Of a DNA stretch of 64,000 nt, positions 1-64,000 are shown in pieces (position 1 is the first letter of the stretch; every line of letters begins with the position of its first letter). Below the pieces are notes generated by a model. It saw nothing but the letters and a program-made list of their open reading frames with translations, searched no databases and was not told the DNA's origin. The position numbers and the translations under genes were made by a program. The stretch spans positions 326,047 to 390,046 of the forward strand of contig CASFKG010000002.1 of assembly GCA_949295325.1 (NCBI GenBank), read 5' to 3'. This DNA is from an uncultured bacterium (GTDB taxonomy: Bacteria > Bacillota_I > Bacilli_A > RFN20 > CAG-826).

Positions 1-5
1 GCCCA

Positions 6-725
6 TCATCCTTCCTCCAACGCGGCGAACAAGGAGCAACAGTAGATGGCCGCCGTCTCGGCCCGGAGGATGTTCTTCCCGAGGCTTACCGCCTCGAAGC
101 CGCTATCGACTGCCTTCTCGACTTCGTAGCGTTCGAATCCCCCTTCGGGCCCGATGAGTACCAGAAGATCGTTCCCCTTATGGGAGCTTAGGTAACCGAG
201 CAAGGTTGATGGTTCTCCCCTTAGCCCCTCGTCGGCGATGATCCTGTTTCCGTCAAAAGGCCGTCCCACGAGTTCGTCGAAGGCCAGGGGTTCGTGGACA
301 ATGGGCAAATCGTCGCGCCGGCACTGTTCGAGAGACGAGGCGACGATCTTTTCCATCCGCTGCCGGCGCTGGCTTTCCTCCCCTTTGGAAAACCTCACCA
401 CCGAACGGTGGCTGACGAACGGGTAGAAACCCTTGGCCCCGAGCTCGGTGCCTTTTTGCAGAATGAAGTCGTGGCGGTTGCCGCGAAGCAAGCTGAAAGC
501 CACGTAAATACCCGGCAAAGCAGGCTTTTCCCGGCCGATTTCGCCAATCATCCGGGCTTTTAGGGGATCAAGGGAAACCGCTTCGGCCAAGTAGGCGCGG
601 TCCCCGAAGACCGCTTCCATCTTGTCGCCTATTTTACCGCGCCTTACCACGCCGAAATGGCGGGAGGCGTCCCCGTCGAAAACGAAAACGCCATCGGTTA
701 GGGAAAAGGCGACGTATCTTTCCAT
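6..725 (-). CDS. rsmE: 16S rRNA (uracil-1498-N3)-methyltransferase RsmE
   Basis: Cytoplasmic SPOUT-class enzyme that methylates N3 of U1498 in 16S rRNA using S-adenosylmethionine. The 239-residue length is normal for the family. The C-terminal half carries the family signatures GPEGGF (residues 192-197) and LGKNILRAETA (215-225), which build the knotted SAM site; the N-terminal part is the PUA-like RNA-binding domain. Its ATG overlaps the stop of the upstream TM2 gene (ATGA), so the two are translationally coupled. Its own TGA overlaps an ATG running off the window edge (TGATG), so another gene probably follows. rsmE near dnaJ is classic Bacilli order, but prmA, which usually sits between them, is absent here. 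Confidence 0.95.
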   Translation of the reverse strand: MERYVAFSLTDGVFVFDGDASRHFGVVRRGKIGDKMEAVFGDRAYLAEAVSLDPLKARMIGEIGREKPALPGIYVAFSLLRGNRHDFILQKGTELGAKGFYPFVSHRSVVRFSKGEESQRRQRMEKIVASSLEQCRRDDLPIVHEPLAFDELVGRPFDGNRIIADEGLRGEPSTLLGYLSSHKGNDLLVLIGPEGGFERYEVEKAVDSGFEAVSLGKNILRAETAAIYCCSLFAALEEG

Positions 726-1159
726 CAGCGCATGAACTCCCCGCGGGAGTCCTTGGTTTGAGGGTTGACCAGATATCGGATGCCTAGCGCGGCGTTGACC
801 GCGAAATCGGCAAGGAAGGGTATGAGGTACCCCCAGGCGCCCAAGGAGCCCGCGAGGAAATAGAGCAAGGAGCCCGCTCCCCCGATTAGCACGATGGTTA
901 CGGAAAGGACGACGATCCCCCTCTTAGAGTACCCGCGGTAGAAATGATCCGCGCCGAAAATTCCAAGGAACAGGGCGAGGAAAAACGCCAAAAGGCGGCT
1001 CTTGGTCCGGTAGAGTTTGTATTCCCCTTTCAGGGTATCGATATGGCCGGTCATGTCCATGGTCGAGAAGTCGACCAGGGGGTTCTTCGCCCCGCAATAG
1101 GGACACATGTCGCGATCGAGGAGCGGTATGTCCCGGCCGCAGTTACGGCACTTCGGCAT
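725..1159 (-). CDS. TM2-domain membrane protein with N-terminal zinc ribbon
   Basis: A 144-residue protein that begins with a four-cysteine zinc ribbon (C4, C7, C19, C22), followed by a soluble linker. Next comes a TM2-type pair of membrane helices with the typical GIFGADHFYRG motif at about residues 66-76, then a third hydrophobic segment. TM2 proteins are small membrane proteins of unknown biochemical role, often found beside zinc ribbons. I chose the ATG at 1159 because it overlaps the upstream stop (TAATG) and the protein then starts exactly at the zinc ribbon; a longer reading frame upstream lies inside the deaminase gene and has no family character. No specific function can be assigned. 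Confidence 0.8.
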   Translation of the reverse strand: MPKCRNCGRDIPLLDRDMCPYCGAKNPLVDFSTMDMTGHIDTLKGEYKLYRTKSRLLAFFLALFLGIFGADHFYRGYSKRGIVVLSVTIVLIGGAGSLLYFLAGSLGAWGYLIPFLADFAVNAALGIRYLVNPQTKDSRGEFMR

Positions 1160-1620
1160 TAATAGGAAGTCCTTCCCTTCTTGCGGAGATAGTCCCGGTA
1201 GAGATAGAGGCACTGGCTCCGGTCGAGGCAGTTCATGAACTCCTGCTTGGCTTCGGGAGAGGAGGATATTTCGTAGAACTTCTCGTCCCTGAAGCCGATG
1301 TTCGCTGTGTCCTTGACGTCGCAGCCGTAATAGACCTTCCCGATATTGGCCCAGAGGATGGCCCCGAGGCACATCGGGCAGGGCTCGCCGGTCGTGTAGA
1401 TGACCGATCCCGAAAGATCGAAGCTGCCGACGTTCCGGCAGGCGTCTCTGATCGCCTGCATCTCGCCGTGGCAGGTCGGGTCGCCGTTTTTGACGACCTC
1501 GTTATGGCCGCGGCCGATTATCTCCCCCCGGCGGACGATGACGGCCCCGAAGGGTCCCCCGTCCCCGCTATCGATGCCCTTATAGGCTTCCTTGAGGGCT
1601 TCGTACATGAACTTATCCAT
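1159..1620 (-). CDS. Guanine deaminase-like CMP/dCMP-deaminase-fold protein
   Basis: A 153-residue member of the zinc-dependent cytidine-deaminase superfamily. The active-site motifs are intact: H51-G-E53 supplies one zinc ligand and the proton shuttle, and PCPMC (C81, C84) the other ligands. The start GGPFGAVIV, the DPTCHGEMQAI segment and the overall length resemble Bacillus GuaD, which converts guanine to xanthine with release of ammonia. tRNA adenosine deaminases share the motifs but usually have a different C-terminus, so guanine deaminase is the better guess and not a certainty. The gene overlaps the upstream membrane-protein gene by 8 nt and the downstream TM2 gene by 1 nt, so it is part of a tight operon. 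Confidence 0.75.
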   Translation of the reverse strand: MDKFMYEALKEAYKGIDSGDGGPFGAVIVRRGEIIGRGHNEVVKNGDPTCHGEMQAIRDACRNVGSFDLSGSVIYTTGEPCPMCLGAILWANIGKVYYGCDVKDTANIGFRDEKFYEISSSPEAKQEFMNCLDRSQCLYLYRDYLRKKGRTSY

Positions 1621-2128
1621 TGTTTTCCTCCTTCAAAAAAGGGATCCTGTCGACCAGGTATCTTAGGGAATAGGCCAGCCCGGGCGCAATGCCTAAGGCC
1701 CCCGGTATGACGTAGCCTTCCCCCGGAAGCAGCATGTAGCCCTCGGAGACCGGGATCTCGAAATGGGCGAAGAGGAACAACAGTCCCGAAAGCATTCCCC
1801 CAAGGCAGGAAAAAAGCAAAACGACCCCGCTTCTCTTCTTTTTTCCTTCCTGCACCGCGTAGCTCAGGGCGACGAAGAAGCCGAAGAAGGAGATCAAATA
1901 CAGCACGAAGGCGATTTTCGGCAAGACGAAGCCGGTTTCGGTATAGGGGGCGCTATTGCCGAAGGCCAGGTAGATGGCCCTATAGGCATAGACCGCGGTG
2001 TTCCAGAAACCGCTCGAGCCATTGACCAATATGCCGCCGGCCCCGAAGAAAAAGACCATCGCGCCGAGAAACAGGCACAGAGCCCCGAAGGAGCACATGT
2101 AGACGTCGAAACGACCCTTTTTTCCCAT
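1613..2128 (-). CDS. Four-helix membrane protein of unknown function
   Basis: I do not recognise this family. The 171-residue product has about four hydrophobic helices (near residues 10-30, 65-90, 97-117 and 140-160) and short basic loops, so it should sit in the cytoplasmic membrane. It is the first gene after the dnaJ terminator and heads the operon ending in rsmE. A -10-like box GATAAT (2136-2141) ends 7 nt before the ATG at 2128, which would make the transcript leaderless. An alternative ATG at 2137 lies inside that box but has a GAGGAA Shine-Dalgarno 10 nt upstream; it would add three residues. Start therefore uncertain by 9 nt. Confidence 0.6.
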   Translation of the reverse strand: MGKKGRFDVYMCSFGALCLFLGAMVFFFGAGGILVNGSSGFWNTAVYAYRAIYLAFGNSAPYTETGFVLPKIAFVLYLISFFGFFVALSYAVQEGKKKRSGVVLLFSCLGGMLSGLLFLFAHFEIPVSEGYMLLPGEGYVIPGALGIAPGLAYSLRYLVDRIPFLKEENNG

Positions 2129-2135
2129 CGCGCAC

Positions 2136-2141
2136 ATTATC
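2136..2141 (-). promoter_or_regulatory. Candidate -10 box for the membrane-protein/rsmE operon
   Basis: GATAAT on the minus strand, separated by 7 nt from an ATG and lying just downstream of the dnaJ terminator. No convincing -35 is seen. It is one of a recurring set of -10 boxes placed so close to the start codon that the transcript would be leaderless. Confidence 0.4.
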
Positions 2142-2170
2142 CGACAATTCCTCTTTGCCGTGTAGGCATA

Positions 2171-2196
2171 AAAAAAGGCCGGTCCCAAGGACCGGT
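2171..2196 (-). terminator. Rho-independent terminator of the hrcA-dnaJ operon
   Basis: Read on the minus strand, CCGGTCC-TTG-GGACCGG is followed by CC and a run of T. The hairpin begins right at the dnaJ stop codon, a standard intrinsic terminator closing the heat-shock operon. Confidence 0.9.
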
Positions 2197-3326
2197 CATT
2201 TCTTGAAGAAGGAGCCGAAGCCCTTCTTTTTGGTTGCTTCCTGGGCTTGGAATTCCCTAAGAAGGGTCTTCTGGGCCTCGGTAAGCTTGGTCGGCGTCAC
2301 GACGTTTACGTGGACGTAGTGGTCGCCGGGCTGGTGGGTCCTGAGGTCGTTGACGCCCTGGCCGCGGAGCTTCAGCACCGCGCCGGGCTGCGTACCGGCG
2401 GGAACGGTCACGCTGACCTTTCCCTTGACCGTTTCGCATTCGGCCTTGCAGCCAAGGGCGCAGTCGACGAAGGAAAGGGTGACGTCGCTATGGACGTCGT
2501 TGCCCTCCCGGCGGAAGCGCGGATCGCCGGCGATCACGACCTCGACGAACAAATCGCCGTTCGGGCCGCCGTTCACGCCCCGGTCGCCTTTCCCGGAAAT
2601 CCTTATCTGCTGGCCGTTGTTGATGCCTTCCGGCACCTTGACCTCTAGCGTCTTCCGGACGCGGGAATATCCTTTCCCGCCGCAGACCGAGCAGGCCTTG
2701 CGGACGATCTTGCCCGTGCCGCCGCACTGGGGACAGGCGCTTTGGGTCTGCATGGTCCCGAAGATGGTCTGGGTCCGGCTGGTTATAGTTCCCGTGCCGC
2801 CGCACTTGGGGCAGGTCACGTAGTCGCTCGGGGATTCGGCGCCGGTGCCCCCGCAGTGGGAGCAGGGTTCCTCGTAGTCCACGGGGACGGTGATGGTCGT
2901 GCCGTTGACCGCGTCCATGAAGTTGATCTTGACCCGGTAGAGGCGGTCGTTGCCCTTGCGGGGACCGGAGGTCCGTCTTTGACGGCTTCCGCCGCCCCCG
3001 AAAAAGCTCGAGAAGATGTCCCCGAGGTCCATGTCCCCGAAGCCCTGGCCCGAGAAGCCGAAGCCCTGGCCGAAGGGATTGCCGGCCCCGCCCGTGGAGG
3101 CGCCCTGTTCGAAGACGGCGTGCCCGTACTGGTCGTAGGCCTTCCTCTTGTTGTCGTCGTAGAGGACGTCGTAGGCTTCCTGGACTTCCTCGAATTTCTG
3201 CGCGGCGTCCGGGGCCTTGTTCAAATCGGGATGGTATTTCTTGGCCAACTTGCGGTAGGCCGCCTTTATTTCGTCCTTGCTTGCCCCTTTGGAGAGGCCA
3301 AGGACTTCGTAGTAATCGCGTTTCAT
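2196..3326 (-). CDS. dnaJ: Chaperone protein DnaJ (Hsp40)
   Basis: Co-chaperone that delivers unfolded clients to DnaK and stimulates its ATPase. All type I DnaJ parts are present in order: the J domain with HPD at residues 32-34, a Gly/Phe-rich linker (about 75-110), and a cysteine-rich zinc region with four CxxCxGxG repeats (about 145-210). Client-binding beta domains follow to residue 376. It is the last gene of hrcA-grpE-dnaK-dnaJ, with a GGGAGG Shine-Dalgarno 5 nt before the ATG. A 9-bp stem-loop lies between dnaK and dnaJ. Expression should follow HrcA/CIRCE control at the operon head. Confidence 0.98.
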
Positions 3327-3353
3327 ATTGCCTCCCCCATGTCCAAACAGGAA

Positions 3354-3378
3354 GCCAGGGGGCTATGCACCCCCTGGC
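3354..3378 (-). promoter_or_regulatory. Stem-loop between dnaK and dnaJ
   Basis: A perfect 9-bp inverted repeat (GCCAGGGGG / CCCCCTGGC) with a 7-nt loop fills most of the 57-nt gap. It is not followed by a T run, so it should not act as a strong terminator. A hairpin in this position often sets relative dnaK and dnaJ levels by stabilising the upstream mRNA or causing partial termination; that role is inferred. Confidence 0.6.
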
Positions 3379-3383
3379 GGAGA

Positions 3384-5222
<1,839 letters not shown>

Positions 5223-5239
5223 ATTGCTTGTATGTCTCC

Positions 5240-5842
5240 TTAAGCCTCGTGGGCTTGCTTGCTTGAATCTTCTTTGGGTTCTTCCGCCTTGGTTTCTTCC
5301 TTTCTGGCCACGGTGACGGTGACCATGACCGGACGGATCATGCGGTCGCGGAGCTGGTAGCCCTTGGCATGGACTTTGTCCACGAGCCCGGGCTTATCGC
5401 TTTCCACGGTATCGACCGCGTGCATGTAGAGGGGATCGAAGGGATCCCCGGCCTTCGGCTCTATCTCCTTGAAGCCTTCGGCCTCGAGGGCCGAGACTAT
5501 CTGGCGGTAGATGTAGGTGAAGCCGACCTTGTAGTTTTCGGCTTCCTTCGAGGACACGGGGGCCTGCAGGGCGCCGTAGAAGGCATCCAAGGCGGGGACT
5601 AGCCCCTCCAAGAAGCCTTCGGCGCGGTACTTGAGGGCGTTCCTATGGTCTTCCTCGAGGCTTTTGCGGAGGTTTTCGACATCCGCGTAGGCCCGGTAGT
5701 ACTCGTTCTTCCACTTGTCGGCCGCGGCTTCCGCCTCCTCGAGCCTCTTCTGGAGTTTTTCCTCCTTCCGCGAGGGCTTTTCGGCCTTTGGTTCTTCCGC
5801 GGCCTTCGTTTCCTCGGGCTTGTTATCCTTGCTTTCTTCCAA
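5240..5842 (-). CDS. grpE: Nucleotide exchange factor GrpE
   Basis: Releases ADP from DnaK so that the chaperone cycle can restart. The 200-residue protein has a charged, Lys/Glu-rich N-terminal tail, a long coiled coil used for dimerisation (about residues 25-80), and the C-terminal beta domain that touches DnaK, recognisable from GFKEIEPKAGDPFDPLYMHA and YQLRDRMIRPVMVTV. A perfect AGGAGGA Shine-Dalgarno sits 7 nt before the ATG. It is co-transcribed with hrcA upstream and dnaK downstream. Confidence 0.96.
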   Translation of the reverse strand: MEESKDNKPEETKAAEEPKAEKPSRKEEKLQKRLEEAEAAADKWKNEYYRAYADVENLRKSLEEDHRNALKYRAEGFLEGLVPALDAFYGALQAPVSSKEAENYKVGFTYIYRQIVSALEAEGFKEIEPKAGDPFDPLYMHAVDTVESDKPGLVDKVHAKGYQLRDRMIRPVMVTVTVARKEETKAEEPKEDSSKQAHEA

Positions 5843-5854
5843 TGGTCTATCCTC

Positions 5855-6859
5855 CTATTTCGAGAAATACTCGTCGATGGCCTTGGCCATGTACCGGAGT
5901 ATGGCGCTGACGCGGGCGTAGTCCATCCTCTTGGGTCCGAGGACCGAGAGGGAGGCGTTGCCGTTTCCGGGGAGGTTCACCTCCGCGGAGACGATGGCCA
6001 GGTCCTCCAGCCCCTCTTCCTTCTTGCCCATGCTGACGGAGACCCCGCCGACGTCCTTTCCTTCCTCGAGGGCGCCGCGAAGGGCCTCGGGGTCGTCGAG
6101 GAAGCCGACAAGGCGCTTCATCTTCCCCGCGTCGTTGAACTCTGGTTGGGCGAACAGGGCGTCTTTGCCGTAGAGGGCCATGCGTTCGCTCGCGAACTTG
6201 ACGAAGGCCTCGAGCACCGCTTCGTACATCGCGTCGTTGCCGACCATGTACTCCTGGAGGAGGGGGCGCAAGGCCTCCATCTTCCCGGGGATTTCCCCGA
6301 CGCGGGTGCCCTGCAGCCTGTTGCTCAGTTCCCTGACGGCTTTCTGCAGGTCGACGCTCCTAAGTCCGCCCTGAAGGACGAACGTCTTGTTTTCGACGTA
6401 GCCGGAATCGGTGACGAATAGGCAGGTGGCGGTCTTTTCGGCGATGGGGATGGCTTGGACGGAGACGAGTTTTTCCTCTCCGGCCTTGCTTCCCAAGACG
6501 GCGGTGGCGAGGTTCGTGAGGTCGCTAAGCATTTCGCAGCTTTGCCTCATGACCTCCTCGACCGACTTGGTCTTTTCGTCAAAAACCTTGGCCACGGCGT
6601 TGCGGACGCTATCCTGGACGCTTTGGGTCTTCAGGTGGTCGATGTAGTAGCGGTAACCCGCTTCGCTGGGGACCCTGCCGGCCGAAGCATGGGGCTTTTC
6701 GATGAGCCCCTTCTTCTCGAGCTCGCCCATTTCCTTGCGGATGGTGGCCGAACACTCGGTGAGGCCGTAGGTCTTCACCAATGTGTTGCTGCCGACCGGT
6801 TCGGCGGTCTTTATGAAGTGCTCGACTATGAGCTTCAGGATCAGGTCTTGCCTTGTCAT
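5855..6859 (-). CDS. hrcA: Heat-inducible transcription repressor HrcA
   Basis: Represses the class I heat-shock genes by binding CIRCE operators; its folding state is monitored by GroEL in known cases. The protein has 334 residues: an N-terminal winged helix (about 1-75, with the family-typical HASAGRVPSEAGYRYYID segment following it), a GAF-like dimerisation domain and a C-terminal tail MDYARVSAILRYMAKAIDEY. It is the first gene of the operon that it should control, since a CIRCE element overlaps the promoter about 60 nt upstream. The Shine-Dalgarno is weak (ACGGA), which fits low production of a repressor. Confidence 0.97.
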   Translation of the reverse strand: MTRQDLILKLIVEHFIKTAEPVGSNTLVKTYGLTECSATIRKEMGELEKKGLIEKPHASAGRVPSEAGYRYYIDHLKTQSVQDSVRNAVAKVFDEKTKSVEEVMRQSCEMLSDLTNLATAVLGSKAGEEKLVSVQAIPIAEKTATCLFVTDSGYVENKTFVLQGGLRSVDLQKAVRELSNRLQGTRVGEIPGKMEALRPLLQEYMVGNDAMYEAVLEAFVKFASERMALYGKDALFAQPEFNDAGKMKRLVGFLDDPEALRGALEEGKDVGGVSVSMGKKEEGLEDLAIVSAEVNLPGNGNASLSVLGPKRMDYARVSAILRYMAKAIDEYFSK

Positions 6860-6900
6860 AATTCCGTAAATGGCAAACGGTCTTCCCGATTGCCAAACGT

Positions 6901-6929
6901 ATTATGGGTAGGTGTTTTAGCACTGTCAA
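6901..6929 (-). promoter_or_regulatory. Sigma-A-type promoter of the hrcA operon
   Basis: On the minus strand a perfect -35 TTGACA (6924-6929) is followed after 17 nt by the -10 CATAAT (6901-6906). Transcription should start near 6894, leaving a leader of about 35 nt. The -35 box lies inside the CIRCE element, so HrcA binding would block RNA polymerase directly. Confidence 0.85.
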
Positions 6930-6943
6930 TAGAGGAGTGCTAA
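6917..6943 (-). promoter_or_regulatory. CIRCE operator (HrcA binding site)
   Basis: Read on the minus strand it is TTAGCACTC, 9 nt, CAGTGCTAA: the canonical CIRCE inverted repeat with a single mismatch in one half. It overlaps the -35 box of the hrcA operon, giving autoregulated heat induction of hrcA-grpE-dnaK-dnaJ. Confidence 0.95.
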
Positions 6944-6967
6944 ATCGCCTTCGGGGGACCGCGTTCC

Positions 6968-6991
6968 AAAACCCGGCCGCCCCGGGGCCGG
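6968..6991 (-). terminator. Possible weak terminator upstream of the hrcA promoter
   Basis: Inverted repeat CCGGCC / GGCCGG with a 7-nt loop, followed on the minus strand by GTTTTGG. The T tract is short, so termination of the lepA-hemW-RDD operon here is only tentative. The rest of the gap between 6992 and 7082 shows nothing else clear. Confidence 0.3.
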
Positions 6992-7082
6992 CAGGCCGCT
7001 TCCGTTTTCTTTTTTGCCAAAGCTAGCCCGCGATCGGTTTTACCCGATGCTTTCGCTTGGGATACAAAAAAGCCGTGTTCGG

Positions 7083-7499
7083 TCAGCGTTTCCTGACGTC
7101 CACGACGATCGTGCCGCTAAGCCTATCGAAGGCCGAGCGCTGGCTATGCACGCAGAGCATGTATATGGCGTTTAGCCCCACCGCGGGTACGAGTCCCTTC
7201 CCGAAGGCCCTAATAAGCGCGTCCCTAAGCGTGAACTTTTCGCCGTCCGGGTGGACGGCTTTGATGCCGAATACGAGGGAACCGAGGGTGGCTCCCCCGC
7301 TAAGAATCATCGAAATGGTGCAAAGCACCACGTAGACGCCGTAGGCGAAAACCGCGCTCAACACGAATATCGGAAAGGCCGAATCGTCCAGTACCGAGTA
7401 GTAGACCATCAGTATCGCGATGCCCACGCCGAAGGCGCAGGAAACCACCTCGTCGAAGAGGTAGGCCAGCAGTCTTTTTTCGTAACGGGCGATTCCCAC
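7083..7499 (-). CDS. RDD-family membrane protein
   Basis: A 138-residue membrane protein with the three charged positions that name the family: Arg/Asp in the first helix region (RLLAYLFDEVV), the TLGSLVFGIKAV turn, and the C-terminal AFDRLSGTIVV. Three hydrophobic helices are visible. RDD proteins have been linked to ion or compatible-solute transport in a few cases but most are uncharacterised, so no substrate is proposed. The start is a GTG with no Shine-Dalgarno; TATACT ends 7 nt upstream, overlapping the hemW stop codon, so the gene may have its own leaderless promoter in addition to read-through. Confidence 0.8.
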   Translation of the reverse strand: MGIARYEKRLLAYLFDEVVSCAFGVGIAILMVYYSVLDDSAFPIFVLSAVFAYGVYVVLCTISMILSGGATLGSLVFGIKAVHPDGEKFTLRDALIRAFGKGLVPAVGLNAIYMLCVHSQRSAFDRLSGTIVVDVRKR

Positions 7500-7504
7500 G
7501 GCGA

Positions 7505-8599
7505 CTAGTATAGCGCAAGAAGGACCCTATCGAGGAGGAGTATTCCCCTGTCGCTGCAATGGATTTTGCCATCCATGACGAGTAGGCCTTCCTCCACGAG
7601 GCCATCGGCCTTCTTCCCGAATTCCTCCCCGAACGTCTTCCCGAATCTCTTCCGGAACTCTTCGTCCGTGAACCCGTCCTCGAGCCGGAGGTTGGTAAGC
7701 AGGAAGTACTCGATTTCCCCGCTTCTATTCTGTTTATCCTCGTAGACCGGGCAGGGACCCTCTTTCAGGTACCTGTTGATGCTTTTGGTGTTCTGGTAGT
7801 GGCGGCCTCCCATATATCCCGCCGCCCCAAGGCCCAAGCCGATATATTCCTCGTCCTTCCAGTAGGCCGTGTTGTGGCGGCTTTGCAGGCCCTTGAGCGC
7901 GAAATTGCTTACTTCGTAACGTTTGTAGCCGCGATTGCGGAGGAAATCCACTACCATTTGGTAGTGTTTCGCCCCCAACTCGTCGTTTTCCTCCTGAATG
8001 CCCATGCTGTAGAAGGGGGTATTCGGGGAAACGCTCAACGAGTAGGCGGATAGATGGGGGACCTCGTAGGAACAAAGGATTTGCAGATCCTCGAGCAGTT
8101 CTTCGTCCGTCTCGCCGGGAAGGCCGTAGATAATGTCGAGGTTGATGTTGCTTATGCCCGCGTCGCGCAGGGCGGATACCGCCCTATCGACGTCTTCCCT
8201 CTCATGCTCCCGGCCCATGAGGGAAAGTAGCTTCGGCGAAAAGGATTCCGCGCCCAAAGAAACCCGGTTGACCCCGTATTTCCTTAGCATCGCTATCTTG
8301 TCTTCCGTGAGCGATTCGGGATTGGCCTCGAGGGTGAACTCGCACTCTTCCGATAGTTTCGGGGAAAGCCTGCACAAAAGGGCTTCGAGTTCGTCTAGGG
8401 AAAGGACGCTCGGGGTGCCTCCGCCAATATAGACGGTCTCGAAGGAACCATCCAATGCATCGATTTCCCTGCATAGTCTTTCGACATAGGGCTTCGACAA
8501 AGACGGCAAATAAAATCCCTTCGGGAAGTCGCAGTAGCGGCAGAGCTTCCGGCAGAAGGGAACGTGGATGTAGAGGTGGCCTTGGCTACTTCTCCCCAT
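7505..8599 (-). CDS. hemW: Heme chaperone HemW (radical SAM, HemN-like)
   Basis: A radical-SAM protein of the HemW branch, thought to handle heme rather than oxidise coproporphyrinogen. The [4Fe-4S] cysteines are C16, C20 and C23 (FCRKLCRYCDF), followed by the glycine-rich YIGGGTPS and the NPES/NLDIIYGLPGET segments that bind SAM; the C-terminal HemN domain (YWKDEEYIGLGLGAAGY) is present. The 364-residue length matches HemW. Its start overlaps the upstream small membrane gene by 14 nt. The position between lepA and hrcA is the standard Bacilli arrangement. Older databases call such proteins oxygen-independent coproporphyrinogen oxidase. Confidence 0.93.
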   Translation of the reverse strand: MGRSSQGHLYIHVPFCRKLCRYCDFPKGFYLPSLSKPYVERLCREIDALDGSFETVYIGGGTPSVLSLDELEALLCRLSPKLSEECEFTLEANPESLTEDKIAMLRKYGVNRVSLGAESFSPKLLSLMGREHEREDVDRAVSALRDAGISNINLDIIYGLPGETDEELLEDLQILCSYEVPHLSAYSLSVSPNTPFYSMGIQEENDELGAKHYQMVVDFLRNRGYKRYEVSNFALKGLQSRHNTAYWKDEEYIGLGLGAAGYMGGRHYQNTKSINRYLKEGPCPVYEDKQNRSGEIEYFLLTNLRLEDGFTDEEFRKRFGKTFGEEFGKKADGLVEEGLLVMDGKIHCSDRGILLLDRVLLALY

Positions 8600-9002
8600 C
8601 GGGTTTTTCGCCTTCGACGGCTTTTTCTTCCTCGGGGTGTTCCTCCTGGTATTCCTCCATGGCCCTCGCGGTTTTCTCGTCGGTCACGGGTTCCAAAATC
8701 CTCGCCATGTTTTCGGCGGCCGCCTCTTCGGGGGTCGGGGGCAAGGGCTTGCGCGAGGCCTTTTCGGCCTTCTTGGCGTAGTTTTCCATTTCCTTCTTGG
8801 CCTCGTCGTCCTCGACGTCGACCAAGAGGCGGTTCAGTTCTTCTTCCGCGATTTCCTTGTCGCTTTTGGGTTTTTCGGTGTTCTGGAAGGGCTTGGCGTA
8901 CTTCTTGACCAGTATGACGCCGGCGACGATGACGCCGAATATGAGAAGCAGTCCGACTATTATGACGATCGGGTTGCTCCAGAAGGCACTTGCATAGACC
9001 AT
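8586..9002 (-). CDS. Small single-pass membrane protein, acidic cytoplasmic tail
   Basis: Not recognised. The 138-residue product has a single hydrophobic segment (about residues 10-32) right at the N-terminus, followed by a Lys/Glu-rich, proline-interrupted tail predicted to be helical or disordered. Topology suggests an N-terminal anchor with a cytoplasmic tail. It has a reasonable GAGGAGAATAGG ribosome-binding region, lies 4 nt after the Fic-like gene and overlaps hemW, so it is a genuine operon member even though its role is unknown. Confidence 0.6.
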   Translation of the reverse strand: MVYASAFWSNPIVIIVGLLLIFGVIVAGVILVKKYAKPFQNTEKPKSDKEIAEEELNRLLVDVEDDEAKKEMENYAKKAEKASRKPLPPTPEEAAAENMARILEPVTDEKTARAMEEYQEEHPEEEKAVEGEKPDGEK

Positions 9003-9006
9003 GTTC

Positions 9007-10479
9007 CTATTCTCCTCTCTTCACCGGGGTATAGACGAATTTGTTCTTGACCTGCAGTTTGGAATAATAACCCTGTTCCGTGAGCTTATCCATCGAAGTC
9101 CGGGCGGTTTCGTAGGCGCAGCGGCAGTATTTCTTGTAATCCTGGATGACGTAGTAGCGGCCCATCGTGCAGTGGGAGGCGTAGAAGCGGGCCTGTCCCC
9201 GGCTCAGCATCGGGTTGGTTTCGAGGAGATAACGGGCGTATTCCCTTTCCTCCCTTTCCGACATGGCCGGGGCCCGGGAAAGGCCATATTGGGGCAGTTC
9301 CTGCACCACCGGGACCGAGTTTTCGGCTTTCGGGGCTTCGACCGGGCGGGGCCTCGGGGCTTCCTTTGCGGCGGGCTCCTCTTCCCTTGTTGCCGGTTCG
9401 GGTCCGGGTGTGGCTTCCTTTTCGGCCTCGGTTTCGGGCTTGGCGGCTTCGGCTTTTTCAGGCTCGCTTTCGGCTTCCTTTAAAAACTCGGGCAATATGG
9501 CCTTCGGGGGCACGTAGGCCTCCCTCGGCGAATCCTCTTCCTTTATCTTTTCGAGTACGTCCTTGGCCACTTGTCCCAATACCTTGCAGGCATATAGGAC
9601 CACGTAGGTCAAATCACCGGTCTTCTGCGTCTCGTCGCTGGCTGCCTTGTAGCCGGGCCGGGGCATCAGTAGATGCGAAAGGGGCAGATAGTAGGCGCCG
9701 CGGCCGAGAGGCAATAGTTCGCGGAGCCCGAGCAACACCCCGATTTCCCCCGAATAACGCTCGAAGGGCATAACCGAGTCGACGAAATAGGCGCTGGCGA
9801 CGGCCTTGACCAAAAAAGAGGCGCCGCTGTTTTCCATTCCTTCGTAGAAGGCTTCCATCAGCCCTTCGATGGAGGAATGGGGGGCGTAGTCGTAGACCTG
9901 GTCCAGGCCGCCGAGGTTGTTCTGCCTGAAGGGATCGCTTTCTCGGTAGAAGGAAGTCAGCTCGCTGGTTCCGCTCAGCCTTTCCAGGGCATTGGCCAGA
10001 AAGCCTTCGCCCTTTTCGCCATAGCCTAGGGCGAAGTAGGCATCGCTGGCCCTAAGGAAGGACAGCAATGTCTTGCCGCTGACGTTGCCTTCTTCGTAGC
10101 GCCCCGAAAGCATGGCCTTGAGGGCATTGTCGCTCAGCGTGGCCTTCTCGTAGCCCCTTATCCCGCTCAGGGATTCGTAGGCCACCACCCGGCGGAGCCG
10201 CGAGACGTTTTCGGGAGTATCGTCGAACAAAGAAGCGATCTTTCCGAGAAGCTTCTCCGCATCCCCGATCTTCGCGGATATCGCGTCGGTAAGCGTCAAA
10301 TGGAAGGGATGGCCGGCGATGGTCCTAAACGGGGCAAAGCCGACCGAAAAGCCGTTGCGGTAGGCGACGATGTCGTTCCAGATGTAGTCGACGCTCGAAA
10401 GGCCGAGGGTTTTCCTAAGTTCCTTCTTGCTTAGGTAGTCCTCGTCCGTGTACTTGGTGGCAAGCGTCAGTTCCGCCAT
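9007..10479 (-). CDS. Fic-fold protein with degenerate active site
   Basis: A 490-residue protein that I place in the Fic (filamentation-induced-by-cAMP) superfamily by pattern. A Fic_N-like stretch ESLSGIRGYEKATL lies at 102-115. A helix reading ASAYFVDSV leads into MPFERYSGEIGVLL (237-250), which aligns with the catalytic HPFxDGNGRIARLL. The catalytic His is Met, the Asn is Ser and the essential Arg is Glu, and the inhibitory-motif Glu is Arg, so AMP transfer is not expected. An Ala/Glu/Pro-rich linker (about 325-400) precedes a C-terminal helix-turn-helix-like domain. It lies between lepA and hemW. No Shine-Dalgarno; GATAAC preceded by TGT ends 8 nt before the ATG. Confidence 0.55.
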   Translation of the reverse strand: MAELTLATKYTDEDYLSKKELRKTLGLSSVDYIWNDIVAYRNGFSVGFAPFRTIAGHPFHLTLTDAISAKIGDAEKLLGKIASLFDDTPENVSRLRRVVAYESLSGIRGYEKATLSDNALKAMLSGRYEEGNVSGKTLLSFLRASDAYFALGYGEKGEGFLANALERLSGTSELTSFYRESDPFRQNNLGGLDQVYDYAPHSSIEGLMEAFYEGMENSGASFLVKAVASAYFVDSVMPFERYSGEIGVLLGLRELLPLGRGAYYLPLSHLLMPRPGYKAASDETQKTGDLTYVVLYACKVLGQVAKDVLEKIKEEDSPREAYVPPKAILPEFLKEAESEPEKAEAAKPETEAEKEATPGPEPATREEEPAAKEAPRPRPVEAPKAENSVPVVQELPQYGLSRAPAMSEREEREYARYLLETNPMLSRGQARFYASHCTMGRYYVIQDYKKYCRCAYETARTSMDKLTEQGYYSKLQVKNKFVYTPVKRGE

Positions 10480-10513
10480 AACGAAAGGTTATCACAAAAT
10501 TACTGAAAAACTA

Positions 10514-12328
10514 CTAATTTTGGTCGTCGTCCACCGAAAGGACGCTCATGAAGGCCTCCTGCGGGACCTCGACCGAGCCGACCGATTTCATCCGCTTCTT
10601 GCCTTCCTTCTGCTTTTCGAGCAGCTTCTTCTTGCGCGATATGTCCCCGCCGTAGCACTTGGCCAACACGTCTTTCCTAACGGCCTTGATGTCGGCTCTT
10701 GCTATGACCTTCCCCGAAATGGCGGCCTGTACCGGCACTTCGAATAGCTGCCGCGGGATGATTTCCTTGAGCTTGCTCACTATCTTCAGGCCCTTCCTAT
10801 AGGCTTCCGGCCGGTAGACGATGGTCGACAAGGCGTCGATGGTCTCCCCGTTAAGGAGTATGTCCATCTTGGCCAAATCCCCTTCCCTGTAGGAGTCGAA
10901 CTCGTAGTCGAGGGAGGCGTAGCCCTTCGTGGCGCTCTTCAAGGTATCGAAGAAGGAATAGATTATCTCGCTTAAAGGCAGCAGGTATTTGACTTCCTGC
11001 CGGTAGTCGTCGAGATAGACCAGGTCGGTATAGATGCCCCGGCGCTTCTGGCATATTTCCATGATCGCCCCGACGTACTGCTTCGGGGTCATGATCGAGG
11101 CTTTGACGTAGGGCTCCTCGATGGCTTTTATCTTGCTGGGGTCGGGAAGATCGCTCGGATTCGAGACTTCGAGGACGCTGCCGTCGGTCAGAAGGACTTT
11201 ATAGACGACGCTCGGGGCGGTGAGTATGAGGTTCAAGCCGTATTCGCGCTCCAGTCTCTCCTGCACCACGTCCATGTGGAGCAATCCCAAAAAGCCGCAG
11301 CGGAACCCGAAGCCCAGGGCCTTGCTCGACTCGGGTGCAAAGGAAAGCGAGGCGTCGTTTAGCGACAGTTTCTCCAGCGCTTCCTTGAGGTTTTCGTAGT
11401 CCCTCGAATCGCTGGGGTATAGTCCCGAATAGACCATGGGGTTGGCCTTGCGGTAGCCCGGGAGGGGCTTGCTTGCCCTGTTGCCGTCTAGCGTTATGGT
11501 TTCGCCCGGGAAGATGTCGCGGATGTCCTTTATCCCCGCGGCCAGGTAGCCGACTTCCCCGGGGCCCAGCGACCCGGTCCTTATTTCGTCGGGGGTCCTC
11601 ACCCCGACTTCGGTGACGGAGTAGGCCTTGTTGCTGCCCATGAGGTAGATGCGGTCGCCCTCCTTCACTTCCCCGTCCTTGACCCGGATATTGGCGACCA
11701 CGCCCCGGTAGGGGTCATAATGGCTGTCGAAGACCAAAGCCCGGAGGGGATCGTTTTTATTCCCTTCCGGGGCGGGGATCAGTTCGACGATTGTCTCCAG
11801 CACTTCGTCGACCCCCTGCCCGGTTTTCGCCGAAACTAAGCAGGCATCCGCGCAGGAGATGCCTATCAGTTCCTCGATTTCCTTCTTGGTGGAATCTATG
11901 TCGGCACTAGGCAAATCGATCTTGTTTATGACCGGGATGACCATGAGGTCGTTATCGATGGCCAAATAGACGTTGGCCAGGGTCTGTGCCTCGACGCCCT
12001 GCGTGGCGTCGACGACCAGAAGCGCCCCTTCGCAGGCGGCCAGGCTTCTGGAAACCTCGTAGGAAAAGTCCACGTGCCCCGGGGTATCGATCAAATTGAA
12101 GAGATACGTTTCCCCGTCCCTTGCCTGGTAGGTCAAGGTGACGGCGTTCAGCTTTATGGTTATCCCCCGTTCGCGTTCCAAATCCATGCTGTCGAGCATC
12201 TGGGGGCGGAGGAGCCGCGCTTCGACCGATCCGGTCTTTTCGAGGATCCGGTCGGCGAGCGTCGATTTCCCGTGGTCGATGTGGGCCACGATGCAGAAGT
12301 TCCTTATCTTTTTGGTGTCGTAGGGCAT
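10514..12328 (-). CDS. lepA: Elongation factor 4 (LepA), ribosomal back-translocase GTPase
   Basis: Translational GTPase that remodels stalled or mis-translocated ribosomes and helps 30S maturation. The 604 residues contain all LepA parts: P-loop AHIDHGKST, effector [23 protein letters not shown], domains II and III, an EF-G-like domain V, and the unique C-terminal domain ending in [14 protein letters not shown]. The lepA-hemW-hrcA order is conserved in Bacilli. A -10-like TAAAAT lies 10 nt before the ATG and no Shine-Dalgarno is visible, so a very short leader is possible. Confidence 0.98.
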
Positions 12329-12348
12329 GGCGGTCGTTATTTTAGGCC

Positions 12349-14694
12349 TTATAGGCCTTGCTTTCCATAGAATGCGGCGAGGCCCCGGCTCAGTTCCGCG
12401 GGCGAAAAGACCACCTCGGCCTTCCCGTAATGGCTTTCCAGGAGTTCCCGGTTGCTTCCGAGGTAGCGCGAATCGATGAGCAGGGCCGCCCCGACGTCGG
12501 ATTCGCTCCGGATGAGCCTGCCCACCCCCTGGAGTACCTTGTTGAGGCCGGGGGCGAGATAGGCATAGTAGTAGCCGCCGCCTTCCTTTTCCTCGTAGTA
12601 ACGCCGGATGGCTTCCCTTTCCTGGCAGACGCCCGGAAGGCCGAGGCCCACGATCACGACCCCGATCAGGCGGTCGCTCATGAGGTCGACCCCTTCGGAG
12701 AAGGAGCCGCCCAGGACCGAGAGCCCCACGAGGGTCTTCTTGGGATCGGGCGCGAAACGCGAGATGAACCGCTTCCTCTCTTCCTCCCCCATGTCGCGGG
12801 TCTGGACCAGGACCTCCCCTTCGATGTCCCTTAGCTCCTCCGCGGCCTTTTCCAGGTATTCGAAGCTCGGGAAAAACACCAGGTAGTTGCCCTTTTTGCC
12901 CTTCACGAAGGTCCTTATCATCTCCATGACGGAGGAAAAGGTTTCCTCCCGTTCGCGGTAGCGGAGGCCGAGGGGGGCGAGGAATAGCCCCATGTGGCTT
13001 TTGTCGAAGGGCGAGGGCAAGGCCATCGTCGGCCCCCCGTCCCCGAAGATGGCCTGGCGGTAGTAGCCGAGGGGCGACAGGGTTCCGGAAAACAGGGTCG
13101 CCCCCTTGAGCGGGCCGAGGGCCTGCATCAGGTAGTGGGAAGGGTCGAGGCTGAGCCTATTGGCCTTGACGGTCCTTCCGTCCCTCCCGGGGGTGGCGAT
13201 GAGCTTGGAATTGAGTCCGTACTCCCCGGCGATGACCAGATACCGGTGCAAAAGGCGGGAAGCCTCGGCGGCTTCCTTCGGGAACGGGGCGCCCTCTTCC
13301 CCTTCCGCCCGGTTTTTCTCCTCTTCCCGCCGCTTTTCCTCGTAGGCGGCTATGGCCTTGAGCATCTCGGAGTCGTCGGGGCTTTCCCTATCGATTTCCC
13401 CGAGTTTCGCGGCGACCTTGTCCAAAGCCCGCCTTGCCTTGTCGAAGCCGGCTTCCTTCAGTTTCCTCAGGGCTTTCCCCAAAACGAACGCGTCTATTTC
13501 CGCGGAAAAGGCCTCGCGGCCCCTTTCCACGAGGTTATGGGCTTCGTCCACGAGCGCGAAGTCGCCTTTCTGGTCGGGTACCTCGAAGTAGCGTTCCAGT
13601 TTGGCCAAGGGATCGATCAGGTAGTTGTAGTCGGCGACCACGATGTCGGCCTGCTCGGAAAGGTCGAGCGAGAGCTCGAAGGGGCACATGAGGTGCCCGG
13701 AGGCGTATTGGCGGACCTTTTCCGCCCCGAAGAAGGCATCCTCGTCGGGGCCTAGCTCCGCCATGGCCTCCCGCAGTTTGCCGTAATACCCCCTCGCGAA
13801 GGGACATTCATCGGGGTTGCAGCGGCTACCGGGGTTAAGGCACATCTTTTCCTTTCCCAAAAGCGAGGAATAACGGGCTTTCAGGCCCTTGTCCCTGAGC
13901 AGCTTATAGGCTTTTCGCGCCGCTTCTTCCCCGGTTCCCTTCGCGGTGAAGTAAAACAGCTTCCCGTAATGTCCTTCGCCCATGGCCTTGAGGGCCCCGA
14001 AAAGGGTGGAGACGGTTTTGCCTATGCCGGTCGGGGCTTCCACGAGGGAAAGCGAGCCGTGCCGGGCGTCGAGATAGCTTTCGGCGGCCAGTTCCTTCTG
14101 CCCCTTCCGAAAATCGGGAAAGGGGAAGGCAAGCGAAAGCTCGCTCCGGTTGCGGTCTTCCACGAACCCGGAACGGTAATGGAAATAACCCAGGTAGTCG
14201 TCTAGGTACCCGTATACCTTCCTTTCGAGGGAAGCAAGGCTATACGATTGCCTGACGGTCTTTTTCCCGCGGCCTTTCTTCTGGCTTATGTAGACGAGCC
14301 TTATTGTGGCCCTATTGGCCTCCTTGTGCGAGTGGAGGTACATGAGCGCGTAGCATTCGGCCTGGCCGAAATGCCAGGCGGATTGGGTACGGCTGAACTC
14401 GCCTAGGTCGGAAACGGTCGACTTTATTTCCTCGATGACGGGATTGCCGTCCTTATCGACGTAAAGTCCGTCCGCCTTGCCGCTCAAGACGATGGTGCCG
14501 AGTTCCCTTTCGAAGGTTTCCGAAAGCGGAAGTTCGGCGATGTACCCCTCCTCTTGGCTATTCTGGTATTCCCCGTGGATCCTCGTGCCTTCCTGCATGG
14601 TCGAAAGGTTATAGACCCTGTCGTCTATGTCGCCTTCCCTTAGAAGGAAGTCGACGAGCTGGTGGACCGAAAGGGAAAAATAGGCCTTAGGCAT
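12349..14694 (-). CDS. XPD/DinG-type Fe-S DNA helicase with N-terminal PD-(D/E)XK nuclease domain
   Basis: A 781-residue superfamily 2 helicase. The N-terminal 180 residues look like a RecB/Cas4-type nuclease: D75 in GKADG, E89-x-K91 and Q111-x3-Y115 form the usual catalytic set. The helicase core follows, with Walker [10 protein letters not shown] (219-227), four cysteines of an Fe-S domain (C285, C292, C297, C337), and VDEAHN (382-387). The C-terminal motor has the [11 protein letters not shown] and [11 protein letters not shown] motifs. Such helicases unwind 5'-3' and act in DNA repair; joining a nuclease suggests end processing. It overlaps fmt by 8 nt. Confidence 0.85.
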
Positions 14695-15625
14695 CTTGGA
14701 ACATCGGGCGGTGGCCGTTCAGGAAGCTTTTCCCGTCGGTCGGCTTCTTGCCTTCGAGTTCCACCTCTTTCAGGGCGATGGCCCCGCCTTCCACCCCGAG
14801 GCAGGGCTCTTTCCCGCATATGCCGAGTTTCCCCGTTGGGACGGCGGCGTCAACCAAGGCCGCCTTCAGCACCTTGAGCTTCTTTCCCCCTACCGCCAGG
14901 TAGGCACCGGGGGTGGGAGACAGGGCTTTTACGTAGTTGACCGCTTCGACGGGGGAAAGCCTTTCGAAAGGCAGCCTTTCGTCTTCTTTTTTGATTTTGC
15001 CGGCAATGGTCGCGAGGCTTTCGTCCTGGGGAACGCCTTTGTTTTCTCCGTTTATCACGCCGAGGAGCGATTCGGCCGCCAAATCGGCGGAGGCGAGAGC
15101 CATCTTGCCGCAGATGGTGCCGTAATCATCCTCCTCCGTTATTGGTATTTTCTTGACCGCGTATACTTCCCCCGCGTCCATCGCGGCGACCATTTTCATG
15201 AGCGATACCCCGGTTTCCCTTTCCCCGGCCATGATGGCCCTTTGGATGGGCGCGGCGCCCCGGTACTTGGGAAGGATGGATCCGTGGAAGTTGTAGTTGC
15301 CGTAAGGGGCCAAATCCAAAAACTCTTGGGGCACTATCTGCCCGTAGGCGAAAGTAAGCACCGCGTCGAAGGAAATTCCTTTGAAGAATTCCCACTCGAG
15401 CCTCATTTTCCTAGGCTGGTAGACGGGTATGCCGAGCCTTGCCGCCGCGGCCTTGACCGGGCTCGGGGACGGCTTGCCGCTTCGGCCCCTGGGTTTGTCG
15501 ACCGAAGTGACCACCCCGACGATATCCAGTCCTTTTCCCGCGAGCACTTCCAATAGCTCGGCGGACATCTCCGGGGTACCCATGTAAAGGAAGCGTATGT
15601 CTTCTAGTTTTCCGAAGCGTGCCAT
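14687..15625 (-). CDS. fmt: Methionyl-tRNA formyltransferase
   Basis: Formylates initiator Met-tRNA. The 312-residue protein has the 10-formyl-tetrahydrofolate-binding catalytic domain with NFHGSILPKYRGAAPI (Asn and His of the active site) and the C-terminal tRNA-binding domain. The minus-strand box TATAAT (15632-15637) ends 6 nt before the ATG, and there is no Shine-Dalgarno, so the mRNA should be leaderless. Normally fmt sits with def and priA; here it is followed by a nuclease-helicase and divergent from an AMP-ligase gene. Confidence 0.97.
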   Translation of the reverse strand: MARFGKLEDIRFLYMGTPEMSAELLEVLAGKGLDIVGVVTSVDKPRGRSGKPSPSPVKAAAARLGIPVYQPRKMRLEWEFFKGISFDAVLTFAYGQIVPQEFLDLAPYGNYNFHGSILPKYRGAAPIQRAIMAGERETGVSLMKMVAAMDAGEVYAVKKIPITEEDDYGTICGKMALASADLAAESLLGVINGENKGVPQDESLATIAGKIKKEDERLPFERLSPVEAVNYVKALSPTPGAYLAVGGKKLKVLKAALVDAAVPTGKLGICGKEPCLGVEGGAIALKEVELEGKKPTDGKSFLNGHRPMFQDA

Positions 15626-15631
15626 AGGCCG

Positions 15632-15680
15632 ATTATAGGCCCTGCTTTGAGTTTTCCAAAGCCTCCCGATGACCTATAAT
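15632..15680. promoter_or_regulatory. Divergent promoters of fmt and the AMP-ligase gene
   Basis: Minus strand: -10 TATAAT (15632-15637), 17-nt spacer, weak -35 TTTGGA (15655-15660), start codon 6 nt after the -10. Plus strand: -10 TATAAT (15675-15680), 17-nt spacer, weak -35 TTTTCC (15652-15657), transcription start near 15687. The two -35 boxes overlap, so the two polymerases would exclude one another. Confidence 0.65.
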
Positions 15681-15696
15681 GCGCCAAAAGGGGATT

Positions 15697-17670
15697 ATGG
15701 GAAACAAAAGTCACGAGAAACTAGTCCGCTTCGTCCATAGGAGCGACGATCTTTTCATTAACGGTGGTCCGAGCATGAAGCGCATCTACGAGATGTGCGT
15801 CGAAGACCCTAGGCCCAAGGCCGTAAGCTATTTCGACGAAGACGAAAGGCTTATCGGCTATAACTACGGAAAATACCGGGAATACGCCGAACTTTACGCT
15901 AGAAGGCTAACCGCCCTATTGGAAGACATCCCCTACGGGGAACCGGTGGGGCTAAAGATGAAGAACGGCCATCTCTGGCCCTATCTCTTCTGGGGCATCT
16001 TGGGGAGCGGCCACGCTCCCCTATTGCTCGATTCGCGGCTGGAAAAGGAAAAGACCGCCGTGCTTCTTAGGGAAGCCGGGGCCAAGGCCCTGATCGCGAA
16101 CGAGGAAGAGGAATACGAAGTACCCCGCTACCGCCTCCGCGATTTGGGCAGCAGAGGCGAAAAGGAAATAGGAAAGTGGGCCGACGAGGTGTATCTATGC
16201 ACCTCCGGAACGACCGGCAATAGCCGCATCATGATTTTTACCGGGGAGGACTTCTCCTACCAGATAAAGGCCGCCTACGACGTACCCGACATCAACCCCT
16301 ATCTCATGAGCCTCGGCAGCGTGAACATACTCGCTATGATCCCACTCCACCATATATTCGGGCTGGTCGCGGTATTGCTCTGGTTTACCTTCTACCACAA
16401 AAACCTGGTCTACCCTTCTTCCATCGGGAGCAAGGACCTGATAAACGCGATCAAGAAGGGGAAATGCACCCACGTCTTCTCCGTCCCCATGCTTTTCGAT
16501 TCCGTCTCGTCCTTGGTCAACCGGAGCATGGAGCAGAAAGGCGGGAAGATACTGGAACTATACAAGAAGATGTCCGCCTATAACCGCGGCGAGATAAGCA
16601 AAAAGGAAGCCGGGGCCCTGGCTTCGAGCAGGTTCTTCAACGATCTCGTAAAGAACAAGGTGGTCGGTACCTCCCCCGTCTTCATGATTTCCGGCGGCGG
16701 GTATTTGAGCGAGGAGACGATGAAAACCATCACGGGACTCGGCTACCCCCTCTATAACGGGATCGGCATGACCGAGGTGGGCGTCACCTCGGTGGAACTT
16801 TCGACGGACCCGAAGGTCCGGCTCAAGTGCTCGGTCGGCAAACCCTTCCACGGGGTCGAGTACAAAATCGCCGATGACGGGGAATTGCTTATAAGGTCCC
16901 ACTACATCCACAAAAAGGAAATAGTCGGGGGCAGGCTGCAAATTACCCCGCTCGAGGAAGGCGGGTATTTCCGTACGGGCGACTTGGTCGAGCAAGACGA
17001 AACCGGCCGCATCTACGTCCGCGGGAGACTAAAGGAAACGATAATCAATAGCAACGGCGAAAACGTCTACCCCGACGAACTAGAAGACCACTTCAAGACC
17101 CTGAAGGGGGCTTCCGCCATCTCCGTCATGGGCATTCCCGAAAAAGGGAGCAAGGAAGAAGACATCGCCCTCGTCTACGAGCCCGGCGCGGGCTACGACG
17201 AGGAAGCCTTCAAGAAGCAGTTCGAGGAACTTAATTCCAAACTGAATTCCGAACGTAGGATCAGCCGCCTCTACAAGGCCCTTAAGCCCTTGCCCCTTGC
17301 CAATGGCATCAAGGTCAAGCGCCTCCAGGTCGCCAAGGAAATAAGTTCCGGCTCCCCCGATTTCGTCGACGTCTACCGTTCCTCGACCGAAAGCAAAACC
17401 GCCCTAAAATCATTGGAAAAATTCGATAAGGCCGAGGTCGAAAGGCTTTTGGAAGGGATAAAATCCCTCTTCGCGAAGACCTTGGTCCTCGATCCAAAAT
17501 CCATCCGGGCGGATTCCAATTTCGGGACCGATCTCGGGGGCGATTCGATGAGCTACGTCGCCATGGTCGCCGACTTGAACGGGAAATTCGGGATCGAGCT
17601 CCCCGAGGAACAATACGGGAAACTGCTAACGCCGGCCGACTTCGCCCTTTATCTGCTAGAACGTAAGTAA
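15697..17670 (+). CDS. AMP-dependent acyl ligase fused to an acyl-carrier-protein domain
   Basis: A 657-residue ANL-family adenylating enzyme with its own carrier domain. Seen: phosphate loop LCTSGTTGNSR, YNGIGMTEVG, YFRTGDL and the lysine region GRLKETIINSNGENVYPDELE; then a C-terminal carrier domain (about 580-657) with the phosphopantetheine serine S617 in DLGGDSMSY. It would activate a carboxylate as the adenylate and load it on its own carrier, which needs AcpS (encoded at 39.2-39.5 kb). Start: an ATG at 15679 lies within the -10 box, so I use 15697, preceded by AAGGGGA. It is coupled to an MFS transporter (1-nt gap). Substrate unknown; fatty-acid activation is one option. Confidence 0.85.
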   Translation: MGNKSHEKLVRFVHRSDDLFINGGPSMKRIYEMCVEDPRPKAVSYFDEDERLIGYNYGKYREYAELYARRLTALLEDIPYGEPVGLKMKNGHLWPYLFWGILGSGHAPLLLDSRLEKEKTAVLLREAGAKALIANEEEEYEVPRYRLRDLGSRGEKEIGKWADEVYLCTSGTTGNSRIMIFTGEDFSYQIKAAYDVPDINPYLMSLGSVNILAMIPLHHIFGLVAVLLWFTFYHKNLVYPSSIGSKDLINAIKKGKCTHVFSVPMLFDSVSSLVNRSMEQKGGKILELYKKMSAYNRGEISKKEAGALASSRFFNDLVKNKVVGTSPVFMISGGGYLSEETMKTITGLGYPLYNGIGMTEVGVTSVELSTDPKVRLKCSVGKPFHGVEYKIADDGELLIRSHYIHKKEIVGGRLQITPLEEGGYFRTGDLVEQDETGRIYVRGRLKETIINSNGENVYPDELEDHFKTLKGASAISVMGIPEKGSKEEDIALVYEPGAGYDEEAFKKQFEELNSKLNSERRISRLYKALKPLPLANGIKVKRLQVAKEISSGSPDFVDVYRSSTESKTALKSLEKFDKAEVERLLEGIKSLFAKTLVLDPKSIRADSNFGTDLGGDSMSYVAMVADLNGKFGIELPEEQYGKLLTPADFALYLLERK

Positions 17671-17671
17671 G

Positions 17672-18928
17672 ATGGCCTTGGTGCTGCTTCTTGTCATTTA
17701 CCTCACTTTCGTGAGCCTCGGTTTGCCCGATAGCGTCCTGGGTTCCTCTTTTCCGGCCATCGCCACGGATCTGGGACTATCCAGCGACCTCGCCGGCTAT
17801 ATCGGGATGCTGCTTACCGCGGCGACGGTGGTTTCCTCATTCTCTTCTTCCTTCGTCTTAAGGAAAATAAAGGCCAGGTACTACGTCGCCGTATCGGTTC
17901 TTCTTACCGCGGGCGGCCTACTTTGCTTTTCCTTCGTTAAGCAATCGACCTACTGGGCCTTTTTCCCGATCGCGGTGCTCATGGGACTAGGGGCAGGGGG
18001 AATCGACGCGGCTTTGAACAATTTCGTCGCCCTCCATTACAAAGCCATCCACATGAACTGGCTCCACTGCTCCTGGGGGCTCGGGGCTTCGGCCGGCCCG
18101 CTTCTTATCGGAGCCTTCGTGGACGAGGCCACCGGCGCGGGCTGGAACAAGGGGGTGGCCATCCTTTCCTATATCCAGTTCGCCATAGCCGCCTTGCTTT
18201 TCCTTACCCTGCCACTATGGGACAAAGTGGCCAAAGGAAACGGCAAGAAGAAGAAGGAAAACGAGGAGGAAGCACCCAAGAAAGGCGATCACCGGAGGCT
18301 CCTAAGAAACCCGTTGTTCTACCTTTCGGTAGGCGGGTTTTTCTGCTACTGCGCCTTAGAAACCTCGACCGGATTCTGGGCTTCGAGTTTCTTCCATTAC
18401 GGCCTCGGGGTCGCCGTCGACCTGGCCGCCAGCCTCGGGTCGTTATTCTATATCGGCATCGCGGCGGGACGTTTCTTCTCGGGTCTGCTTTCCTTGAAGA
18501 TAAAACCGCGCGTCATGATAAGGATTGGCGAAACCCTCCTTTTACTAGGCGCCCTTGCCGCGGCCCTACCGGGTTTGCCTTATCAAGTCGCCGCGGCGGG
18601 GTTTGCGGTAATCGGCCTAGGGTGCGCTCCGATTTATCCAAGCATCATATTGCTTACGCCCTACCGCTTTTCCAAAAGGCTGTCGCAGACCGCGATGTCG
18701 ATGGAGATGGCAGCCGCCTATCTCGGAAGCCTTCTTGTCAGCCCTTTGTTCGGCCTTATCGCCAAAAACCTCGGGGAACTCTACGTTTTATTGCCGTATC
18801 TGACGATTCTATTCGCCCTCGCCATGCTCGTGCTCCACGAAACGGTGGACATCAAATTAAAGAAAAGGGACAAGAGCCTAGGTAAACAAGAGGCCGCCGA
18901 ATATCCCGGAGCCGAAGATAATAGGTAA
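17672..18928 (+). CDS. MFS transporter (fucose-permease-like)
   Basis: A 418-residue integral membrane transporter with roughly twelve hydrophobic helices and a basic cytoplasmic loop (about 185-210) between the two halves. The N-terminal GLPDSVLGSSFPAI and the central GGIDAALNNFVALHY and NWLHCSWGLGASAGPLL segments resemble the FucP/COG0738 branch of the major facilitator superfamily. Its ATG follows the ligase stop by one base, so the two are translated together; the pair may make and export (or import and activate) one compound. Substrate cannot be read from sequence. A bidirectional terminator follows. Confidence 0.85.
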   Translation: MALVLLLVIYLTFVSLGLPDSVLGSSFPAIATDLGLSSDLAGYIGMLLTAATVVSSFSSSFVLRKIKARYYVAVSVLLTAGGLLCFSFVKQSTYWAFFPIAVLMGLGAGGIDAALNNFVALHYKAIHMNWLHCSWGLGASAGPLLIGAFVDEATGAGWNKGVAILSYIQFAIAALLFLTLPLWDKVAKGNGKKKKENEEEAPKKGDHRRLLRNPLFYLSVGGFFCYCALETSTGFWASSFFHYGLGVAVDLAASLGSLFYIGIAAGRFFSGLLSLKIKPRVMIRIGETLLLLGALAAALPGLPYQVAAAGFAVIGLGCAPIYPSIILLTPYRFSKRLSQTAMSMEMAAAYLGSLLVSPLFGLIAKNLGELYVLLPYLTILFALAMLVLHETVDIKLKKRDKSLGKQEAAEYPGAEDNR

Positions 18929-18940
18929 TCCGCGGACCGC

Positions 18941-18976
18941 GAAAAAGGCCCGGGGAAAATCCGGGCGGGCTTTTTT
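18941..18976 (+). terminator. Bidirectional terminator after the MFS gene
   Basis: GCCCGG-GGAAAAT-CCGGGC followed by GGGC and six T on the plus strand; on the minus strand the same stem is followed by C and five T. It ends the ligase-MFS unit and would also end a minus-strand gene entering from the right, of which only a remnant is visible. Confidence 0.88.
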
Positions 18977-18978
18977 GA

Positions 18979-19104
18979 TTAAGAAGAACTCGGGACTGCT
19001 TTCTTCAAGGCTTCGTTGCAGCCTCTATATTCCAAGGAGTTAAGGAAACGGAGGTAGTTATCGCTTGCCGCCGATTGGTAGGCGCGGGGGACAAGTAAAA
19101 CTTG
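18979..19104 (-). pseudogene. Possible remnant of a minus-strand gene's 3' end
   Basis: An open frame of about 41 codons without a usable start codon ends in TAA right at the bidirectional terminator, exactly where a real gene would end. Codon choice resembles genuine genes here and the peptide ends in NSLEYRGCNEALKKAVPSSS. The frame is cut off by TGA at 19105-19107, in the rpsT promoter. I read it as a truncated gene tail; chance is not excluded. Confidence 0.3.
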
Positions 19105-19130
19105 TCAGGAAGCCGCATAGAGTCTAAACT
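19090..19130 (+). promoter_or_regulatory. rpsT promoter with a palindrome over the -35 box
   Basis: The -35 TTGTCA (19102-19107), 17-nt spacer and -10 TAAACT (19125-19130) form a good promoter, with transcription starting near 19137. A perfect inverted repeat GACAAGT-AAA-ACTTGTC (19090-19106) covers the -35 box and could be an operator. Confidence 0.7.
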
Positions 19131-19181
19131 AGTCCGGCGAAAAGAAGCACAATCGTTTTTTAGCAAGGAAAAGAAGGAAAA

Positions 19182-19445
19182 ATGGCAAACATCAAATCCC
19201 AAATCAAGCGCAACAAGACCAACGAAAAGAAGAACCTGGCCAACTCCTCGAAGAAGGCCGCGGCCCACACCTGCGTCCGCAAGGTCGAAGAAGCCGTCAA
19301 GGCCAACAACAAGGAAGAAGCCGTCAAGGCTCTCCAGCTTGCCTTCAAGCACATCGACAAGCTCGCCGGCGACCGCATCATTTCCAAGAACACCGCCGCC
19401 CGGCGCAAGTCCCGCCTCCAGGTCCTCGTCAACGGCCTGAACTAA
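19182..19445 (+). CDS. rpsT: 30S ribosomal protein S20
   Basis: An 87-residue, lysine- and arginine-rich three-helix protein that binds 16S rRNA early in 30S assembly. Opening MANIKSQIKRNKTNEKKN and the ending AARRKSRLQVLVNGLN are typical S20. It is monocistronic, with its own promoter, an AAGGA ribosome-binding site about 6 nt before the ATG and a strong terminator. As in Bacillus, it lies next to holA on the opposite strand. S20 can autoregulate translation in Escherichia coli; nothing here shows that directly. Confidence 0.97.
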   Translation: MANIKSQIKRNKTNEKKNLANSSKKAAAHTCVRKVEEAVKANNKEEAVKALQLAFKHIDKLAGDRIISKNTAARRKSRLQVLVNGLN

Positions 19446-19462
19446 GGAAGAACCAAGGCAAA

Positions 19463-19486
19463 AGGCACCCCGCGGGGTGCCTTTTT
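19463..19486 (+). terminator. Bidirectional terminator between rpsT and the phosphoesterase gene
   Basis: GGCACCCC-GC-GGGGTGCC with five T on the plus side and TTTT on the minus side. It separates two convergent genes; the minus-strand stop codon directly abuts it. Confidence 0.9.
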
Positions 19487-19932
19487 CATATGTCCTTGAA
19501 GGTGGCTTCCACTTCCCCGGGGCCCTTGACGTCGAGCACGCAGTAGCCGGGGGCCAAGCCGTCGCGGGGATAGGCGGCCGACCCCGGGCAGACGACGTAT
19601 ATCCCTCCGATCCTTTCGAAGCGCCTTATGTGCGTATGCCCGTGGGCGAATATCCTTATCCCGAGGGAGAACATATCGTCCAGCATCCCTTCCCCGGAAG
19701 GCGGGTAGTGCCGGTAGAAAAGAAGTCCGGCCGGAGTATCCACCATGTCCTTTAATTTATACGGGAAAGCCCGGTCGCAGTTCCCACGCACCCCATAGAA
19801 GGGGGCAATGGCCTCCGGTGGCAATTCGCTATCGCCTAGGCAGAGGAAGAGATCGCTGTCCTGTTCCCTGAGAAATACTTGGCGGTAGATTCCTTCCTCC
19901 CCGTGGCCGTCGCTAATGAGGGTGATTTTCAA
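19486..19932 (-). CDS. YfcE/MJ0936-type metallophosphoesterase
   Basis: A 148-residue calcineurin-like phosphodiesterase. Metal ligands are visible in order: D and H in SDGHG, D in CLGDSE, N in VRGNCD, and the histidines of HGHTH. Members hydrolyse small phosphodiesters in vitro; the physiological substrate is usually unknown. The start is TTG: an AAGGAGG Shine-Dalgarno lies 7 nt upstream, and the codon overlaps the holA stop. A second member of this family lies at 44.1-44.7 kb, and the two are only distantly alike. Confidence 0.87.
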   Translation of the reverse strand: MKITLISDGHGEEGIYRQVFLREQDSDLFLCLGDSELPPEAIAPFYGVRGNCDRAFPYKLKDMVDTPAGLLFYRHYPPSGEGMLDDMFSLGIRIFAHGHTHIRRFERIGGIYVVCPGSAAYPRDGLAPGYCVLDVKGPGEVEATFKDI

Positions 19933-20888
19933 GAAAGTGCCTCCTTGAGGAAATTAAAGAACGCGTCTTCCGCTTTGAGCCGCCCCGAGAATATCGCGTA
20001 GTCGGCTTCGAAGAGGCGGTAAAGCATCTTCGACAGCGAGGCCTTGTCGAAACGCCCGGCGTTCCGAAGGGTTATCTGAACCCGGTAGGGCGAGGCCTTC
20101 AGGGTCGAGGAGATGGCCGAGGAGGATAACCCCCTCTCCGCAAGTCCGACGCACGAAAGGGTGAAGCGGAACTGCGTTCCCAAAAGGTGGATGAGCGATA
20201 CTTCCTGGCCAGCTTTCTTGCTTAGGTTGCTATAAACCGTATAGGCCTTGTCGGCCTTGCCCTTGATTATGGCTTCGTAGAGCTGGAAGGCATCCTGGTC
20301 CTCGGGTTCGCTTACCAAGAGTTCGACGTCCTTCTTCGTGATGGTCTTTTCCTCACCCGAATAGGCGATGAGCTTGGCGGCTTCGTTCAAGAAGGCCGCA
20401 TAGTCCCCGCCCGTGCGGTCGTAGAGCGCTTTGGCCGCGGCGGTTTCGATGTCCTTTCCCCTTTTGGGGAAATAACGCCCGATGTAGTCGAGCCACTCGT
20501 TCCTATCCAGAACCGGTACCGCGGATATCTTGGCCTTTCCTTTGGAAAGGGCCTCGTAAAGTTTTCCCGAACGCGGGAATTCCTCCATCACCCCGTAAAG
20601 GAACAAATCGGTATCGGGCAAGGGATCGGAAAGATAGGCATAGAAGGAATCCGGATCGTCCCCTTTCAGGTATTTGACTCCCTTGGCCTTGGCCAGAAAG
20701 GCGATATCGCCGGCCACGACCACCTTGCTTTCGCCGGATAGCCCGACCGAATCGCAGGCCGCGGCGACGTCAAAAAGGCGGTCCTCTTGTAAATCGAAGT
20801 CGACCCTCTCCCCGGCTTTGTCCTTCAATAGCCTCTTCAGGGCCGTCATCGCCATGAGTTTCTGCGGGGAATAGAGGACCTGGATCAT
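19929..20888 (-). CDS. holA: DNA polymerase III subunit delta
   Basis: Clamp-loader subunit that opens the beta clamp. The 319-residue protein matches HolA in length; the central AAA-like segment (LAKAKGVKYLKGDDPDSFY onward) and the C-terminal domain with QFRFTLSCVGL and AISSTLKASPYRVQITLRNAGRF are characteristic. The start at 20888 lies 119 nt inside the 3' end of comEC. A TATAAT box (20896-20901) ends 7 nt before the ATG, so holA seems to have its own leaderless promoter within comEC. Gene order comEC-holA beside rpsT is as in Bacillus. Confidence 0.93.
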   Translation of the reverse strand: MIQVLYSPQKLMAMTALKRLLKDKAGERVDFDLQEDRLFDVAAACDSVGLSGESKVVVAGDIAFLAKAKGVKYLKGDDPDSFYAYLSDPLPDTDLFLYGVMEEFPRSGKLYEALSKGKAKISAVPVLDRNEWLDYIGRYFPKRGKDIETAAAKALYDRTGGDYAAFLNEAAKLIAYSGEEKTITKKDVELLVSEPEDQDAFQLYEAIIKGKADKAYTVYSNLSKKAGQEVSLIHLLGTQFRFTLSCVGLAERGLSSSAISSTLKASPYRVQITLRNAGRFDKASLSKMLYRLFEADYAIFSGRLKAEDAFFNFLKEALS

Positions 20889-22947
20889 CCCCGCGATTAT
20901 AACTTTCTTTGCCGATGGGGGCCATATCCCCGAGCGAAAGAAAGGCGAAGGGATAAAAGAAGACGATGGTTCCCTCTTCGTCGGTCCGCCGTATATCGAT
21001 ACCGAGGCCGTTTAGCCTTTTGAGGGTCTCTTCGTCTGGGTGATCGTAGTAATTGCCTTCCCCGCAGCTGATGACGGCGACGCGCGGGGAAACCTCCTTC
21101 AGGAATTCCATAGACGAGGAACCCTTCGAACCGTGGTGGCCGAGTTTGAGTATGTCCGCGTCGAGGGGCCTTCCTTCCTCCAACATCTTGTTTTCGGCTG
21201 CAAAACCGGCATCTCCCGTCAGCAAATAGACGTCCCGGCCCATTTCGAAGCGCAGAACGAGACTGTCCTCGTTATCCTCGCCGAACCCGCCCGGATTGAG
21301 TGATTCCAGGGTCATGCCGCCTAGGGGAAACGGAAAGTCGTCGTGGCTATCGAGTACCTTTTCCACCTTCATTTTCGAGACAAGGGAAGCGACGGCTCCC
21401 GAGTGGTCGAAGTCCCCGTGGGTGATTATTAGGGCCTTTAGGGAATAGACCCCTTCCTTGCGGAGATAGGGGACGAGCACTTCTTCCGCCATGTCGAAGG
21501 AGCGGCTACCTCCGGTATCCACCAGCACGGCCTCGTAGCCGTTTCTTATCAGTATCGAATCGCCCTGCCCGACGTCGATGAAGGAGACCGAGGAAGATAG
21601 GCCGTTACCGACGGGGACGGTTTTCAGAAGGAGCATCCCCAGGGCCAATAGGGTCGCCTTTTTGGCAAGCGGGAAAAAGCCTATTTCTAGCAGATAGAGG
21701 AGGAAATACAGAAAGACGTAGTAGACGGGGGCGTTGCCCCTTAAGTCGACGAAGGGGACGAAGGCGTCGATTTCCGACAAAAAGCCCATCAGCCATTTGA
21801 GCACTCCGGCATAGCCGTCGAGTACCGAAACGAAGGGGATTCCGATGAGGAAGGAGCATAGGCCGAATAGCAGGAACGGGAAATAGGCCGGAACCAGGAC
21901 CGCGGAGAAAACCGCGGAAAGAAGGTGCAGTTCCCCGCCGCTTGAAAGGGAAGGCAGAAGGAGCAGCAACACGAAGCCCCGGCCGAGGAGTCTCCGGTTC
22001 TTCTTGGCGTTGCGGAGGAGTGGATTCGAAAACGACATGAAATAGGAAACCGCGAAACCGGTCAAGAAACCGGAATTGGTCGCGTTATAGGGGTCGAGGA
22101 ACAAAAGGGTGGCCGCGGCGAATTCCCTTGCCCTCCCGGTCTTTCCCCGGTCGATGGCCCAAAATAGCCGCGTGAGATATACGCGCAGTATCCCGATCTT
22201 CCCTATAGCCAAGGGCAGATAGAGGGTTCCGGCGAGCAAGGCGATAAGGGAACACTTCCGCTTCTCGAACTTCAGAGAAAATAGTTTCTCCACGCATCTA
22301 AGGAAAAGCGAATAGTAGAAACCGGAAGATGAAAGAAAATAAAGGGCACCCATCCTCTCGCCTGATGCTATAAGGCCGTTATCGTAGTCCTTGATGCCGA
22401 AAAGAAGCGAATCGAGCAGGGCCCTCGAATCCTCCCCATAGGGCGAAAGGAAGTCCCTCCTTGCCCCCTTTAGCCTTATGGGCAATAGGAGTATTTCCTT
22501 TATTCCGCTAGGGCTTAGTTCCCCCATCACCCCGCTTAGCCTTAGGTATTCCCCGAAATCGAAACGGCCCTCGTAATGGGCCATCTCGAAAGGCGCGGCG
22601 TAGCCGCTTACGTAAAGGAGGTCGCCCAGTTCGTAAGGATGGCCCGGGCTATAGACGTACCTCTTCCCGCTTAGCCCCCTTATAAGGAAATAGTTGTCCC
22701 GGCTATAGACGACCACCCCGAAATACCCGGTTTCGCCCCGGTCGTAGAGAAGCAAGGGGAACAAGCAAAGCAGTAGTCCGATTGCGAAGGCGGCGAAGAA
22801 CGCCTTCCCTTCCCTTTTCCTAAGCGATAGGAAAAGGCAGAGCGAAAAGGCGGATAGATAGCCGATAAGCGTAGCGAGGCTAAGGTAGCATGCCCAAAAA
22901 CCCAGGACGAAACCGGCGATGGCCGCGGGGAAAAGGCTTTTCTTCAA
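20770..22947 (-). CDS. comEC: ComEC/Rec2 competence DNA-transport protein
   Basis: Polytopic channel protein that moves single-stranded DNA across the membrane during transformation. The 725 residues contain an N-terminal OB-like extracytoplasmic region, the Competence domain with about nine helices (YFLSSSGFYYSLFLRCVEKL onward), and a C-terminal metallo-beta-lactamase domain with FIDVGQGDSILIR and the metal motif ITHGDFDHSGA. It is coupled to comEA (4-nt overlap). The last 40 or so codons run into holA and look unlike ComEC, suggesting that an earlier stop was lost. Presence does not prove competence; no pilus genes are in view. Confidence 0.92.
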   Translation of the reverse strand: MKKSLFPAAIAGFVLGFWACYLSLATLIGYLSAFSLCLFLSLRKREGKAFFAAFAIGLLLCLFPLLLYDRGETGYFGVVVYSRDNYFLIRGLSGKRYVYSPGHPYELGDLLYVSGYAAPFEMAHYEGRFDFGEYLRLSGVMGELSPSGIKEILLLPIRLKGARRDFLSPYGEDSRALLDSLLFGIKDYDNGLIASGERMGALYFLSSSGFYYSLFLRCVEKLFSLKFEKRKCSLIALLAGTLYLPLAIGKIGILRVYLTRLFWAIDRGKTGRAREFAAATLLFLDPYNATNSGFLTGFAVSYFMSFSNPLLRNAKKNRRLLGRGFVLLLLLPSLSSGGELHLLSAVFSAVLVPAYFPFLLFGLCSFLIGIPFVSVLDGYAGVLKWLMGFLSEIDAFVPFVDLRGNAPVYYVFLYFLLYLLEIGFFPLAKKATLLALGMLLLKTVPVGNGLSSSVSFIDVGQGDSILIRNGYEAVLVDTGGSRSFDMAEEVLVPYLRKEGVYSLKALIITHGDFDHSGAVASLVSKMKVEKVLDSHDDFPFPLGGMTLESLNPGGFGEDNEDSLVLRFEMGRDVYLLTGDAGFAAENKMLEEGRPLDADILKLGHHGSKGSSSMEFLKEVSPRVAVISCGEGNYYDHPDEETLKRLNGLGIDIRRTDEEGTIVFFYPFAFLSLGDMAPIGKESYNRGDDPGPLFPAETHGDDGPEEAIEGQSRGEGRLRFTRGPPF

Positions 22948-23480
22948 TCCCTGAGCGTTATGTAGTCTTTGACCTTCTCGAAGGTCGCCGGGCCGATGCC
23001 GTCGACGTTCTTGATTTCCTCTAGTGCCCGGAAGGTGGAGGTTTCCCGATAGCTTATGATCGCGCTGGCGATGACGGTGCCGATGCTGCTGATTTCCATC
23101 AGGGCGTTTTTGTCGGCGGCGTTTATATTGACCTTCTTTATCGGCGTGACCGCGCAGACGTCGCTGTTGTCGTAGATGGGGGCGATGTAGAAACTTCCCC
23201 CGTCGCTCAGGGCATAGTCGAGGTTATAGCACCTCGCGTCGGCATTCCCGGTGACCCCGCTTGCGGCGGAGACGAGGTCGTTCAGCGTCGCGTCCTGCTT
23301 GACCAAATAGGTCCCCGGACGGACGACTTCTCCGGAGACGGTAACGGTAAGCGCGCCGTCTGGCTCGGACTGCGAGTTACCGACGAGGCTGGTCCCGGCC
23401 ACGCCTCCCGTATCGATCAGCGAAAGACCACCGATTACGACCACGGTGGCGATTATGGCGATTATGATGATTTTGAACAT
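22944..23480 (-). CDS. comEA: ComEA competence DNA receptor
   Basis: Membrane-anchored receptor for double-stranded DNA. The 178-residue protein has an N-terminal hydrophobic anchor (about 2-20), an SLBB domain (GEVVRPGTYLVKQDATLNDLV) and a C-terminal helix-hairpin-helix DNA-binding domain (VNINAADKNALMEISSIGTV and IKNVDGIGPATFEKV). A GGGAGGG Shine-Dalgarno lies 5 nt before the ATG. Directly upstream of, and coupled to, comEC as in Bacillus, but without comEB between them. Confidence 0.95.
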   Translation of the reverse strand: MFKIIIIAIIATVVVIGGLSLIDTGGVAGTSLVGNSQSEPDGALTVTVSGEVVRPGTYLVKQDATLNDLVSAASGVTGNADARCYNLDYALSDGGSFYIAPIYDNSDVCAVTPIKKVNINAADKNALMEISSIGTVIASAIISYRETSTFRALEEIKNVDGIGPATFEKVKDYITLRD

Positions 23481-23532
23481 GGTTACCCTCCCTCACCCAT
23501 GAATAGGAGGGAAAAGGGGGCGGGGTCCCAAG

Positions 23533-24330
23533 CTAGCCGAGGGAAACGTCGAGAACCATCATGACGGCAAAGCCGATCATCACCCCCCAGGTACCCAGAT
23601 GCGGGTGTTCCTCCATGTGGCTATCGGGTATGAGGTCCTCCGCGACCACGTAGACCATGGCCCCGGCCGCGAAGGAAAGCAGATACGGCTGCAGCGCGGT
23701 GACGGCACTCGAAAGGAAAAAGGCGACGATGGCGGCAAGGGGTTCCACGGCCCCGCTGGCCACGCCGAGCAGAAAGGCCTTGGGACGGCTGCCGGTGGCT
23801 TCCCGCAAAGGCAGGGAAACCGCGGCCCCCTCGGGGAAATTCTGCACGGCCACCCCGATGGCGAGCCCAAGGGCGGAAAGCAGCGCGGCCGCTTGAGGGG
23901 AAGTGCCCGAAAAGGCCAGGCCGAAGCTTACCCCGACCGCCAGCCCTTCCGGGATGTTGTGGATGGTGACGGCGAGGAAGAGCTTCGCGGGCTTGGAAAG
24001 CCCCCGGGCCTTCGGCCCTTCCTCCTCCCCGGTCCCGGAATGGATATGGGGGACGAGCTTATCGACGGCGAATAGCAGTATCCCGCCGAAGAGGAAGCCG
24101 ACGAGGGCGGGCAAAAAGGAAAACCCGCCGAGGCCGGCGGAGGCCTCGAGCGCGGGCAATAGAAGCGAAAAGACGGAGGCGGCCACCATGACGCCGCCGG
24201 CGAAGCCCAAAAACAGGGTATTCCATTTCTCCGGCACCGGCTTTTTGAAAAGGAGGACGGAGGCCGAGCCGAGGCTCGAACCCAGGAATATGGCGGCAAA
24301 GCCGAGGACGACGTAGAGGACGGGCGTCAT
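23533..24330 (-). CDS. ZIP-family divalent metal transporter (ZupT-like)
   Basis: A 265-residue, about eight-helix transporter with the two ZIP signature helices HNIPEGLAVGVSFG and NFPEGAAVSLPL, whose His, Asn and Glu residues bind the metal. A histidine-containing cytoplasmic loop (HIHSGTGEEEG) precedes them. It should take up zinc, iron or manganese into the cytoplasm. It overlaps the metal-binding-domain gene upstream (ATGA), and an inverted repeat precedes that gene, suggesting metal-responsive control. Which metal is carried cannot be told. Confidence 0.9.
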   Translation of the reverse strand: MTPVLYVVLGFAAIFLGSSLGSASVLLFKKPVPEKWNTLFLGFAGGVMVAASVFSLLLPALEASAGLGGFSFLPALVGFLFGGILLFAVDKLVPHIHSGTGEEEGPKARGLSKPAKLFLAVTIHNIPEGLAVGVSFGLAFSGTSPQAAALLSALGLAIGVAVQNFPEGAAVSLPLREATGSRPKAFLLGVASGAVEPLAAIVAFFLSSAVTALQPYLLSFAAGAMVYVVAEDLIPDSHMEEHPHLGTWGVMIGFAVMMVLDVSLG

Positions 24331-24587
24331 TTTCCCAAGAGCCTCCCCAAAATGCCCCTTCTTGCGTAGTCGGAAACTTCGATGTCTCCGACCTCGTAGC
24401 CTTCCCCGGCCACGGCTTTCCTAAGCTCTTCGATATCGGTATAGTTTTCGCAGACAACGGTTGCCAGGTTCTTCGAATGGCGGCTGGAGGCCTTTTTGAC
24501 GCCCTTGACCTTCCTAAGGACGTCGTTTACATGGGCTTCGCACATGCCGCAGCGCATTCCCCTTATTTCCATCTCGATCTTCTTCAC
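24327..24587 (-). CDS. Heavy-metal-associated (HMA) domain protein
   Basis: An 86-residue protein consisting of one HMA ferredoxin-like fold with GMRCGMCEAHV, the CxxC metal-binding loop (C14 and C17), plus a basic C-terminal tail (YARRGILGRLLGK). Free-standing domains of this kind are metallochaperones, usually for copper or zinc. It is coupled to the ZIP transporter, so it may receive metal from it. The start is GTG without a good Shine-Dalgarno; an ATG four codons further on is a possible alternative, with AAGAAG as a weak site. Confidence 0.82.
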   Translation of the reverse strand: MKKIEMEIRGMRCGMCEAHVNDVLRKVKGVKKASSRHSKNLATVVCENYTDIEELRKAVAGEGYEVGDIEVSDYARRGILGRLLGK

Positions 24588-24608
24588 GGGCGAATGCTAC
24601 CATACGCA

Positions 24609-24624
24609 GTTAGTTTTTACTAAC
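24609..24624 (-). promoter_or_regulatory. Operator-like palindrome upstream of the HMA-ZIP operon
   Basis: Perfect 6-bp inverted repeat GTTAGT-TTTT-ACTAAC, 22 nt before the HMA start codon in an otherwise AT-rich patch. Position and symmetry suggest a repressor site, plausibly a metal sensor; the regulator is not in the window. Confidence 0.45.
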
Positions 24625-24636
24625 CATATATGCAGT

Positions 24637-24660
24637 GAAAAAGCCGGTTTCCCGGCTTTC
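24637..24660 (-). terminator. Terminator of greA
   Basis: On the minus strand AGCCGG-GAAA-CCGGCT is followed by a T run and lies just after the greA stop codon. Confidence 0.9.
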
Positions 24661-24667
24661 GGATACG

Positions 24668-25162
24668 TTATTTCTCGACTTGGAAGTTGTCGATCATTAT
24701 CTCGTAGGGTTCGTCGGTTTCGACGGTCACGCGGTCCCCGATCGTGTGGTCGATGAGAGCCTTCCCGAGCGAGCATTCGTTGGAGATCTTCGGAATCGGC
24801 TCCGCGAGGGGGTCGGCTTCGATGCTGCCGACGATTTTCACGGTCATGACCTCGTCGGTCTTGATTTCGTGGTAGGTGACGATGTTCCCGATGAAGATCT
24901 TCTTCCCGATCTTCGAGGAATCCACCTCGATGATGACGTGGTTGTTGATGATGTCCTCGAGTTCGGCGATCCTCGCCTCGATCTGGGCCTGGCGGGTCCG
25001 CGCCGCGTCGTAGTCGGCGTTTTCGCTAAGGTCGCCCTGCGCGCGGGCGGCCTGCAGGTCCTCGACGTTCTTCGGACGCTGCACGTCTATTAGGTCGCGG
25101 TATTCCTCCTGGACGGTTTTGAGGCCTTCCAAGGTTACTGGGTGTTTGTGTACTATTGGCAT
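24668..25162 (-). CDS. greA: Transcription elongation factor GreA
   Basis: Rescues backtracked RNA polymerase by stimulating transcript cleavage. The 164-residue protein has the N-terminal coiled coil with the acidic tip QGDLSENADYDAARTRQ and a C-terminal FKBP-like domain (SLGKALIDHTIGDRVTVE). An AGAGGA Shine-Dalgarno lies 5 nt before the ATG. It follows yrzB by about 50 nt, within the conserved alaS-ruvX-yrzB-greA neighbourhood. Confidence 0.96.
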   Translation of the reverse strand: MPIVHKHPVTLEGLKTVQEEYRDLIDVQRPKNVEDLQAARAQGDLSENADYDAARTRQAQIEARIAELEDIINNHVIIEVDSSKIGKKIFIGNIVTYHEIKTDEVMTVKIVGSIEADPLAEPIPKISNECSLGKALIDHTIGDRVTVETDEPYEIMIDNFQVEK

Positions 25163-25211
25163 TTTGTTCCTCTTTCAAGCCGGATTATCATATAGGTTTC
25201 AAGGGATTTCC

Positions 25212-25472
25212 TCAATCGCTTTTCCCTAGTCCTTCTTCCTCGTAGGCATCCAGGACTTCCTGGCATTCGGCGAACTCCTCTTCGCTTACCTCGCTCAGGC
25301 TCTGCCCGTCGCCGCTGCACATGACGATGAGCGAATCGGGATCCACGTCCTGATAAAGGAAGTAGTAGTCCTTCATCCTTTCCTCGTTATGGTAATAGAA
25401 GAGTATTTTGTAGGTGTCGGTCTGCCCGTCGTCGCGGGTGATGACCATGGTGTTGTCGCTTATTTCCATCAT
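25212..25472 (-). CDS. yrzB: DUF1292 (YrzB-family) protein
   Basis: An 86-residue acidic protein of the DUF1292 family, found in Bacillota beside alaS and ruvX. The core ITRDDGQTDTYKILFYYHNE and YYFLYQD match the family pattern. No biochemical function is known. It overlaps ruvX by 4 nt, so it is translated together with it. Confidence 0.85.
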   Translation of the reverse strand: MMEISDNTMVITRDDGQTDTYKILFYYHNEERMKDYYFLYQDVDPDSLIVMCSGDGQSLSEVSEEEFAECQEVLDAYEEEGLGKSD

Positions 25473-25897
25473 AGTCCGTTCTCCTTTTTCCTGAGATAGC
25501 TCTCGAGTATCGCCACGGCGGCCTGCTGGTCGATGACCATGTGCCTCTTGCGGCGGCTCAGGTCGGCTTCGAGCAGCCGTTTGGCGGCAAGGACCGTGGT
25601 GAGCCTTTCGTCCACGAGTTCGACCTCGATGCCGGGTATTTCGGAGAGCAGTTCCTCCCTGAACCGCTCCGAACTCAGGGCCCTTTCGCCCTTGCTGCCG
25701 TCCATGTTCAGGGGGTAGCCGAGGGCCACCTTGCGGATGCCTTCGCCTTCGAGCAGTTCCTTGACCCGCGCGACGGCACGCCGGTAGGCCCCTTCCGGGA
25801 AGCGGAAGTTCTCGCGGCCGTGGGGAATACCCAAAGCATCGCTCACGGCGATGCCGAGGGTCCTGGTCCCGAGGTCGAGCCCGAGGACTTTCTCCAT
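25469..25897 (-). CDS. ruvX: RuvX/YqgF Holliday-junction resolvase-like nuclease
   Basis: A 142-residue RNase H-fold nuclease implicated in processing the 5' end of pre-16S rRNA, and earlier proposed to be a Holliday-junction resolvase. The catalytic acidic residues lie in GLDLGTRTLGIAVSD, VDERLTT and DQQAAVAILESYL, and all are present. It overlaps alaS upstream and yrzB downstream by 1 to 4 nt. Confidence 0.94.
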   Translation of the reverse strand: MEKVLGLDLGTRTLGIAVSDALGIPHGRENFRFPEGAYRRAVARVKELLEGEGIRKVALGYPLNMDGSKGERALSSERFREELLSEIPGIEVELVDERLTTVLAAKRLLEADLSRRKRHMVIDQQAAVAILESYLRKKENGL

Positions 25898-28494
25898 CAG
25901 AGTTTCCCCTTGAGAAGCGATATGGCCTTCTCGATCCCGGAAATGTCGCCGGCGACTCCGCCGGCGTGGTTCGGGCGTCCCCCGCCGCGGCCGGAAAGCA
26001 GGGGCATTATTTCCCTAAGTCCGTCCCCGGCCTTGCATTTCGTTAGGGCCAGGCCGTTGCTCGAAAGGACGATCGGGAACTTCCCGGACTCCCCGCCCGA
26101 AAGCAGTATGAGGCTATCGGGCAAGAGGGCCTTCAGGGCGTCGCCGACTTCGTCTAGTCCCTTCATGTCGCGTCCCTCGAGTCGGGCATAGAGGAAGGAA
26201 ACCCCGCCGACGGTCTCGGCTTTGCCCGAGAGTTCCTTGGCCAGGTTCGCGGACTTGGACTCCCGGTAGGAGGAAATCCGCTTTTCGAGTTCCCGGTTCT
26301 TCTCGAGCAGCCCCTCGATCTTCCCTTCGAGGTTCTCGTCGGTCGAATCTAGCCGCCGGTCGGCCTTTTCGAGGTAGGCCGCCTTTTCCTTGAGGTAGGC
26401 GTAGGCACCCTTGGAGGTCCGGGCGGTGACGCGGCGGACGCCGCTTGAAACGGCTTCGTCGCCGGTTATGACGAAGAGGCCGATTTCGGAAGCGTCCTTC
26501 ACGTGGGTGCCGCCGCAGAGCTCCTTGGAATAGTCGCCGAAGAAGACCACGCGGACGCTGTTCGCGTACTTCTCGCTGAATTCGGCTTCCGCGCCGCACT
26601 TCAGGGCGCTACCGAGGTCCATGATGCGCGTTTCTTCCCTTAACCCGTTTTCGATGACGGAATTGACCTCCCTTTCGACCTCGGCGATGTCTTCCGCCGT
26701 CGGCTTGCGCGGGGCGGCGTAGTCGAAGCGGAGGTAGTCCGGCCCGACGTAGCTCCCCTCCTGGCTTACGTGCCCGAGCCTCCTGCTCAGGGCGGCGTGG
26801 AGCAAATGGGTAACGCTGTGGTTGCGCTCGATGAGCCTTCTTCTGAAGGCATCGATTTTGAGCTCGGCTTTATTGCCGGCTTTGATTACTCCCCTCGTCA
26901 CCTTGACGCGGTGGAGGTGCTGGCCGTGCGGGGCGGCGACGGTATCTATGACGTCCGCGGCGAAATCCTCGCCTTCGATATGGCCGGTGTCGCCGATCTG
27001 TCCGCCCATTTCCGCATAGAACGGGGTGGAAAGGAAGGCGACTTCGCCTTCGTCCTCGATTTGCTCGACCGCATGTCCGTCCTTGAACAAGGCGGCCACC
27101 TCGGAAACGCAGGCATCCGAATCATAGAGGAACTCGCTTTCGCCCTTATAGGCCAGTAGGTCGGCCGACTGGCTCGAGAAGCCGGAAGTCGAAACGCGGG
27201 CGCCCCGGGATTTTTCCCTGGCTTCCTCGAGCAGGGCGCTAAAGCCGTCGAGGTCGCAGGTCGCGCCCTTTTCGCGGGCGATTTCCACGGTCAGGTCGCT
27301 CGGGAAGCCGTAGGTATCGTAGAGCTTGAAGATGGTTTCGCCGTCTAATCTATCGGAGGCTTCCAGCAATTTGGAGAGCATTTCCTCGCCGCTTGAAAGG
27401 GTATGGAGGAACTTCTCCTCTTCCGCCATGATGAGTTCGGCGTCCTGCTTGGCGCTCTGCAAAAGTTCCGGATAGAAGTCGCTGTAGCTCTTGCTAACGA
27501 TGTCGACGAGCGTATGGATGAAGGGCTTGTCTATGCCGATTTGCCTGGCGTAGCGCATGGCGCGGCGGATGATGCGGCGGAGGACGTAGCCCCGGCCCTC
27601 GTTCGAGAACCTCGCCCCGTCGTTCAGGGCGAAGGTCAGGCAGCGGGCGTGGTCGGCGATGACGCGGAAGGACAGTTCGTGGCCCTTGTAGGGGATGCCG
27701 GAAACGCGCTCCGACTCCTCGATGATCGGGGTGAACAGATCGGTTTCGAAATTGGTCGGCGTGTTCTGCAGTATGCAGGCGATCCTTTCTAGGCCGGCGC
27801 CGGTATCGATGTTCTTGCTCGGAAGTTCCTTGTACTGGCTCCTGGGAACGCCCGGGACGGCGTTGAACTGGCTGAAGACGATGCCCCAGAGTTCGATGTA
27901 GCGGTCGTTTTCGATGTCGTCCCGGAGGAGTTTCACCCCCAGTCCCTCGGGGTCGTATTCGGGTCCCCTATCGAAGAAGACCTCGGTGTTGGGGCCGCAG
28001 GGGCCGGAACCGATTTCCCAGTAGTTGCTCTGAAGCGGAATGAGATGGTCCTTGGCGATGCCGTGCCGCTGCCAAAGTTCGAAGGATTCGGTGTCGGAGG
28101 GATTGTAGGTGACGTAGAGCCTTTCGATCGGAAGTCCGAAGCCCTTGTCCCCGTCGGTCAGTATTTCGCTGGCCCAGGCGATGACCTCCTTGCGGAAATA
28201 GTCGCCGATCGAGAAGTTCCCGAGCATTTCGAAGAAGGTGTGGTGCCTTGCGGTATGCCCGACGTTCTCGATGTCGTTGGTCCGGATGGACTTCTGGACG
28301 TTGACGAGCCTCCGGCACGGCGGTACCTCGGTCCCGTCGAAGTATTTCTTCAGTCCGGTGACCCCGGCATTGACGAAAAGAAGCGACTTGTCGCCTTTGG
28401 GTACCAGAGGCACCCCGGGGACGAAAAGATGTCCCTTGCCTTCGAAGAATTTGACCCAGCGCCTTCTTATTTCGTGTCCGCTTAGCGGTTTCAT
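25897..28494 (-). CDS. alaS: Alanine-tRNA ligase
   Basis: Charges tRNA-Ala. The 865-residue protein has the class II catalytic core (KKYFDGTEVPPCRRLVNVQK, GNFSIGDYF), the tRNA-recognition domain, the editing domain with the zinc ligands HSVTH and CGGTH, and the C-Ala domain. I chose the ATG at 28494: GAGGAG lies 8 nt upstream at ideal distance and the protein then begins MKPLSGHEIRRRW, as in relatives. An ATG two codons earlier is too close to that site. A T-box leader precedes the gene, so it should be induced when tRNA-Ala is uncharged. Confidence 0.97.
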   Translation of the reverse strand: MKPLSGHEIRRRWVKFFEGKGHLFVPGVPLVPKGDKSLLFVNAGVTGLKKYFDGTEVPPCRRLVNVQKSIRTNDIENVGHTARHHTFFEMLGNFSIGDYFRKEVIAWASEILTDGDKGFGLPIERLYVTYNPSDTESFELWQRHGIAKDHLIPLQSNYWEIGSGPCGPNTEVFFDRGPEYDPEGLGVKLLRDDIENDRYIELWGIVFSQFNAVPGVPRSQYKELPSKNIDTGAGLERIACILQNTPTNFETDLFTPIIEESERVSGIPYKGHELSFRVIADHARCLTFALNDGARFSNEGRGYVLRRIIRRAMRYARQIGIDKPFIHTLVDIVSKSYSDFYPELLQSAKQDAELIMAEEEKFLHTLSSGEEMLSKLLEASDRLDGETIFKLYDTYGFPSDLTVEIAREKGATCDLDGFSALLEEAREKSRGARVSTSGFSSQSADLLAYKGESEFLYDSDACVSEVAALFKDGHAVEQIEDEGEVAFLSTPFYAEMGGQIGDTGHIEGEDFAADVIDTVAAPHGQHLHRVKVTRGVIKAGNKAELKIDAFRRRLIERNHSVTHLLHAALSRRLGHVSQEGSYVGPDYLRFDYAAPRKPTAEDIAEVEREVNSVIENGLREETRIMDLGSALKCGAEAEFSEKYANSVRVVFFGDYSKELCGGTHVKDASEIGLFVITGDEAVSSGVRRVTARTSKGAYAYLKEKAAYLEKADRRLDSTDENLEGKIEGLLEKNRELEKRISSYRESKSANLAKELSGKAETVGGVSFLYARLEGRDMKGLDEVGDALKALLPDSLILLSGGESGKFPIVLSSNGLALTKCKAGDGLREIMPLLSGRGGGRPNHAGGVAGDISGIEKAISLLKGKL

Positions 28495-28502
28495 GTACAT
28501 TG

Positions 28503-28684
28503 CTCCTCTTGCTTGAAGGAACGGCTTCCGCCGCGGTACCATCCTTCTTCATTCCCCTTTCGGGAATGCCCTCGTTTATCCGCTTAACGCGCGGGACGGC
28601 GGCTATTGACCGCATAGCAAGGGAAGCGGCACGCCCCTAGGCCTTTCCACCCCGCGGCCTTCTCTATAAAGGGCTTTTCTTCCA
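28503..28684 (-). promoter_or_regulatory. Alanine T-box leader of alaS, apparently translational
   Basis: The minus strand carries the T-box core GGATGGTACCGCGG (28531-28544) inside an antiterminator-type helix, GAAGGA (28542-28547) with TCCTTC (28515-28520). Upstream a Stem I can be drawn: GGAAG (28679-28683) with CTTCC (28622-28626), and GCCC (28671-28674) with GGGC (28633-28636). Between them the internal loop holds GTGCCG, containing the alanine codon GCC (28628-28630) as specifier. There is no T run before alaS. Instead TTCCTT (28516-28521) can pair with the Shine-Dalgarno GAGGAG (28503-28508), which would hide it when no uncharged tRNA is bound. Confidence 0.85.
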
Positions 28685-28690
28685 AGGCGG

Positions 28691-28718
28691 ATTATACTAG
28701 GGATTGGATTTAGTTAAA
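28691..28718 (-). promoter_or_regulatory. Promoter of the alaS leader
   Basis: A perfect -10 TATAAT (28691-28696) with a weak -35 TTTAAC (28713-28718) 16 nt upstream, minus strand. The T-box Stem I begins within a few nucleotides of the expected start. The sequence TTTAGTTA occurs twice in this region. Confidence 0.65.
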
Positions 28719-28726
28719 GGGTTTAG

Positions 28727-30001
28727 TTAGAGGTGGGCTTTCTTATAGAAAGCGGTATCGTAGTAGCAAAGGTCCTTTTCCTCCGATGGATCGACGGGAT
28801 TCCCGTCCATGTCGTAATAATCGCAGGCCCTGCGGCCTTCCCCGTAAAGAAGGGGTTCTTCTTCCCCTTTGGCGAACCGGAAATGGAAATTCCCGGCCGT
28901 GCCGTTGAAATAGACGCGCTTGCGGCCCCCGCTTACGGGCAGATTGTTTTCGGCGGCGATGCGGGCGGCGATCCGGTCCATCGCCTGGTCGTAGGGATGC
29001 TGGGTGTAGTAGCGGCTTCCCTCCTGGTTTTCCGGGGTTATCGCCGAACTGGCAAATCCGTAGTCCGGCTTAATCCAGGCCAGAAACTCCGCGGAGTTGC
29101 CCCCGTAGGTCCTCGAACCGTGGTGGCTGGCCTTGTAGACCGTGGTCTCCGCCCCTTTCAAAAACCAGGCAGACCTATCTTCCAGGGAATTGAGTTCCAT
29201 GACCGAGGCTTCCGCTTCCGCGTCGGCCAAATCGCCCGCGGTGTAGAAAGCCGTATCGCCGGCCCTGACGAACATGGCGATGCTATCGAGATTGGGGTTC
29301 TCCTCGTTTCCGGAACTGCCGACCGCGGGGTAATAGCCGGTATCCAAAAAGCCGACGTAGGCCCCTTCGCCCATCTTCACGCAGGGGGCGGTTTCCAATA
29401 GTTCGGTGACCGGATGGTACTCGCTTCCCCTCTTTGTCCAATAGTCGCGGACCCCTTCTTCCCAGACAAGGGAATAGCTGTAGCCGTAGCCCGATACCCC
29501 GTTATCGACGATTAGGGAAACCGAATTTATCCCCGAGTTCTGCAGGGTTCCGTTTTCGAAACCCCCGTAATGGTCGCCGTGTTCGTGGCTCAAGACGAGA
29601 AGGTCGAGCACCCCGTCTTCGACGTTTTGAGACAGGAATTCCCCTAGGGCCCGCGCGGTCCCCTCGTAGCCGCCGTAGCCCATGTTGCCCCCGTCGATGA
29701 GTATGTCGAAGGAGGACGGCGCGCTTTCGCTTTCCTTGTAGGAAACGAACACCGCGTCCCCGTACTGGTAATAGGTTTCGAGGGCCACGATTTCGAGAAC
29801 CGAACCCTCGGGGCAGGCGGAAAAGGGAAGTTCCGGAAAGACGCGCGGCTCTTCCCCGCCTGAGGTATCCGAAGAACTCGGGATCGGGTCCGGGGCGCTA
29901 GGAGGATAATAGACCGAGGAATTCCTCGAAGGCGCCCCGCAGCCGGATAGCAAAAGCGAAAGGAAAGCGCCAAATAGGAAGATAGGCCTTCTACTAGGCA
30001 T
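28727..30001 (-). CDS. Lipoprotein with metallo-beta-lactamase fold (ComEC C-domain-like)
   Basis: A 424-residue exported hydrolase. The N-terminal signal ends in LLLSGC (lipid on C21), followed by a Ser/Pro-rich linker. The metallo-beta-lactamase domain has LSHEHGDHYGG, a later TAGDLADAE and KASHHGSRTYGG, giving a full set of likely metal ligands. The order of motifs resembles the C-terminal domain of ComEC (COG2333). Such extracellular hydrolases may cleave nucleic acids or other phosphodiesters; the substrate is unproven. It overlaps the second, similar gene by 8 nt, and no terminator is visible before the alaS promoter. Confidence 0.75.
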   Translation of the reverse strand: MPSRRPIFLFGAFLSLLLSGCGAPSRNSSVYYPPSAPDPIPSSSDTSGGEEPRVFPELPFSACPEGSVLEIVALETYYQYGDAVFVSYKESESAPSSFDILIDGGNMGYGGYEGTARALGEFLSQNVEDGVLDLLVLSHEHGDHYGGFENGTLQNSGINSVSLIVDNGVSGYGYSYSLVWEEGVRDYWTKRGSEYHPVTELLETAPCVKMGEGAYVGFLDTGYYPAVGSSGNEENPNLDSIAMFVRAGDTAFYTAGDLADAEAEASVMELNSLEDRSAWFLKGAETTVYKASHHGSRTYGGNSAEFLAWIKPDYGFASSAITPENQEGSRYYTQHPYDQAMDRIAARIAAENNLPVSGGRKRVYFNGTAGNFHFRFAKGEEEPLLYGEGRRACDYYDMDGNPVDPSEEKDLCYYDTAFYKKAHL

Positions 30002-31610
30002 CGCTCCTCACTCCGTCTTCGGGCCAGGTCCTGTTGGGGCGTCCGTCCCCGTAGCCGTCGGTCATCGAGAACCAGTCGCTATAGGGAAGGTAGGTATCGG
30101 AAACGCTGCCGTGCATGGAAACGTCTTCTTCGTTCCCGCCGGCGCTAAAGACGGTAATCTCCCCGTTAAGGGATTCGTAGTCGAGGCTGCCGTCGTTTAT
30201 GTCGTAACCTAGAGCCATGATCTTGTCGGTATAGGGTGCCCAGCGGTCTATGGACTGCTGGGTCGGGAAGGTGTTCTGATAGGCATCAGTGTACTGGGTG
30301 CAGCCGGCGTTGCAGGGCACGGCGATGTAGGTCGGGGTTATTTCCGCCATCAGGGCTTCGCTCGACGAAGTCGAGGAGCCGTGGTGGTTGGCCTTGTAGA
30401 AGACGCAGTGGCCGATGTCGTTGTTGGCCACGACGGATTCCTCCACTATTTCCTCGCTGTCGCCCATGAAGAGGTACTTGTTGTTGCCTTGCCTGAACAA
30501 AAGCGACACCGAGTAGTCGTTTTCGCTCGGGGCGTCGAGGTAATAGTCGCTTTCGAGCAGTTCCATCGTCAGGTTTTCGCCGAGCGTATAGACCTTGTTT
30601 GGTCCCGCGGTGCCGGTGGTCCCGGCCTCGAGGCACTCCGCGACCGTATAGGATTCGCCGGCCAGTTCCCGTTTCTCGTTTTCGTAACGCGCGTACTGCA
30701 GCGAAGTGGAATCGCTGCCCGCGAAATCGATCAGGGTCTTTACTTGGAAGGTATCGAGGATGCTCCCCTCGCTCATGGCGAAGAGGGCGATGTGGTCCTC
30801 GTGGGCGTGGGTCACCACGGCGTACTCGATGGTGCCGTCGGGTATCAGTTCCCGAAGCCGGGGTATGACCGTGGAAGCACTCGAACTATGGGCTCCCCCG
30901 TCGATGACGATGTCGTTACCGCCGGCCCTCACGTATATGCAGTCCCCGGCCCTATAGGTACCTAGTTCCAGTATCTTTATCTCGATATCGCTCACGCCGT
31001 CGGCGTCCCCGTAATAGCTCGAAGTGGAGTCCGGGGTTCCGGGTTCTTCGACCAAAGCCAGGACGATTTTGCAGACATTGAGCCTATCGCTCGAGGTGAG
31101 GGTTATCGAATCGGCGCTTATCCCTTCGCCGGTCGGCGAGAGAAAGGAAAGCGGGGTCGAATGGGTATCGTCGCTAATGTCTGGTTCGGAAACCTGCAGC
31201 ATTCCCAATTGCCTTTCGCCGAAAAGGGCATCGCCGGCTTCGAACGCCAGCGAAGCGGAATCGTCTTCGTTATATCTATAGGCGTAGACCTTGGCCCGCA
31301 GGATCTTGACCTTCCCCGAAAAGGCGATCGTGAGGCTTCCTCCTCCATCGACGGTCCCGAGCCTTACCGCGCTGCCGTTGGCCGCGAAGGCCCTTTGGCC
31401 GGAAATGTCGCGTACATTGACCCCGTAGGCGGTCGCGTCCCCCTCCTCGGCCGGAGAGTTACTCGTGTACTTGCTGGTCCCGAAGGTGATGTCGGCGCAG
31501 ACTACCTGTTCCTGCGTCGAGGAAAGCGATGTGGAAAAAGTTGCCGCGGAAGCCCCGAAAACGAGGGTGGTAACCGAGCCTAATATCAAGGGCAAAGCGT
31601 TTTTCCTCAT
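29994..31610 (-). CDS. Secreted metallo-beta-lactamase-fold protein
   Basis: A 538-residue exported protein. A Sec signal peptide (about 1-24, likely cleaved after SA in GASAATF) leads into an N-terminal beta-rich region of unknown type (about 25-190). A metallo-beta-lactamase domain follows with VTHAHEDHIAL, LFMGDSEE and YKANHHGSSTSSS as likely metal ligands. It is a distant paralogue of the next gene. The start is the ATG at 31610; TATAAT (31617-31622) ends 6 nt earlier and no Shine-Dalgarno is visible, so the transcript looks leaderless. Confidence 0.75.
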   Translation of the reverse strand: MRKNALPLILGSVTTLVFGASAATFSTSLSSTQEQVVCADITFGTSKYTSNSPAEEGDATAYGVNVRDISGQRAFAANGSAVRLGTVDGGGSLTIAFSGKVKILRAKVYAYRYNEDDSASLAFEAGDALFGERQLGMLQVSEPDISDDTHSTPLSFLSPTGEGISADSITLTSSDRLNVCKIVLALVEEPGTPDSTSSYYGDADGVSDIEIKILELGTYRAGDCIYVRAGGNDIVIDGGAHSSSASTVIPRLRELIPDGTIEYAVVTHAHEDHIALFAMSEGSILDTFQVKTLIDFAGSDSTSLQYARYENEKRELAGESYTVAECLEAGTTGTAGPNKVYTLGENLTMELLESDYYLDAPSENDYSVSLLFRQGNNKYLFMGDSEEIVEESVVANNDIGHCVFYKANHHGSSTSSSEALMAEITPTYIAVPCNAGCTQYTDAYQNTFPTQQSIDRWAPYTDKIMALGYDINDGSLDYESLNGEITVFSAGGNEEDVSMHGSVSDTYLPYSDWFSMTDGYGDGRPNRTWPEDGVRSDA

Positions 31611-31616
31611 GGCATG

Positions 31617-31641
31617 ATTATACAAAAAGCCTAAAGGCTTT
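31617..31641 (-). terminator. mnmA terminator abutting the next promoter
   Basis: Minus strand: AAGCCT-TT-AGGCTT followed by TTTG (31624-31641), then immediately the -10 TATAAT (31617-31622) of the secreted hydrolase gene. The terminator occupies the place of the -35 region. Confidence 0.75.
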
Positions 31642-31646
31642 GCATA

Positions 31647-32783
31647 TCAGATGTCGGTGCGTTTCCCCCTTAGATAAGTCGAGGAAACTATGGCGCTTCC
31701 CAGCATTCTGTCGCCCTTATAGATCACGGCGAACTGGCCGGGGGTGACGGCCTTGGCCCTCTCCAAAAGTTCGAAGCGGACACCGTCCCCTTCTACGTAA
31801 ATCCGGCAGCGGCAGTCGGGAGCCCTGTAACGGAACTTGACCCCGACTTCCTCCCCTTCTTCCGGCAACGGCCCGACGATATTAAGGGTATCGCCCCTTA
31901 CCTCGTCCGGGTAGAGGAGTTCCTCTTCGTCCCCGTTGGAGACGTAGAGGACGTTGTTTTTCGTGTCCTTCCTGGCGATGAACCAGGGAGCCTGGCCTTC
32001 GCCTTTGACGCCGCCTATCCCCAGGCCGTGCCTTTGGCCGATCGTGTAGTAGAGGGTACCGATGTGCTCGCCCAGTTTCCTGTTGGTCCCCAGTTCCAAA
32101 ATGTCGCCCTTCCTGCTCGGGAAATAGTTCTGCAGGAACTCGCGGAAGTTCCTCTCCCCGATGAAGCAGACGCCCGTGGAATCCTTCTTGTCCATCACGG
32201 AAGAAAGTCCGAGTTCGTGGGCCAATTTCCTTACTTCCGGCTTTTCGATATCCCCGAGCGGGAACAGGCAGCTAGATATCTGTTCCTCGTTGAGCTGGCT
32301 GAGGAAATAGCTCTGGTCCTTGTTCCTGTCCTTGGCCTTATAGACGTACTCGGTTCCCCGGTACTCCCGCTTCTTCGCGTAGTGCCCCATGGCGATCGTG
32401 CCGAACCCGTGTTCCCTTGCGTAGTCCAAGAATGAATCGAACTTGATGTACTTGTTGCAGTAGACGTCGGGATTGGGGGTCCTTCCCCGGGAATATTCGC
32501 TTAGGAAATAGGAAAAGACCCTGTCCCAGTATTCCTTGACGAAATCCACCCTCAAAAGGGGTATCCCGAGGACCGCGGCCGCCTTCTTGGCATCTTCGTA
32601 GTCGGCCTCCTGGGGGCATTGGCCGTCGTTGATGGTGGGATTCCCCAAGTAGTCGTTGTTGGCAAGCGCGTCCCAGTTGCGCATGAAGCAGCCGGTGACG
32701 TCGTAGCCCTCCTTTTTCAGCAGGTACCCTGCGACGGCGGAGTCGACCCCGCCGGAAAAACCCAGCAAAACCCTCTTGTTCAT
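31647..32783 (-). CDS. mnmA: tRNA-specific 2-thiouridylase MnmA
   Basis: Adds sulfur to U34 of Glu, Gln and Lys tRNAs. The 378 residues hold the PP-loop SGGVDSAVAGYLL, the catalytic cysteines in NPDVYCNKYIKF and STGVCFIGERNF, and the DQSYFLSQL motif. It is the last gene of the pdp-dtd-mnmA operon, coupled to dtd by a 4-nt overlap, and is followed by a terminator. Confidence 0.97.
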   Translation of the reverse strand: MNKRVLLGFSGGVDSAVAGYLLKKEGYDVTGCFMRNWDALANNDYLGNPTINDGQCPQEADYEDAKKAAAVLGIPLLRVDFVKEYWDRVFSYFLSEYSRGRTPNPDVYCNKYIKFDSFLDYAREHGFGTIAMGHYAKKREYRGTEYVYKAKDRNKDQSYFLSQLNEEQISSCLFPLGDIEKPEVRKLAHELGLSSVMDKKDSTGVCFIGERNFREFLQNYFPSRKGDILELGTNRKLGEHIGTLYYTIGQRHGLGIGGVKGEGQAPWFIARKDTKNNVLYVSNGDEEELLYPDEVRGDTLNIVGPLPEEGEEVGVKFRYRAPDCRCRIYVEGDGVRFELLERAKAVTPGQFAVIYKGDRMLGSAIVSSTYLRGKRTDI

Positions 32784-33226
32784 AGCGATTTCCCGTCGAT
32801 TAATACCGTAAATGGGCCGTCGTTTACGAGGCCGACTTCCATGTCGGCGCCGAAAACGCCTTCCTTTACCTCATAGCCGTAGCCTCGGAGGAGACCATTG
32901 AAGCGAAGATATTCCGCCTTGGCCTTTCCGGGCTCCATGGCATTGGAGAAGCCGGGCCTATTGCCCCCGCTTAGATCGGCGGCCAGCGTGAACTGGCTGA
33001 CCGAGAGTATTTCCCCGCCGACGTCTTTAAGCGAAAGGTTGGTCTTCCCGTTTTGGTCGGCGAAGACCCTGAGCTTGGCGATTTTCTCCGCGGCCTTGTC
33101 CGTCCACGTTGGGTCGTCGCCCTTCTCGAAGCCGAGTAGCAGGAGATACCCGCGGCCTATTTCGGAATGCCTTTCGCCGCCTATGTCGACACGGGCCGAA
33201 AGGACCCGCTGGAGCACTATTTTCAT
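32780..33226 (-). CDS. dtd: D-aminoacyl-tRNA deacylase
   Basis: Removes wrongly attached D-amino acids (and glycine from tRNA-Ala) from tRNA. The 148-residue protein has the family motif SVSQFTL and a C-terminal NDGPFTVLID, where most relatives read GPVT; the Phe substitution is mild but unusual. It overlaps pdp upstream and mnmA downstream by 4 nt each. Confidence 0.93.
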   Translation of the reverse strand: MKIVLQRVLSARVDIGGERHSEIGRGYLLLLGFEKGDDPTWTDKAAEKIAKLRVFADQNGKTNLSLKDVGGEILSVSQFTLAADLSGGNRPGFSNAMEPGKAKAEYLRFNGLLRGYGYEVKEGVFGADMEVGLVNDGPFTVLIDGKSL

Positions 33227-34527
33227 CCTGCGATGTAGTCGCGTATGAGCGCGGGTGCCACCCTCTTCTTCCGCGAGATGACGAAGCAGCCGAGGACGTC
33301 CGAGTATATGCCTTCCATTCCTTCCTTGGAGGTATAGGCGGTGGCTAGCAACGTCCCTTCCTCCACGTAGTCCCCGACTTTCTTGTTCAGCACTATCCCG
33401 GCGGTCGGGTCGATCTCGTCGCCGAGTTCCGCCCGGCCGGCCCCGAGTTTCATCGCGCTTAGCCCGATGCCGAGGCAGTCGATGCGGGTGATGTAGCCCG
33501 GGGTTTCCGCCCGGACTTCGTGGGCGTAGGGCGCGGTCCGGAACTTGCCTAGATCGTCGAGATAGGAAACGTCTCCCCCTTGGGCGGCGACGAATTCCTT
33601 GAGCTTCGCGTACCCGGAGCCGTCCGAAATGGCCTTGGCTATCCTTGCTTCGCCCTCCCCGATAGAGGAAACGATGCGGCTTTGTTCAAGCATCACTCCC
33701 CCGGCCTTGGTGACCAGTTCCACGAGGTCCCTGGGTCCGTTGCCTTCGAGGGTTTCGACGGCTTCCTTGACCTCCAATATGTTTCCGACCGCCATGCCTA
33801 GAGGCTCTTCCATCGAGGTGATGAGGGCGCGGGTGTCCCTTCCCAGGTGCTTTCCGATCGAAACCATCGCTTCGGCAAGCTTCTTGGCCTCGGACACGTT
33901 TTTCATGAAGGCCCCGGAGCCGTATTTGACGTCCAGCAATATCGCGTCGCTTCCGGAAGCAAGCTTCTTCGACATGATGGAAGAGGCGATGAGGGGTATC
34001 GATTCGACGGTCGCGGTCACGTCGCGCAGGGCGTAGAGTTTCTTGTCCGCGGGATCGATTTCGGCGGTCTGGCCGATTATGGCCATGCCGATGCGGTTGA
34101 CCTGTTCGATGAATTCCCCTTCCGTCAGGTTGACGCGGCAGCCGGGAATGGACTCCATCTTGTCGAGGGTCCCGCCGGTATGGCCGAGGCCCCGGCCGCT
34201 CATCTTGGCGAGCTTCCCGCCGCAGGCCGCCACGAGGGGTCCTAGCACCAAGGAAGTCTTGTCCCCCACCCCGCCGGTCGAATGCTTGTCGACCTTGATC
34301 CCGGAAATCCTGCTCAGATCGACGGTTTCCCCCGAATGCATCATGCAGTCGGTAAGGATGGCCGTTTCCTTTTCGTCCATGCCGCGCCAGACGACGGCCA
34401 TCAGGAAGGCGGAAGCCTGGTAGTCGGGTATTTCCCCGTCCGTGTAGCCCTTGACGAAGAAGCCTATTTCCTCTTCGCTTAGCGCATAGCCGTCCCGCTT
34501 GCGCTCGATTATGTCAACCATTCGCAT
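33223..34527 (-). CDS. pdp: Pyrimidine-nucleoside phosphorylase
   Basis: Splits thymidine or uridine with phosphate to release the base and (deoxy)ribose-1-phosphate. The 434-residue protein matches Bacillus Pdp in length and carries KVDKHSTGGVGDKTS (phosphate binding) and SGRGLGHTGGTLDKMES. Broad-specificity Pdp and thymidine phosphorylase DeoA are hard to separate by eye. The -10-like box GATAAT (34536-34541) ends 8 nt before the ATG, with no Shine-Dalgarno. It heads the operon with dtd and mnmA, an uncommon partnership of nucleoside salvage and tRNA quality control. Confidence 0.93.
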   Translation of the reverse strand: MRMVDIIERKRDGYALSEEEIGFFVKGYTDGEIPDYQASAFLMAVVWRGMDEKETAILTDCMMHSGETVDLSRISGIKVDKHSTGGVGDKTSLVLGPLVAACGGKLAKMSGRGLGHTGGTLDKMESIPGCRVNLTEGEFIEQVNRIGMAIIGQTAEIDPADKKLYALRDVTATVESIPLIASSIMSKKLASGSDAILLDVKYGSGAFMKNVSEAKKLAEAMVSIGKHLGRDTRALITSMEEPLGMAVGNILEVKEAVETLEGNGPRDLVELVTKAGGVMLEQSRIVSSIGEGEARIAKAISDGSGYAKLKEFVAAQGGDVSYLDDLGKFRTAPYAHEVRAETPGYITRIDCLGIGLSAMKLGAGRAELGDEIDPTAGIVLNKKVGDYVEEGTLLATAYTSKEGMEGIYSDVLGCFVISRKKRVAPALIRDYIAG

Positions 34528-34535
34528 ACGTGCAT

Positions 34536-34606
34536 ATTATCCCCTCGCTTTGCCCTCAGGGGTAGAGGTCCGACTCCTATCTCAGGGGCGCGGGTGCGTG
34601 TATAAT
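34536..34606. promoter_or_regulatory. Divergent promoters of pdp and the rsmF-like gene
   Basis: Minus strand: GATAAT (34536-34541), 8 nt before pdp. Plus strand: TATAAT (34601-34606), 8 nt before the methyltransferase ATG. Neither has a clear -35 or leaves room for a Shine-Dalgarno. Confidence 0.55.
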
Positions 34607-34614
34607 CTCAACGG

Positions 34615-35925
34615 ATGAAAGAAGAATTCGTTTCCACCCTCCCGGAATCCCTCTCCGGGGAGGAAAAAGCCAGGCTGCTCGAAGCCATGGAGGGAAAGCC
34701 CACCCATGCCCTTCTTCTCAATACCTCGAAGATAACCGACGAGGAATTCAAAAGACGCTACCCCGGCGTAAGGAAACACCCATTCGTCGAACACGCCTAT
34801 CTCTACGACAAGGACCAATACCCCTTCGGCCGTTCCATCTATTACGAAAACGGGGCCATCTCGATCGAGGACGGGGCCGCGATGATGGCGGTCAACTATT
34901 TCCTAAAGCCGGAAGAAGAAGACGTCGTCCTCGACATGTGCGCCGCGCCCGGCGGCAAGTCCATCGGGGCAAGCCTCTACATGCACGACAAAGGCTCTGT
35001 GGTCGCCAACGACATCTCCTACCCGCGGGCCAAGGCCATGAGCCAGAACGTCGAGAGGATGGGGCGCGGCAACATCGTCTGCGCTTCCAACGACTTCGTG
35101 TTTTCCTTCGTCTATTTCCTCGAGACCTTCGACAAGATAATCGTCGACGCCCCCTGCTCGGGGTCGGCCATGTTCCGCAAGGACGAGAAAAGCCTCGGCG
35201 ACTGGAAACCCGAAAAGGTCAAAAGCTGCCACCGCCGGCAGCTCGAGATACTCAACCTCGCCTATTCCATGCTCAAGAAGGGGGGAACCATCTCCTATAG
35301 CACCTGCTCCTTCTCGGAAGAGGAGAACGAGGGAACCGTTTTGGCCTTCCTTTCCATGCATCCGGAGGCCGAAGCGGTGGACCTCCCCCAAAGCGCATAC
35401 TTCTACCGCAACCCCAGGCTGCCGCAGGCGGTAACCCTCTACCCCAGCCTGTTCCCCTTTGGGGAAGGACAGTTCATCTGCCTGATAAAAAAGCCGGGCA
35501 GCAGCCCGAAGACCCAAAGGAAGGTGGTGGATTCTAGCGAGTACGCCGACCTGATCGAACAGTACGGCCTCAAGGGCCGCAGCAACGAGAAGATGCGCGA
35601 CAAGTTCTACTCGCTTTACCAGCATTTCGACACCACCCACCTGAACATACTCCGCTACGGGGTGAAGCTCTTCGAGATAAGGCCGAACCGCATCTTCATC
35701 CCCGACCACCATCTCTGCCATTTCCTCGACGATTCCTACTCGATACCCATTTCCGAGGAACACATGAAGGCCTACATCAGGGGCGAAACCTTCCCGATGG
35801 ACCTCGCCGACGGCTTCTACATCGTTTCCTACGACAGGATGAACCTCGGCTTCGTCAAGGTAACCGGGACCGTGGCGAAAAACCACTACCCCAAGGGCCT
35901 AAGGAAGAACATCGAACTCTTCTGA
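34615..35925 (+). CDS. RsmF-like rRNA (cytosine-5) methyltransferase, NOL1/NOP2/Sun family
   Basis: A 436-residue SAM-dependent m5C methyltransferase. Motif I CAAPGGKSIGA, motif IV DAPCSGSAMF with its catalytic-cycle cysteine and motif VI YSTCSFSEEEN with the nucleophilic cysteine are all intact. A long C-terminal region (about 290-436) corresponds to the RsmF extension and PUA-like domain; RsmF modifies C1407 of 16S rRNA, but Bacillota homologues may hit neighbouring sites. It is monocistronic on the plus strand and lacks a Shine-Dalgarno; TATAAT ends 8 nt before the ATG. Confidence 0.9.
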   Translation: MKEEFVSTLPESLSGEEKARLLEAMEGKPTHALLLNTSKITDEEFKRRYPGVRKHPFVEHAYLYDKDQYPFGRSIYYENGAISIEDGAAMMAVNYFLKPEEEDVVLDMCAAPGGKSIGASLYMHDKGSVVANDISYPRAKAMSQNVERMGRGNIVCASNDFVFSFVYFLETFDKIIVDAPCSGSAMFRKDEKSLGDWKPEKVKSCHRRQLEILNLAYSMLKKGGTISYSTCSFSEEENEGTVLAFLSMHPEAEAVDLPQSAYFYRNPRLPQAVTLYPSLFPFGEGQFICLIKKPGSSPKTQRKVVDSSEYADLIEQYGLKGRSNEKMRDKFYSLYQHFDTTHLNILRYGVKLFEIRPNRIFIPDHHLCHFLDDSYSIPISEEHMKAYIRGETFPMDLADGFYIVSYDRMNLGFVKVTGTVAKNHYPKGLRKNIELF

Positions 35926-35930
35926 CCCGA

Positions 35931-36725
35931 TCAGGAATGGATGTACGGCCTCGGGAGCCCCCTGAGGCTTTTCCTTTGCCGGCCTTGCGCGTAATAGGCC
36001 CGGTCGAGTTCCCGCAGGTCCTTCACCTCGGCGTTTATCCGTCCGCGGCTTTCTACGCTTTCCTTGACCGTGTCGGCATCGGGCCGGTGCAGTCCCAGGT
36101 AGGTGATGAAAACGGGCTGGCGCCGGTCGTCGGGCCGGGTGTGGAGCACGCGGAAGGTCCCGTAGAGCGCCACTTCCTCGTAAGGCATCCCCGACCAGGC
36201 CGAGGCCTTGTAGGAGCCGGGATGGAACTCGAGGAGGTCCTTTTCGGGATCCCGGTTCCTCGTCCCTTCCGGGAAGATGCAGTAGCTAGGGCCCTTGCCT
36301 TCCCTGAGCCTTTTGGCCACCTCGCGGAGCACCTTGGCCGACTGCATGAGGTCGCTCCGGTCCATGAAAAAGCCGTCGATGGCCCTGAGGGCCGACCCGA
36401 TGACCGGGTACTTCTCGGTTTCCTTCTTGGCGACGAAGGAAATCGGTTCGGGGCTAAGGGCGATGAGCACGAGGGGATCGAGGTCGGAAAGGTGGTTGCA
36501 GACGTATAGCCTGCTCCCCTTCCTTCCGAGGTAGCCGGCGTAGCCCCGTTGCCGTATGTCGAGCCGCATGGCGCCGAGTACCTTGAGCACGAGGCTCCTT
36601 ACCCTGGCGTAGCGGACCGCGAGCGGATACCTTTCCGGATGGCGGCCGTAGCGCACGAGGTAGAAGACCCAGTCGAAAAGCAGGCGGGGTCCGAGGAGGA
36701 ATGCATAGCGAAGGTATTTGAACAT
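35931..36725 (-). CDS. plsC: 1-acyl-sn-glycerol-3-phosphate acyltransferase
   Basis: Makes phosphatidic acid from lysophosphatidic acid at the membrane. The 264-residue protein has the catalytic NHLSDLD (HX4D) motif, the substrate-binding FPEGTRN motif and an N-terminal hydrophobic stretch. An extended -10 TGT-TAAGAT (36732-36740) ends 6 nt before the ATG, so it is another likely leaderless start. Its stop lies 6 nt from that of the convergent rsmF-like gene. Confidence 0.92.
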   Translation of the reverse strand: MFKYLRYAFLLGPRLLFDWVFYLVRYGRHPERYPLAVRYARVRSLVLKVLGAMRLDIRQRGYAGYLGRKGSRLYVCNHLSDLDPLVLIALSPEPISFVAKKETEKYPVIGSALRAIDGFFMDRSDLMQSAKVLREVAKRLREGKGPSYCIFPEGTRNRDPEKDLLEFHPGSYKASAWSGMPYEEVALYGTFRVLHTRPDDRRQPVFITYLGLHRPDADTVKESVESRGRINAEVKDLRELDRAYYAQGRQRKSLRGLPRPYIHS

Positions 36726-36762
36726 CGGCTAATCTTAACAGCAACGGGGCCCGGGGCCAAGG

Positions 36763-37038
36763 CTAGCGAGAGGACTTGGCGGACACGAACTCGTCTACTT
36801 CGTTGACGATGACGAGCCCTAGTTCCGGATCCATCTCGAGCCTCCCCTTCAGGGTGATGTGGGTGCCTTCGGCGGCCTTCATGAAAACGCCGTCGCGGCT
36901 AAGCATGGTGCGCACGGGAAAGCGGTCGGTCTCGTAGCGGCCGCTGGGGCCGGGAATGACCCTGTCGACTTCGACGTAGCGCGTCTTTTCCCCCACGACC
37001 GGGCCGAGGCGGCCCGAAAGGAAAACTGAGCTGATCAT
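36763..37038 (-). CDS. Short single-strand-DNA-binding-protein-like OB-fold protein
   Basis: A 91-residue protein whose start MISSVFLSGRLGPVVG, central FPVRTMLS and GTHITLKGRLEMDPE segment follow the pattern of SSB/PriB-type OB folds, without the acidic C-terminal tail of true SSB. It could be a secondary SSB-like protein. Start: a near-perfect AGGAGGTG lies 5 to 8 nt before the ATG at 37038, so the GTG within that site is not the start. It stands alone between pullulanase and plsC. Confidence 0.55.
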   Translation of the reverse strand: MISSVFLSGRLGPVVGEKTRYVEVDRVIPGPSGRYETDRFPVRTMLSRDGVFMKAAEGTHITLKGRLEMDPELGLVIVNEVDEFVSAKSSR

Positions 37039-37087
37039 AAAATTCACCTCCTGTCAGCTGTTTTCTATGAAAGGGCGTTCATGGTCC

Positions 37088-39187
37088 CTAGTAGGCGATC
37101 AGATAGGGCGAGAGGGCCGGGACCGTGGCCTTCCCTTCCCCGAGGGGCCTTTCCCCCTCGCCGGTCGAATCGAGCAGCAGGACCGCGCCCTGTCCGATGT
37201 TTACGTGGACGTCTATCGGCTCGACGTTGAAGTACATCTCGAGCTTGGCGTCCGGGGCAACGGCATTTTGGTCGTTGTCGGTCAGGTAGATGGCGCCGGA
37301 GCGGTCCTGTATGTCCACCAGATTGTATATGCAGCGGGCATCGTAATGGTGGAAGAAGCGTTTCTTCTTCCTGAGGGCTATGGCCCTTGCCGCGAAGCGG
37401 TACATCCATTCGCGGGCATCGAGCAAATCGTAGTCGAAGCGGTTGATCTCGTCGGGGGAATTGTAGGAATTCTCCACTCCCTTCTTGCTACCGCCTATTT
37501 CCTGCCCGGCGTGGATGAAGGGGATGCCGTAGCTGAACAGGACCAGGGCCAGTCCCAGCGCGCAGGCCTTGAGGGCCGCTTCCTCGCCGAGCGAGGGACG
37601 CAGCCGCCTTATGTAGTCGTAAAGGGTGCCGTTGTCGTGGCACTCGACGTAGTTGACGCTGTAGTCGGCGCTCGGGAAAAGGGGGACCGCGTTGAATTCC
37701 GCGCAGGAGCCGGCGATGCAGTGCATGAGCAGCGGCTTCTTGCTTTCGTCACCGAAAAGGACGCCTTTGGCGGCTTCCCGGAAGCGGTCGTTGAAGTGGG
37801 CGTAGCCCGGGATGAGCCGGCAGTTGCCCATGTGGCCGAGCGGGAAGTCCACCTCCCCGCCCATGTTCCAGCCCTCGCCGTAGACCATGAAGTCCTTTTT
37901 GCGGGAGAGGGCTAAGGCCCTGATCCGGTTGAGCGTTTCGCAGTCGATGATGCCCATCAGGTCGAAACGGAAGCCGTCCACGTCGTAGAAGTCGATCCAG
38001 TGCATGGCGCTATCGACTATGAGGCGCCTGACCATCGGCCGTTCGCTCGCCAGATCGTCGCCGCAGCCGGAGGTCGAGGCCATGCGGCCGTTGCGGCGGT
38101 GCCGGAAGTAATAGCCGGGAACCACTTTCTCGAAGTTGCTCGATTCCCAGGAATAGACGTGGTTGTAGACGACGTCCATTACCACCCTTATCCCTTCCTC
38201 GTGGAAGGAATCGACCATCTGCTGGCATTCCCTTAGCCGGCAGTAGGGATCGTCGGGGTCGGTGGCGTAGCTGCCTTCCGGGACGAAGTACTGGGCCGGG
38301 TCGTAGCCCCAGTTGTAGGACTTTTCCGGATGGAGTTCGTCGACGGTCGCGAAATCGTACATCGGGAGTATCTGCACGTGGGTGACCCCCAGCGATTTGA
38401 TGTAGTCGAGGCCGCTAGGCAGCCCCTTCTTGGTCTTCGTGCTGGGCTCGGCAAGCCCCAGGAACTTGCCTTTGTGCTTTATTCCGGAACCGGGATGGAT
38501 GCTCATGTCGCGGACCGAAAGTTCGTATATGACCGCGTCGGTATAGCCCTGCAAGACCGGCAGGCCGGCATGCTTTTTCTTGGTTCTGGCCCTACATAGG
38601 TCGACGACGTAGGACTCGCGGCCGTTCGCGGAACTCGAAAAGCCGTAGGGATCGAGGCAGCGGGCCACCGCGCCGGAATTGTTGACCAGGTAGGTGTACC
38701 TGGCCCCTTCGTAATCGCCTTTGAGCACCGCTTCGTAGGCCCCGCCTTCGATGCGGTCCATCGGGAAGAGCTCGTAGCGCTCTTCTCCCCTTTTGGCGAT
38801 CATGACGATGACCGAACAGGCCAAGGGGGCGAAAAGGCAAAAACGCGTCGCCTGCTTGCCGTAGATGGCTCCTAGTTCCCCGGTATAGGAGAACCGCTCG
38901 TCGAAGCCTTCGAAGGAAGCCGCCTCGCTTACGTCCACCGGGACCCGGCCGAGGCTGGGTATTTCGAGGAAGGCCGGATGGCCGAGTTCGAAATCGTCCG
39001 GCAGGGCGAACTCGAAAACCGAAAGGGAACTCGTGGAGTTGCCCTTCACCAAGGATAGCGGTACCTTGCGGCCGCTGTCGTCATAGACCAGCAGCGGTTT
39101 TATCTCGCCCACCTGACTATCGTAGAAGAGGGTGAGTCGGAGGTGTCTCCAGGATATGAGCCTGGCGGAGATGACGGTATCTTTCAT
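37088..39187 (-). CDS. pulA: Type I pullulanase / glycogen-debranching enzyme (GH13)
   Basis: Hydrolyses alpha-1,6 branch points of glycogen- or pullulan-like glucans. The 699-residue protein has an N-terminal carbohydrate-binding (CBM48-like) region, the pullulanase signature YNWGYDP, the catalytic nucleophile region DGFRFDLMG, the acid in YGEGWN and ECHDNGTLYD. There is no signal peptide, so it should act on cytoplasmic glycogen or imported malto-oligosaccharides. No other glycogen genes are nearby; it follows acpS after 2 nt. Confidence 0.95.
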   Translation of the reverse strand: MKDTVISARLISWRHLRLTLFYDSQVGEIKPLLVYDDSGRKVPLSLVKGNSTSSLSVFEFALPDDFELGHPAFLEIPSLGRVPVDVSEAASFEGFDERFSYTGELGAIYGKQATRFCLFAPLACSVIVMIAKRGEERYELFPMDRIEGGAYEAVLKGDYEGARYTYLVNNSGAVARCLDPYGFSSSANGRESYVVDLCRARTKKKHAGLPVLQGYTDAVIYELSVRDMSIHPGSGIKHKGKFLGLAEPSTKTKKGLPSGLDYIKSLGVTHVQILPMYDFATVDELHPEKSYNWGYDPAQYFVPEGSYATDPDDPYCRLRECQQMVDSFHEEGIRVVMDVVYNHVYSWESSNFEKVVPGYYFRHRRNGRMASTSGCGDDLASERPMVRRLIVDSAMHWIDFYDVDGFRFDLMGIIDCETLNRIRALALSRKKDFMVYGEGWNMGGEVDFPLGHMGNCRLIPGYAHFNDRFREAAKGVLFGDESKKPLLMHCIAGSCAEFNAVPLFPSADYSVNYVECHDNGTLYDYIRRLRPSLGEEAALKACALGLALVLFSYGIPFIHAGQEIGGSKKGVENSYNSPDEINRFDYDLLDAREWMYRFAARAIALRKKKRFFHHYDARCIYNLVDIQDRSGAIYLTDNDQNAVAPDAKLEMYFNVEPIDVHVNIGQGAVLLLDSTGEGERPLGEGKATVPALSPYLIAY

Positions 39188-39189
39188 AC

Positions 39190-39504
39190 TTAAACCAAAA
39201 CGACGGCCACGGCGTAGTCCCCGTCGTGGCTTATTGAGATATCATAACGGCAATCGCCGTGGACCAGGTAGGGGGCACCGCCGTTTTCGTAACGGATTTC
39301 GAGGTCCCGGAACCTGGCGGCCTCTAGCCCCCGGCCGGTGGCCTTCATGTAGGCCTCCTTGGCGGCATAGTGTCCGCCGAGGAACTCGGCTTTGTCCGGA
39401 CTAGCGAGGTACTGCCCGTATTCTTCGTCGGTCAAAACCCCGCGGGCGAAGGTCTCGCCCTTTGGGAGCCTCGGAAGATAGACGAGGTCGATTCCGGGGC
39501 GCAT
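39190..39504 (-). CDS. acpS: Holo-acyl-carrier-protein synthase
   Basis: Transfers 4'-phosphopantetheine from CoA to the serine of carrier proteins. The 104-residue protein has GIDLVYLPRL (usually GxDIxxIxR), the HYAAKEAYMKATG motif with the catalytic Glu and Lys, and a final ISISHDGDYAVAVVLV. I start at the ATG overlapping the ftsK stop (ATGA), because relatives begin here; an upstream extension lies in the ftsK frame-shadow. It would also activate the carrier domain of the AMP ligase at 15.7-17.7 kb. Confidence 0.93.
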   Translation of the reverse strand: MRPGIDLVYLPRLPKGETFARGVLTDEEYGQYLASPDKAEFLGGHYAAKEAYMKATGRGLEAARFRDLEIRYENGGAPYLVHGDCRYDISISHDGDYAVAVVLV

Positions 39505-42365
39505 CAGGCCGTCCCGCTCCCCTCGGGGTGGACAAGTACCCGGCAGCCCTTGTTGTTGGTGGGGGAAGCGCCTTCGCTTGCGACTATTCCTTCGGCCTGG
39601 AGCCTGTTGAAAATCCTCCCGGCCTTCGGGAAACCGATGGCGAAGGTCCTCTGGATATAGGAAACGGAAGCGTAGTCGCGGCACATGATGTTGGCCTTGA
39701 TCTGCTCGTACTGTTCCTCGTCGCTCATGGCCTTGACGTCCTTCCTGTCCAATTTGGCCTGCTCTTCCTGGGCCTTGGCTTCGGCCTCGTGGTCGGCAAG
39801 GTCGAGGAAGTTCGGGTCGTAGTCGGCCGGACGCTCGGAACGGATGAAGTTGCAGACGGCGTTGATTTCCTTGTTGTCGACCATGCAGCCCTGCAGGCGC
39901 ACGAGCGAACTCCTCACCATCATCGGGCAGTCGACGAGCATGTCGCCGTGGCCGAGCAGGGTTTCCGCGCCGTCTTCGTCCAAGATGACGCGGGAGTTTA
40001 TGGCACTGGAAACCGCGAGGGCGACCTTGACGCCGAGGTTGGCCTTGACCGGCCCGGTCACGATGTCGACGCTCGGGCGCTGGGTGGCGATGATCAGGTG
40101 GATTCCGGCGGCCCGGGCCTTGCCGGTGAGCCGGATGACGACGTCGTCGATGTCCTTGCAGGTCATCTTGAGGTCGGCGAACTCCTCCACCACGACCACG
40201 ATGAAGGGCATCTTCTTCGCTCCCGGGTGGTCGGGGACGTAATCCTCGTTGTACTGGCGGATATTACTCACGCAGGCTTCTTCGAACGAGTCGTAGCGCT
40301 TGTCCATTTCCTCCGTCAGCTTCTGGAGGGCGATCTTGGCTTGGCTCGGTTCCTTGACGACGGGGCAAAGAAGGTGCGGAAGATCCTTGTATTTGCCCAT
40401 TTCGACGCGCTTGGGGTCGATGAGCAGCAGCTTGAGGTCGTCGGGGGTGTTCCGCATGATGAGCGACATGATCATCCCGTGCAGGAAGATGGACTTGCCG
40501 GAGCCGGTGGTGCCGGCGACCAGCATGTGGGGGAAATCGCTCAAATCGCTGCTCATGCATTCCCCGGTAATGGACTTCCCGAAAGGTATGTACATGTTCT
40601 TCCTCCCGTCCGAGTTGTCGGGAAGGGAAAGGAACATCTCCTTGAAGGGGACGATGGCGGTGACCGCGTTTGGTATTTCGAGGCCGGAAGTCGGCTTTCC
40701 CTTTACTATCTGTTCGAAACGGGCCGGGATGCCGCCCAGGCGGATGCTCACGTCCTGCATGTAGCGGCCGATGCCGGCGACGGAGGCGTCGCGTTCGGTC
40801 TGCACGTCGTAGCGGGTGACCGAGGGCCCGACCGTGAAGCCGATGACCCGGGCCGGGACGTTCAAGTCCTCGAAGGTCTGGTTGATGACGCCCATGCGGG
40901 CGTTTGCGTCCGCCTCGTTTTTCTCGGCGTTGAGGTTGGGGCCGTACTCCTTTAGCAGTTCCGGGGATGGGGCCACGTAGGGCGGATAGTTCTCCCGGGG
41001 CACCGAAACGGGGGCGGGTTCCGGGGCGATGGCGGTAGCGGCCGTCCCGGGTTCTTCCGCCGTATCGGCTTCTTCCGCGGCGTAGTCCGGCATGATTATC
41101 TCGCCCGCCTTCGGCGTGGCGGGAGCCGGTTCTTCTTGAGATAGTGGTTTTGGCTCTTCCCGGATCGCCGTTTCCCCGAGGAAAGGCCGGAAGGAAACCT
41201 TCCCGTCTTCCTCATTCAAGGGCGCGTCGGCGTCCTGCTGCGGGTTTTCCACGAGGAAGTCGCCGGCCGTGATGGCGGGCGCGGACCGCCCTTTTGGCTC
41301 CTGGGCTTGCTCCCCGGAGGCGGGGGCCGGGACGGAAACCGCGGGGGCGGGGGCGGCTGACGGGGCCCGGGAAATTTTCCCGCCGGCAAGGCTTTCCGGT
41401 TCGCCGGCGGGGAAACTAACGGGGGCAGCCGGTCCTTCGGCCGCCCGGTGGCGGAAACTTATCTTGGCTTCGGAAATGGAGGATTCCCGCAGTTCCGAGG
41501 CCGAAAGCGAAAGTATCTTGGGCCGGACGGAATAATCTTCCCGCGGTATCGCGGGATTGTCGACCCGGCTGCGAGTTTCGGCGACGCGCGAGGGCATGGG
41601 CCCTTCGGCTTCAGCCCGGCGGAGCAAAACCGGCCGCTCTTCCTTTTCTTCTTCGGCGGCCGCGGGTTTTTTCTCCCCGTCCGCCAGATAGCGCTCGTAC
41701 ATGTCGCGGTAGGCCTTCTGTTCCTTTTCCGCGCTCGCGATGGCGGCCCGTTTCTCCTTTTCCTCCTTGCGGCGGGCCCTATTCACGGCGGCACCGGCCC
41801 TGACGGCCGAAACGCCTTTCCTTATAAGCGGCCAGAGGGCCACGGCCGCCGCGGAGGCGATCAAAAGGGCGCCCAATAGCCCCGCGAGGAAGCTGCCGGC
41901 CCCTTCGAAAAGGCAAAGCAATAGATAGACGAGGATGCCGCCACCGAACTCGGGCATGGTGGCGATGTCGCTTTGGTTGCCAGAGAGCACGTAGCCCATG
42001 CCGAGGGTAGCGTCTCCCCCGTTGAACAGGGAAAGGCCCGATAGCGAAGGGGCATACGGCAGGCAGTAGCGCCCGACGATGAAGGCCACGCCGGCATAGG
42101 CCAAAAGGAAGGAAAGGAAAAACCGCTTGGACGACCGGCCGCCCGGCACGCCGCCCAAAAGGAAGAGCGAAATGCCCAGCACGAACAAGGCCGGCAGCAA
42201 TATCCAGAACCCGGTGAAGCCGAATAGATAGAAGACGGCGACGGAAAACCCGTAGAGGGGACTCGAGGGCGAAAGAAGGACGAGGAAACAGAAAAGGCAA
42301 AGGGCCACGCCCAAGACGCGGACGATGTCCTTGCCGGTATATTCCTTTTTCTTTATCCCGGGCAT
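39504..42365 (-). CDS. ftsK: DNA translocase FtsK/SpoIIIE
   Basis: Septal motor that pumps chromosome ends during division. The 953-residue protein has four N-terminal membrane helices (about 15-180), a long Pro/Glu/Ala-rich linker, the alpha and beta motor domains with Walker A GTTGSGKS and Walker B FIVVVVEEFADL, and a C-terminal gamma winged helix (SVSYIQRTFAIGFPKAGRIF) that reads polarity sites. The ATG overlaps the upstream RNase J-like stop (TGATG), with GAGGT 6 nt upstream. Confidence 0.96.
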   Translation of the reverse strand: MPGIKKKEYTGKDIVRVLGVALCLFCFLVLLSPSSPLYGFSVAVFYLFGFTGFWILLPALFVLGISLFLLGGVPGGRSSKRFFLSFLLAYAGVAFIVGRYCLPYAPSLSGLSLFNGGDATLGMGYVLSGNQSDIATMPEFGGGILVYLLLCLFEGAGSFLAGLLGALLIASAAAVALWPLIRKGVSAVRAGAAVNRARRKEEKEKRAAIASAEKEQKAYRDMYERYLADGEKKPAAAEEEKEERPVLLRRAEAEGPMPSRVAETRSRVDNPAIPREDYSVRPKILSLSASELRESSISEAKISFRHRAAEGPAAPVSFPAGEPESLAGGKISRAPSAAPAPAVSVPAPASGEQAQEPKGRSAPAITAGDFLVENPQQDADAPLNEEDGKVSFRPFLGETAIREEPKPLSQEEPAPATPKAGEIIMPDYAAEEADTAEEPGTAATAIAPEPAPVSVPRENYPPYVAPSPELLKEYGPNLNAEKNEADANARMGVINQTFEDLNVPARVIGFTVGPSVTRYDVQTERDASVAGIGRYMQDVSIRLGGIPARFEQIVKGKPTSGLEIPNAVTAIVPFKEMFLSLPDNSDGRKNMYIPFGKSITGECMSSDLSDFPHMLVAGTTGSGKSIFLHGMIMSLIMRNTPDDLKLLLIDPKRVEMGKYKDLPHLLCPVVKEPSQAKIALQKLTEEMDKRYDSFEEACVSNIRQYNEDYVPDHPGAKKMPFIVVVVEEFADLKMTCKDIDDVVIRLTGKARAAGIHLIIATQRPSVDIVTGPVKANLGVKVALAVSSAINSRVILDEDGAETLLGHGDMLVDCPMMVRSSLVRLQGCMVDNKEINAVCNFIRSERPADYDPNFLDLADHEAEAKAQEEQAKLDRKDVKAMSDEEQYEQIKANIMCRDYASVSYIQRTFAIGFPKAGRIFNRLQAEGIVASEGASPTNNKGCRVLVHPEGSGTA

Positions 42366-44038
42366 CAAGCTACCTCTATGATGAGTGGGAGGACCATCGG
42401 CTCCTTGCCGGTGGAACGGCGGATGGCGCGGACGCAGCGTTCGTAGACGTCTTGCTTGAGCGTATCGAGCCTGTAGTCGTTTTGGCCGAGGCTATCCTCG
42501 ACGGTAGTCAGGAAAATTCGGCTCACCTCGCGGGTGATGGCTTCCGCGTCGCGGGCGTAGACGAAGCCCCGCATCTGGACGTCGGGTCCGGCGACGATGC
42601 GTCTTTTGGAATGCGAGATGGTAAGCCCGAGGACGACCACGCCTTCGCTCAGTTTCCGGCGGTCGTCCAGCACGTTGCCGCCGACGTCCCCCACCCCGAT
42701 GCCGTCGATCATGATGTCGCCGTGGGCAATGCCCTCGTCCATCATGCGGGCGCCTTTTTCGTCGAAGAGGACGCTGAGGCCGTTTTCCATGAGGAAGACG
42801 TTGCGGTGGTTGAGCTTTATGCCCATCGAAAGGGCGTTTTCGGCATTGGTCAGCATGTCCTTGAAGAAGCCTTTGACCGGTATGTAGTACTCCGGCTTCA
42901 AAAGCCCGAGCATCATCTTGAGGTCCTCTTCGGAAGCATGCATGCGGAGGAGCTGCTTCTTCGACAGGTTCTTGATCTTCGCGCCGGTCCGGTACAGTTC
43001 GTCGACGGCGTCGGTGAATTCGAGTTCGGTGTTGTCGTTGCTTGGGGCGGCGACGATGAAGGTATCGCCTTCCCCGAGGACGACGCGTTTGTCCTCGTTC
43101 TGGCCGCCGGCCAGAAGGGCGATCTTGCTATAGAGTTTGCTCCCCCTTCCGAGCATCAGTATGATTTCCTCGTTGTCGCGCAGGCGCCTTATGTCGTCCA
43201 GGGGCGCCTGGTTGTTCTTCGGGATGATCAGGTGGCCGCAGCTATGAAGGGCCCCCAGCACGTCCGCGGTTTCCTTGTCGTAAGATATGACCTTCTTGTT
43301 GCTTTCCACGGCCATGTCCAGAATTTCGGCCATGTTGTAGGAATTGTTGGAGAACATGGCCACGAACACCCGGCCCGGGGCATCCTTGATGTCGCGGTCG
43401 ACGAGCGGGGCGAGTTTGTAGTTGGGCGCGGTGTAGCCGGGCTTGGAGGCGTACTTCGATTCGCTAAGCAAAACCAACGTCTTCTCCTCGGCCAGCTTGG
43501 CGATGGCGCCCATGTCGTGCAGAAAGCCGGGCTTGGCGTTGTTTTCGACGACGAAGTCGCCGGTAACGACGATGTTGCCTAGGCTCGTGGAAATCGCGAT
43601 TCCCGAGGAATCGGCGATGTTGTGGGAGGTATGGAAGAAACGTATCTTCCGCTCCCCGACCTTGAAAGAGGAGGTCGGCTCCACGATCCGGAAATCGTAC
43701 ATCTCGGAATCCAAGGAGGCCTGTTTGGTAAAGGCCTTCAGCATCGTCATCGTGGTTTTGGAACAATAGACGGGGGCCGGTACGTCCTTGTAGATGTAGG
43801 CGATGGCCGCCATGTCGTCCTCGTGGCCCTGCAGCAGGAAGTAGGCCTTGACGTCGCCTTTCCTCTCCTTTAGGTAATCGAAGTTGGGGATGACGTAGTC
43901 GATGCCGGGCATCGTGCGGTCGGGGTAGCGCAGCCCGCAGCCCACCACGTAAACCTCGCCAGAGACGTCGACCAAAAGGCAGTTCTTGCCGTCTTCGTCG
44001 AGGCCGCCCAAGGCGACTATTCTTATTTTGTCGTTCAT
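42365..44038 (-). CDS. RNase J-family protein with altered metal ligands (RNase J2-like)
   Basis: A 557-residue member of the RNase J/beta-CASP family with the full domain layout. The core metal motif, HGHEDH in active RNase J, reads QGHEDD here (residues 70-75), so two metal-binding histidines are gone; the C-terminal PVHGEYR is PVKGFFK, losing another. HTSHNIADS, TGDF and HASEEDLKMML remain. This pattern is like RNase J2, which supports RNase J1 in a complex and has weak activity. It is transcribed ahead of ftsK. Start at 44038 follows a weak AAGAAAGAC; an upstream TTG is less likely. Confidence 0.8.
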   Translation of the reverse strand: MNDKIRIVALGGLDEDGKNCLLVDVSGEVYVVGCGLRYPDRTMPGIDYVIPNFDYLKERKGDVKAYFLLQGHEDDMAAIAYIYKDVPAPVYCSKTTMTMLKAFTKQASLDSEMYDFRIVEPTSSFKVGERKIRFFHTSHNIADSSGIAISTSLGNIVVTGDFVVENNAKPGFLHDMGAIAKLAEEKTLVLLSESKYASKPGYTAPNYKLAPLVDRDIKDAPGRVFVAMFSNNSYNMAEILDMAVESNKKVISYDKETADVLGALHSCGHLIIPKNNQAPLDDIRRLRDNEEIILMLGRGSKLYSKIALLAGGQNEDKRVVLGEGDTFIVAAPSNDNTELEFTDAVDELYRTGAKIKNLSKKQLLRMHASEEDLKMMLGLLKPEYYIPVKGFFKDMLTNAENALSMGIKLNHRNVFLMENGLSVLFDEKGARMMDEGIAHGDIMIDGIGVGDVGGNVLDDRRKLSEGVVVLGLTISHSKRRIVAGPDVQMRGFVYARDAEAITREVSRIFLTTVEDSLGQNDYRLDTLKQDVYERCVRAIRRSTGKEPMVLPLIIEVA

Positions 44039-44056
44039 AGTCAAAGTCTTTCTTAT

Positions 44057-44112
44057 ATAAGAACCGTCCGCGCGGACGGGTTTTTGTTCCTACCCATTAT
44101 AAGATAATGGGC
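44057..44112 (-). promoter_or_regulatory. Promoter and leader hairpins of the RNase J-like gene
   Basis: On the minus strand the inverted repeat CCCATTAT-CTT-ATAATGGG (44094-44112) contains a TATAAT -10 box. Between it and the gene lies CCGTCCGCGCGGACGG (44064-44079), a strong stem, in a leader of about 50 nt. The second stem could be a weak terminator on the plus strand (GTTTTTG follows) or a regulatory hairpin. Confidence 0.5.
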
Positions 44113-44140
44113 CGCTTCTTGGCTCCCCAAATTGAGTTTT

Positions 44141-44677
44141 TTAGAAGGAAACCGCTTTGATGGGCGAATCGTCAAGGAGGGAGAGGACCTCCATTCCTTT
44201 CGGAGAAACGACCGCGTAGCTTGCCGGGTAGCCGCCCTTGGGGAATCCGGCCGAACCGGGATTGAGGACGAACTTGCCGCCCCTTTGCTCGGCGACGGGA
44301 AGGTGGGTATGGCCGTAGACCAGTACGTCGTAGTCCTTCGGCTCCCCGAGGTCGCCGTGGTAGAGGGCGAACTTCCTGCCGAACTCCACTAACTCGCGGT
44401 AGTCTTCGAGCCCGAAGGGAAGGAGCATCTCGTCCACCCGGGAATCGCAGTTGCCGCGGATGCCGAATACCGGGACGGCAATGGACGAGAGCATGTCCGC
44501 GACTTCCATCGGCTCGTAGTCGTCCGGTACCCCGTTCCTTGGGCCGTTATACATCAGATCGCCCATCAGCCAAATCTCGTCTGGCTTTTGTTCTTTGATT
44601 TTTTCAAGTAAAGAGAAACAGGCGTTTACGCGGCCGTGGATGTCCCCGGCCACGAGAATTTTCTTTTCGTCGTTCAT
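44141..44677 (-). CDS. YfcE-type metallophosphoesterase
   Basis: A 178-residue calcineurin-like phosphodiesterase with AGDIHGR, LMGDLMYNG, IRGNCDS and YGHTHLP providing the two-metal site. E. coli YfcE cleaves small phosphodiesters; glycerophosphodiester cleavage would fit its place as the last gene of a glycerol-3-phosphate-type operon, which is an inference from location. It overlaps the DUF1667 gene by 4 nt. Confidence 0.88.
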   Translation of the reverse strand: MNDEKKILVAGDIHGRVNACFSLLEKIKEQKPDEIWLMGDLMYNGPRNGVPDDYEPMEVADMLSSIAVPVFGIRGNCDSRVDEMLLPFGLEDYRELVEFGRKFALYHGDLGEPKDYDVLVYGHTHLPVAEQRGGKFVLNPGSAGFPKGGYPASYAVVSPKGMEVLSLLDDSPIKAVSF

Positions 44678-45027
44678 ATTCTATCCACTTCGCCGGTCGC
44701 TACGAGGTCGCAGCCGCTCCCGGCGATATCCTTTATGATTATTTGATGTAATTTAATAGGAGCGGTAATTTTCAAATTCTTGATTTCTTCCATTGCCCTT
44801 TCCATTAGGCCCTTTTTAATCGCCGGAATGACCTTCACCGGACATAGGCGATAGTTTCCGCCTTTGACGAGGATAGAGCTTGTAAGCGTCCTTTTGGGAT
44901 CAAGCATTTCCTCCTTGCCGTATTTCTCGCCCCTAAGACAGAAGTTGCCGGTGACTTCGCCATCGCCCGTCACGAGGAGCCGGCAACCCCGCGGACAGAT
45001 TATGCAAGTGAACTCCCTATTTTCCAT
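44674..45027 (-). CDS. DUF1667 small Fe-S-type protein of the G3P dehydrogenase complex
   Basis: A 117-residue DUF1667 protein with cysteines C8, C11, C15 and C30 (CIICPRGC and NFC) that look like metal or cluster ligands. DUF1667 genes occur in Clostridia-type operons with two flavoproteins resembling anaerobic glycerol-3-phosphate dehydrogenase, as they do here. It probably links electron flow, by analogy with GlpC, but that is not proven. It shares its start with the upstream flavoprotein's stop. Confidence 0.85.
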   Translation of the reverse strand: MENREFTCIICPRGCRLLVTGDGEVTGNFCLRGEKYGKEEMLDPKRTLTSSILVKGGNYRLCPVKVIPAIKKGLMERAMEEIKNLKITAPIKLHQIIIKDIAGSGCDLVATGEVDRI

Positions 45028-46271
45028 CAGCGGCCCTCCCTAAGAGAAATCGTCAAATCGTCAAGGTTGTTTTCTAGTAGTTTATTGGTAATTGTTATTT
45101 CCTGCATTTCACTCGGAAGACATTTTTGTTTAAACAACTTTTTTATCGTTTTTCCACCTTGGGTTATTTCAAGGGTTGCCGAGGAAATCGGCCTTTTGGC
45201 CCTGAAGAGTACCTTGTGGGTGTCCATCTGCCCCGGGGCGAGGAAGGAAGGGACGCAGTAGGCGATGTTCTCGCCCGCGGAGATTCCGAGTCTTCCGCCC
45301 TTCCGGAAATCGCCCTCCGCGTATTCCGCGGCCCTACCGCCGGCGAAGCATCCCTCGCTATAGGCCATGTCGGCGAGGTCGTGGACGTGGAGTCCGTTGC
45401 CGGCACAGAAGATGCCGTCGATTTCCGACATCAGGGAATCATCGACCGACGGACCTTTGCTACGCGAGGCTTTAACTCCGAGTGTTTTTAACAAAGCGAA
45501 GTTGGGAATTAATCCAACCGAAAGTATCAAACAATCGCACTTGTAGGCTTTGGCGGTCCCGGGGACCGGCCGGCCTGACCCGTCGACCTTGACCGTTTCG
45601 ACTTCCTCTACCCTATCCTTGCCTATTACCCGTGTGACGGTAGTCGATAACAGTAATGGAATATTAAAGTCGTCTAGGCACTGGGCTTTGTTTCGTTCTA
45701 GCCCGCAAGAATAGGAATTCCTTTCGGCCACCGCGATGACGTGTGCCCCTTCCAAACTGAGCCTCCTTGCCAGAATAAGCCCGACGTCCCCGCTGCCGAG
45801 TATGAATACTTCTTTGCCTGGAAGGTGGCCGTTTATGTTTACGAGCCTTTGGGCTTCCCCGGCCGGATATATGCCGCCCGGCCTGTCGCCGACTAGTCCT
45901 ATCTGGCCGGCCGTCCTTTCGCTGCTGCCGGTGGCAAGGACGACGGCCTTGGCCTTGATCACGAATTCCCCGCGTGCCCTATCGAGGCAGCGGGCCTCGA
46001 GGGACTTGGAAACGGAAAGGACGAACGTCGAAAGGTAAACGTCGTAGCCGCCTTCTTCCTGCATGCGCAGGGCCATTTCCGGACCGGTCAGTTCTTCCCG
46101 ATAGAGGGAAAGGCCGAAACCGCTATGGATGCACTGGTTCAATATGCCGCCGAGCCGGCGGTCCTTTTCGACGAGCGCGGTCTTCGCCCCGGCCTTGGAG
46201 GCAGTGAGGGCGGCGCCGATTCCGGCGGCGCCTCCGCCGATCACCAAAACGTCGTATTCCAATCTATTCAC
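45027..46271 (-). CDS. NAD(P)/FAD-dependent oxidoreductase
   Basis: A 414-residue pyridine-nucleotide-disulfide-type flavoprotein. It has the N-terminal FAD motif VIGGGAAGIGAAL, the second nucleotide motif ILGSGDVGLILARR and VLATGSSER. The redox-active CxxC of thioredoxin-reductase types is not obvious; the protein resembles the GlpB-like or 2,4-dienoyl-type subunit of the DUF1667-associated complex. It probably transfers electrons from the glycerol-3-phosphate flavoprotein to a pyridine nucleotide or carrier. It overlaps its neighbours on both sides by 1-8 nt. Confidence 0.87.
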   Translation of the reverse strand: MNRLEYDVLVIGGGAAGIGAALTASKAGAKTALVEKDRRLGGILNQCIHSGFGLSLYREELTGPEMALRMQEEGGYDVYLSTFVLSVSKSLEARCLDRARGEFVIKAKAVVLATGSSERTAGQIGLVGDRPGGIYPAGEAQRLVNINGHLPGKEVFILGSGDVGLILARRLSLEGAHVIAVAERNSYSCGLERNKAQCLDDFNIPLLLSTTVTRVIGKDRVEEVETVKVDGSGRPVPGTAKAYKCDCLILSVGLIPNFALLKTLGVKASRSKGPSVDDSLMSEIDGIFCAGNGLHVHDLADMAYSEGCFAGGRAAEYAEGDFRKGGRLGISAGENIAYCVPSFLAPGQMDTHKVLFRAKRPISSATLEITQGGKTIKKLFKQKCLPSEMQEITITNKLLENNLDDLTISLREGR

Positions 46272-47685
46272 CGCGTATCTCCTTAAGCGAAATCCGGCTC
46301 CCGGCTTTGTCGTAGGGCACCTCGCCTTCGTCTATTCCGAGCTTTCCGGCGATTATGCCGATGGAAAGGGGCTGGCAGAATCCGCCTTGGCACCTCCCGA
46401 AACCGGCCCGCGTCCTTTTCTTCAGGGCCTTCAGGGACAAGCAGGGAAGGGAACGGCCGAGGGCGTCTTCCATCTCCCCCCGGCTTATCTTCTCGCAGGA
46501 ACAGACGATTTCCGCATACTCCGGCTTCTCCTTGTAGAGCCTCTCCCTCTCCTCTTCGCCTAGCTGCATCGGCCTTATATAGTGCCTTACCTTGGGATTA
46601 TACGATTCGTTTTTCTTCAACTTTATGAAAGGCGCGATCTTTTCGTCTATCAAAGAGTAGGAAAGCGCGGGCGCGCTGGCTAACCCCGGACTGTCTATTC
46701 CGCCCAAATACCAGAAGCCCTCGCCGCCGCCTACGATGAAATCCCCGCCTTGGCTCGAGGCCCGGTTTCCGGCATAGACCCTTATCGTTTCGCCGATCGG
46801 CAAATCGGGTATCAGCTTCCTTGCCCCTTCGAGGACCATCGAGAGTTCCTCCCGGCTGGTCGAAACGTCGCCGAAGCCCCCGTGGGGTTCGCTCGTGGGG
46901 CCGAGGAGGTAGTTCCCCGAAGTGGTCGGGGTGACCAGTATCCCCTTCCCCTTTTTCCCGGGGAGCGGGAAGACCACGTGGTCGACGAGCCGGCCGAAGT
47001 GGTCGAGGACGTAGTAGCAGCCCTTCCGGACGTAGGAACCGTAGGCCGGATAGCCAAGAGGGGCGATGAGTTTCTCCGTATAGGGGCCGGCGCAGACGAT
47101 GACGCTCCGGGCTTCGTAGACGCCGCCGGAATCCGTTACCGCCCTATAGGCATCCCCGGACTTTTCCAATGAGGATACCTCTTCCCCGAGTTTCAGGTCC
47201 ACGCCGTTATCGATGGCGTTTTCCATGGCCCGGGAAACCAGCAGAAAGGGGTCGACTATCATGGCCCCCGGGGCAAAGAGGGCCCCGGTGGCCTCTTTCG
47301 AGACCGAAGGCTCCATCTTCCTTAATTCGTCCCGGCCTACGATTCTGGCTTCCACCCCGTTTTTCCCGGCCCTCTCCAATAATTCGGATAGGGGCGAAAC
47401 GTCCGCCTCGAAGGATACGGTCAAAGAGCCTATCCGGCGGTAGGGAACCTCGAGGTCCCCGAGGATCCGGGGATACATGCCGATCGAGGCGGCGTTGTAG
47501 AAAGCCTTGTTCGTTCCGGGAACGGGGTCGTAACCCGAATGGAGTATCGCGGAATTGGCGCCGCTTGAACCATTGCCGACGTCGTTTTCCTTTTCGAGGA
47601 CCAGGCATTTCCCCGAATACCGGGAAAAGGCGCGTGCCAAAAGGGCCCCGTAGATGCCCGCGCCAACTATGAGCAGATCGTACAC
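46264..47685 (-). CDS. GlpA-like FAD-dependent glycerol-3-phosphate dehydrogenase with BFD Fe-S domain
   Basis: A 473-residue DAO-family flavoenzyme. The FAD motif VGAGIYGALLARAFSRY and GSSGANSAILHSGYDP are followed by a catalytic domain and a C-terminal bacterioferritin-ferredoxin-type [2Fe-2S] domain with CSC near its start and CQGGFC near its end, as in anaerobic GlpA. Glycerol-3-phosphate to dihydroxyacetone-phosphate is the likely reaction; L-2-hydroxyglutarate oxidases are related and cannot be ruled out. The start is GTG; TATAAT ends 5 nt upstream with no Shine-Dalgarno. It heads a four-gene overlapping operon. Confidence 0.85.
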   Translation of the reverse strand: MYDLLIVGAGIYGALLARAFSRYSGKCLVLEKENDVGNGSSGANSAILHSGYDPVPGTNKAFYNAASIGMYPRILGDLEVPYRRIGSLTVSFEADVSPLSELLERAGKNGVEARIVGRDELRKMEPSVSKEATGALFAPGAMIVDPFLLVSRAMENAIDNGVDLKLGEEVSSLEKSGDAYRAVTDSGGVYEARSVIVCAGPYTEKLIAPLGYPAYGSYVRKGCYYVLDHFGRLVDHVVFPLPGKKGKGILVTPTTSGNYLLGPTSEPHGGFGDVSTSREELSMVLEGARKLIPDLPIGETIRVYAGNRASSQGGDFIVGGGEGFWYLGGIDSPGLASAPALSYSLIDEKIAPFIKLKKNESYNPKVRHYIRPMQLGEEERERLYKEKPEYAEIVCSCEKISRGEMEDALGRSLPCLSLKALKKRTRAGFGRCQGGFCQPLSIGIIAGKLGIDEGEVPYDKAGSRISLKEIRGE

Positions 47686-47690
47686 GGCTA

Positions 47691-47696
47691 ATTATA
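47691..47696 (-). promoter_or_regulatory. -10 box of the GlpA-like operon
   Basis: Perfect TATAAT ending 5 nt before a GTG start. The pnp terminator T tract lies only 5 nt upstream, so terminator, promoter and start codon fit in about 45 bp. Confidence 0.65.
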
Positions 47697-47701
47697 ACGG
47701 C

Positions 47702-47730
47702 AAAAAAGGTCCCTCCGCGAGGGAGGGACC
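47702..47730 (-). terminator. pnp terminator
   Basis: GGTCCCTC / GAGGGACC, an 8-bp stem with a 7-nt loop, followed by six T on the minus strand. Confidence 0.92.
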
Positions 47731-47751
47731 CTTATTTCGGCGAAGGTCCTT

Positions 47752-49956
<2,205 letters not shown>

Positions 49957-49993
49957 TTTCTTTTTCTTTTCCTTATTTTTTCCAAACGGAAGT

Positions 49994-50002
49994 ATGTTAG
50001 CA
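49994..50002 (-). promoter_or_regulatory. Extended -10 promoter of pnp
   Basis: TGC-TAACAT on the minus strand, an extended -10 element about 40 nt upstream of the pnp ATG and downstream of the rpsO terminator. No clear -35. Confidence 0.5.
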
Positions 50003-50035
50003 CACTCGGGGGCTGGCCAAGCACCCAAAAGCAAC

Positions 50036-50058
50036 AAAAAACCTCCCCAAGGGGAGGT
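50036..50058 (-). terminator. rpsO terminator
   Basis: ACCTCCCC-TT-GGGGAGGT followed by a run of six T, 10 nt after the rpsO stop on the minus strand. Confidence 0.93.
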
Positions 50059-50068
50059 GGTAGCCGCT

Positions 50069-50338
50069 CTACTTGCGGATGCCGAGGGCTTCGATTACCT
50101 TGGCGTACTCGTCGCGGTCGGTGCGCGATAGGTAGGCCAGGAGGCTGTGGCGCTGCCCGACGAGGCTCAGAAGCGCGCGGCGGGCGTTGGCGTCCTGTCC
50201 GTTGCTCTTCAGGTGCTCGGTCAGTTCCTTGATCCTCTCGGTGAGAATCGCGATCTGGACGGCGCTCGAACCGGTGTCGGCGGCGCTCTTCCCGAACTTC
50301 TTGACCAAGGAAGCGGTCTTTTCCTTGCTAAGGGCCAT
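50069..50338 (-). CDS. rpsO: 30S ribosomal protein S15
   Basis: An 89-residue four-helix protein that binds helices 20-22 of 16S rRNA. The central [20 protein letters not shown] and [19 protein letters not shown] are the rRNA-contacting signature. An AAGGAGA Shine-Dalgarno precedes the ATG, and an 80-nt leader follows the promoter; S15 represses its own translation in several bacteria through such leaders, but I cannot identify the motif here with confidence. Confidence 0.97.
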
Positions 50339-50424
50339 TTTCGTGTATCTCCTTTCTTTTCTACTTGGCCTAACAGGGGACGGTCCGGGAGATTCGGGCC
50401 GGCCGGTGGTAGGTCGCAGGCGTT

Positions 50425-50453
50425 ATATTACACGCCGGAAGCGAGTCTTACAA
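50425..50453 (-). promoter_or_regulatory. rpsO promoter
   Basis: -35 TTGTAA (50448-50453), 17-nt spacer, -10 TAATAT (50425-50430) on the minus strand. Transcription should begin near 50418, leaving a GC-rich leader of about 80 nt before rpsO. Confidence 0.8.
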
Positions 50454-50473
50454 CCTCGGGGATTTTGTGGGGC

Positions 50474-50489
50474 TAGTTATTAATAACTA
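50474..50489. repeat. Perfect 16-bp AT-rich palindrome
   Basis: TAGTTATTAATAACTA sits between the aldo-keto reductase stop codon and the rpsO promoter, about 20 bp upstream of the rpsO -35. It might be an operator or UP-like element; it has no T run and no terminator shape. Confidence 0.5.
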
Positions 50490-51593
50490 CTATTCCCCGA
50501 AATACTCCGCGATCTCCGCCATCCGGCGGCTTTGCGCGACCTTGAAGGGGCAACGCGCATCGCAGTGGCCGCAGCGGAGGCACTCCGAAGCCTTGTGGTA
50601 GAGCTTCCCGTAATGTCCGGCCGCGAGGGGGTCCCCGAGCCTGGCTAGGTCGTAGTACTTGTTCACCAATCCGATGTCGATATTGGCGGGACAGGGCAGG
50701 CAGTGGCCGCAGTAGACGCACTCGCCCATGGCCTTTTCGCTCTTGAGTTCGAGGAAGCAGGAATAATCGAGTTCCTCCTTGCTTAAGGAGAAATGCCGGG
50801 ATAGTTCCTCCAAATCGTCCATGCCCGAAACCCCGGCCATCACGGTCACCACCCCCGGGGTATCGAGCGCGTAGGCGATGCACTTGTGGACGTCCATCGC
50901 CTTCTTGAAAGGCGAGGCCTTCCCGTCAAGCAGCTTCCCGCCCAAGAAGGGTTTCATGACGCTGATGGCGACCCCGAGGTCGCGGGCCTTCCGGAACAAT
51001 GCCGCCCGTTCGGAGCGGCTCCCGATCGCGAACTCCCCGCCTTCCTCCAGATCATAGGCGGGATTGACGGAGAACATGAACAGATCGAAGTCGCCCTTAT
51101 CGAGAAGCGCGCTGGCGACCGCGGGAGTATGGGAGGAAAATCCGAGATGGCGCGCCTTTCCTTCCTTCTTCAGTTCCGCGGCGTAGCCGTAGACGCCGCT
51201 GGAAAAAAGAAGCGCGAGGTCGTCCATGTCGTCGACGCAGTGGAGGAAAAGGAAGTCCGCGTAATCGGTCCTTAAATCCTCAAGTTCCTTTTGGAACATC
51301 GCCTTGATGGCTCTTAGGTCCCTTCCCCAGCCGTACTCGCCTTCTTCCCCTCCGTATATGGCCCCTAGATGCATCTGCAGATGGACTTTGTCGCGCATGC
51401 CTTCCATGGCCTTGCCCAAGGGCTTATAGACCGAATAGCCGCCCGCGGCCAAGTCGACGTGGTTGAAGCCTAATTCGAAAGCCCGCCGGAACACCTTCTC
51501 GATTTCCTCCGGGGAGCGTTCGTAAAGATAGGCCGTTCCCAGGCCGATGACCCCGATTTCCTCGTTTCCCTTGGGGAGTTTCCTGTATTCCAT
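50490..51593 (-). CDS. Aldo/keto reductase with C-terminal ferredoxin-type 4Fe-4S domain
   Basis: A 367-residue oxidoreductase. The aldo-keto reductase barrel opens with MEYRKLPKGNEEIGVIGLGT, keeps the Asp/Tyr/Lys/His region (NHVDLAAGGY; FLFLHCVDDMD) and is followed by two cysteine clusters, CVYCGHCLPCPANI and CLRCGHCDARCPF, which would hold 4Fe-4S centres. Such fusions are common in anaerobes. The ATG at 51593 has a good promoter directly before it and no Shine-Dalgarno; a frame extending 14 residues further lacks support. Confidence 0.88.
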   Translation of the reverse strand: MEYRKLPKGNEEIGVIGLGTAYLYERSPEEIEKVFRRAFELGFNHVDLAAGGYSVYKPLGKAMEGMRDKVHLQMHLGAIYGGEEGEYGWGRDLRAIKAMFQKELEDLRTDYADFLFLHCVDDMDDLALLFSSGVYGYAAELKKEGKARHLGFSSHTPAVASALLDKGDFDLFMFSVNPAYDLEEGGEFAIGSRSERAALFRKARDLGVAISVMKPFLGGKLLDGKASPFKKAMDVHKCIAYALDTPGVVTVMAGVSGMDDLEELSRHFSLSKEELDYSCFLELKSEKAMGECVYCGHCLPCPANIDIGLVNKYYDLARLGDPLAAGHYGKLYHKASECLRCGHCDARCPFKVAQSRRMAEIAEYFGE

Positions 51594-51600
51594 GGACGGG

Positions 51601-51629
51601 ATTCTAAAGGAAGGGGCGGAAACAGCCAA
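51601..51629 (-). promoter_or_regulatory. Promoter of the aldo/keto reductase gene
   Basis: -35 TTGGCT (51624-51629), 17-nt spacer, -10 TAGAAT (51601-51606) on the minus strand, ending 7 nt before the ATG, so the transcript should be leaderless. This is the best complete promoter of the leaderless group. Confidence 0.75.
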
Positions 51630-51761
51630 GCCCATGGAGCCTTCTAGCGGAAGAAGAAGCCGGGTTTCCGCGCGATGGGCGCCGGATTTCCGGCGAAAGC
51701 GCCTACCCGGGAAAGAAAAGGGGGAGGAGGGGATGGTAAGCGCTTCCCTGCCTTTGCTTTA

Positions 51762-51790
51762 TTGAACCTAAAGGTTCAGGGGTTTATATT
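51762..51790 (+). promoter_or_regulatory. typA promoter with a palindrome over the -35 box
   Basis: -35 TTGAAC (51762-51767), 17-nt spacer, -10 TATATT (51785-51790). An inverted repeat TGAACC-TAAA-GGTTCA (51763-51778) covers the -35 and half of the spacer, an operator-like position also seen at rpsT. Confidence 0.75.
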
Positions 51791-51806
51791 GCTTGCGGAA
51801 TTTTTT

Positions 51807-53645
51807 ATGGACATCAGGAACATTGCCATCATCGCCCACGTCGACCACGGAAAGACCACCTTGGTGAACGCGCTTCTAAAAAGCAGCAATACCTTCCGCG
51901 AGGGCGAGGAAATCGCCGACCGGGTTCTGGACTCCAACCCCTTGGAGCACGAACGCGGCATCACCATCTTGGCCAAGACGACTTCCATCGACTGGAAGGG
52001 GACGAAGATAAACATCGTCGACACCCCGGGGCACGCGGACTTCGGGGGCGAGGTCGAGCGCATCATGCACATGGTGGACGGCTGCCTCCTGCTGGTCGAC
52101 GCCTTCGAAGGCGTCATGCCGCAGACCCGGTTCGTCTTGAAAAACGCCCTGGAGAACCACATTAAGCCGATCGTGGTCATCAACAAGGTCGATAGGCCCA
52201 ATGCCGACCCGAAGAAGGCGGTCGACGAGGTTTTGGGCCTCTTCATCGAACTGGGAGCCCCCGAGGAATTCCTCGATTTCCCGGTCGTCTATTGCTCCGC
52301 CTTGAACGACACCTCTTCCCTCTCGCCGGAACTTTCCAGCCAGGAACCCGGCATGGAATGCCTGCTCGACGCGATACTCCGCGAGATGCCGGCGCCCAGC
52401 TGCGATCCCGACGGCGATTTCCAGTGGCAGCCGGCCTTGCTCGACTACAACGACTTCGTCGGCCGCATCGGAATCGGCACGATAAGGAAGGGAAGCGTCA
52501 GGGTCGGGGACGCCCTTTGGGACATAAGGGGCGACGGCAGCAAGAAGCCCTTCAAGGCCATGAAGCTTTATACCTTCCACGGCATGAAGAGGATCGAGGT
52601 GAACCAGGTCACCTGCGGCGACATCTGCGCGATCGCCGGTATCGACGACATGGGGGTCGGCGACACGGTATGCAAGGAAGGGGTCGACGACCCGCTTCCG
52701 CGCCTTAGGATCGACGAACCCACCCTGCAGATGGAATTCGGGACAAACTCCTCGCCTTTGCGCGGGAAAGACGGCAAGTTCGTCACCGCGCGGCTGATAG
52801 AGGACAGGCTCTACCAGGAAGTGCAGAGGGACGTCTCGCTTAGGTACGAAAGGATACCCAATACCGAAACCTGGGTCGTTTCGGGCCGCGGCGAACTCCA
52901 CCTCGGCGTCCTTATCGAGACCATGCGGCGCGAAGGCTACGAGCTCGAGGTCTCCAAGCCCCGCGTCATCGTTAAGGAAATAGACGGCGTCAAATGCGAG
53001 CCCTACGAGGATTTGCAGATCGACGTCCCGAGCGAATACCTCGGCACCATCATGGAAATACTGGGCAGCCGCGGATCGCAGCTGATCGACATGGACGATA
53101 ACGGCGTCACCGCGCGGCTGAACTACGTGATACCCAGCCGCGGCCTCATCGGCTTCGTTTCGAATTTCATGACCATCACCCGGGGCTACGGCATCATCAA
53201 CCACACCTTCAAGGAGTACCGTCCGATGTATGGCCACGCGCTAGGCGAGCGCAATATCGGGGTACTGGTTTCCACCGACAAGGGGCCCGCGACGCCCTAC
53301 GCCATCGAAAAGGTCGAGGAACACGGCACCATGTTCATCTCCCCGGGCGACACCTGCTACGAGGGGATGATCGTCGGCGAACACCGCTACCCCAATGACC
53401 TCGCGGTCAACTGCACGATGCTAAAGCCCCAGACCAACGTCCGTAGCGCCCACGCCGACATGACCGTGGTCCTCAAGGCCCCGCGGAGGATGAGCCTCGA
53501 GCAGTGCCTCGACTACATCAACCCCGACGAACTCGTCGAGGTGACCCCGACCGCCATAAGGATGCGCAAGAGGATACTCGATACCGCCGAACGCAAGAAG
53601 TTCGACGCGAAGAAGAAAAAGGAAGCGGATTCACTCGCTTCCTAG
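51807..53645 (+). CDS. typA: Translational GTPase TypA/BipA
   Basis: Ribosome-associated GTPase involved in 50S assembly and stress adaptation. The 612-residue protein has P-loop AHVDHGKTT, effector [21 protein letters not shown] and NKVDRP, followed by domains II, III and V and the BipA-specific C-terminal domain. The ATG at 51807 is the conserved start ([15 protein letters not shown]) and the promoter lies downstream of the longer frame's start. No good Shine-Dalgarno. Its 3' end overlaps that of convergent ribF by 15 nt. Confidence 0.97.
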
Positions 53646-54539
53646 TTTCCTTAGCGTAAGTTCCATATCCTCGCTAAGTTGTTCCCCGAGTGCTTCCAGC
53701 CCGGGGAATTTCTTTTCCTCCCGTATCCGGAAAAGGAAATCGCAGTAGATGGTTTCGCCGTATATGTCGTCGCTTAGCCCGTGGAGGTGGGCTTCGACGA
53801 TGGGCTTCCCGAGCAGCCCGACGGTGGGATTGGTACCGACATTTATTATCGAAACGAAGGGCCGGCCCCGGGAATAGCATATCCCCCCGTAAACGCCGGA
53901 TTCCGGGAGCCTATAGGGGGCGGACATGCTAACGTTCGCGGTGGGGAAGCCGATTCTGCGGCCGTTTTGGAAGCCTTTGACCACCTTGCCGGTTATTTCG
54001 TATGGGCGGCCGAGCATCTCCACCGCCTTTTCCATTTCCCCCTGGTCCAGGTATTTCCGGATGGCGCTCGAAGAGACCTTCTCCCCGTTTAATCCCAGCA
54101 GGGGCACCACTTCCGAGGGGAAGCTCTCCGACAGGGTTATCGCGGTTCCCAGGGCTTTGTAGCCGTAGGTGAAATCCTCTCCGAAATACAGTTTGTCGGG
54201 GTTTATTTTCCTAAGGATCTTTTCCTCGTAGTCCTTGTAGGGGGTCTCCATGAGTTCTTCGTCCGCGTGGAGGACGTAGGCGAAGCCGGCGTCGAGGCAA
54301 GACAAAATCCTCAGCTTGTCTTCGAGCGAGGTCAGAACGTCCCCTTCGCCTTTCAGTATTTCGCGGGGGGATTTGTCGAAGAAGAGGGCCCCGAATTCCC
54401 CGTCCCCGCCCCGGGCGGCGTTCAATAGCGACAGGTGCCCCCGGTGCATCCCGTCGAAACTGCCCAGGGCAAGCGAGATGTGCCCATTTGGCCGTAGGAA
54501 GCTTTCTTCCCCGAGTTTTATGTCGAAGCGCTTCACCAT
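53631..54539 (-). CDS. ribF: Bifunctional riboflavin kinase/FAD synthetase
   Basis: Converts riboflavin to FMN and then FAD. The 302-residue protein has an N-terminal adenylyltransferase domain (GSFDGMHRGHLSLL; FGEDFTYGYKA) and a C-terminal kinase domain (GFPTANVSM; YGGICYSRG). The ATG at 54539 overlaps the truB stop by 7 nt, so both are made together, as in many Bacilli. A longer frame reaching into truB has no family similarity. Its last codons overlap the typA end on the other strand. Confidence 0.95.
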   Translation of the reverse strand: MVKRFDIKLGEESFLRPNGHISLALGSFDGMHRGHLSLLNAARGGDGEFGALFFDKSPREILKGEGDVLTSLEDKLRILSCLDAGFAYVLHADEELMETPYKDYEEKILRKINPDKLYFGEDFTYGYKALGTAITLSESFPSEVVPLLGLNGEKVSSSAIRKYLDQGEMEKAVEMLGRPYEITGKVVKGFQNGRRIGFPTANVSMSAPYRLPESGVYGGICYSRGRPFVSIINVGTNPTVGLLGKPIVEAHLHGLSDDIYGETIYCDFLFRIREEKKFPGLEALGEQLSEDMELTLRKLGSE

Positions 54540-55387
54540 AGCCCCCTTTCGGAAACGTAGTATTTTCCTTCTTTCCGCCTGTAGACGGCGAGTGCCTTGC
54601 CCCCGAGGCAAAGGAAGACCTTCTCCCCGTAATCGCTTTCCAGTTCCAAGGGCATTCCGTCCATGACCTTCTTCTCGTCCCCGCTAGATATTTCGACGTG
54701 CTTCATCCCCCTTATGAGGAGGGTGGGGTCGATCACGTCGCCTATTCCTATTTCCTCCGGCTTCTTCGCCATGGAAACGAGGATGTTCCCGACCGCGGTC
54801 CTCCTCAAGGCGGCCAGGTGGCCGAGCGTTCCCAGTTTCTTCGCGATATCCTCGGCCAATACCCTCACGTAGGTGCCTTTGGAAACCGTGCAGGTGAATA
54901 CTATTTCCTTCTTTTCCCTGTCGTAGTTGACGGGGTTGAGGCTCTTTATTTCTATTTCCCTTCCGCTTAGGGAGAACTCCTCCCCTTTCCGGGCCAATTT
55001 GTAGGCTTCCTGCCCGCTGACCTTCACCGCCGAGTATTTGGGCGGTACCTGGCAAGTTCTGCCGAGGAAGGCCTTCATGGCCGAGGAAATGGACTCCATG
55101 TCCAAATCGGGTACCTCGGCAGTGCCGTCGATATTTCCAATTAGATCCCCCGTATCGGTACTGCTTCCCAGGGAAAGCACCCCGATATAGGTTTTGCAGC
55201 GGTCGTCGAGATAGGGCAATAGCTTGGTGGCCTTCCCCAAGGCGACGACGAGCAGGCCCGAGGCGAAGGGATCGAGGGTTCCGAGATGGCCGCACTTACG
55301 TTCGCATAACGAATGCGAAAGCATATTATCCACCCTGCGGGAGGTCATCCCGCTTTGTTTATCGACCAAAACGATACCGCTAGCCAT
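54533..55387 (-). CDS. truB: tRNA pseudouridine(55) synthase TruB
   Basis: Makes pseudouridine 55 in the T loop of tRNA. The 284-residue protein has the catalytic aspartate in GTLDPFASGLLV, the KYSAVKVSGQEAYKLAR segment and a C-terminal region. TAGAAT (55395-55400) ends 7 nt before the ATG, with no Shine-Dalgarno. It is divergent from the TtcA-like gene, sharing an overlapping -10 region with it. Confidence 0.96.
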   Translation of the reverse strand: MASGIVLVDKQSGMTSRRVDNMLSHSLCERKCGHLGTLDPFASGLLVVALGKATKLLPYLDDRCKTYIGVLSLGSSTDTGDLIGNIDGTAEVPDLDMESISSAMKAFLGRTCQVPPKYSAVKVSGQEAYKLARKGEEFSLSGREIEIKSLNPVNYDREKKEIVFTCTVSKGTYVRVLAEDIAKKLGTLGHLAALRRTAVGNILVSMAKKPEEIGIGDVIDPTLLIRGMKHVEISSGDEKKVMDGMPLELESDYGEKVFLCLGGKALAVYRRKEGKYYVSERGLW

Positions 55388-55394
55388 TTGCTAG

Positions 55395-55404
55395 ATTCTA
55401 TAAT
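55395..55404. promoter_or_regulatory. Bidirectional promoter: overlapping -10 boxes of truB and the TtcA-like gene
   Basis: ATTCTATAAT reads TATAAT (55399-55404) toward the TtcA-like gene and TAGAAT (55395-55400) toward truB. The two -10 boxes share two base pairs, and start codons lie 5 nt (plus) and 7 nt (minus) away. Both transcripts would be leaderless and transcription in the two directions mutually exclusive. Confidence 0.7.
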
Positions 55405-55409
55405 GGCTT

Positions 55410-56528
55410 ATGCCAACTAGTAAGCACATACGTTCGATACTCGCGGCCGTAAGAAGGGCCGACGGCGATTTTTCTTTGATCGATAGGGGCGACCGCATCG
55501 CGGTCGGGCTAAGCGGCGGCAAGGATTCCCTGAGCCTGCTCTACGCCCTGAGCCTCTACGGCAGGTTCGCCGGCAAGGACTTCAGGGTGTATCCGGTCTA
55601 TCTCGACCTCGGTTTCGGCAACGTCGACCTCATATCCCTCAAGGAGTTCTGCGCGAGCCTCGGCTACGAACTTAGCGTCGACGATTCGCGGTTCGTCTAC
55701 GACGTGCTAAAGGCCCATTCGAAGAAGGGCAAGCACCTTCCCTGCTCCATCTGCTCCCGCATGAAGAAAGCCGCGATCAATTCCATGGCGAAGAAGCTTC
55801 ATTGCAACAAGGTGGCCTTCGCCCACCATAAGGACGACGCGGTGGAAACGCTTTTCCTCAACATGATCCACGGGGGCAAGGTCGCGACCTTCGTCCCGAA
55901 GATGGAGTTGAAGAAAGCCGGAGTCACATTCATAAGACCCCTCATATACTGCGAGGAAAGGCAACTAACCAATCTCGCAAGGGAACTTGGCTTCCCGGTC
56001 GTCAAATCCCCGTGCCCCGCGGACGGGCATACCGATAGGGAGAAGGTCAAAACGCTCCTTAAAGACATATACGGGCGCTTCCCGGACGCGGAGAGGAACT
56101 TCATGGGTATGCTCGGCAACGCGAAGGGCTTCGGACTATATTTCGACTCCTACGAACTGGAGGAGGAAGTATCGACCGGCTACGCGATAAAGCCCCTTTA
56201 TGGGGATTCGATACGGAATACCCCCTTCGCCGAAAAGGCCTTCGACAAAGAGGAGACCGACTTCGCCGTCTTGTTCAAGCACGATCCGAAAGCCTATTTC
56301 GCCGCGAAGCGGGTCCTGGCCCACCGTTACGAAATAGAATCCCTAAGCGGGGACGAGGAGGCCCTGTTCAGGGGCATAACCAATGTCGAGGCAAGGCTAG
56401 GCAAGAAGATAATCCCCCTGCTCCTGATAATGGAAAAAGGCCACTCGAAGCTTGCCAAGAAACTCGGCTATATCTATTCCTATGAACCGACGGTAGGAAA
56501 GGCCTGCTGGCACAAGCGGCTTGGTTAA
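55410..56528 (+). CDS. TtcA-like tRNA 2-thiolation enzyme (PP-loop ATPase)
   Basis: A 372-residue PP-loop protein. SGGKDSLSLLYAL binds ATP, and C-x-x-C in LPCSICSRMKK plus the cysteine in KSPCPADGHT match the Fe-S cysteines of TtcA, which thiolates C32 of tRNA. The protein is longer than typical TtcA, with about 70 extra C-terminal residues (from roughly 300) of unknown role, so a related thiolase of different specificity is possible. TATAAT ends 5 nt before the ATG. Confidence 0.8.
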   Translation: MPTSKHIRSILAAVRRADGDFSLIDRGDRIAVGLSGGKDSLSLLYALSLYGRFAGKDFRVYPVYLDLGFGNVDLISLKEFCASLGYELSVDDSRFVYDVLKAHSKKGKHLPCSICSRMKKAAINSMAKKLHCNKVAFAHHKDDAVETLFLNMIHGGKVATFVPKMELKKAGVTFIRPLIYCEERQLTNLARELGFPVVKSPCPADGHTDREKVKTLLKDIYGRFPDAERNFMGMLGNAKGFGLYFDSYELEEEVSTGYAIKPLYGDSIRNTPFAEKAFDKEETDFAVLFKHDPKAYFAAKRVLAHRYEIESLSGDEEALFRGITNVEARLGKKIIPLLLIMEKGHSKLAKKLGYIYSYEPTVGKACWHKRLG

Positions 56529-56529
56529 G

Positions 56530-57009
56530 ATGCCGGAATATAGATATTCTTCCCCGCTCGGGACTATATCGATAAAGGAAAGAAACGGGAAGATCGTTTC
56601 CCTTTCCTTCGGTGGTTTCCCCGCGGATGGCGGGGACCATACGGAGGCCATAGCCAAAGCCGTTTCCTGGCTGGATTGCTATTTTTCGCATGGGCCGCTG
56701 CCGGAATCCCCCGAACTGGACCTAAGCGGGACGTCACCCTTCCAAAGGCGGGTTTACGCGGCCCTTTCGCGAATACCCTATGGGGAAACGAGGTCCTATG
56801 GTGATGTCGCGAAGGAAATCGGCCCCCGCATGTCCAATAGGGCGGTAGGCCGCGCGCTTTCCAAAAACCCGGTACTCCTGCTTATCCCCTGTCACAGGGT
56901 CGTATGCTCGGACGGAAAGATCGGGGGATATTCAGGCGGGGTGGATAGGAAGAAGCGACTACTGGAGCTAGAAGAGCCAAATCACGAAAACGCCTTCTCG
57001 CCGAAATAG
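56530..57009 (+). CDS. ogt: Methylated-DNA-protein-cysteine methyltransferase (Ogt/AdaB type)
   Basis: Repairs O6-alkylguanine in DNA by transferring the alkyl group to its own cysteine. The 159-residue protein has the active-site IPCHRVV and the DNA-binding helix segment SPFQRRVYAALSRIPYGETRSYGDVA. The ATG at 56530 follows the upstream stop by one base, so the two genes are co-translated. Its 3' end overlaps the convergent TOPRIM gene by 28 nt. Confidence 0.93.
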   Translation: MPEYRYSSPLGTISIKERNGKIVSLSFGGFPADGGDHTEAIAKAVSWLDCYFSHGPLPESPELDLSGTSPFQRRVYAALSRIPYGETRSYGDVAKEIGPRMSNRAVGRALSKNPVLLLIPCHRVVCSDGKIGGYSGGVDRKKRLLELEEPNHENAFSPK

Positions 57010-57683
57010 CAAAGCGGGAGCAAACTAGCGCAATTCAAACAGGCGACGACGCCATTGGAAAGAAGTTTCCTTATCTGTGTTTCTAATATGACGGATGTTC
57101 TTAGAGTGTCCGCCACGCCGCCATTTTTTTGCTCCTGATTGATCAATGAAGAAGCAATTGAGGAATGGACCGACATTGCTTTCAAAAGTCCTTCCTTGGT
57201 GAAGGACCTGGGATCGCCGTCCTTGCCGAATGAATTGATGCGTTTCTTGTAGTTTTCGTGGAATTCCCAATACGAAAGGGAAGTTTCGAAATAGGACTCG
57301 AACATCGGATAGTCGATGAGCAAGAGGCCGAACTCGGTCTCGTTATTGAAAAGCTTCGATAGTTTCCGCAGCCGTTTCAGTTTTTCCTTGTCGGGAAAAT
57401 GCTTTTCCTGGAAGTCCATGTCGAAAACCAAATAGATCCAAGGATATTTCGCTCCCCGGATCTTTCCTTTGTCTTCCTCGGAAATGGATTTGGAGACCAA
57501 AAGCGCTTCGACTAGATCGATGTTCCCGCCGTATTCCATTATCGTCTTGTAAAGGGCGTAGATATTGCAGCAGAAAGAGACTATCTCGAGCTGCTGTTCG
57601 TGGAAAAACGCCTTGGCGACGTTGCCGAAAAACCTCTTTTCCTTTTGTCCTTCAACCAAGATGAGAATCCTCTTATTTCTCAT
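56982..57683 (-). CDS. RloB/AbiLii-like TOPRIM-domain protein (putative defence effector)
   Basis: A 233-residue protein with a TOPRIM-like pattern: E11 in ILILVEGQKEKRFF followed by D88-x-D90 in YLVFDMDF, and a later YPMFESYFE segment similar in position to the PCFExW region of RloB. TOPRIM effectors paired with AAA ATPases (RloAB, AbiL, PARIS) cut nucleic acid when the ATPase senses phage. Start: the ATG overlaps the ATPase stop by 11 nt, and an upstream extension into the ATPase is unlikely. Family identity within TOPRIM is tentative. Confidence 0.6.
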   Translation of the reverse strand: MRNKRILILVEGQKEKRFFGNVAKAFFHEQQLEIVSFCCNIYALYKTIMEYGGNIDLVEALLVSKSISEEDKGKIRGAKYPWIYLVFDMDFQEKHFPDKEKLKRLRKLSKLFNNETEFGLLLIDYPMFESYFETSLSYWEFHENYKKRINSFGKDGDPRSFTKEGLLKAMSVHSSIASSLINQEQKNGGVADTLRTSVILETQIRKLLSNGVVACLNCASLLPLCYFGEKAFS

Positions 57684-58794
57684 CGAATCCGCCGGCCCGA
57701 TATATCTTTTCCAGGTTGTGTCCTTCCCGGAGCTCGGCTTCCGTACATTCGTAAAGGGGTTTGACTTTGCCTCCGGCAATGATGAACAGGGTGTCGGGCC
57801 TCATGAGTTCGTTCGTCATGAGCGAAGTGTTGTGCGTCGTCAAGAAGATTTGCGGTCCCTTTAAGGAGGTGACCAGTTTAAGCAGGTTCGAGCTCAGTTC
57901 GTGATGGTAGAAGGCATCGAACTCGTCTATGTAGATGAAACTATGCTTCGTAAATTCCAATGACCAGTAGTAGAAAAGAAGAAGCGAAAGGGTCCCACTC
58001 GAAGCAAGGCAGCTGAAAGGTATGCTTTGCTTTCCGAAACGGCAGGAGAAGAACTTGGGTCGCCGCCCGAGATACTGGTCGATCGATGGCCCCTGGCTTT
58101 CCTCGAGGTCTAAATCTATCCCCGCGTATCCCCGCAGGAAAGCCTCTAAATCTTTGGTCTTGCCGCGGCTGATAATGGAATCTTCGACGAGGTCGCGCCT
58201 GCTCTCAACGCCGAAGTTTTCGTTCCCGCGGTTGAGCGAACGGAAAAAGAGCATACCCTTAATGAACTCCCTAAGCCGGAAAAACGGGTTCTCCTTATCC
58301 ATGTCGATTATGGAAAAGAGGGCAAATAGAAGCGAATTCCCCTCTCCTATCCTAAGATTGAAGGATGGAAGCCACGGGTTCTCGTTCAGAACTGATTTCC
58401 CATCCTTCTGGACGATTATGGGTTTCCCGTTTAGAAAGAGCCTTTCGTCGAAAACGTAGACAGGATTGCTTTTCTTGTAGAGGTAGCGAATTACGTCCTT
58501 GTCGAAAAGGAAACGGTATTCGAATTCGACCGGTTCCTTCCTTCCTCCGTAGGTATAGGAAAAGGCAAAGGAAGGGGGTACCGGTGCATTCGGGGAGGCA
58601 ATCCGGGCGATATCGAATATCGCGTGTCCGACGTTAGACTTCCCGGAGCCGTTACGTCCAAACAAAAGACCCCTTTGTATTATCCCGTTTTCAATCTGTT
58701 CCTCATGAAAGCGATAACCCGCCGTTTTGGCAAGATCGAAAACCATATCATTTTCGAATCCGCGGAAACCATTAACCCTGAAATAACTTAACAT
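57673..58794 (-). CDS. AAA_15-type ATPase (RloA/AbiLi/AriA-like), putative defence sensor
   Basis: A 373-residue ABC/OLD-type AAA ATPase. Walker A GRNGSGKS (46-53), an SSGTLSLLLFYYW signature-like motif, Walker B FIYIDEFDAFYH and the sensor-type TTHNTSL are present, with a short coiled-coil-free insert, matching proteins that accompany RloB or TOPRIM effectors in abortive-infection modules. It is the first gene of a two-gene operon. The base composition is visibly more AT-rich than the surrounding core genes, consistent with acquisition. A DNA-repair or housekeeping role cannot be ruled out. Confidence 0.75.
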   Translation of the reverse strand: MLSYFRVNGFRGFENDMVFDLAKTAGYRFHEEQIENGIIQRGLLFGRNGSGKSNVGHAIFDIARIASPNAPVPPSFAFSYTYGGRKEPVEFEYRFLFDKDVIRYLYKKSNPVYVFDERLFLNGKPIIVQKDGKSVLNENPWLPSFNLRIGEGNSLLFALFSIIDMDKENPFFRLREFIKGMLFFRSLNRGNENFGVESRRDLVEDSIISRGKTKDLEAFLRGYAGIDLDLEESQGPSIDQYLGRRPKFFSCRFGKQSIPFSCLASSGTLSLLLFYYWSLEFTKHSFIYIDEFDAFYHHELSSNLLKLVTSLKGPQIFLTTHNTSLMTNELMRPDTLFIIAGGKVKPLYECTEAELREGHNLEKIYRAGGFDEK

Positions 58795-58803
58795 TGACTT
58801 TAT

Positions 58804-58852
58804 CCGTAATTTCTTTACGGCTTATTGTAGTATTAACCGAAATTAATGCCAA
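58804..58852 (-). promoter_or_regulatory. Promoter and operator-like repeat of the AAA-TOPRIM operon
   Basis: -35 TTGGCA (58847-58852), 17-nt spacer, -10 TACAAT (58824-58829) on the minus strand. A perfect inverted repeat CCGTAA-TTTCT-TTACGG (58804-58820) covers the expected start site near 58817. This fits a repressed, tightly controlled operon. From 58853 to 58935 the AT-rich sequence shows nothing else recognisable. Confidence 0.75.
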
Positions 58853-58935
58853 TATGTCTAATATTTTTCTTTTTATTTTGATTAAAAACGGAATATTTTT
58901 CCGGAATTTGTACATCTAAGTAGTAATTGTGTCTA

Positions 58936-58969
58936 TGAAAAAGGCCACCACGCTCAGCGTGCGGTGGCC
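58936..58969 (-). terminator. Terminator of the surface-protein operon
   Basis: GGCCACC-(GCACGCTGAGCGT)-GGTGGCC with inner pairing, then five T on the minus strand, 31 nt after the stop codon. Confidence 0.9.
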
Positions 58970-59000
58970 TGTAGTTGTTGGATAGTTATTGGAGTAGTTT

Positions 59001-60542
59001 TTATCCTAAATCGGGAGTCATGGGTTCAAAGACGGTACCGGCCATGTCGAACTCGCCACTGGCAACATCTCCAGTGATTGCCGTTAACGAATTAGAACTG
59101 GAATCATAGGAAAAGGAGAAACCATTGAATGTGTCCATGAAGGATTTGTCGAATACCAGTGTATATACGTTGCCGTTTTTGGACGACATGTCGGCAATAA
59201 AGTCCGCAGTTTCTGAATCAAAGAGGAAATAATAGCCATCGGCATCAAACGAAATGGCATCCTCCTCGAAAGAGATTTCCAAATAGTATCCGTCCGGACT
59301 AGTTCCAGACCATGCAGTTCCCACAAGTTGGGCTGGGATTTCATTAATTGATTCGCCGCTTAGTGCTTCAACACTAACAGAAACCGTTGTTTTGAAAGTG
59401 CCACAAGCAACGTTTATTATTGCTTCACCTCCGGCGTTGGCATGCAAAGTAACCATTTCGCCAGTCGCTTCGGTTTTATTGCCGGTATGAGTGAACCCGA
59501 CGACATCGGTATTCTCAATGCTCCAGACGACTTCTTCGGTGACATTCCAAGGCTCTACATCGGCTTCAAGCAAAATGTCTTGGCCCTGAGAAAGCGACAA
59601 TCCTTCCGCTCCAACGGCTACATCGTCAGCAAGCACTGCAATCGAAGTGGCATCGACGAATTCATAACCGCTGAAGTCGATGTAAACGCATCCATCGGAA
59701 GACGCGTAGCTTATGGTCAATCGCGAACCGCTCTTATTGATTGTCCACGTCTCGGCCGGATTCGGATCGTTGTAATCCAATGCAAGGGTCATTTCCGTTG
59801 CAAACGCGCTGCCGCCGACCGGGAATAGTTCGATGTCTTCCCATACGACATCGGAGGTTTCTTCGTCCAATACAAGATTCTTGAAGGAAAGCGAGTCCAA
59901 TCCGACTTCTACGGTCACGTCGGCCAACTCCTGATCCGGTTCGAAAGAAACATAGTATTCCGTATAGGTGATGGTCCCCTTGTAGGTACCGACGAAGTCG
60001 CCGAGGTCGCTCGGATCGTAGGTGCCGCAGTCGGCGTTTACCAGAGCGGCTTCAAGATTGCATTCACCGCTGGCGACAATCTTGAAGTAATGCGGAGCGT
60101 ATGTAAATCCACCCATATCAACCCCACTGGTAACTTCCCCAATTTCCACGAAATTGGTTCCGTCGCGGGAGGTGAATAGGGTAATGGTACCGGGTCCGTC
60201 GTAGTAAAGCCTTATCGAACGCAGCTCCCGGATGAAGGTCTTGCAGGTTACCGAACTTCCGTCGTACATGGTGGCCAAATTGGTTCCATCGGAAGGAGCC
60301 ATGTTCCCTTCGGCCTTCATTTCGAGCGTCGCGCCGTCGTCGGCGGTATGGACGATGTTGAGGGTATTGGTATAAATCGTCGTGTTCTCCGAGGTTATTC
60401 TGAATGTCCTTTCGTAATCATCCGCGGCCTCAACTAGGGGCATTTCCGCCCCGAGGGCGAAATAGGCCGCGGTGCCTACAACGGCCGCTCCCGCCACGAG
60501 GGCGGAAGCGACCAGGAGGGTTTTGCGCATTTTACTTTTCAT
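59001..60542 (-). CDS. Secreted or membrane-anchored surface protein with an Ig-like (BIg2-type) domain
   Basis: A 513-residue exported protein. The N-terminus (KSKMRKTLLVASALVAG onward) is a signal peptide or anchor. The middle contains an Ig-like repeat of BIg2 character (about 330-420, with SLSQGQDILLEADVEPWN and VVWSIENTDVV), and the C-terminal region is not recognised. The start at 60542 has AAGGAG 7 nt upstream. Base composition shifts within the gene: the promoter-proximal part is GC-rich and the distal part (from about 60.1 kb down) AT-rich. It follows the lipoprotein gene by 37 nt and is probably in one operon with it. Confidence 0.65.
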   Translation of the reverse strand: MKSKMRKTLLVASALVAGAAVVGTAAYFALGAEMPLVEAADDYERTFRITSENTTIYTNTLNIVHTADDGATLEMKAEGNMAPSDGTNLATMYDGSSVTCKTFIRELRSIRLYYDGPGTITLFTSRDGTNFVEIGEVTSGVDMGGFTYAPHYFKIVASGECNLEAALVNADCGTYDPSDLGDFVGTYKGTITYTEYYVSFEPDQELADVTVEVGLDSLSFKNLVLDEETSDVVWEDIELFPVGGSAFATEMTLALDYNDPNPAETWTINKSGSRLTISYASSDGCVYIDFSGYEFVDATSIAVLADDVAVGAEGLSLSQGQDILLEADVEPWNVTEEVVWSIENTDVVGFTHTGNKTEATGEMVTLHANAGGEAIINVACGTFKTTVSVSVEALSGESINEIPAQLVGTAWSGTSPDGYYLEISFEEDAISFDADGYYFLFDSETADFIADMSSKNGNVYTLVFDKSFMDTFNGFSFSYDSSSNSLTAITGDVASGEFDMAGTVFEPMTPDLG

Positions 60543-60579
60543 GTGTTTCTCCTTGTTTGCGATATATCCGTAAAGGAAA

Positions 60580-62232
60580 TCAGTAGAGGGTGACGCCCTG
60601 GGTGGCAACCCAGCAGGGCTTTCCGATGAATCCGCTGTCGAAGACGATGCGGACGTAGCGGTGTTCGGCGGAGAGTTCGTGCTCGAAGAGCCTAGTGTGG
60701 TTGCCGCTGGCCTTGCTCTTGAATTCGGCGGTCCAGTCGGTATCGAGGGTCCAGGCCTCGCCGTCGTCGCTCACTTCGATCCTAGCTTCGACCCAGTCGA
60801 GGTTGGCCTCGTGGCTTTCGAAGAGGAGTCCCCATTCGAAGGCGAGGGCCTTGAAGGAGTGTCCCTCCCCGGCGTCGAAGCCAAGGGTGGATTCGACGTG
60901 GCCGACGTTCTGGCCGGGTTTCCAGGTGACGATGCGGGTGAAGACGTCCTCGGCAAGCGGGGAATCCCCGCCGGTGGGATAGTCGACGACGAGGTTCTCG
61001 GCATCGCCGGTGAAGGCCTTGACGTCAAGGCCGTTTTCGACGGAGTTGGCGCAGGTCACGCTGAGGTCGTCGTTGACCTCGCTGAAGGTCAGTTCGGCGA
61101 CCGGTTCGAGGGTGATGGTCGGAACGTCGCCCACCACGGTGATCGTAAGCTTGTTGGATTCGATTCCGGTATCGAGGTCGGTCACGTAGACGTCGGCCGT
61201 CCCGATGCCGTTGGCATAGACGGTCAGGGTCCCGTTGTCGTTAAAGCCGATCAGGGCGACCGCCTCGTCGCTGCTAGAGCAGGAAGGAATGGCCACGTTG
61301 GCCCCTTCCGGCAGGAGTTTGTAGTCGGCTTCGAAGGAGCTGCCGACGGTGATAGTAAGGCTCTGGTCGGGGTCTACCGGCGCCAGTTCGATGGAAGTGA
61401 CGGGCACTTCGACCCAGGGATCCTCGCCCTTGTAGTCGGCGTAGGTCCTGACGTTGCTCTCGCTAGGTTCCGGCGGAAGCACGGCGTCGCTGGGAACGAC
61501 GGTGGTTCCGATCGTATCGGTTAGAATCGAGCAGCTGACGGAGTTGGCGTTGTCCCCGTAGTCGTCGAATATGACGATGGAATCGACGTAGCCGCCGAGG
61601 ACGCTGAATCCGAAGTAGGCCGGTTCGAAGAAGTCGAAGCCGAGGAAACCGAGGAAGGAAGCCGTGAGTTCGCTGACGGCATCCGGATCGGTCACGTAGT
61701 AGATCGGGTTGCCCTCGGCACCGTAATTGATGGTGCTCCAGGGCACGTTCTTCATGACGTCTATCATGTAGGGATAGTCGAGATAGGTGTTGTGCATCCC
61801 CAACGGGGCGTCGTGGTAGCCCTTGTCGAGCCAGGCATCGCCGTTGCCCTCGTCCTCGAAATAGAGATAGCTCTCCCCGTTGTAGTCGTGGTAGTACATG
61901 TACTCCGTATACCCGTACATCGCGAAGAAGCTGTCGTCGCGGACTATCGAATACCCGTCGACGTAGAACGTGTAGACCGGGTAGTCGCTCGTCGACATCA
62001 TGTAGTAGGTGGTCATGTTGGAATAGTCGGCTTGAAGCGCCGCTTCCCAGGCCTCCTGCGGGGTCGGCTCGCCCACGTCGCCGCCGGGATTGTCTCCCCC
62101 GTCCGTGCTGCTGGTGTCGGGTGGGAGTTCTCCCCCGTCCGTGCTGCTGGTGCTCGACGATGCCGGTTCGCCGCCGCAGCCGGCTAGCACCATGGCAGCC
62201 GGCAGTAGCAGCAAAAGTAATTTCTTGTCCAT
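60580..62232 (-). CDS. Surface lipoprotein with Ig-like and discoidin-like domains
   Basis: A 550-residue lipoprotein. The signal ends in VLAGC, followed by a Ser/Thr/Asp/Gly linker with a repeated TSSTDGG unit. A Tyr-rich region of unknown fold (about 60-240), a BIg2-like domain (ITVGSSFEADYKLLPEGANV onward) and a C-terminal F5/8-type C-like region (VRIVFDSGFIGKPCW) follow, suggesting polysaccharide or host-glycan binding. The ATG at 62232 lies 14 nt from AGGAGG, rather far, and an in-frame TTG at 62244 lies too near it. The start is therefore slightly uncertain. Confidence 0.7.
   Translation of the reverse strand: MDKKLLLLLLPAAMVLAGCGGEPASSSTSSTDGGELPPDTSSTDGGDNPGGDVGEPTPQEAWEAALQADYSNMTTYYMMSTSDYPVYTFYVDGYSIVRDDSFFAMYGYTEYMYYHDYNGESYLYFEDEGNGDAWLDKGYHDAPLGMHNTYLDYPYMIDVMKNVPWSTINYGAEGNPIYYVTDPDAVSELTASFLGFLGFDFFEPAYFGFSVLGGYVDSIVIFDDYGDNANSVSCSILTDTIGTTVVPSDAVLPPEPSESNVRTYADYKGEDPWVEVPVTSIELAPVDPDQSLTITVGSSFEADYKLLPEGANVAIPSCSSSDEAVALIGFNDNGTLTVYANGIGTADVYVTDLDTGIESNKLTITVVGDVPTITLEPVAELTFSEVNDDLSVTCANSVENGLDVKAFTGDAENLVVDYPTGGDSPLAEDVFTRIVTWKPGQNVGHVESTLGFDAGEGHSFKALAFEWGLLFESHEANLDWVEARIEVSDDGEAWTLDTDWTAEFKSKASGNHTRLFEHELSAEHRYVRIVFDSGFIGKPCWVATQGVTLY
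62093..62152 (-). repeat. 24-bp direct repeat in the lipoprotein linker
   Basis: A 24-bp sequence occurs exactly twice, at 62093-62116 and 62129-62152, with a 36-bp period. It encodes the repeated TSSTDGG unit. Whole-codon period means copy number could change without breaking the frame. Confidence 0.75.
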
Positions 62233-62250
62233 TTGCCTATGCAATACCTC

Positions 62251-62394
62251 CTAATTGCCTAGGCAAGCCGAAAGGCCCCCGCCGTGCCGGGGGCTTTTCG
62301 CGATACCGAAAACTCTAGAAGTCCCCCCCCGGACGAAAGCGGAAGTCACCGTATACCGGCTGACGCCATAAAAGCCCTTCGCTTCCCTAAACAT
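62251..62394 (-). CDS. Possible 47-codon leader ORF upstream of the lipoprotein gene
   Basis: Not a recognised protein. An ATG lies 7 nt after the -10 box, like the leaderless starts elsewhere, and the frame runs 47 codons to a TAG whose last two bases begin the AGGAGG of the lipoprotein gene, a geometry suited to translational coupling. It spans a G8 tract (62323-62330), slippage at which would change the frame, and a strong stem-loop near its end. The peptide begins MFREAKGFYGVSRYTV. It may be a leader peptide or chance. Confidence 0.35.
   Translation of the reverse strand: MFREAKGFYGVSRYTVTSAFVRGGTSRVFGIAKSPRHGGGLSACLGN
62271..62298 (-). promoter_or_regulatory. Stem-loop in the lipoprotein leader
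   Basis: GCCCCCG / CGGGGGC with a 6-nt loop, extended by A-T pairs to about 11 bp. No T run follows, so it is not a plain terminator. It lies about 20 nt upstream of the Shine-Dalgarno. Confidence 0.6.
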
Positions 62395-62401
62395 GCCGCA
62401 A

Positions 62402-62429
62402 ACTCTAAGGCCATGCCGATAATTGTCAA
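62402..62429 (-). promoter_or_regulatory. Promoter of the surface-protein operon
   Basis: Perfect -35 TTGACA (62424-62429), 16-nt spacer and -10 TAGAGT (62402-62407) on the minus strand, starting near 62395. The leader to the lipoprotein start codon is about 160 nt, the longest in the window together with the T-box. Confidence 0.7.
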
Positions 62430-62435
62430 TGTTTA

Positions 62436-62484
62436 TTTGGTATTCGAACCAAACTTTTCCTGACTTCCTTACTACGTAAGGAAG
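62436..62484. promoter_or_regulatory. Two stacked operator-like palindromes
   Basis: TTTGGT-ATTCGA-ACCAAA (62436-62453) lies 6 bp from the -35 box, and CTTCCTTAC-TAC-GTAAGGAAG (62464-62484), a perfect 9-bp inverted repeat, lies just upstream. A weaker GATAA/TTATC pair follows near 62491-62504. These suggest binding sites for dedicated regulators. From 62505 to 62591 nothing else is recognised. Confidence 0.6.
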
Positions 62485-62591
62485 ATATTGGATAACCCTT
62501 TATCGTTCTTTCGTCACCGAATTAATGTAAAGGCGATTTGCCTGGCGGTTTTTTGCGGAAATTTTACTGGCTTACGCTTCGCCCGGACGCT

Positions 62592-62614
62592 AAAAAAGGC
62601 CCGCACGCGCGGGT
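62592..62614 (-). terminator. Terminator of the infB-rbfA operon
   Basis: CCCGC-GCGT-GCGGG stem followed by CC and six T on the minus strand, 23 nt after the rbfA stop. Confidence 0.9.
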
Positions 62615-62636
62615 CTTTCGATCGGCTTTTTGGCCG

Positions 62637-62999
62637 CTACTGCTTTTTCCCCATCTTGGAAAGGTCCTCGGCCTCCTTGGCCAATACCCGGTCGAGCCTT
62701 TCGGAAACGACGAAGCGGTCGTCGAGGACGAACCGGAGGTCGGGAACGCGCCGGAGATCCATCTTCGAGGCCAGCTTGCTCCTTATAAGCCCCTTGAGGG
62801 AGAGGAGCTCGCCGAGGTTCCATTCCGGGTGCTTGGCCCCGAGGAAGGAAACGTAGACGGTGGCGATGCTGTGGTCGGGGGTCAGGTCCACCTCGTTCAC
62901 CGATACCATGCCGACCCCGGGGTTCTTGACCTCGAAGCGGATGATGTCGCTGACGTTCTTGTGGATGAGGGCCCTAAGCCTTCCCTGGCGGTCCGCCAT
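62637..62999 (-). CDS. rbfA: Ribosome-binding factor A
   Basis: Assists late 30S maturation, acting near the 16S 5' end, and is important in the cold. The 120-residue KH-type protein has VKNPGVGMVSVNEVDLTPD and RVPDLRFVLDD, both family-typical. Its ATG overlaps the infB stop (TAATG). In Bacilli truB and ribF usually follow; here they are about 8 kb away. Confidence 0.95.
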   Translation of the reverse strand: MADRQGRLRALIHKNVSDIIRFEVKNPGVGMVSVNEVDLTPDHSIATVYVSFLGAKHPEWNLGELLSLKGLIRSKLASKMDLRRVPDLRFVLDDRFVVSERLDRVLAKEAEDLSKMGKKQ

Positions 63000-64000
63000 T
63001 ACTGCTTCTCGACCATCTCGTAGCCTTCGATGAGGTCGCCCTCCTTGACGTCGTTATAGCCCTCCACCATGAGGCCGCATTCGTAGCCCTGGCGGACTTC
63101 CTTGACGTCGTCCTTGAAGCGCTTGAGCGAAGCGAGCTTCCCTTCGTAGGCGATGACGCCGGCCCTTAGGACGCGGACCTTCGAGCCGCTATGGATGACG
63201 CCGCTTGTCACGTAGCTGCCGGCCACCGTGCCGACGTGGCTGATCTTGTAGATGTGCCGGACCTCGGCCTCGCCGGTGACGTTTTCGACCATCTCGGCCT
63301 TGTAGAGGCCCTTCGCGGCCGCCTTCATCTCGTCGAGCAGCTCGTAGATGATCCGGTGGAGGTGGATTTCCACGCCCTTTTCCTCGGCCAACGCCCTGAC
63401 GCGGGCGTCCGGGCGGACGTTGAAGCCGTAGATGATCGCGTGGCTCGCGTCGGCCAAGGAGACGTCGTTGTCGGAAATGGCGCCGGCCGCGGAAAGCAGC
63501 ACCTTGATTTTGACCTTGTCGTCGCTAAGTTTTTCCAGCGAGGACTTGAGGGCTTCCGCGGAACCGTCGGTATCGGCCTTGACGATGACGTTCACGTCCT
63601 GCACCTTCCCGGCGTTGACCAAGTTGTTGAGGTCGCTTAGCGACAAGGCGCTGGTCCCGCTTTTTTCCTTGGCCCGCTTCTCGAGGGCTCGCTTCTCGGC
63701 GATGTCGCGCGCCTCCCTTTCGGTCGGGAAGGCCATGAAGCGGTCGCCGGCGCTGGGGACGGCCTCGAGGCCGGTGACGGCCACCGGGGTGGCCGGGCCG
63801 GCGCTTTTCAGCGTCTCGCCGTGTTCGTTGACCATGCGGCGGATCTTGCCGTATATCTCCCCCACGACCACGAAGTCGGAGGCGTTGAGCGTCCCGTTTT
63901 GGATAAGGAGCGTGGCCTTGGGGCCTTCGCCCTTGTCGAGGTTGCTCTCGAGCACGGTCCCGCTCGCATATCGTGCGGGGTTGGCCTTGAGTTCCATCAT
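62999..64000 (-). CDS. infB: Translation initiation factor IF-2, C-terminal part (continues beyond the window)
   Basis: The 3' 333 codons of infB. Visible parts are domain II (KGEGPKATLLIQNGTLN), the domain III linker (LNNLVNAGKVQDVNVIVKADTDG), and domains III and IV, with the initiator-tRNA-binding C-terminal beta barrel (SGVIHSGSKVRVLRAGVIAYEG; YECGLMVEGYNDVKEGD). The GTPase domain lies outside the window to the right, so the gene is cut by the window edge and not truncated. It ends by overlapping rbfA by one base. Confidence 0.97.
   Translation of the reverse strand: MMELKANPARYASGTVLESNLDKGEGPKATLLIQNGTLNASDFVVVGEIYGKIRRMVNEHGETLKSAGPATPVAVTGLEAVPSAGDRFMAFPTEREARDIAEKRALEKRAKEKSGTSALSLSDLNNLVNAGKVQDVNVIVKADTDGSAEALKSSLEKLSDDKVKIKVLLSAAGAISDNDVSLADASHAIIYGFNVRPDARVRALAEEKGVEIHLHRIIYELLDEMKAAAKGLYKAEMVENVTGEAEVRHIYKISHVGTVAGSYVTSGVIHSGSKVRVLRAGVIAYEGKLASLKRFKDDVKEVRQGYECGLMVEGYNDVKEGDLIEGYEMVEKQ

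What the first reader, a model, noticed from the sequence alone, without database searches (positions are those of the whole stretch)
28494..28684. alaS T-box that appears to act on translation instead of termination
The T-box core, an antiterminator helix and a Stem I specifier loop with GCC (alanine) can all be drawn. But there is no T run between T-box and gene. The strand TTCCTT (28516-28521) can pair either with AAGGA upstream, forming the tRNA-binding helix, or with the Shine-Dalgarno GAGGAG (28503-28508). That is a ready two-state switch for ribosome access. Translational T-boxes are chiefly known from Actinobacteria, whereas Bacillota ones usually control termination.
Basis: partly seen in the sequence, partly recalled or inferred. 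Interest (0 to 1): 0.68.

Follow-up and report, generated by a model that had tools for sequence, protein, structure and literature searches.

The report
Alanine T-box acting on translation
Upstream of a bacterial alanyl-tRNA synthetase gene sits an RNA switch that senses uncharged alanine tRNA. Nearly all its relatives switch by stopping transcription, but this one has lost that stop signal and most likely hides or exposes the ribosome-binding site instead.

Summary
On the minus strand, 28514-28694 is an alaS T-box leader (RF00230, 48.2 bits, E 1.6e-9, below Rfam's cutoff of 93). It has a GCC specifier, a UGGU bulge and a 6-bp antiterminator, and the genome has tRNA-Ala(GGC). No intrinsic terminator lies between the T-box and the ATG. 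The antiterminator 3' strand can instead form a 7-bp hairpin with the Shine-Dalgarno (SD). Of 79 alaS T-boxes compared across the order, 68 have a U-rich tract before the SD; the window and its closest relative G029 have none. These two have diverged a good deal (83% protein identity over 365 aa). Yet the strand-loop-SD segment is identical (20/20), Stem III is kept by compensatory changes in 5 of 7 pairs, and the spacer after the SD has drifted (2/9). So the T-box is under selection without a terminator, and SD control is the best explanation. Two cautions: the antiterminator strand resembles an anti-SD and can pair with the SD in many terminator-type leaders too, so the pairing alone is not above chance; and nothing here measures expression. 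It works like the actinobacterial translational T-boxes, in a different lineage and gene, with a long Stem I.

The parts
28691..28696 (-). TATAAT, candidate -10 box just upstream of Stem I
   Evidence: Read from sequence; also present in relative L006. The consensus scan reported no full sigma-70 promoter, so this is an inference.
28622..28683 (-). Stem I (long form): base helix GGAAG/CUUCC, AG-bulge-like AGAGA and distal GGUGGAAA
   Evidence: RF00230 alignment; folds alone at -22.3 kcal/mol, and -22.4 in G029
28628..28630 (-). Specifier GCC (alanine)
   Evidence: Alignment of genus leaders shows GCC at this place in nearly all and GCU in L027 and L028, both alanine codons; tRNA-Ala(GGC) gene present in the genome
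28595..28621 (-). Stem II / IIA/B region (approximate bounds)
   Evidence: Position relative to the GCGGGYAAUGCCGCC block of relatives
28550..28568 (-). Stem III, CAUUCCC/GGGAAUG
   Evidence: -11.1 kcal/mol; 5 of 7 pairs changed on both sides with pairing kept in G029
28515..28547 (-). Antiterminator/antisequestrator: A1 GAAGGA/UCCUUC, bulge UGGUACC, A2 GCGGC/GCCGU
   Evidence: Forms in the MFE of the local segment and the RF00230 alignment
28502..28522 (-). Alternative sequestrator hairpin GUUCCUU-CAAGCAA-GAGGAGC, which buries the SD
   Evidence: -7.9 kcal/mol alone; 20/20 identical in G029 across the span from antiterminator strand to SD
28503..28508 (-). Shine-Dalgarno GAGGAG, 8 nt before the ATG at 28494
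   Evidence: Sequence; retained in L006 and L007
25897..28494 (-). alaS, alanyl-tRNA synthetase, 865 aa
   Evidence: TIGR00344, 824.6 bits, cutoff 457

Best explanation
This is a tRNA-Ala-sensing T-box leader of alaS that regulates translation initiation. Uncharged tRNA-Ala(GGC) pairs with the GCC specifier and, through its ACCA end, with the UGGU bulge. That stabilises the antiterminator, here an antisequestrator, in which UCCUUC pairs with GAAGGA and the SD GAGGAG is left free. When tRNA-Ala is charged or absent, GUUCCUU pairs instead with GAGGAGC and hides the SD. The layout probably evolved from a transcription-terminating T-box: in relatives the same strand pairs with a GGGUGU-type arm followed by a U tract, and here that stretch is gone and the SD takes its place. 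Shown here: the T-box anatomy, a matching tRNA gene, absence of an intrinsic terminator, two mutually exclusive pairings, and selection on the element. Inferred: tRNA response, direction of control, and the fact that it acts through ribosome access.
For: RF00230 match. tRNA-Ala(GGC) gene ending ...CUCCACCA, whose discriminator A fits UGGU. No minus-strand terminator in the leader. Census of 79 alaS T-boxes in the order: 68 have at least 6 T in some 8-nt stretch between the antiterminator strand and the SD, nearly all of them 7; window and G029 have 4, and their gap from that strand to the SD is 7 nt against about 19-27 in most terminator-type leaders. Local energies: antiterminator -16.0; with its 5' strand blocked -14.1, and the SD bases then paired with P 0.72-1.0. 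Window versus G029: antiterminator strand to SD 20/20 identical, spacer from SD to ATG 2/9, linker plus Stem III 10/30 with Stem III pairing kept by double changes. In the same clade G028 and G021 have strong SD hairpins with different extra pairs, -10.8 and -12.1 kcal/mol, z -2.2 and -2.5.
Against: SD pairing by the antiterminator strand is possible in many terminator-type leaders as well and is not significantly stronger in U-poor leaders. Given the fixed strand and SD, the window hairpin is no better than gap-shuffled versions. The G029 hairpin is weak: -4.6 kcal/mol, z -0.5. Whole-leader MFE folds do not recover the full native T-box fold, so energies are only indicative. No expression data exist.
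Confidence: 0.72

Rival explanations
1. The leader still works at the level of transcription, through Rho-dependent or otherwise non-canonical termination, or through RNA processing, with SD pairing incidental.
For: Ancestral mode in the genus appears to be termination. SD pairing is a by-product of the antiterminator sequence in many terminator-type leaders. Rho and RNase action cannot be seen in sequence.
Against: No terminator-like site on the minus strand of the leader. The stretch that carries terminator and U tract in relatives is absent, leaving a 7-nt gap between strand and SD.
Confidence: 0.14
2. The switch has lost its output: the T-box is a relic and alaS is expressed constitutively.
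For: Terminator lost; a T-box upstream of alaS is absent altogether in the related genome G010.
Against: In window and G029 all T-box motifs are intact and Stem III pairing is kept through 5 double changes while unconstrained spacers have diverged.
Confidence: 0.08
3. SD access is controlled by long-range pairing: GCUUCCCUUGCU (28627-28616, base of Stem I and start of Stem II) with AGCAAGAGGAGC, 11 of 12 pairs, opened when tRNA stabilises Stems I and II.
For: Present in the window's MFE fold. Both segments are identical in G029, including the loop AAGCAA that the local hairpin does not need.
Against: Not in the MFE fold of G029. The pairing is lost in G004 (read). It would break the Stem I base. 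It would not discriminate charged from uncharged tRNA at the UGGU bulge.
Confidence: 0.06

Closest known systems
Actinobacterial ileS translational T-boxes (class II; Mycobacterium, Nocardia)
   Same: T-box bulge, antisequestrator competing with an SD hairpin, no terminator (PMC1262725, PMC7583486)
   Different: Those regulate ileS and mostly have intermediate or ultrashort Stem I. Here the gene is alaS, Stem I is long with the distal motifs, and close relatives of the same leader use terminators.
Bacillota transcriptional T-boxes (RF00230), including alaS leaders of this genus
   Same: Homologous leader: specifier GCC, Stem I/II/III, core AGGAUGGUACCGCG and 3' strand GUUCCUUC
   Different: Terminator arm and U tract are missing; the SD lies 7 nt after the 3' strand
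Hybrid leaders in the same order (valS of G064, G065, G069, G074; alaS of G043, G058, G048, G053)
   Same: SD lies within the strand that pairs with the antiterminator 3' strand
   Different: A U tract follows the SD directly, so the same hairpin could both terminate transcription and hide the SD

Membership tests
T-box leader (RF00230) | T-box sequence with UGGN bulge and antiterminator A1/A2 | tested here: met
   Core AGGAUGGUACCGCG; A1 6 bp, 7-nt bulge UGGUACC, A2 5 bp
T-box leader (RF00230) | Stem I specifier matching the regulated amino acid, with cognate tRNA | tested here: met
   GCC specifier upstream of alaS; tRNA-Ala(GGC) with 3' ACCA
T-box leader (RF00230) | Score above Rfam gathering threshold | tested here: not met
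   48.2 bits against 93. This threshold is an annotation cutoff, not a biological feature: the pheS, thrS and valS T-boxes of this genome also fall below it.
Transcriptional T-box | Intrinsic terminator overlapping the antiterminator | tested here: not met
   No U tract and no minus-strand terminator-like site in the leader
Translational T-box | Hairpin sequestering the SD, mutually exclusive with the antiterminator | tested here: met
   GUUCCUU/GAGGAGC shares UCCUU with A1; not above chance in itself
Translational T-box | tRNA-dependent SD exposure or translation | not testable with these tools
   Needs probing or a reporter
Actinobacterial class II T-box | Short Stem I lacking the distal elbow-binding motif | tested here: not met
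   Long Stem I of 62 nt with AGAGA and GGUGGAAA. PMC7583486 notes that a few translational T-boxes have long Stem I.

The most novel reading that the evidence does not exclude
In this order, T-boxes have repeatedly moved from transcriptional to translational control by fusing the terminator's 3' arm with the Shine-Dalgarno, in some cases through hybrid hairpins that both terminate and sequester, with the U tract serving as the SD-AUG spacer. The window shows the end state.
Probability: 0.35. Interest if true: 0.65.

Novelty: new variant of a known kind. Interest (0 to 1): 0.5.

Why it matters
Translational T-boxes are known mostly from Actinobacteria, and reviews link them to truncated Stem I (PMC7583486). 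A translational T-box with a long Stem I, inside a family of close relatives that still use terminators, would give matched pairs for testing how an RNA switch changes its output while keeping its sensor. TBDB drew its translational set from a search of Actinobacteria and from class I hits with truncated Stem I, and does not predict sequestrators (PMC7778990), so such cases would be missed by current annotation.

Tried and rejected
(1) Conservation of the SD pairing as proof: the antiterminator strand pairs with the SD in many terminator-type leaders, and the group difference is not significant (Mann-Whitney p=0.12; the U-poor group in that test also took in leaders with interrupted U tracts). 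(2) Hairpin energy against shuffles with strand and SD fixed: a fraction of 0.31 of shuffles does as well as the window. (3) The idea that the genus terminator pairs with the 5' arm of Stem III (GCACC/GGUGU): median shuffle p 0.5, while the antiterminator 3' side gives 5-8 bp in most alaS leaders with U tracts, so ordinary terminators. (4) A first pattern scan suggested many U-less T-boxes in the order; on reading, most were terminator arms followed by a U tract. Only G093, G094, G122 and G123 (alaS) remained. (5) A first alignment with wrong coordinates was redone. (6) Laying the whole genome in the Python box was not available.

Full report
Observation. The element lies on the minus strand. 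Rfam's T-box model matches 28514-28694 over its whole length with 48.2 bits, E=1.6e-9, but below the gathering score of 93, so the default scan of the window lists nothing. The gene downstream, 25897-28494, is alaS (TIGR00344, 824.6 bits). The core, the A1 and A2 helices, Stem III and a long Stem I are all present. The specifier is GCC. The genome has a tRNA-Ala with anticodon GGC and the 3' end CUCCACCA, which fits both the specifier and the UGGU bulge.

No terminator. Between T-box and ATG there is no run of T. The terminator scan lists no minus-strand site in the leader; its one minus-strand hit lies inside the ORF, and the total equals chance. The SD GAGGAG (28508-28503) sits 8 nt before the ATG at 28494.

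Two states. The 3' strand UCCUUC closes the antiterminator with GAAGGA. As GUUCCUU it can also pair with GAGGAGC across a 7-nt loop, -7.9 kcal/mol. In the local segment the antiterminator state has -16.0 kcal/mol. With its 5' strand blocked the best fold has -14.1 and the SD bases are paired with probability 0.72-1.0. The two pairings exclude each other.

Relatives. Thirty-seven genomes of the genus are held. Their alaS leaders nearly all carry a U-rich tract after the T-box, most often ...GUUCCUUC...GGGUGUUUUAUUUU...GGAGG, an ordinary terminator pairing with the antiterminator 3' side. Of the other T-boxes in the genus census, nearly all have U-rich tracts; some pattern hits were not T-boxes. 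In a census of 79 alaS T-boxes out of 279 genomes of the order, 68 have at least 6 T in an 8-nt stretch between the antiterminator strand and the SD. Eleven do not: G000 (the window), G029, G021, G093, G094, G122, G123, G245, G246, G247 and G058. Of these, G246, G247 and G058 have a U tract directly after the SD. G028 has five U only as the loop of a 9-bp SD hairpin.

Selection. The alaS tree joins window and G029 with strong support (100/99). G004 is their sister, and the next clade contains G028, G021, G010 and three species with U tracts. Window and G029 proteins are 83% identical over 365 aa. In the leader the antiterminator-strand-to-SD segment is 20/20 identical, while the SD-ATG spacer is 2/9 and the linker plus Stem III 10/30; Stem III pairing survives through five double changes in seven pairs. 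The T-box is therefore kept for a function although no terminator exists. G010 shows that T-boxes can vanish here: its alaS has none.

What weakens the case. The antiterminator strand UUCCUYC is close to an anti-SD, so it can pair with the SD in many terminator-type leaders. The pairing is not significantly stronger in U-poor leaders (p=0.12) nor better than gap-shuffled sequence for the window. The G029 hairpin is weak. The argument therefore rests on the missing terminator, the short conserved gap and the selection on the element, not on the pairing alone.

Alternative partner. The window's whole-leader MFE pairs GCUUCCCUUGCU (28627-28616) with AGCAAGAGGAGC. Both pieces are conserved in G029, but the pairing is not in that species' MFE and is lost in G004. 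It would hide the SD too, but without sensing charging at the bulge.

Hybrids. In valS leaders of G064, G065, G069 and G074 and alaS leaders of G043, G058, G048 and G053, the SD lies inside the hairpin arm and a U tract fills the space between SD and ATG. The valS leaders of the window's own genome (L004) and of G029 (L103) also place a U tract right after the SD. Such a hairpin could stop transcription and block ribosomes, and suggests a route from one mode to the other. This is inference.

Known systems. SD-sequestering T-boxes were first proposed for actinobacterial ileS (PMC1262725) and reviewed as a smaller class mostly in Actinobacteria, usually with shortened Stem I (PMC7583486). TBDB searched for class II in Actinobacteria and in class I hits with truncated Stem I (PMC7778990). 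Four searches of the held open-access library listed no paper whose title or abstract reports one in Bacillota, but only a few were read, and key papers known to me (Vitreschak 2008, Gutierrez-Preciado 2009, Sherwood 2015) could not be read here (the ids tried are not held), so priority cannot be asserted.

Host. Gene order alaS-ruvX-small protein (weak NF010217 match)-greA, and a distant alaS relative labelled Mycoplasmatota bacterium zrk6 that has an alaS T-box with an ordinary terminator, fit a Bacillota/Mycoplasmatota lineage. That placement is inferred.

Noticed in passing
L004 (G000 valS), L103 (G029 valS): T-box leaders of valS in the window's genome and its closest relative have a U tract directly between SD and ATG (GGAGGUUUUUUAUG; GGAGGCUUUUUGCAUG). 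The SD may be part of a terminator arm.
   Followed up: partly
L197-L200 (valS of G064, G065, G069, G074); L053, L054, L045, L049 (alaS): Hybrid leaders: hairpin from the antiterminator 3' strand to the SD, followed at once by a U tract and the ATG. Possible dual terminator and sequestrator.
   Followed up: partly
L010 (G010 alaS upstream): alaS without any T-box in a genus where nearly all others have one.
   Followed up: no
L009, L011, L013, L015, L022, L024, L025, L026: alaS T-boxes with a much shortened Stem I, apparently lacking the distal elbow-binding motif; most still have U tracts, so short Stem I does not go with translational control here.
   Followed up: partly
L241 and L242 (G056): Nearly identical T-box discriminator regions upstream of an ileS-like and a pheS-like gene in one genome (a third copy at C4:248624 was not fetched); looks like recent T-box duplication.
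   Followed up: no
L104, L057, L059 and other pheS leaders of the genus: pheS leaders share GGCCGUCUUUUUU or similar before the U tract, with no clear partner in the antiterminator 3' strand.
   Followed up: partly
window 28727-31625, minus strand: Two adjacent genes upstream of the alaS leader; the nearer one (28727-30001) matches the ComEC metallo-beta-lactamase-like part weakly, the further one looks similar by eye.
   Followed up: no
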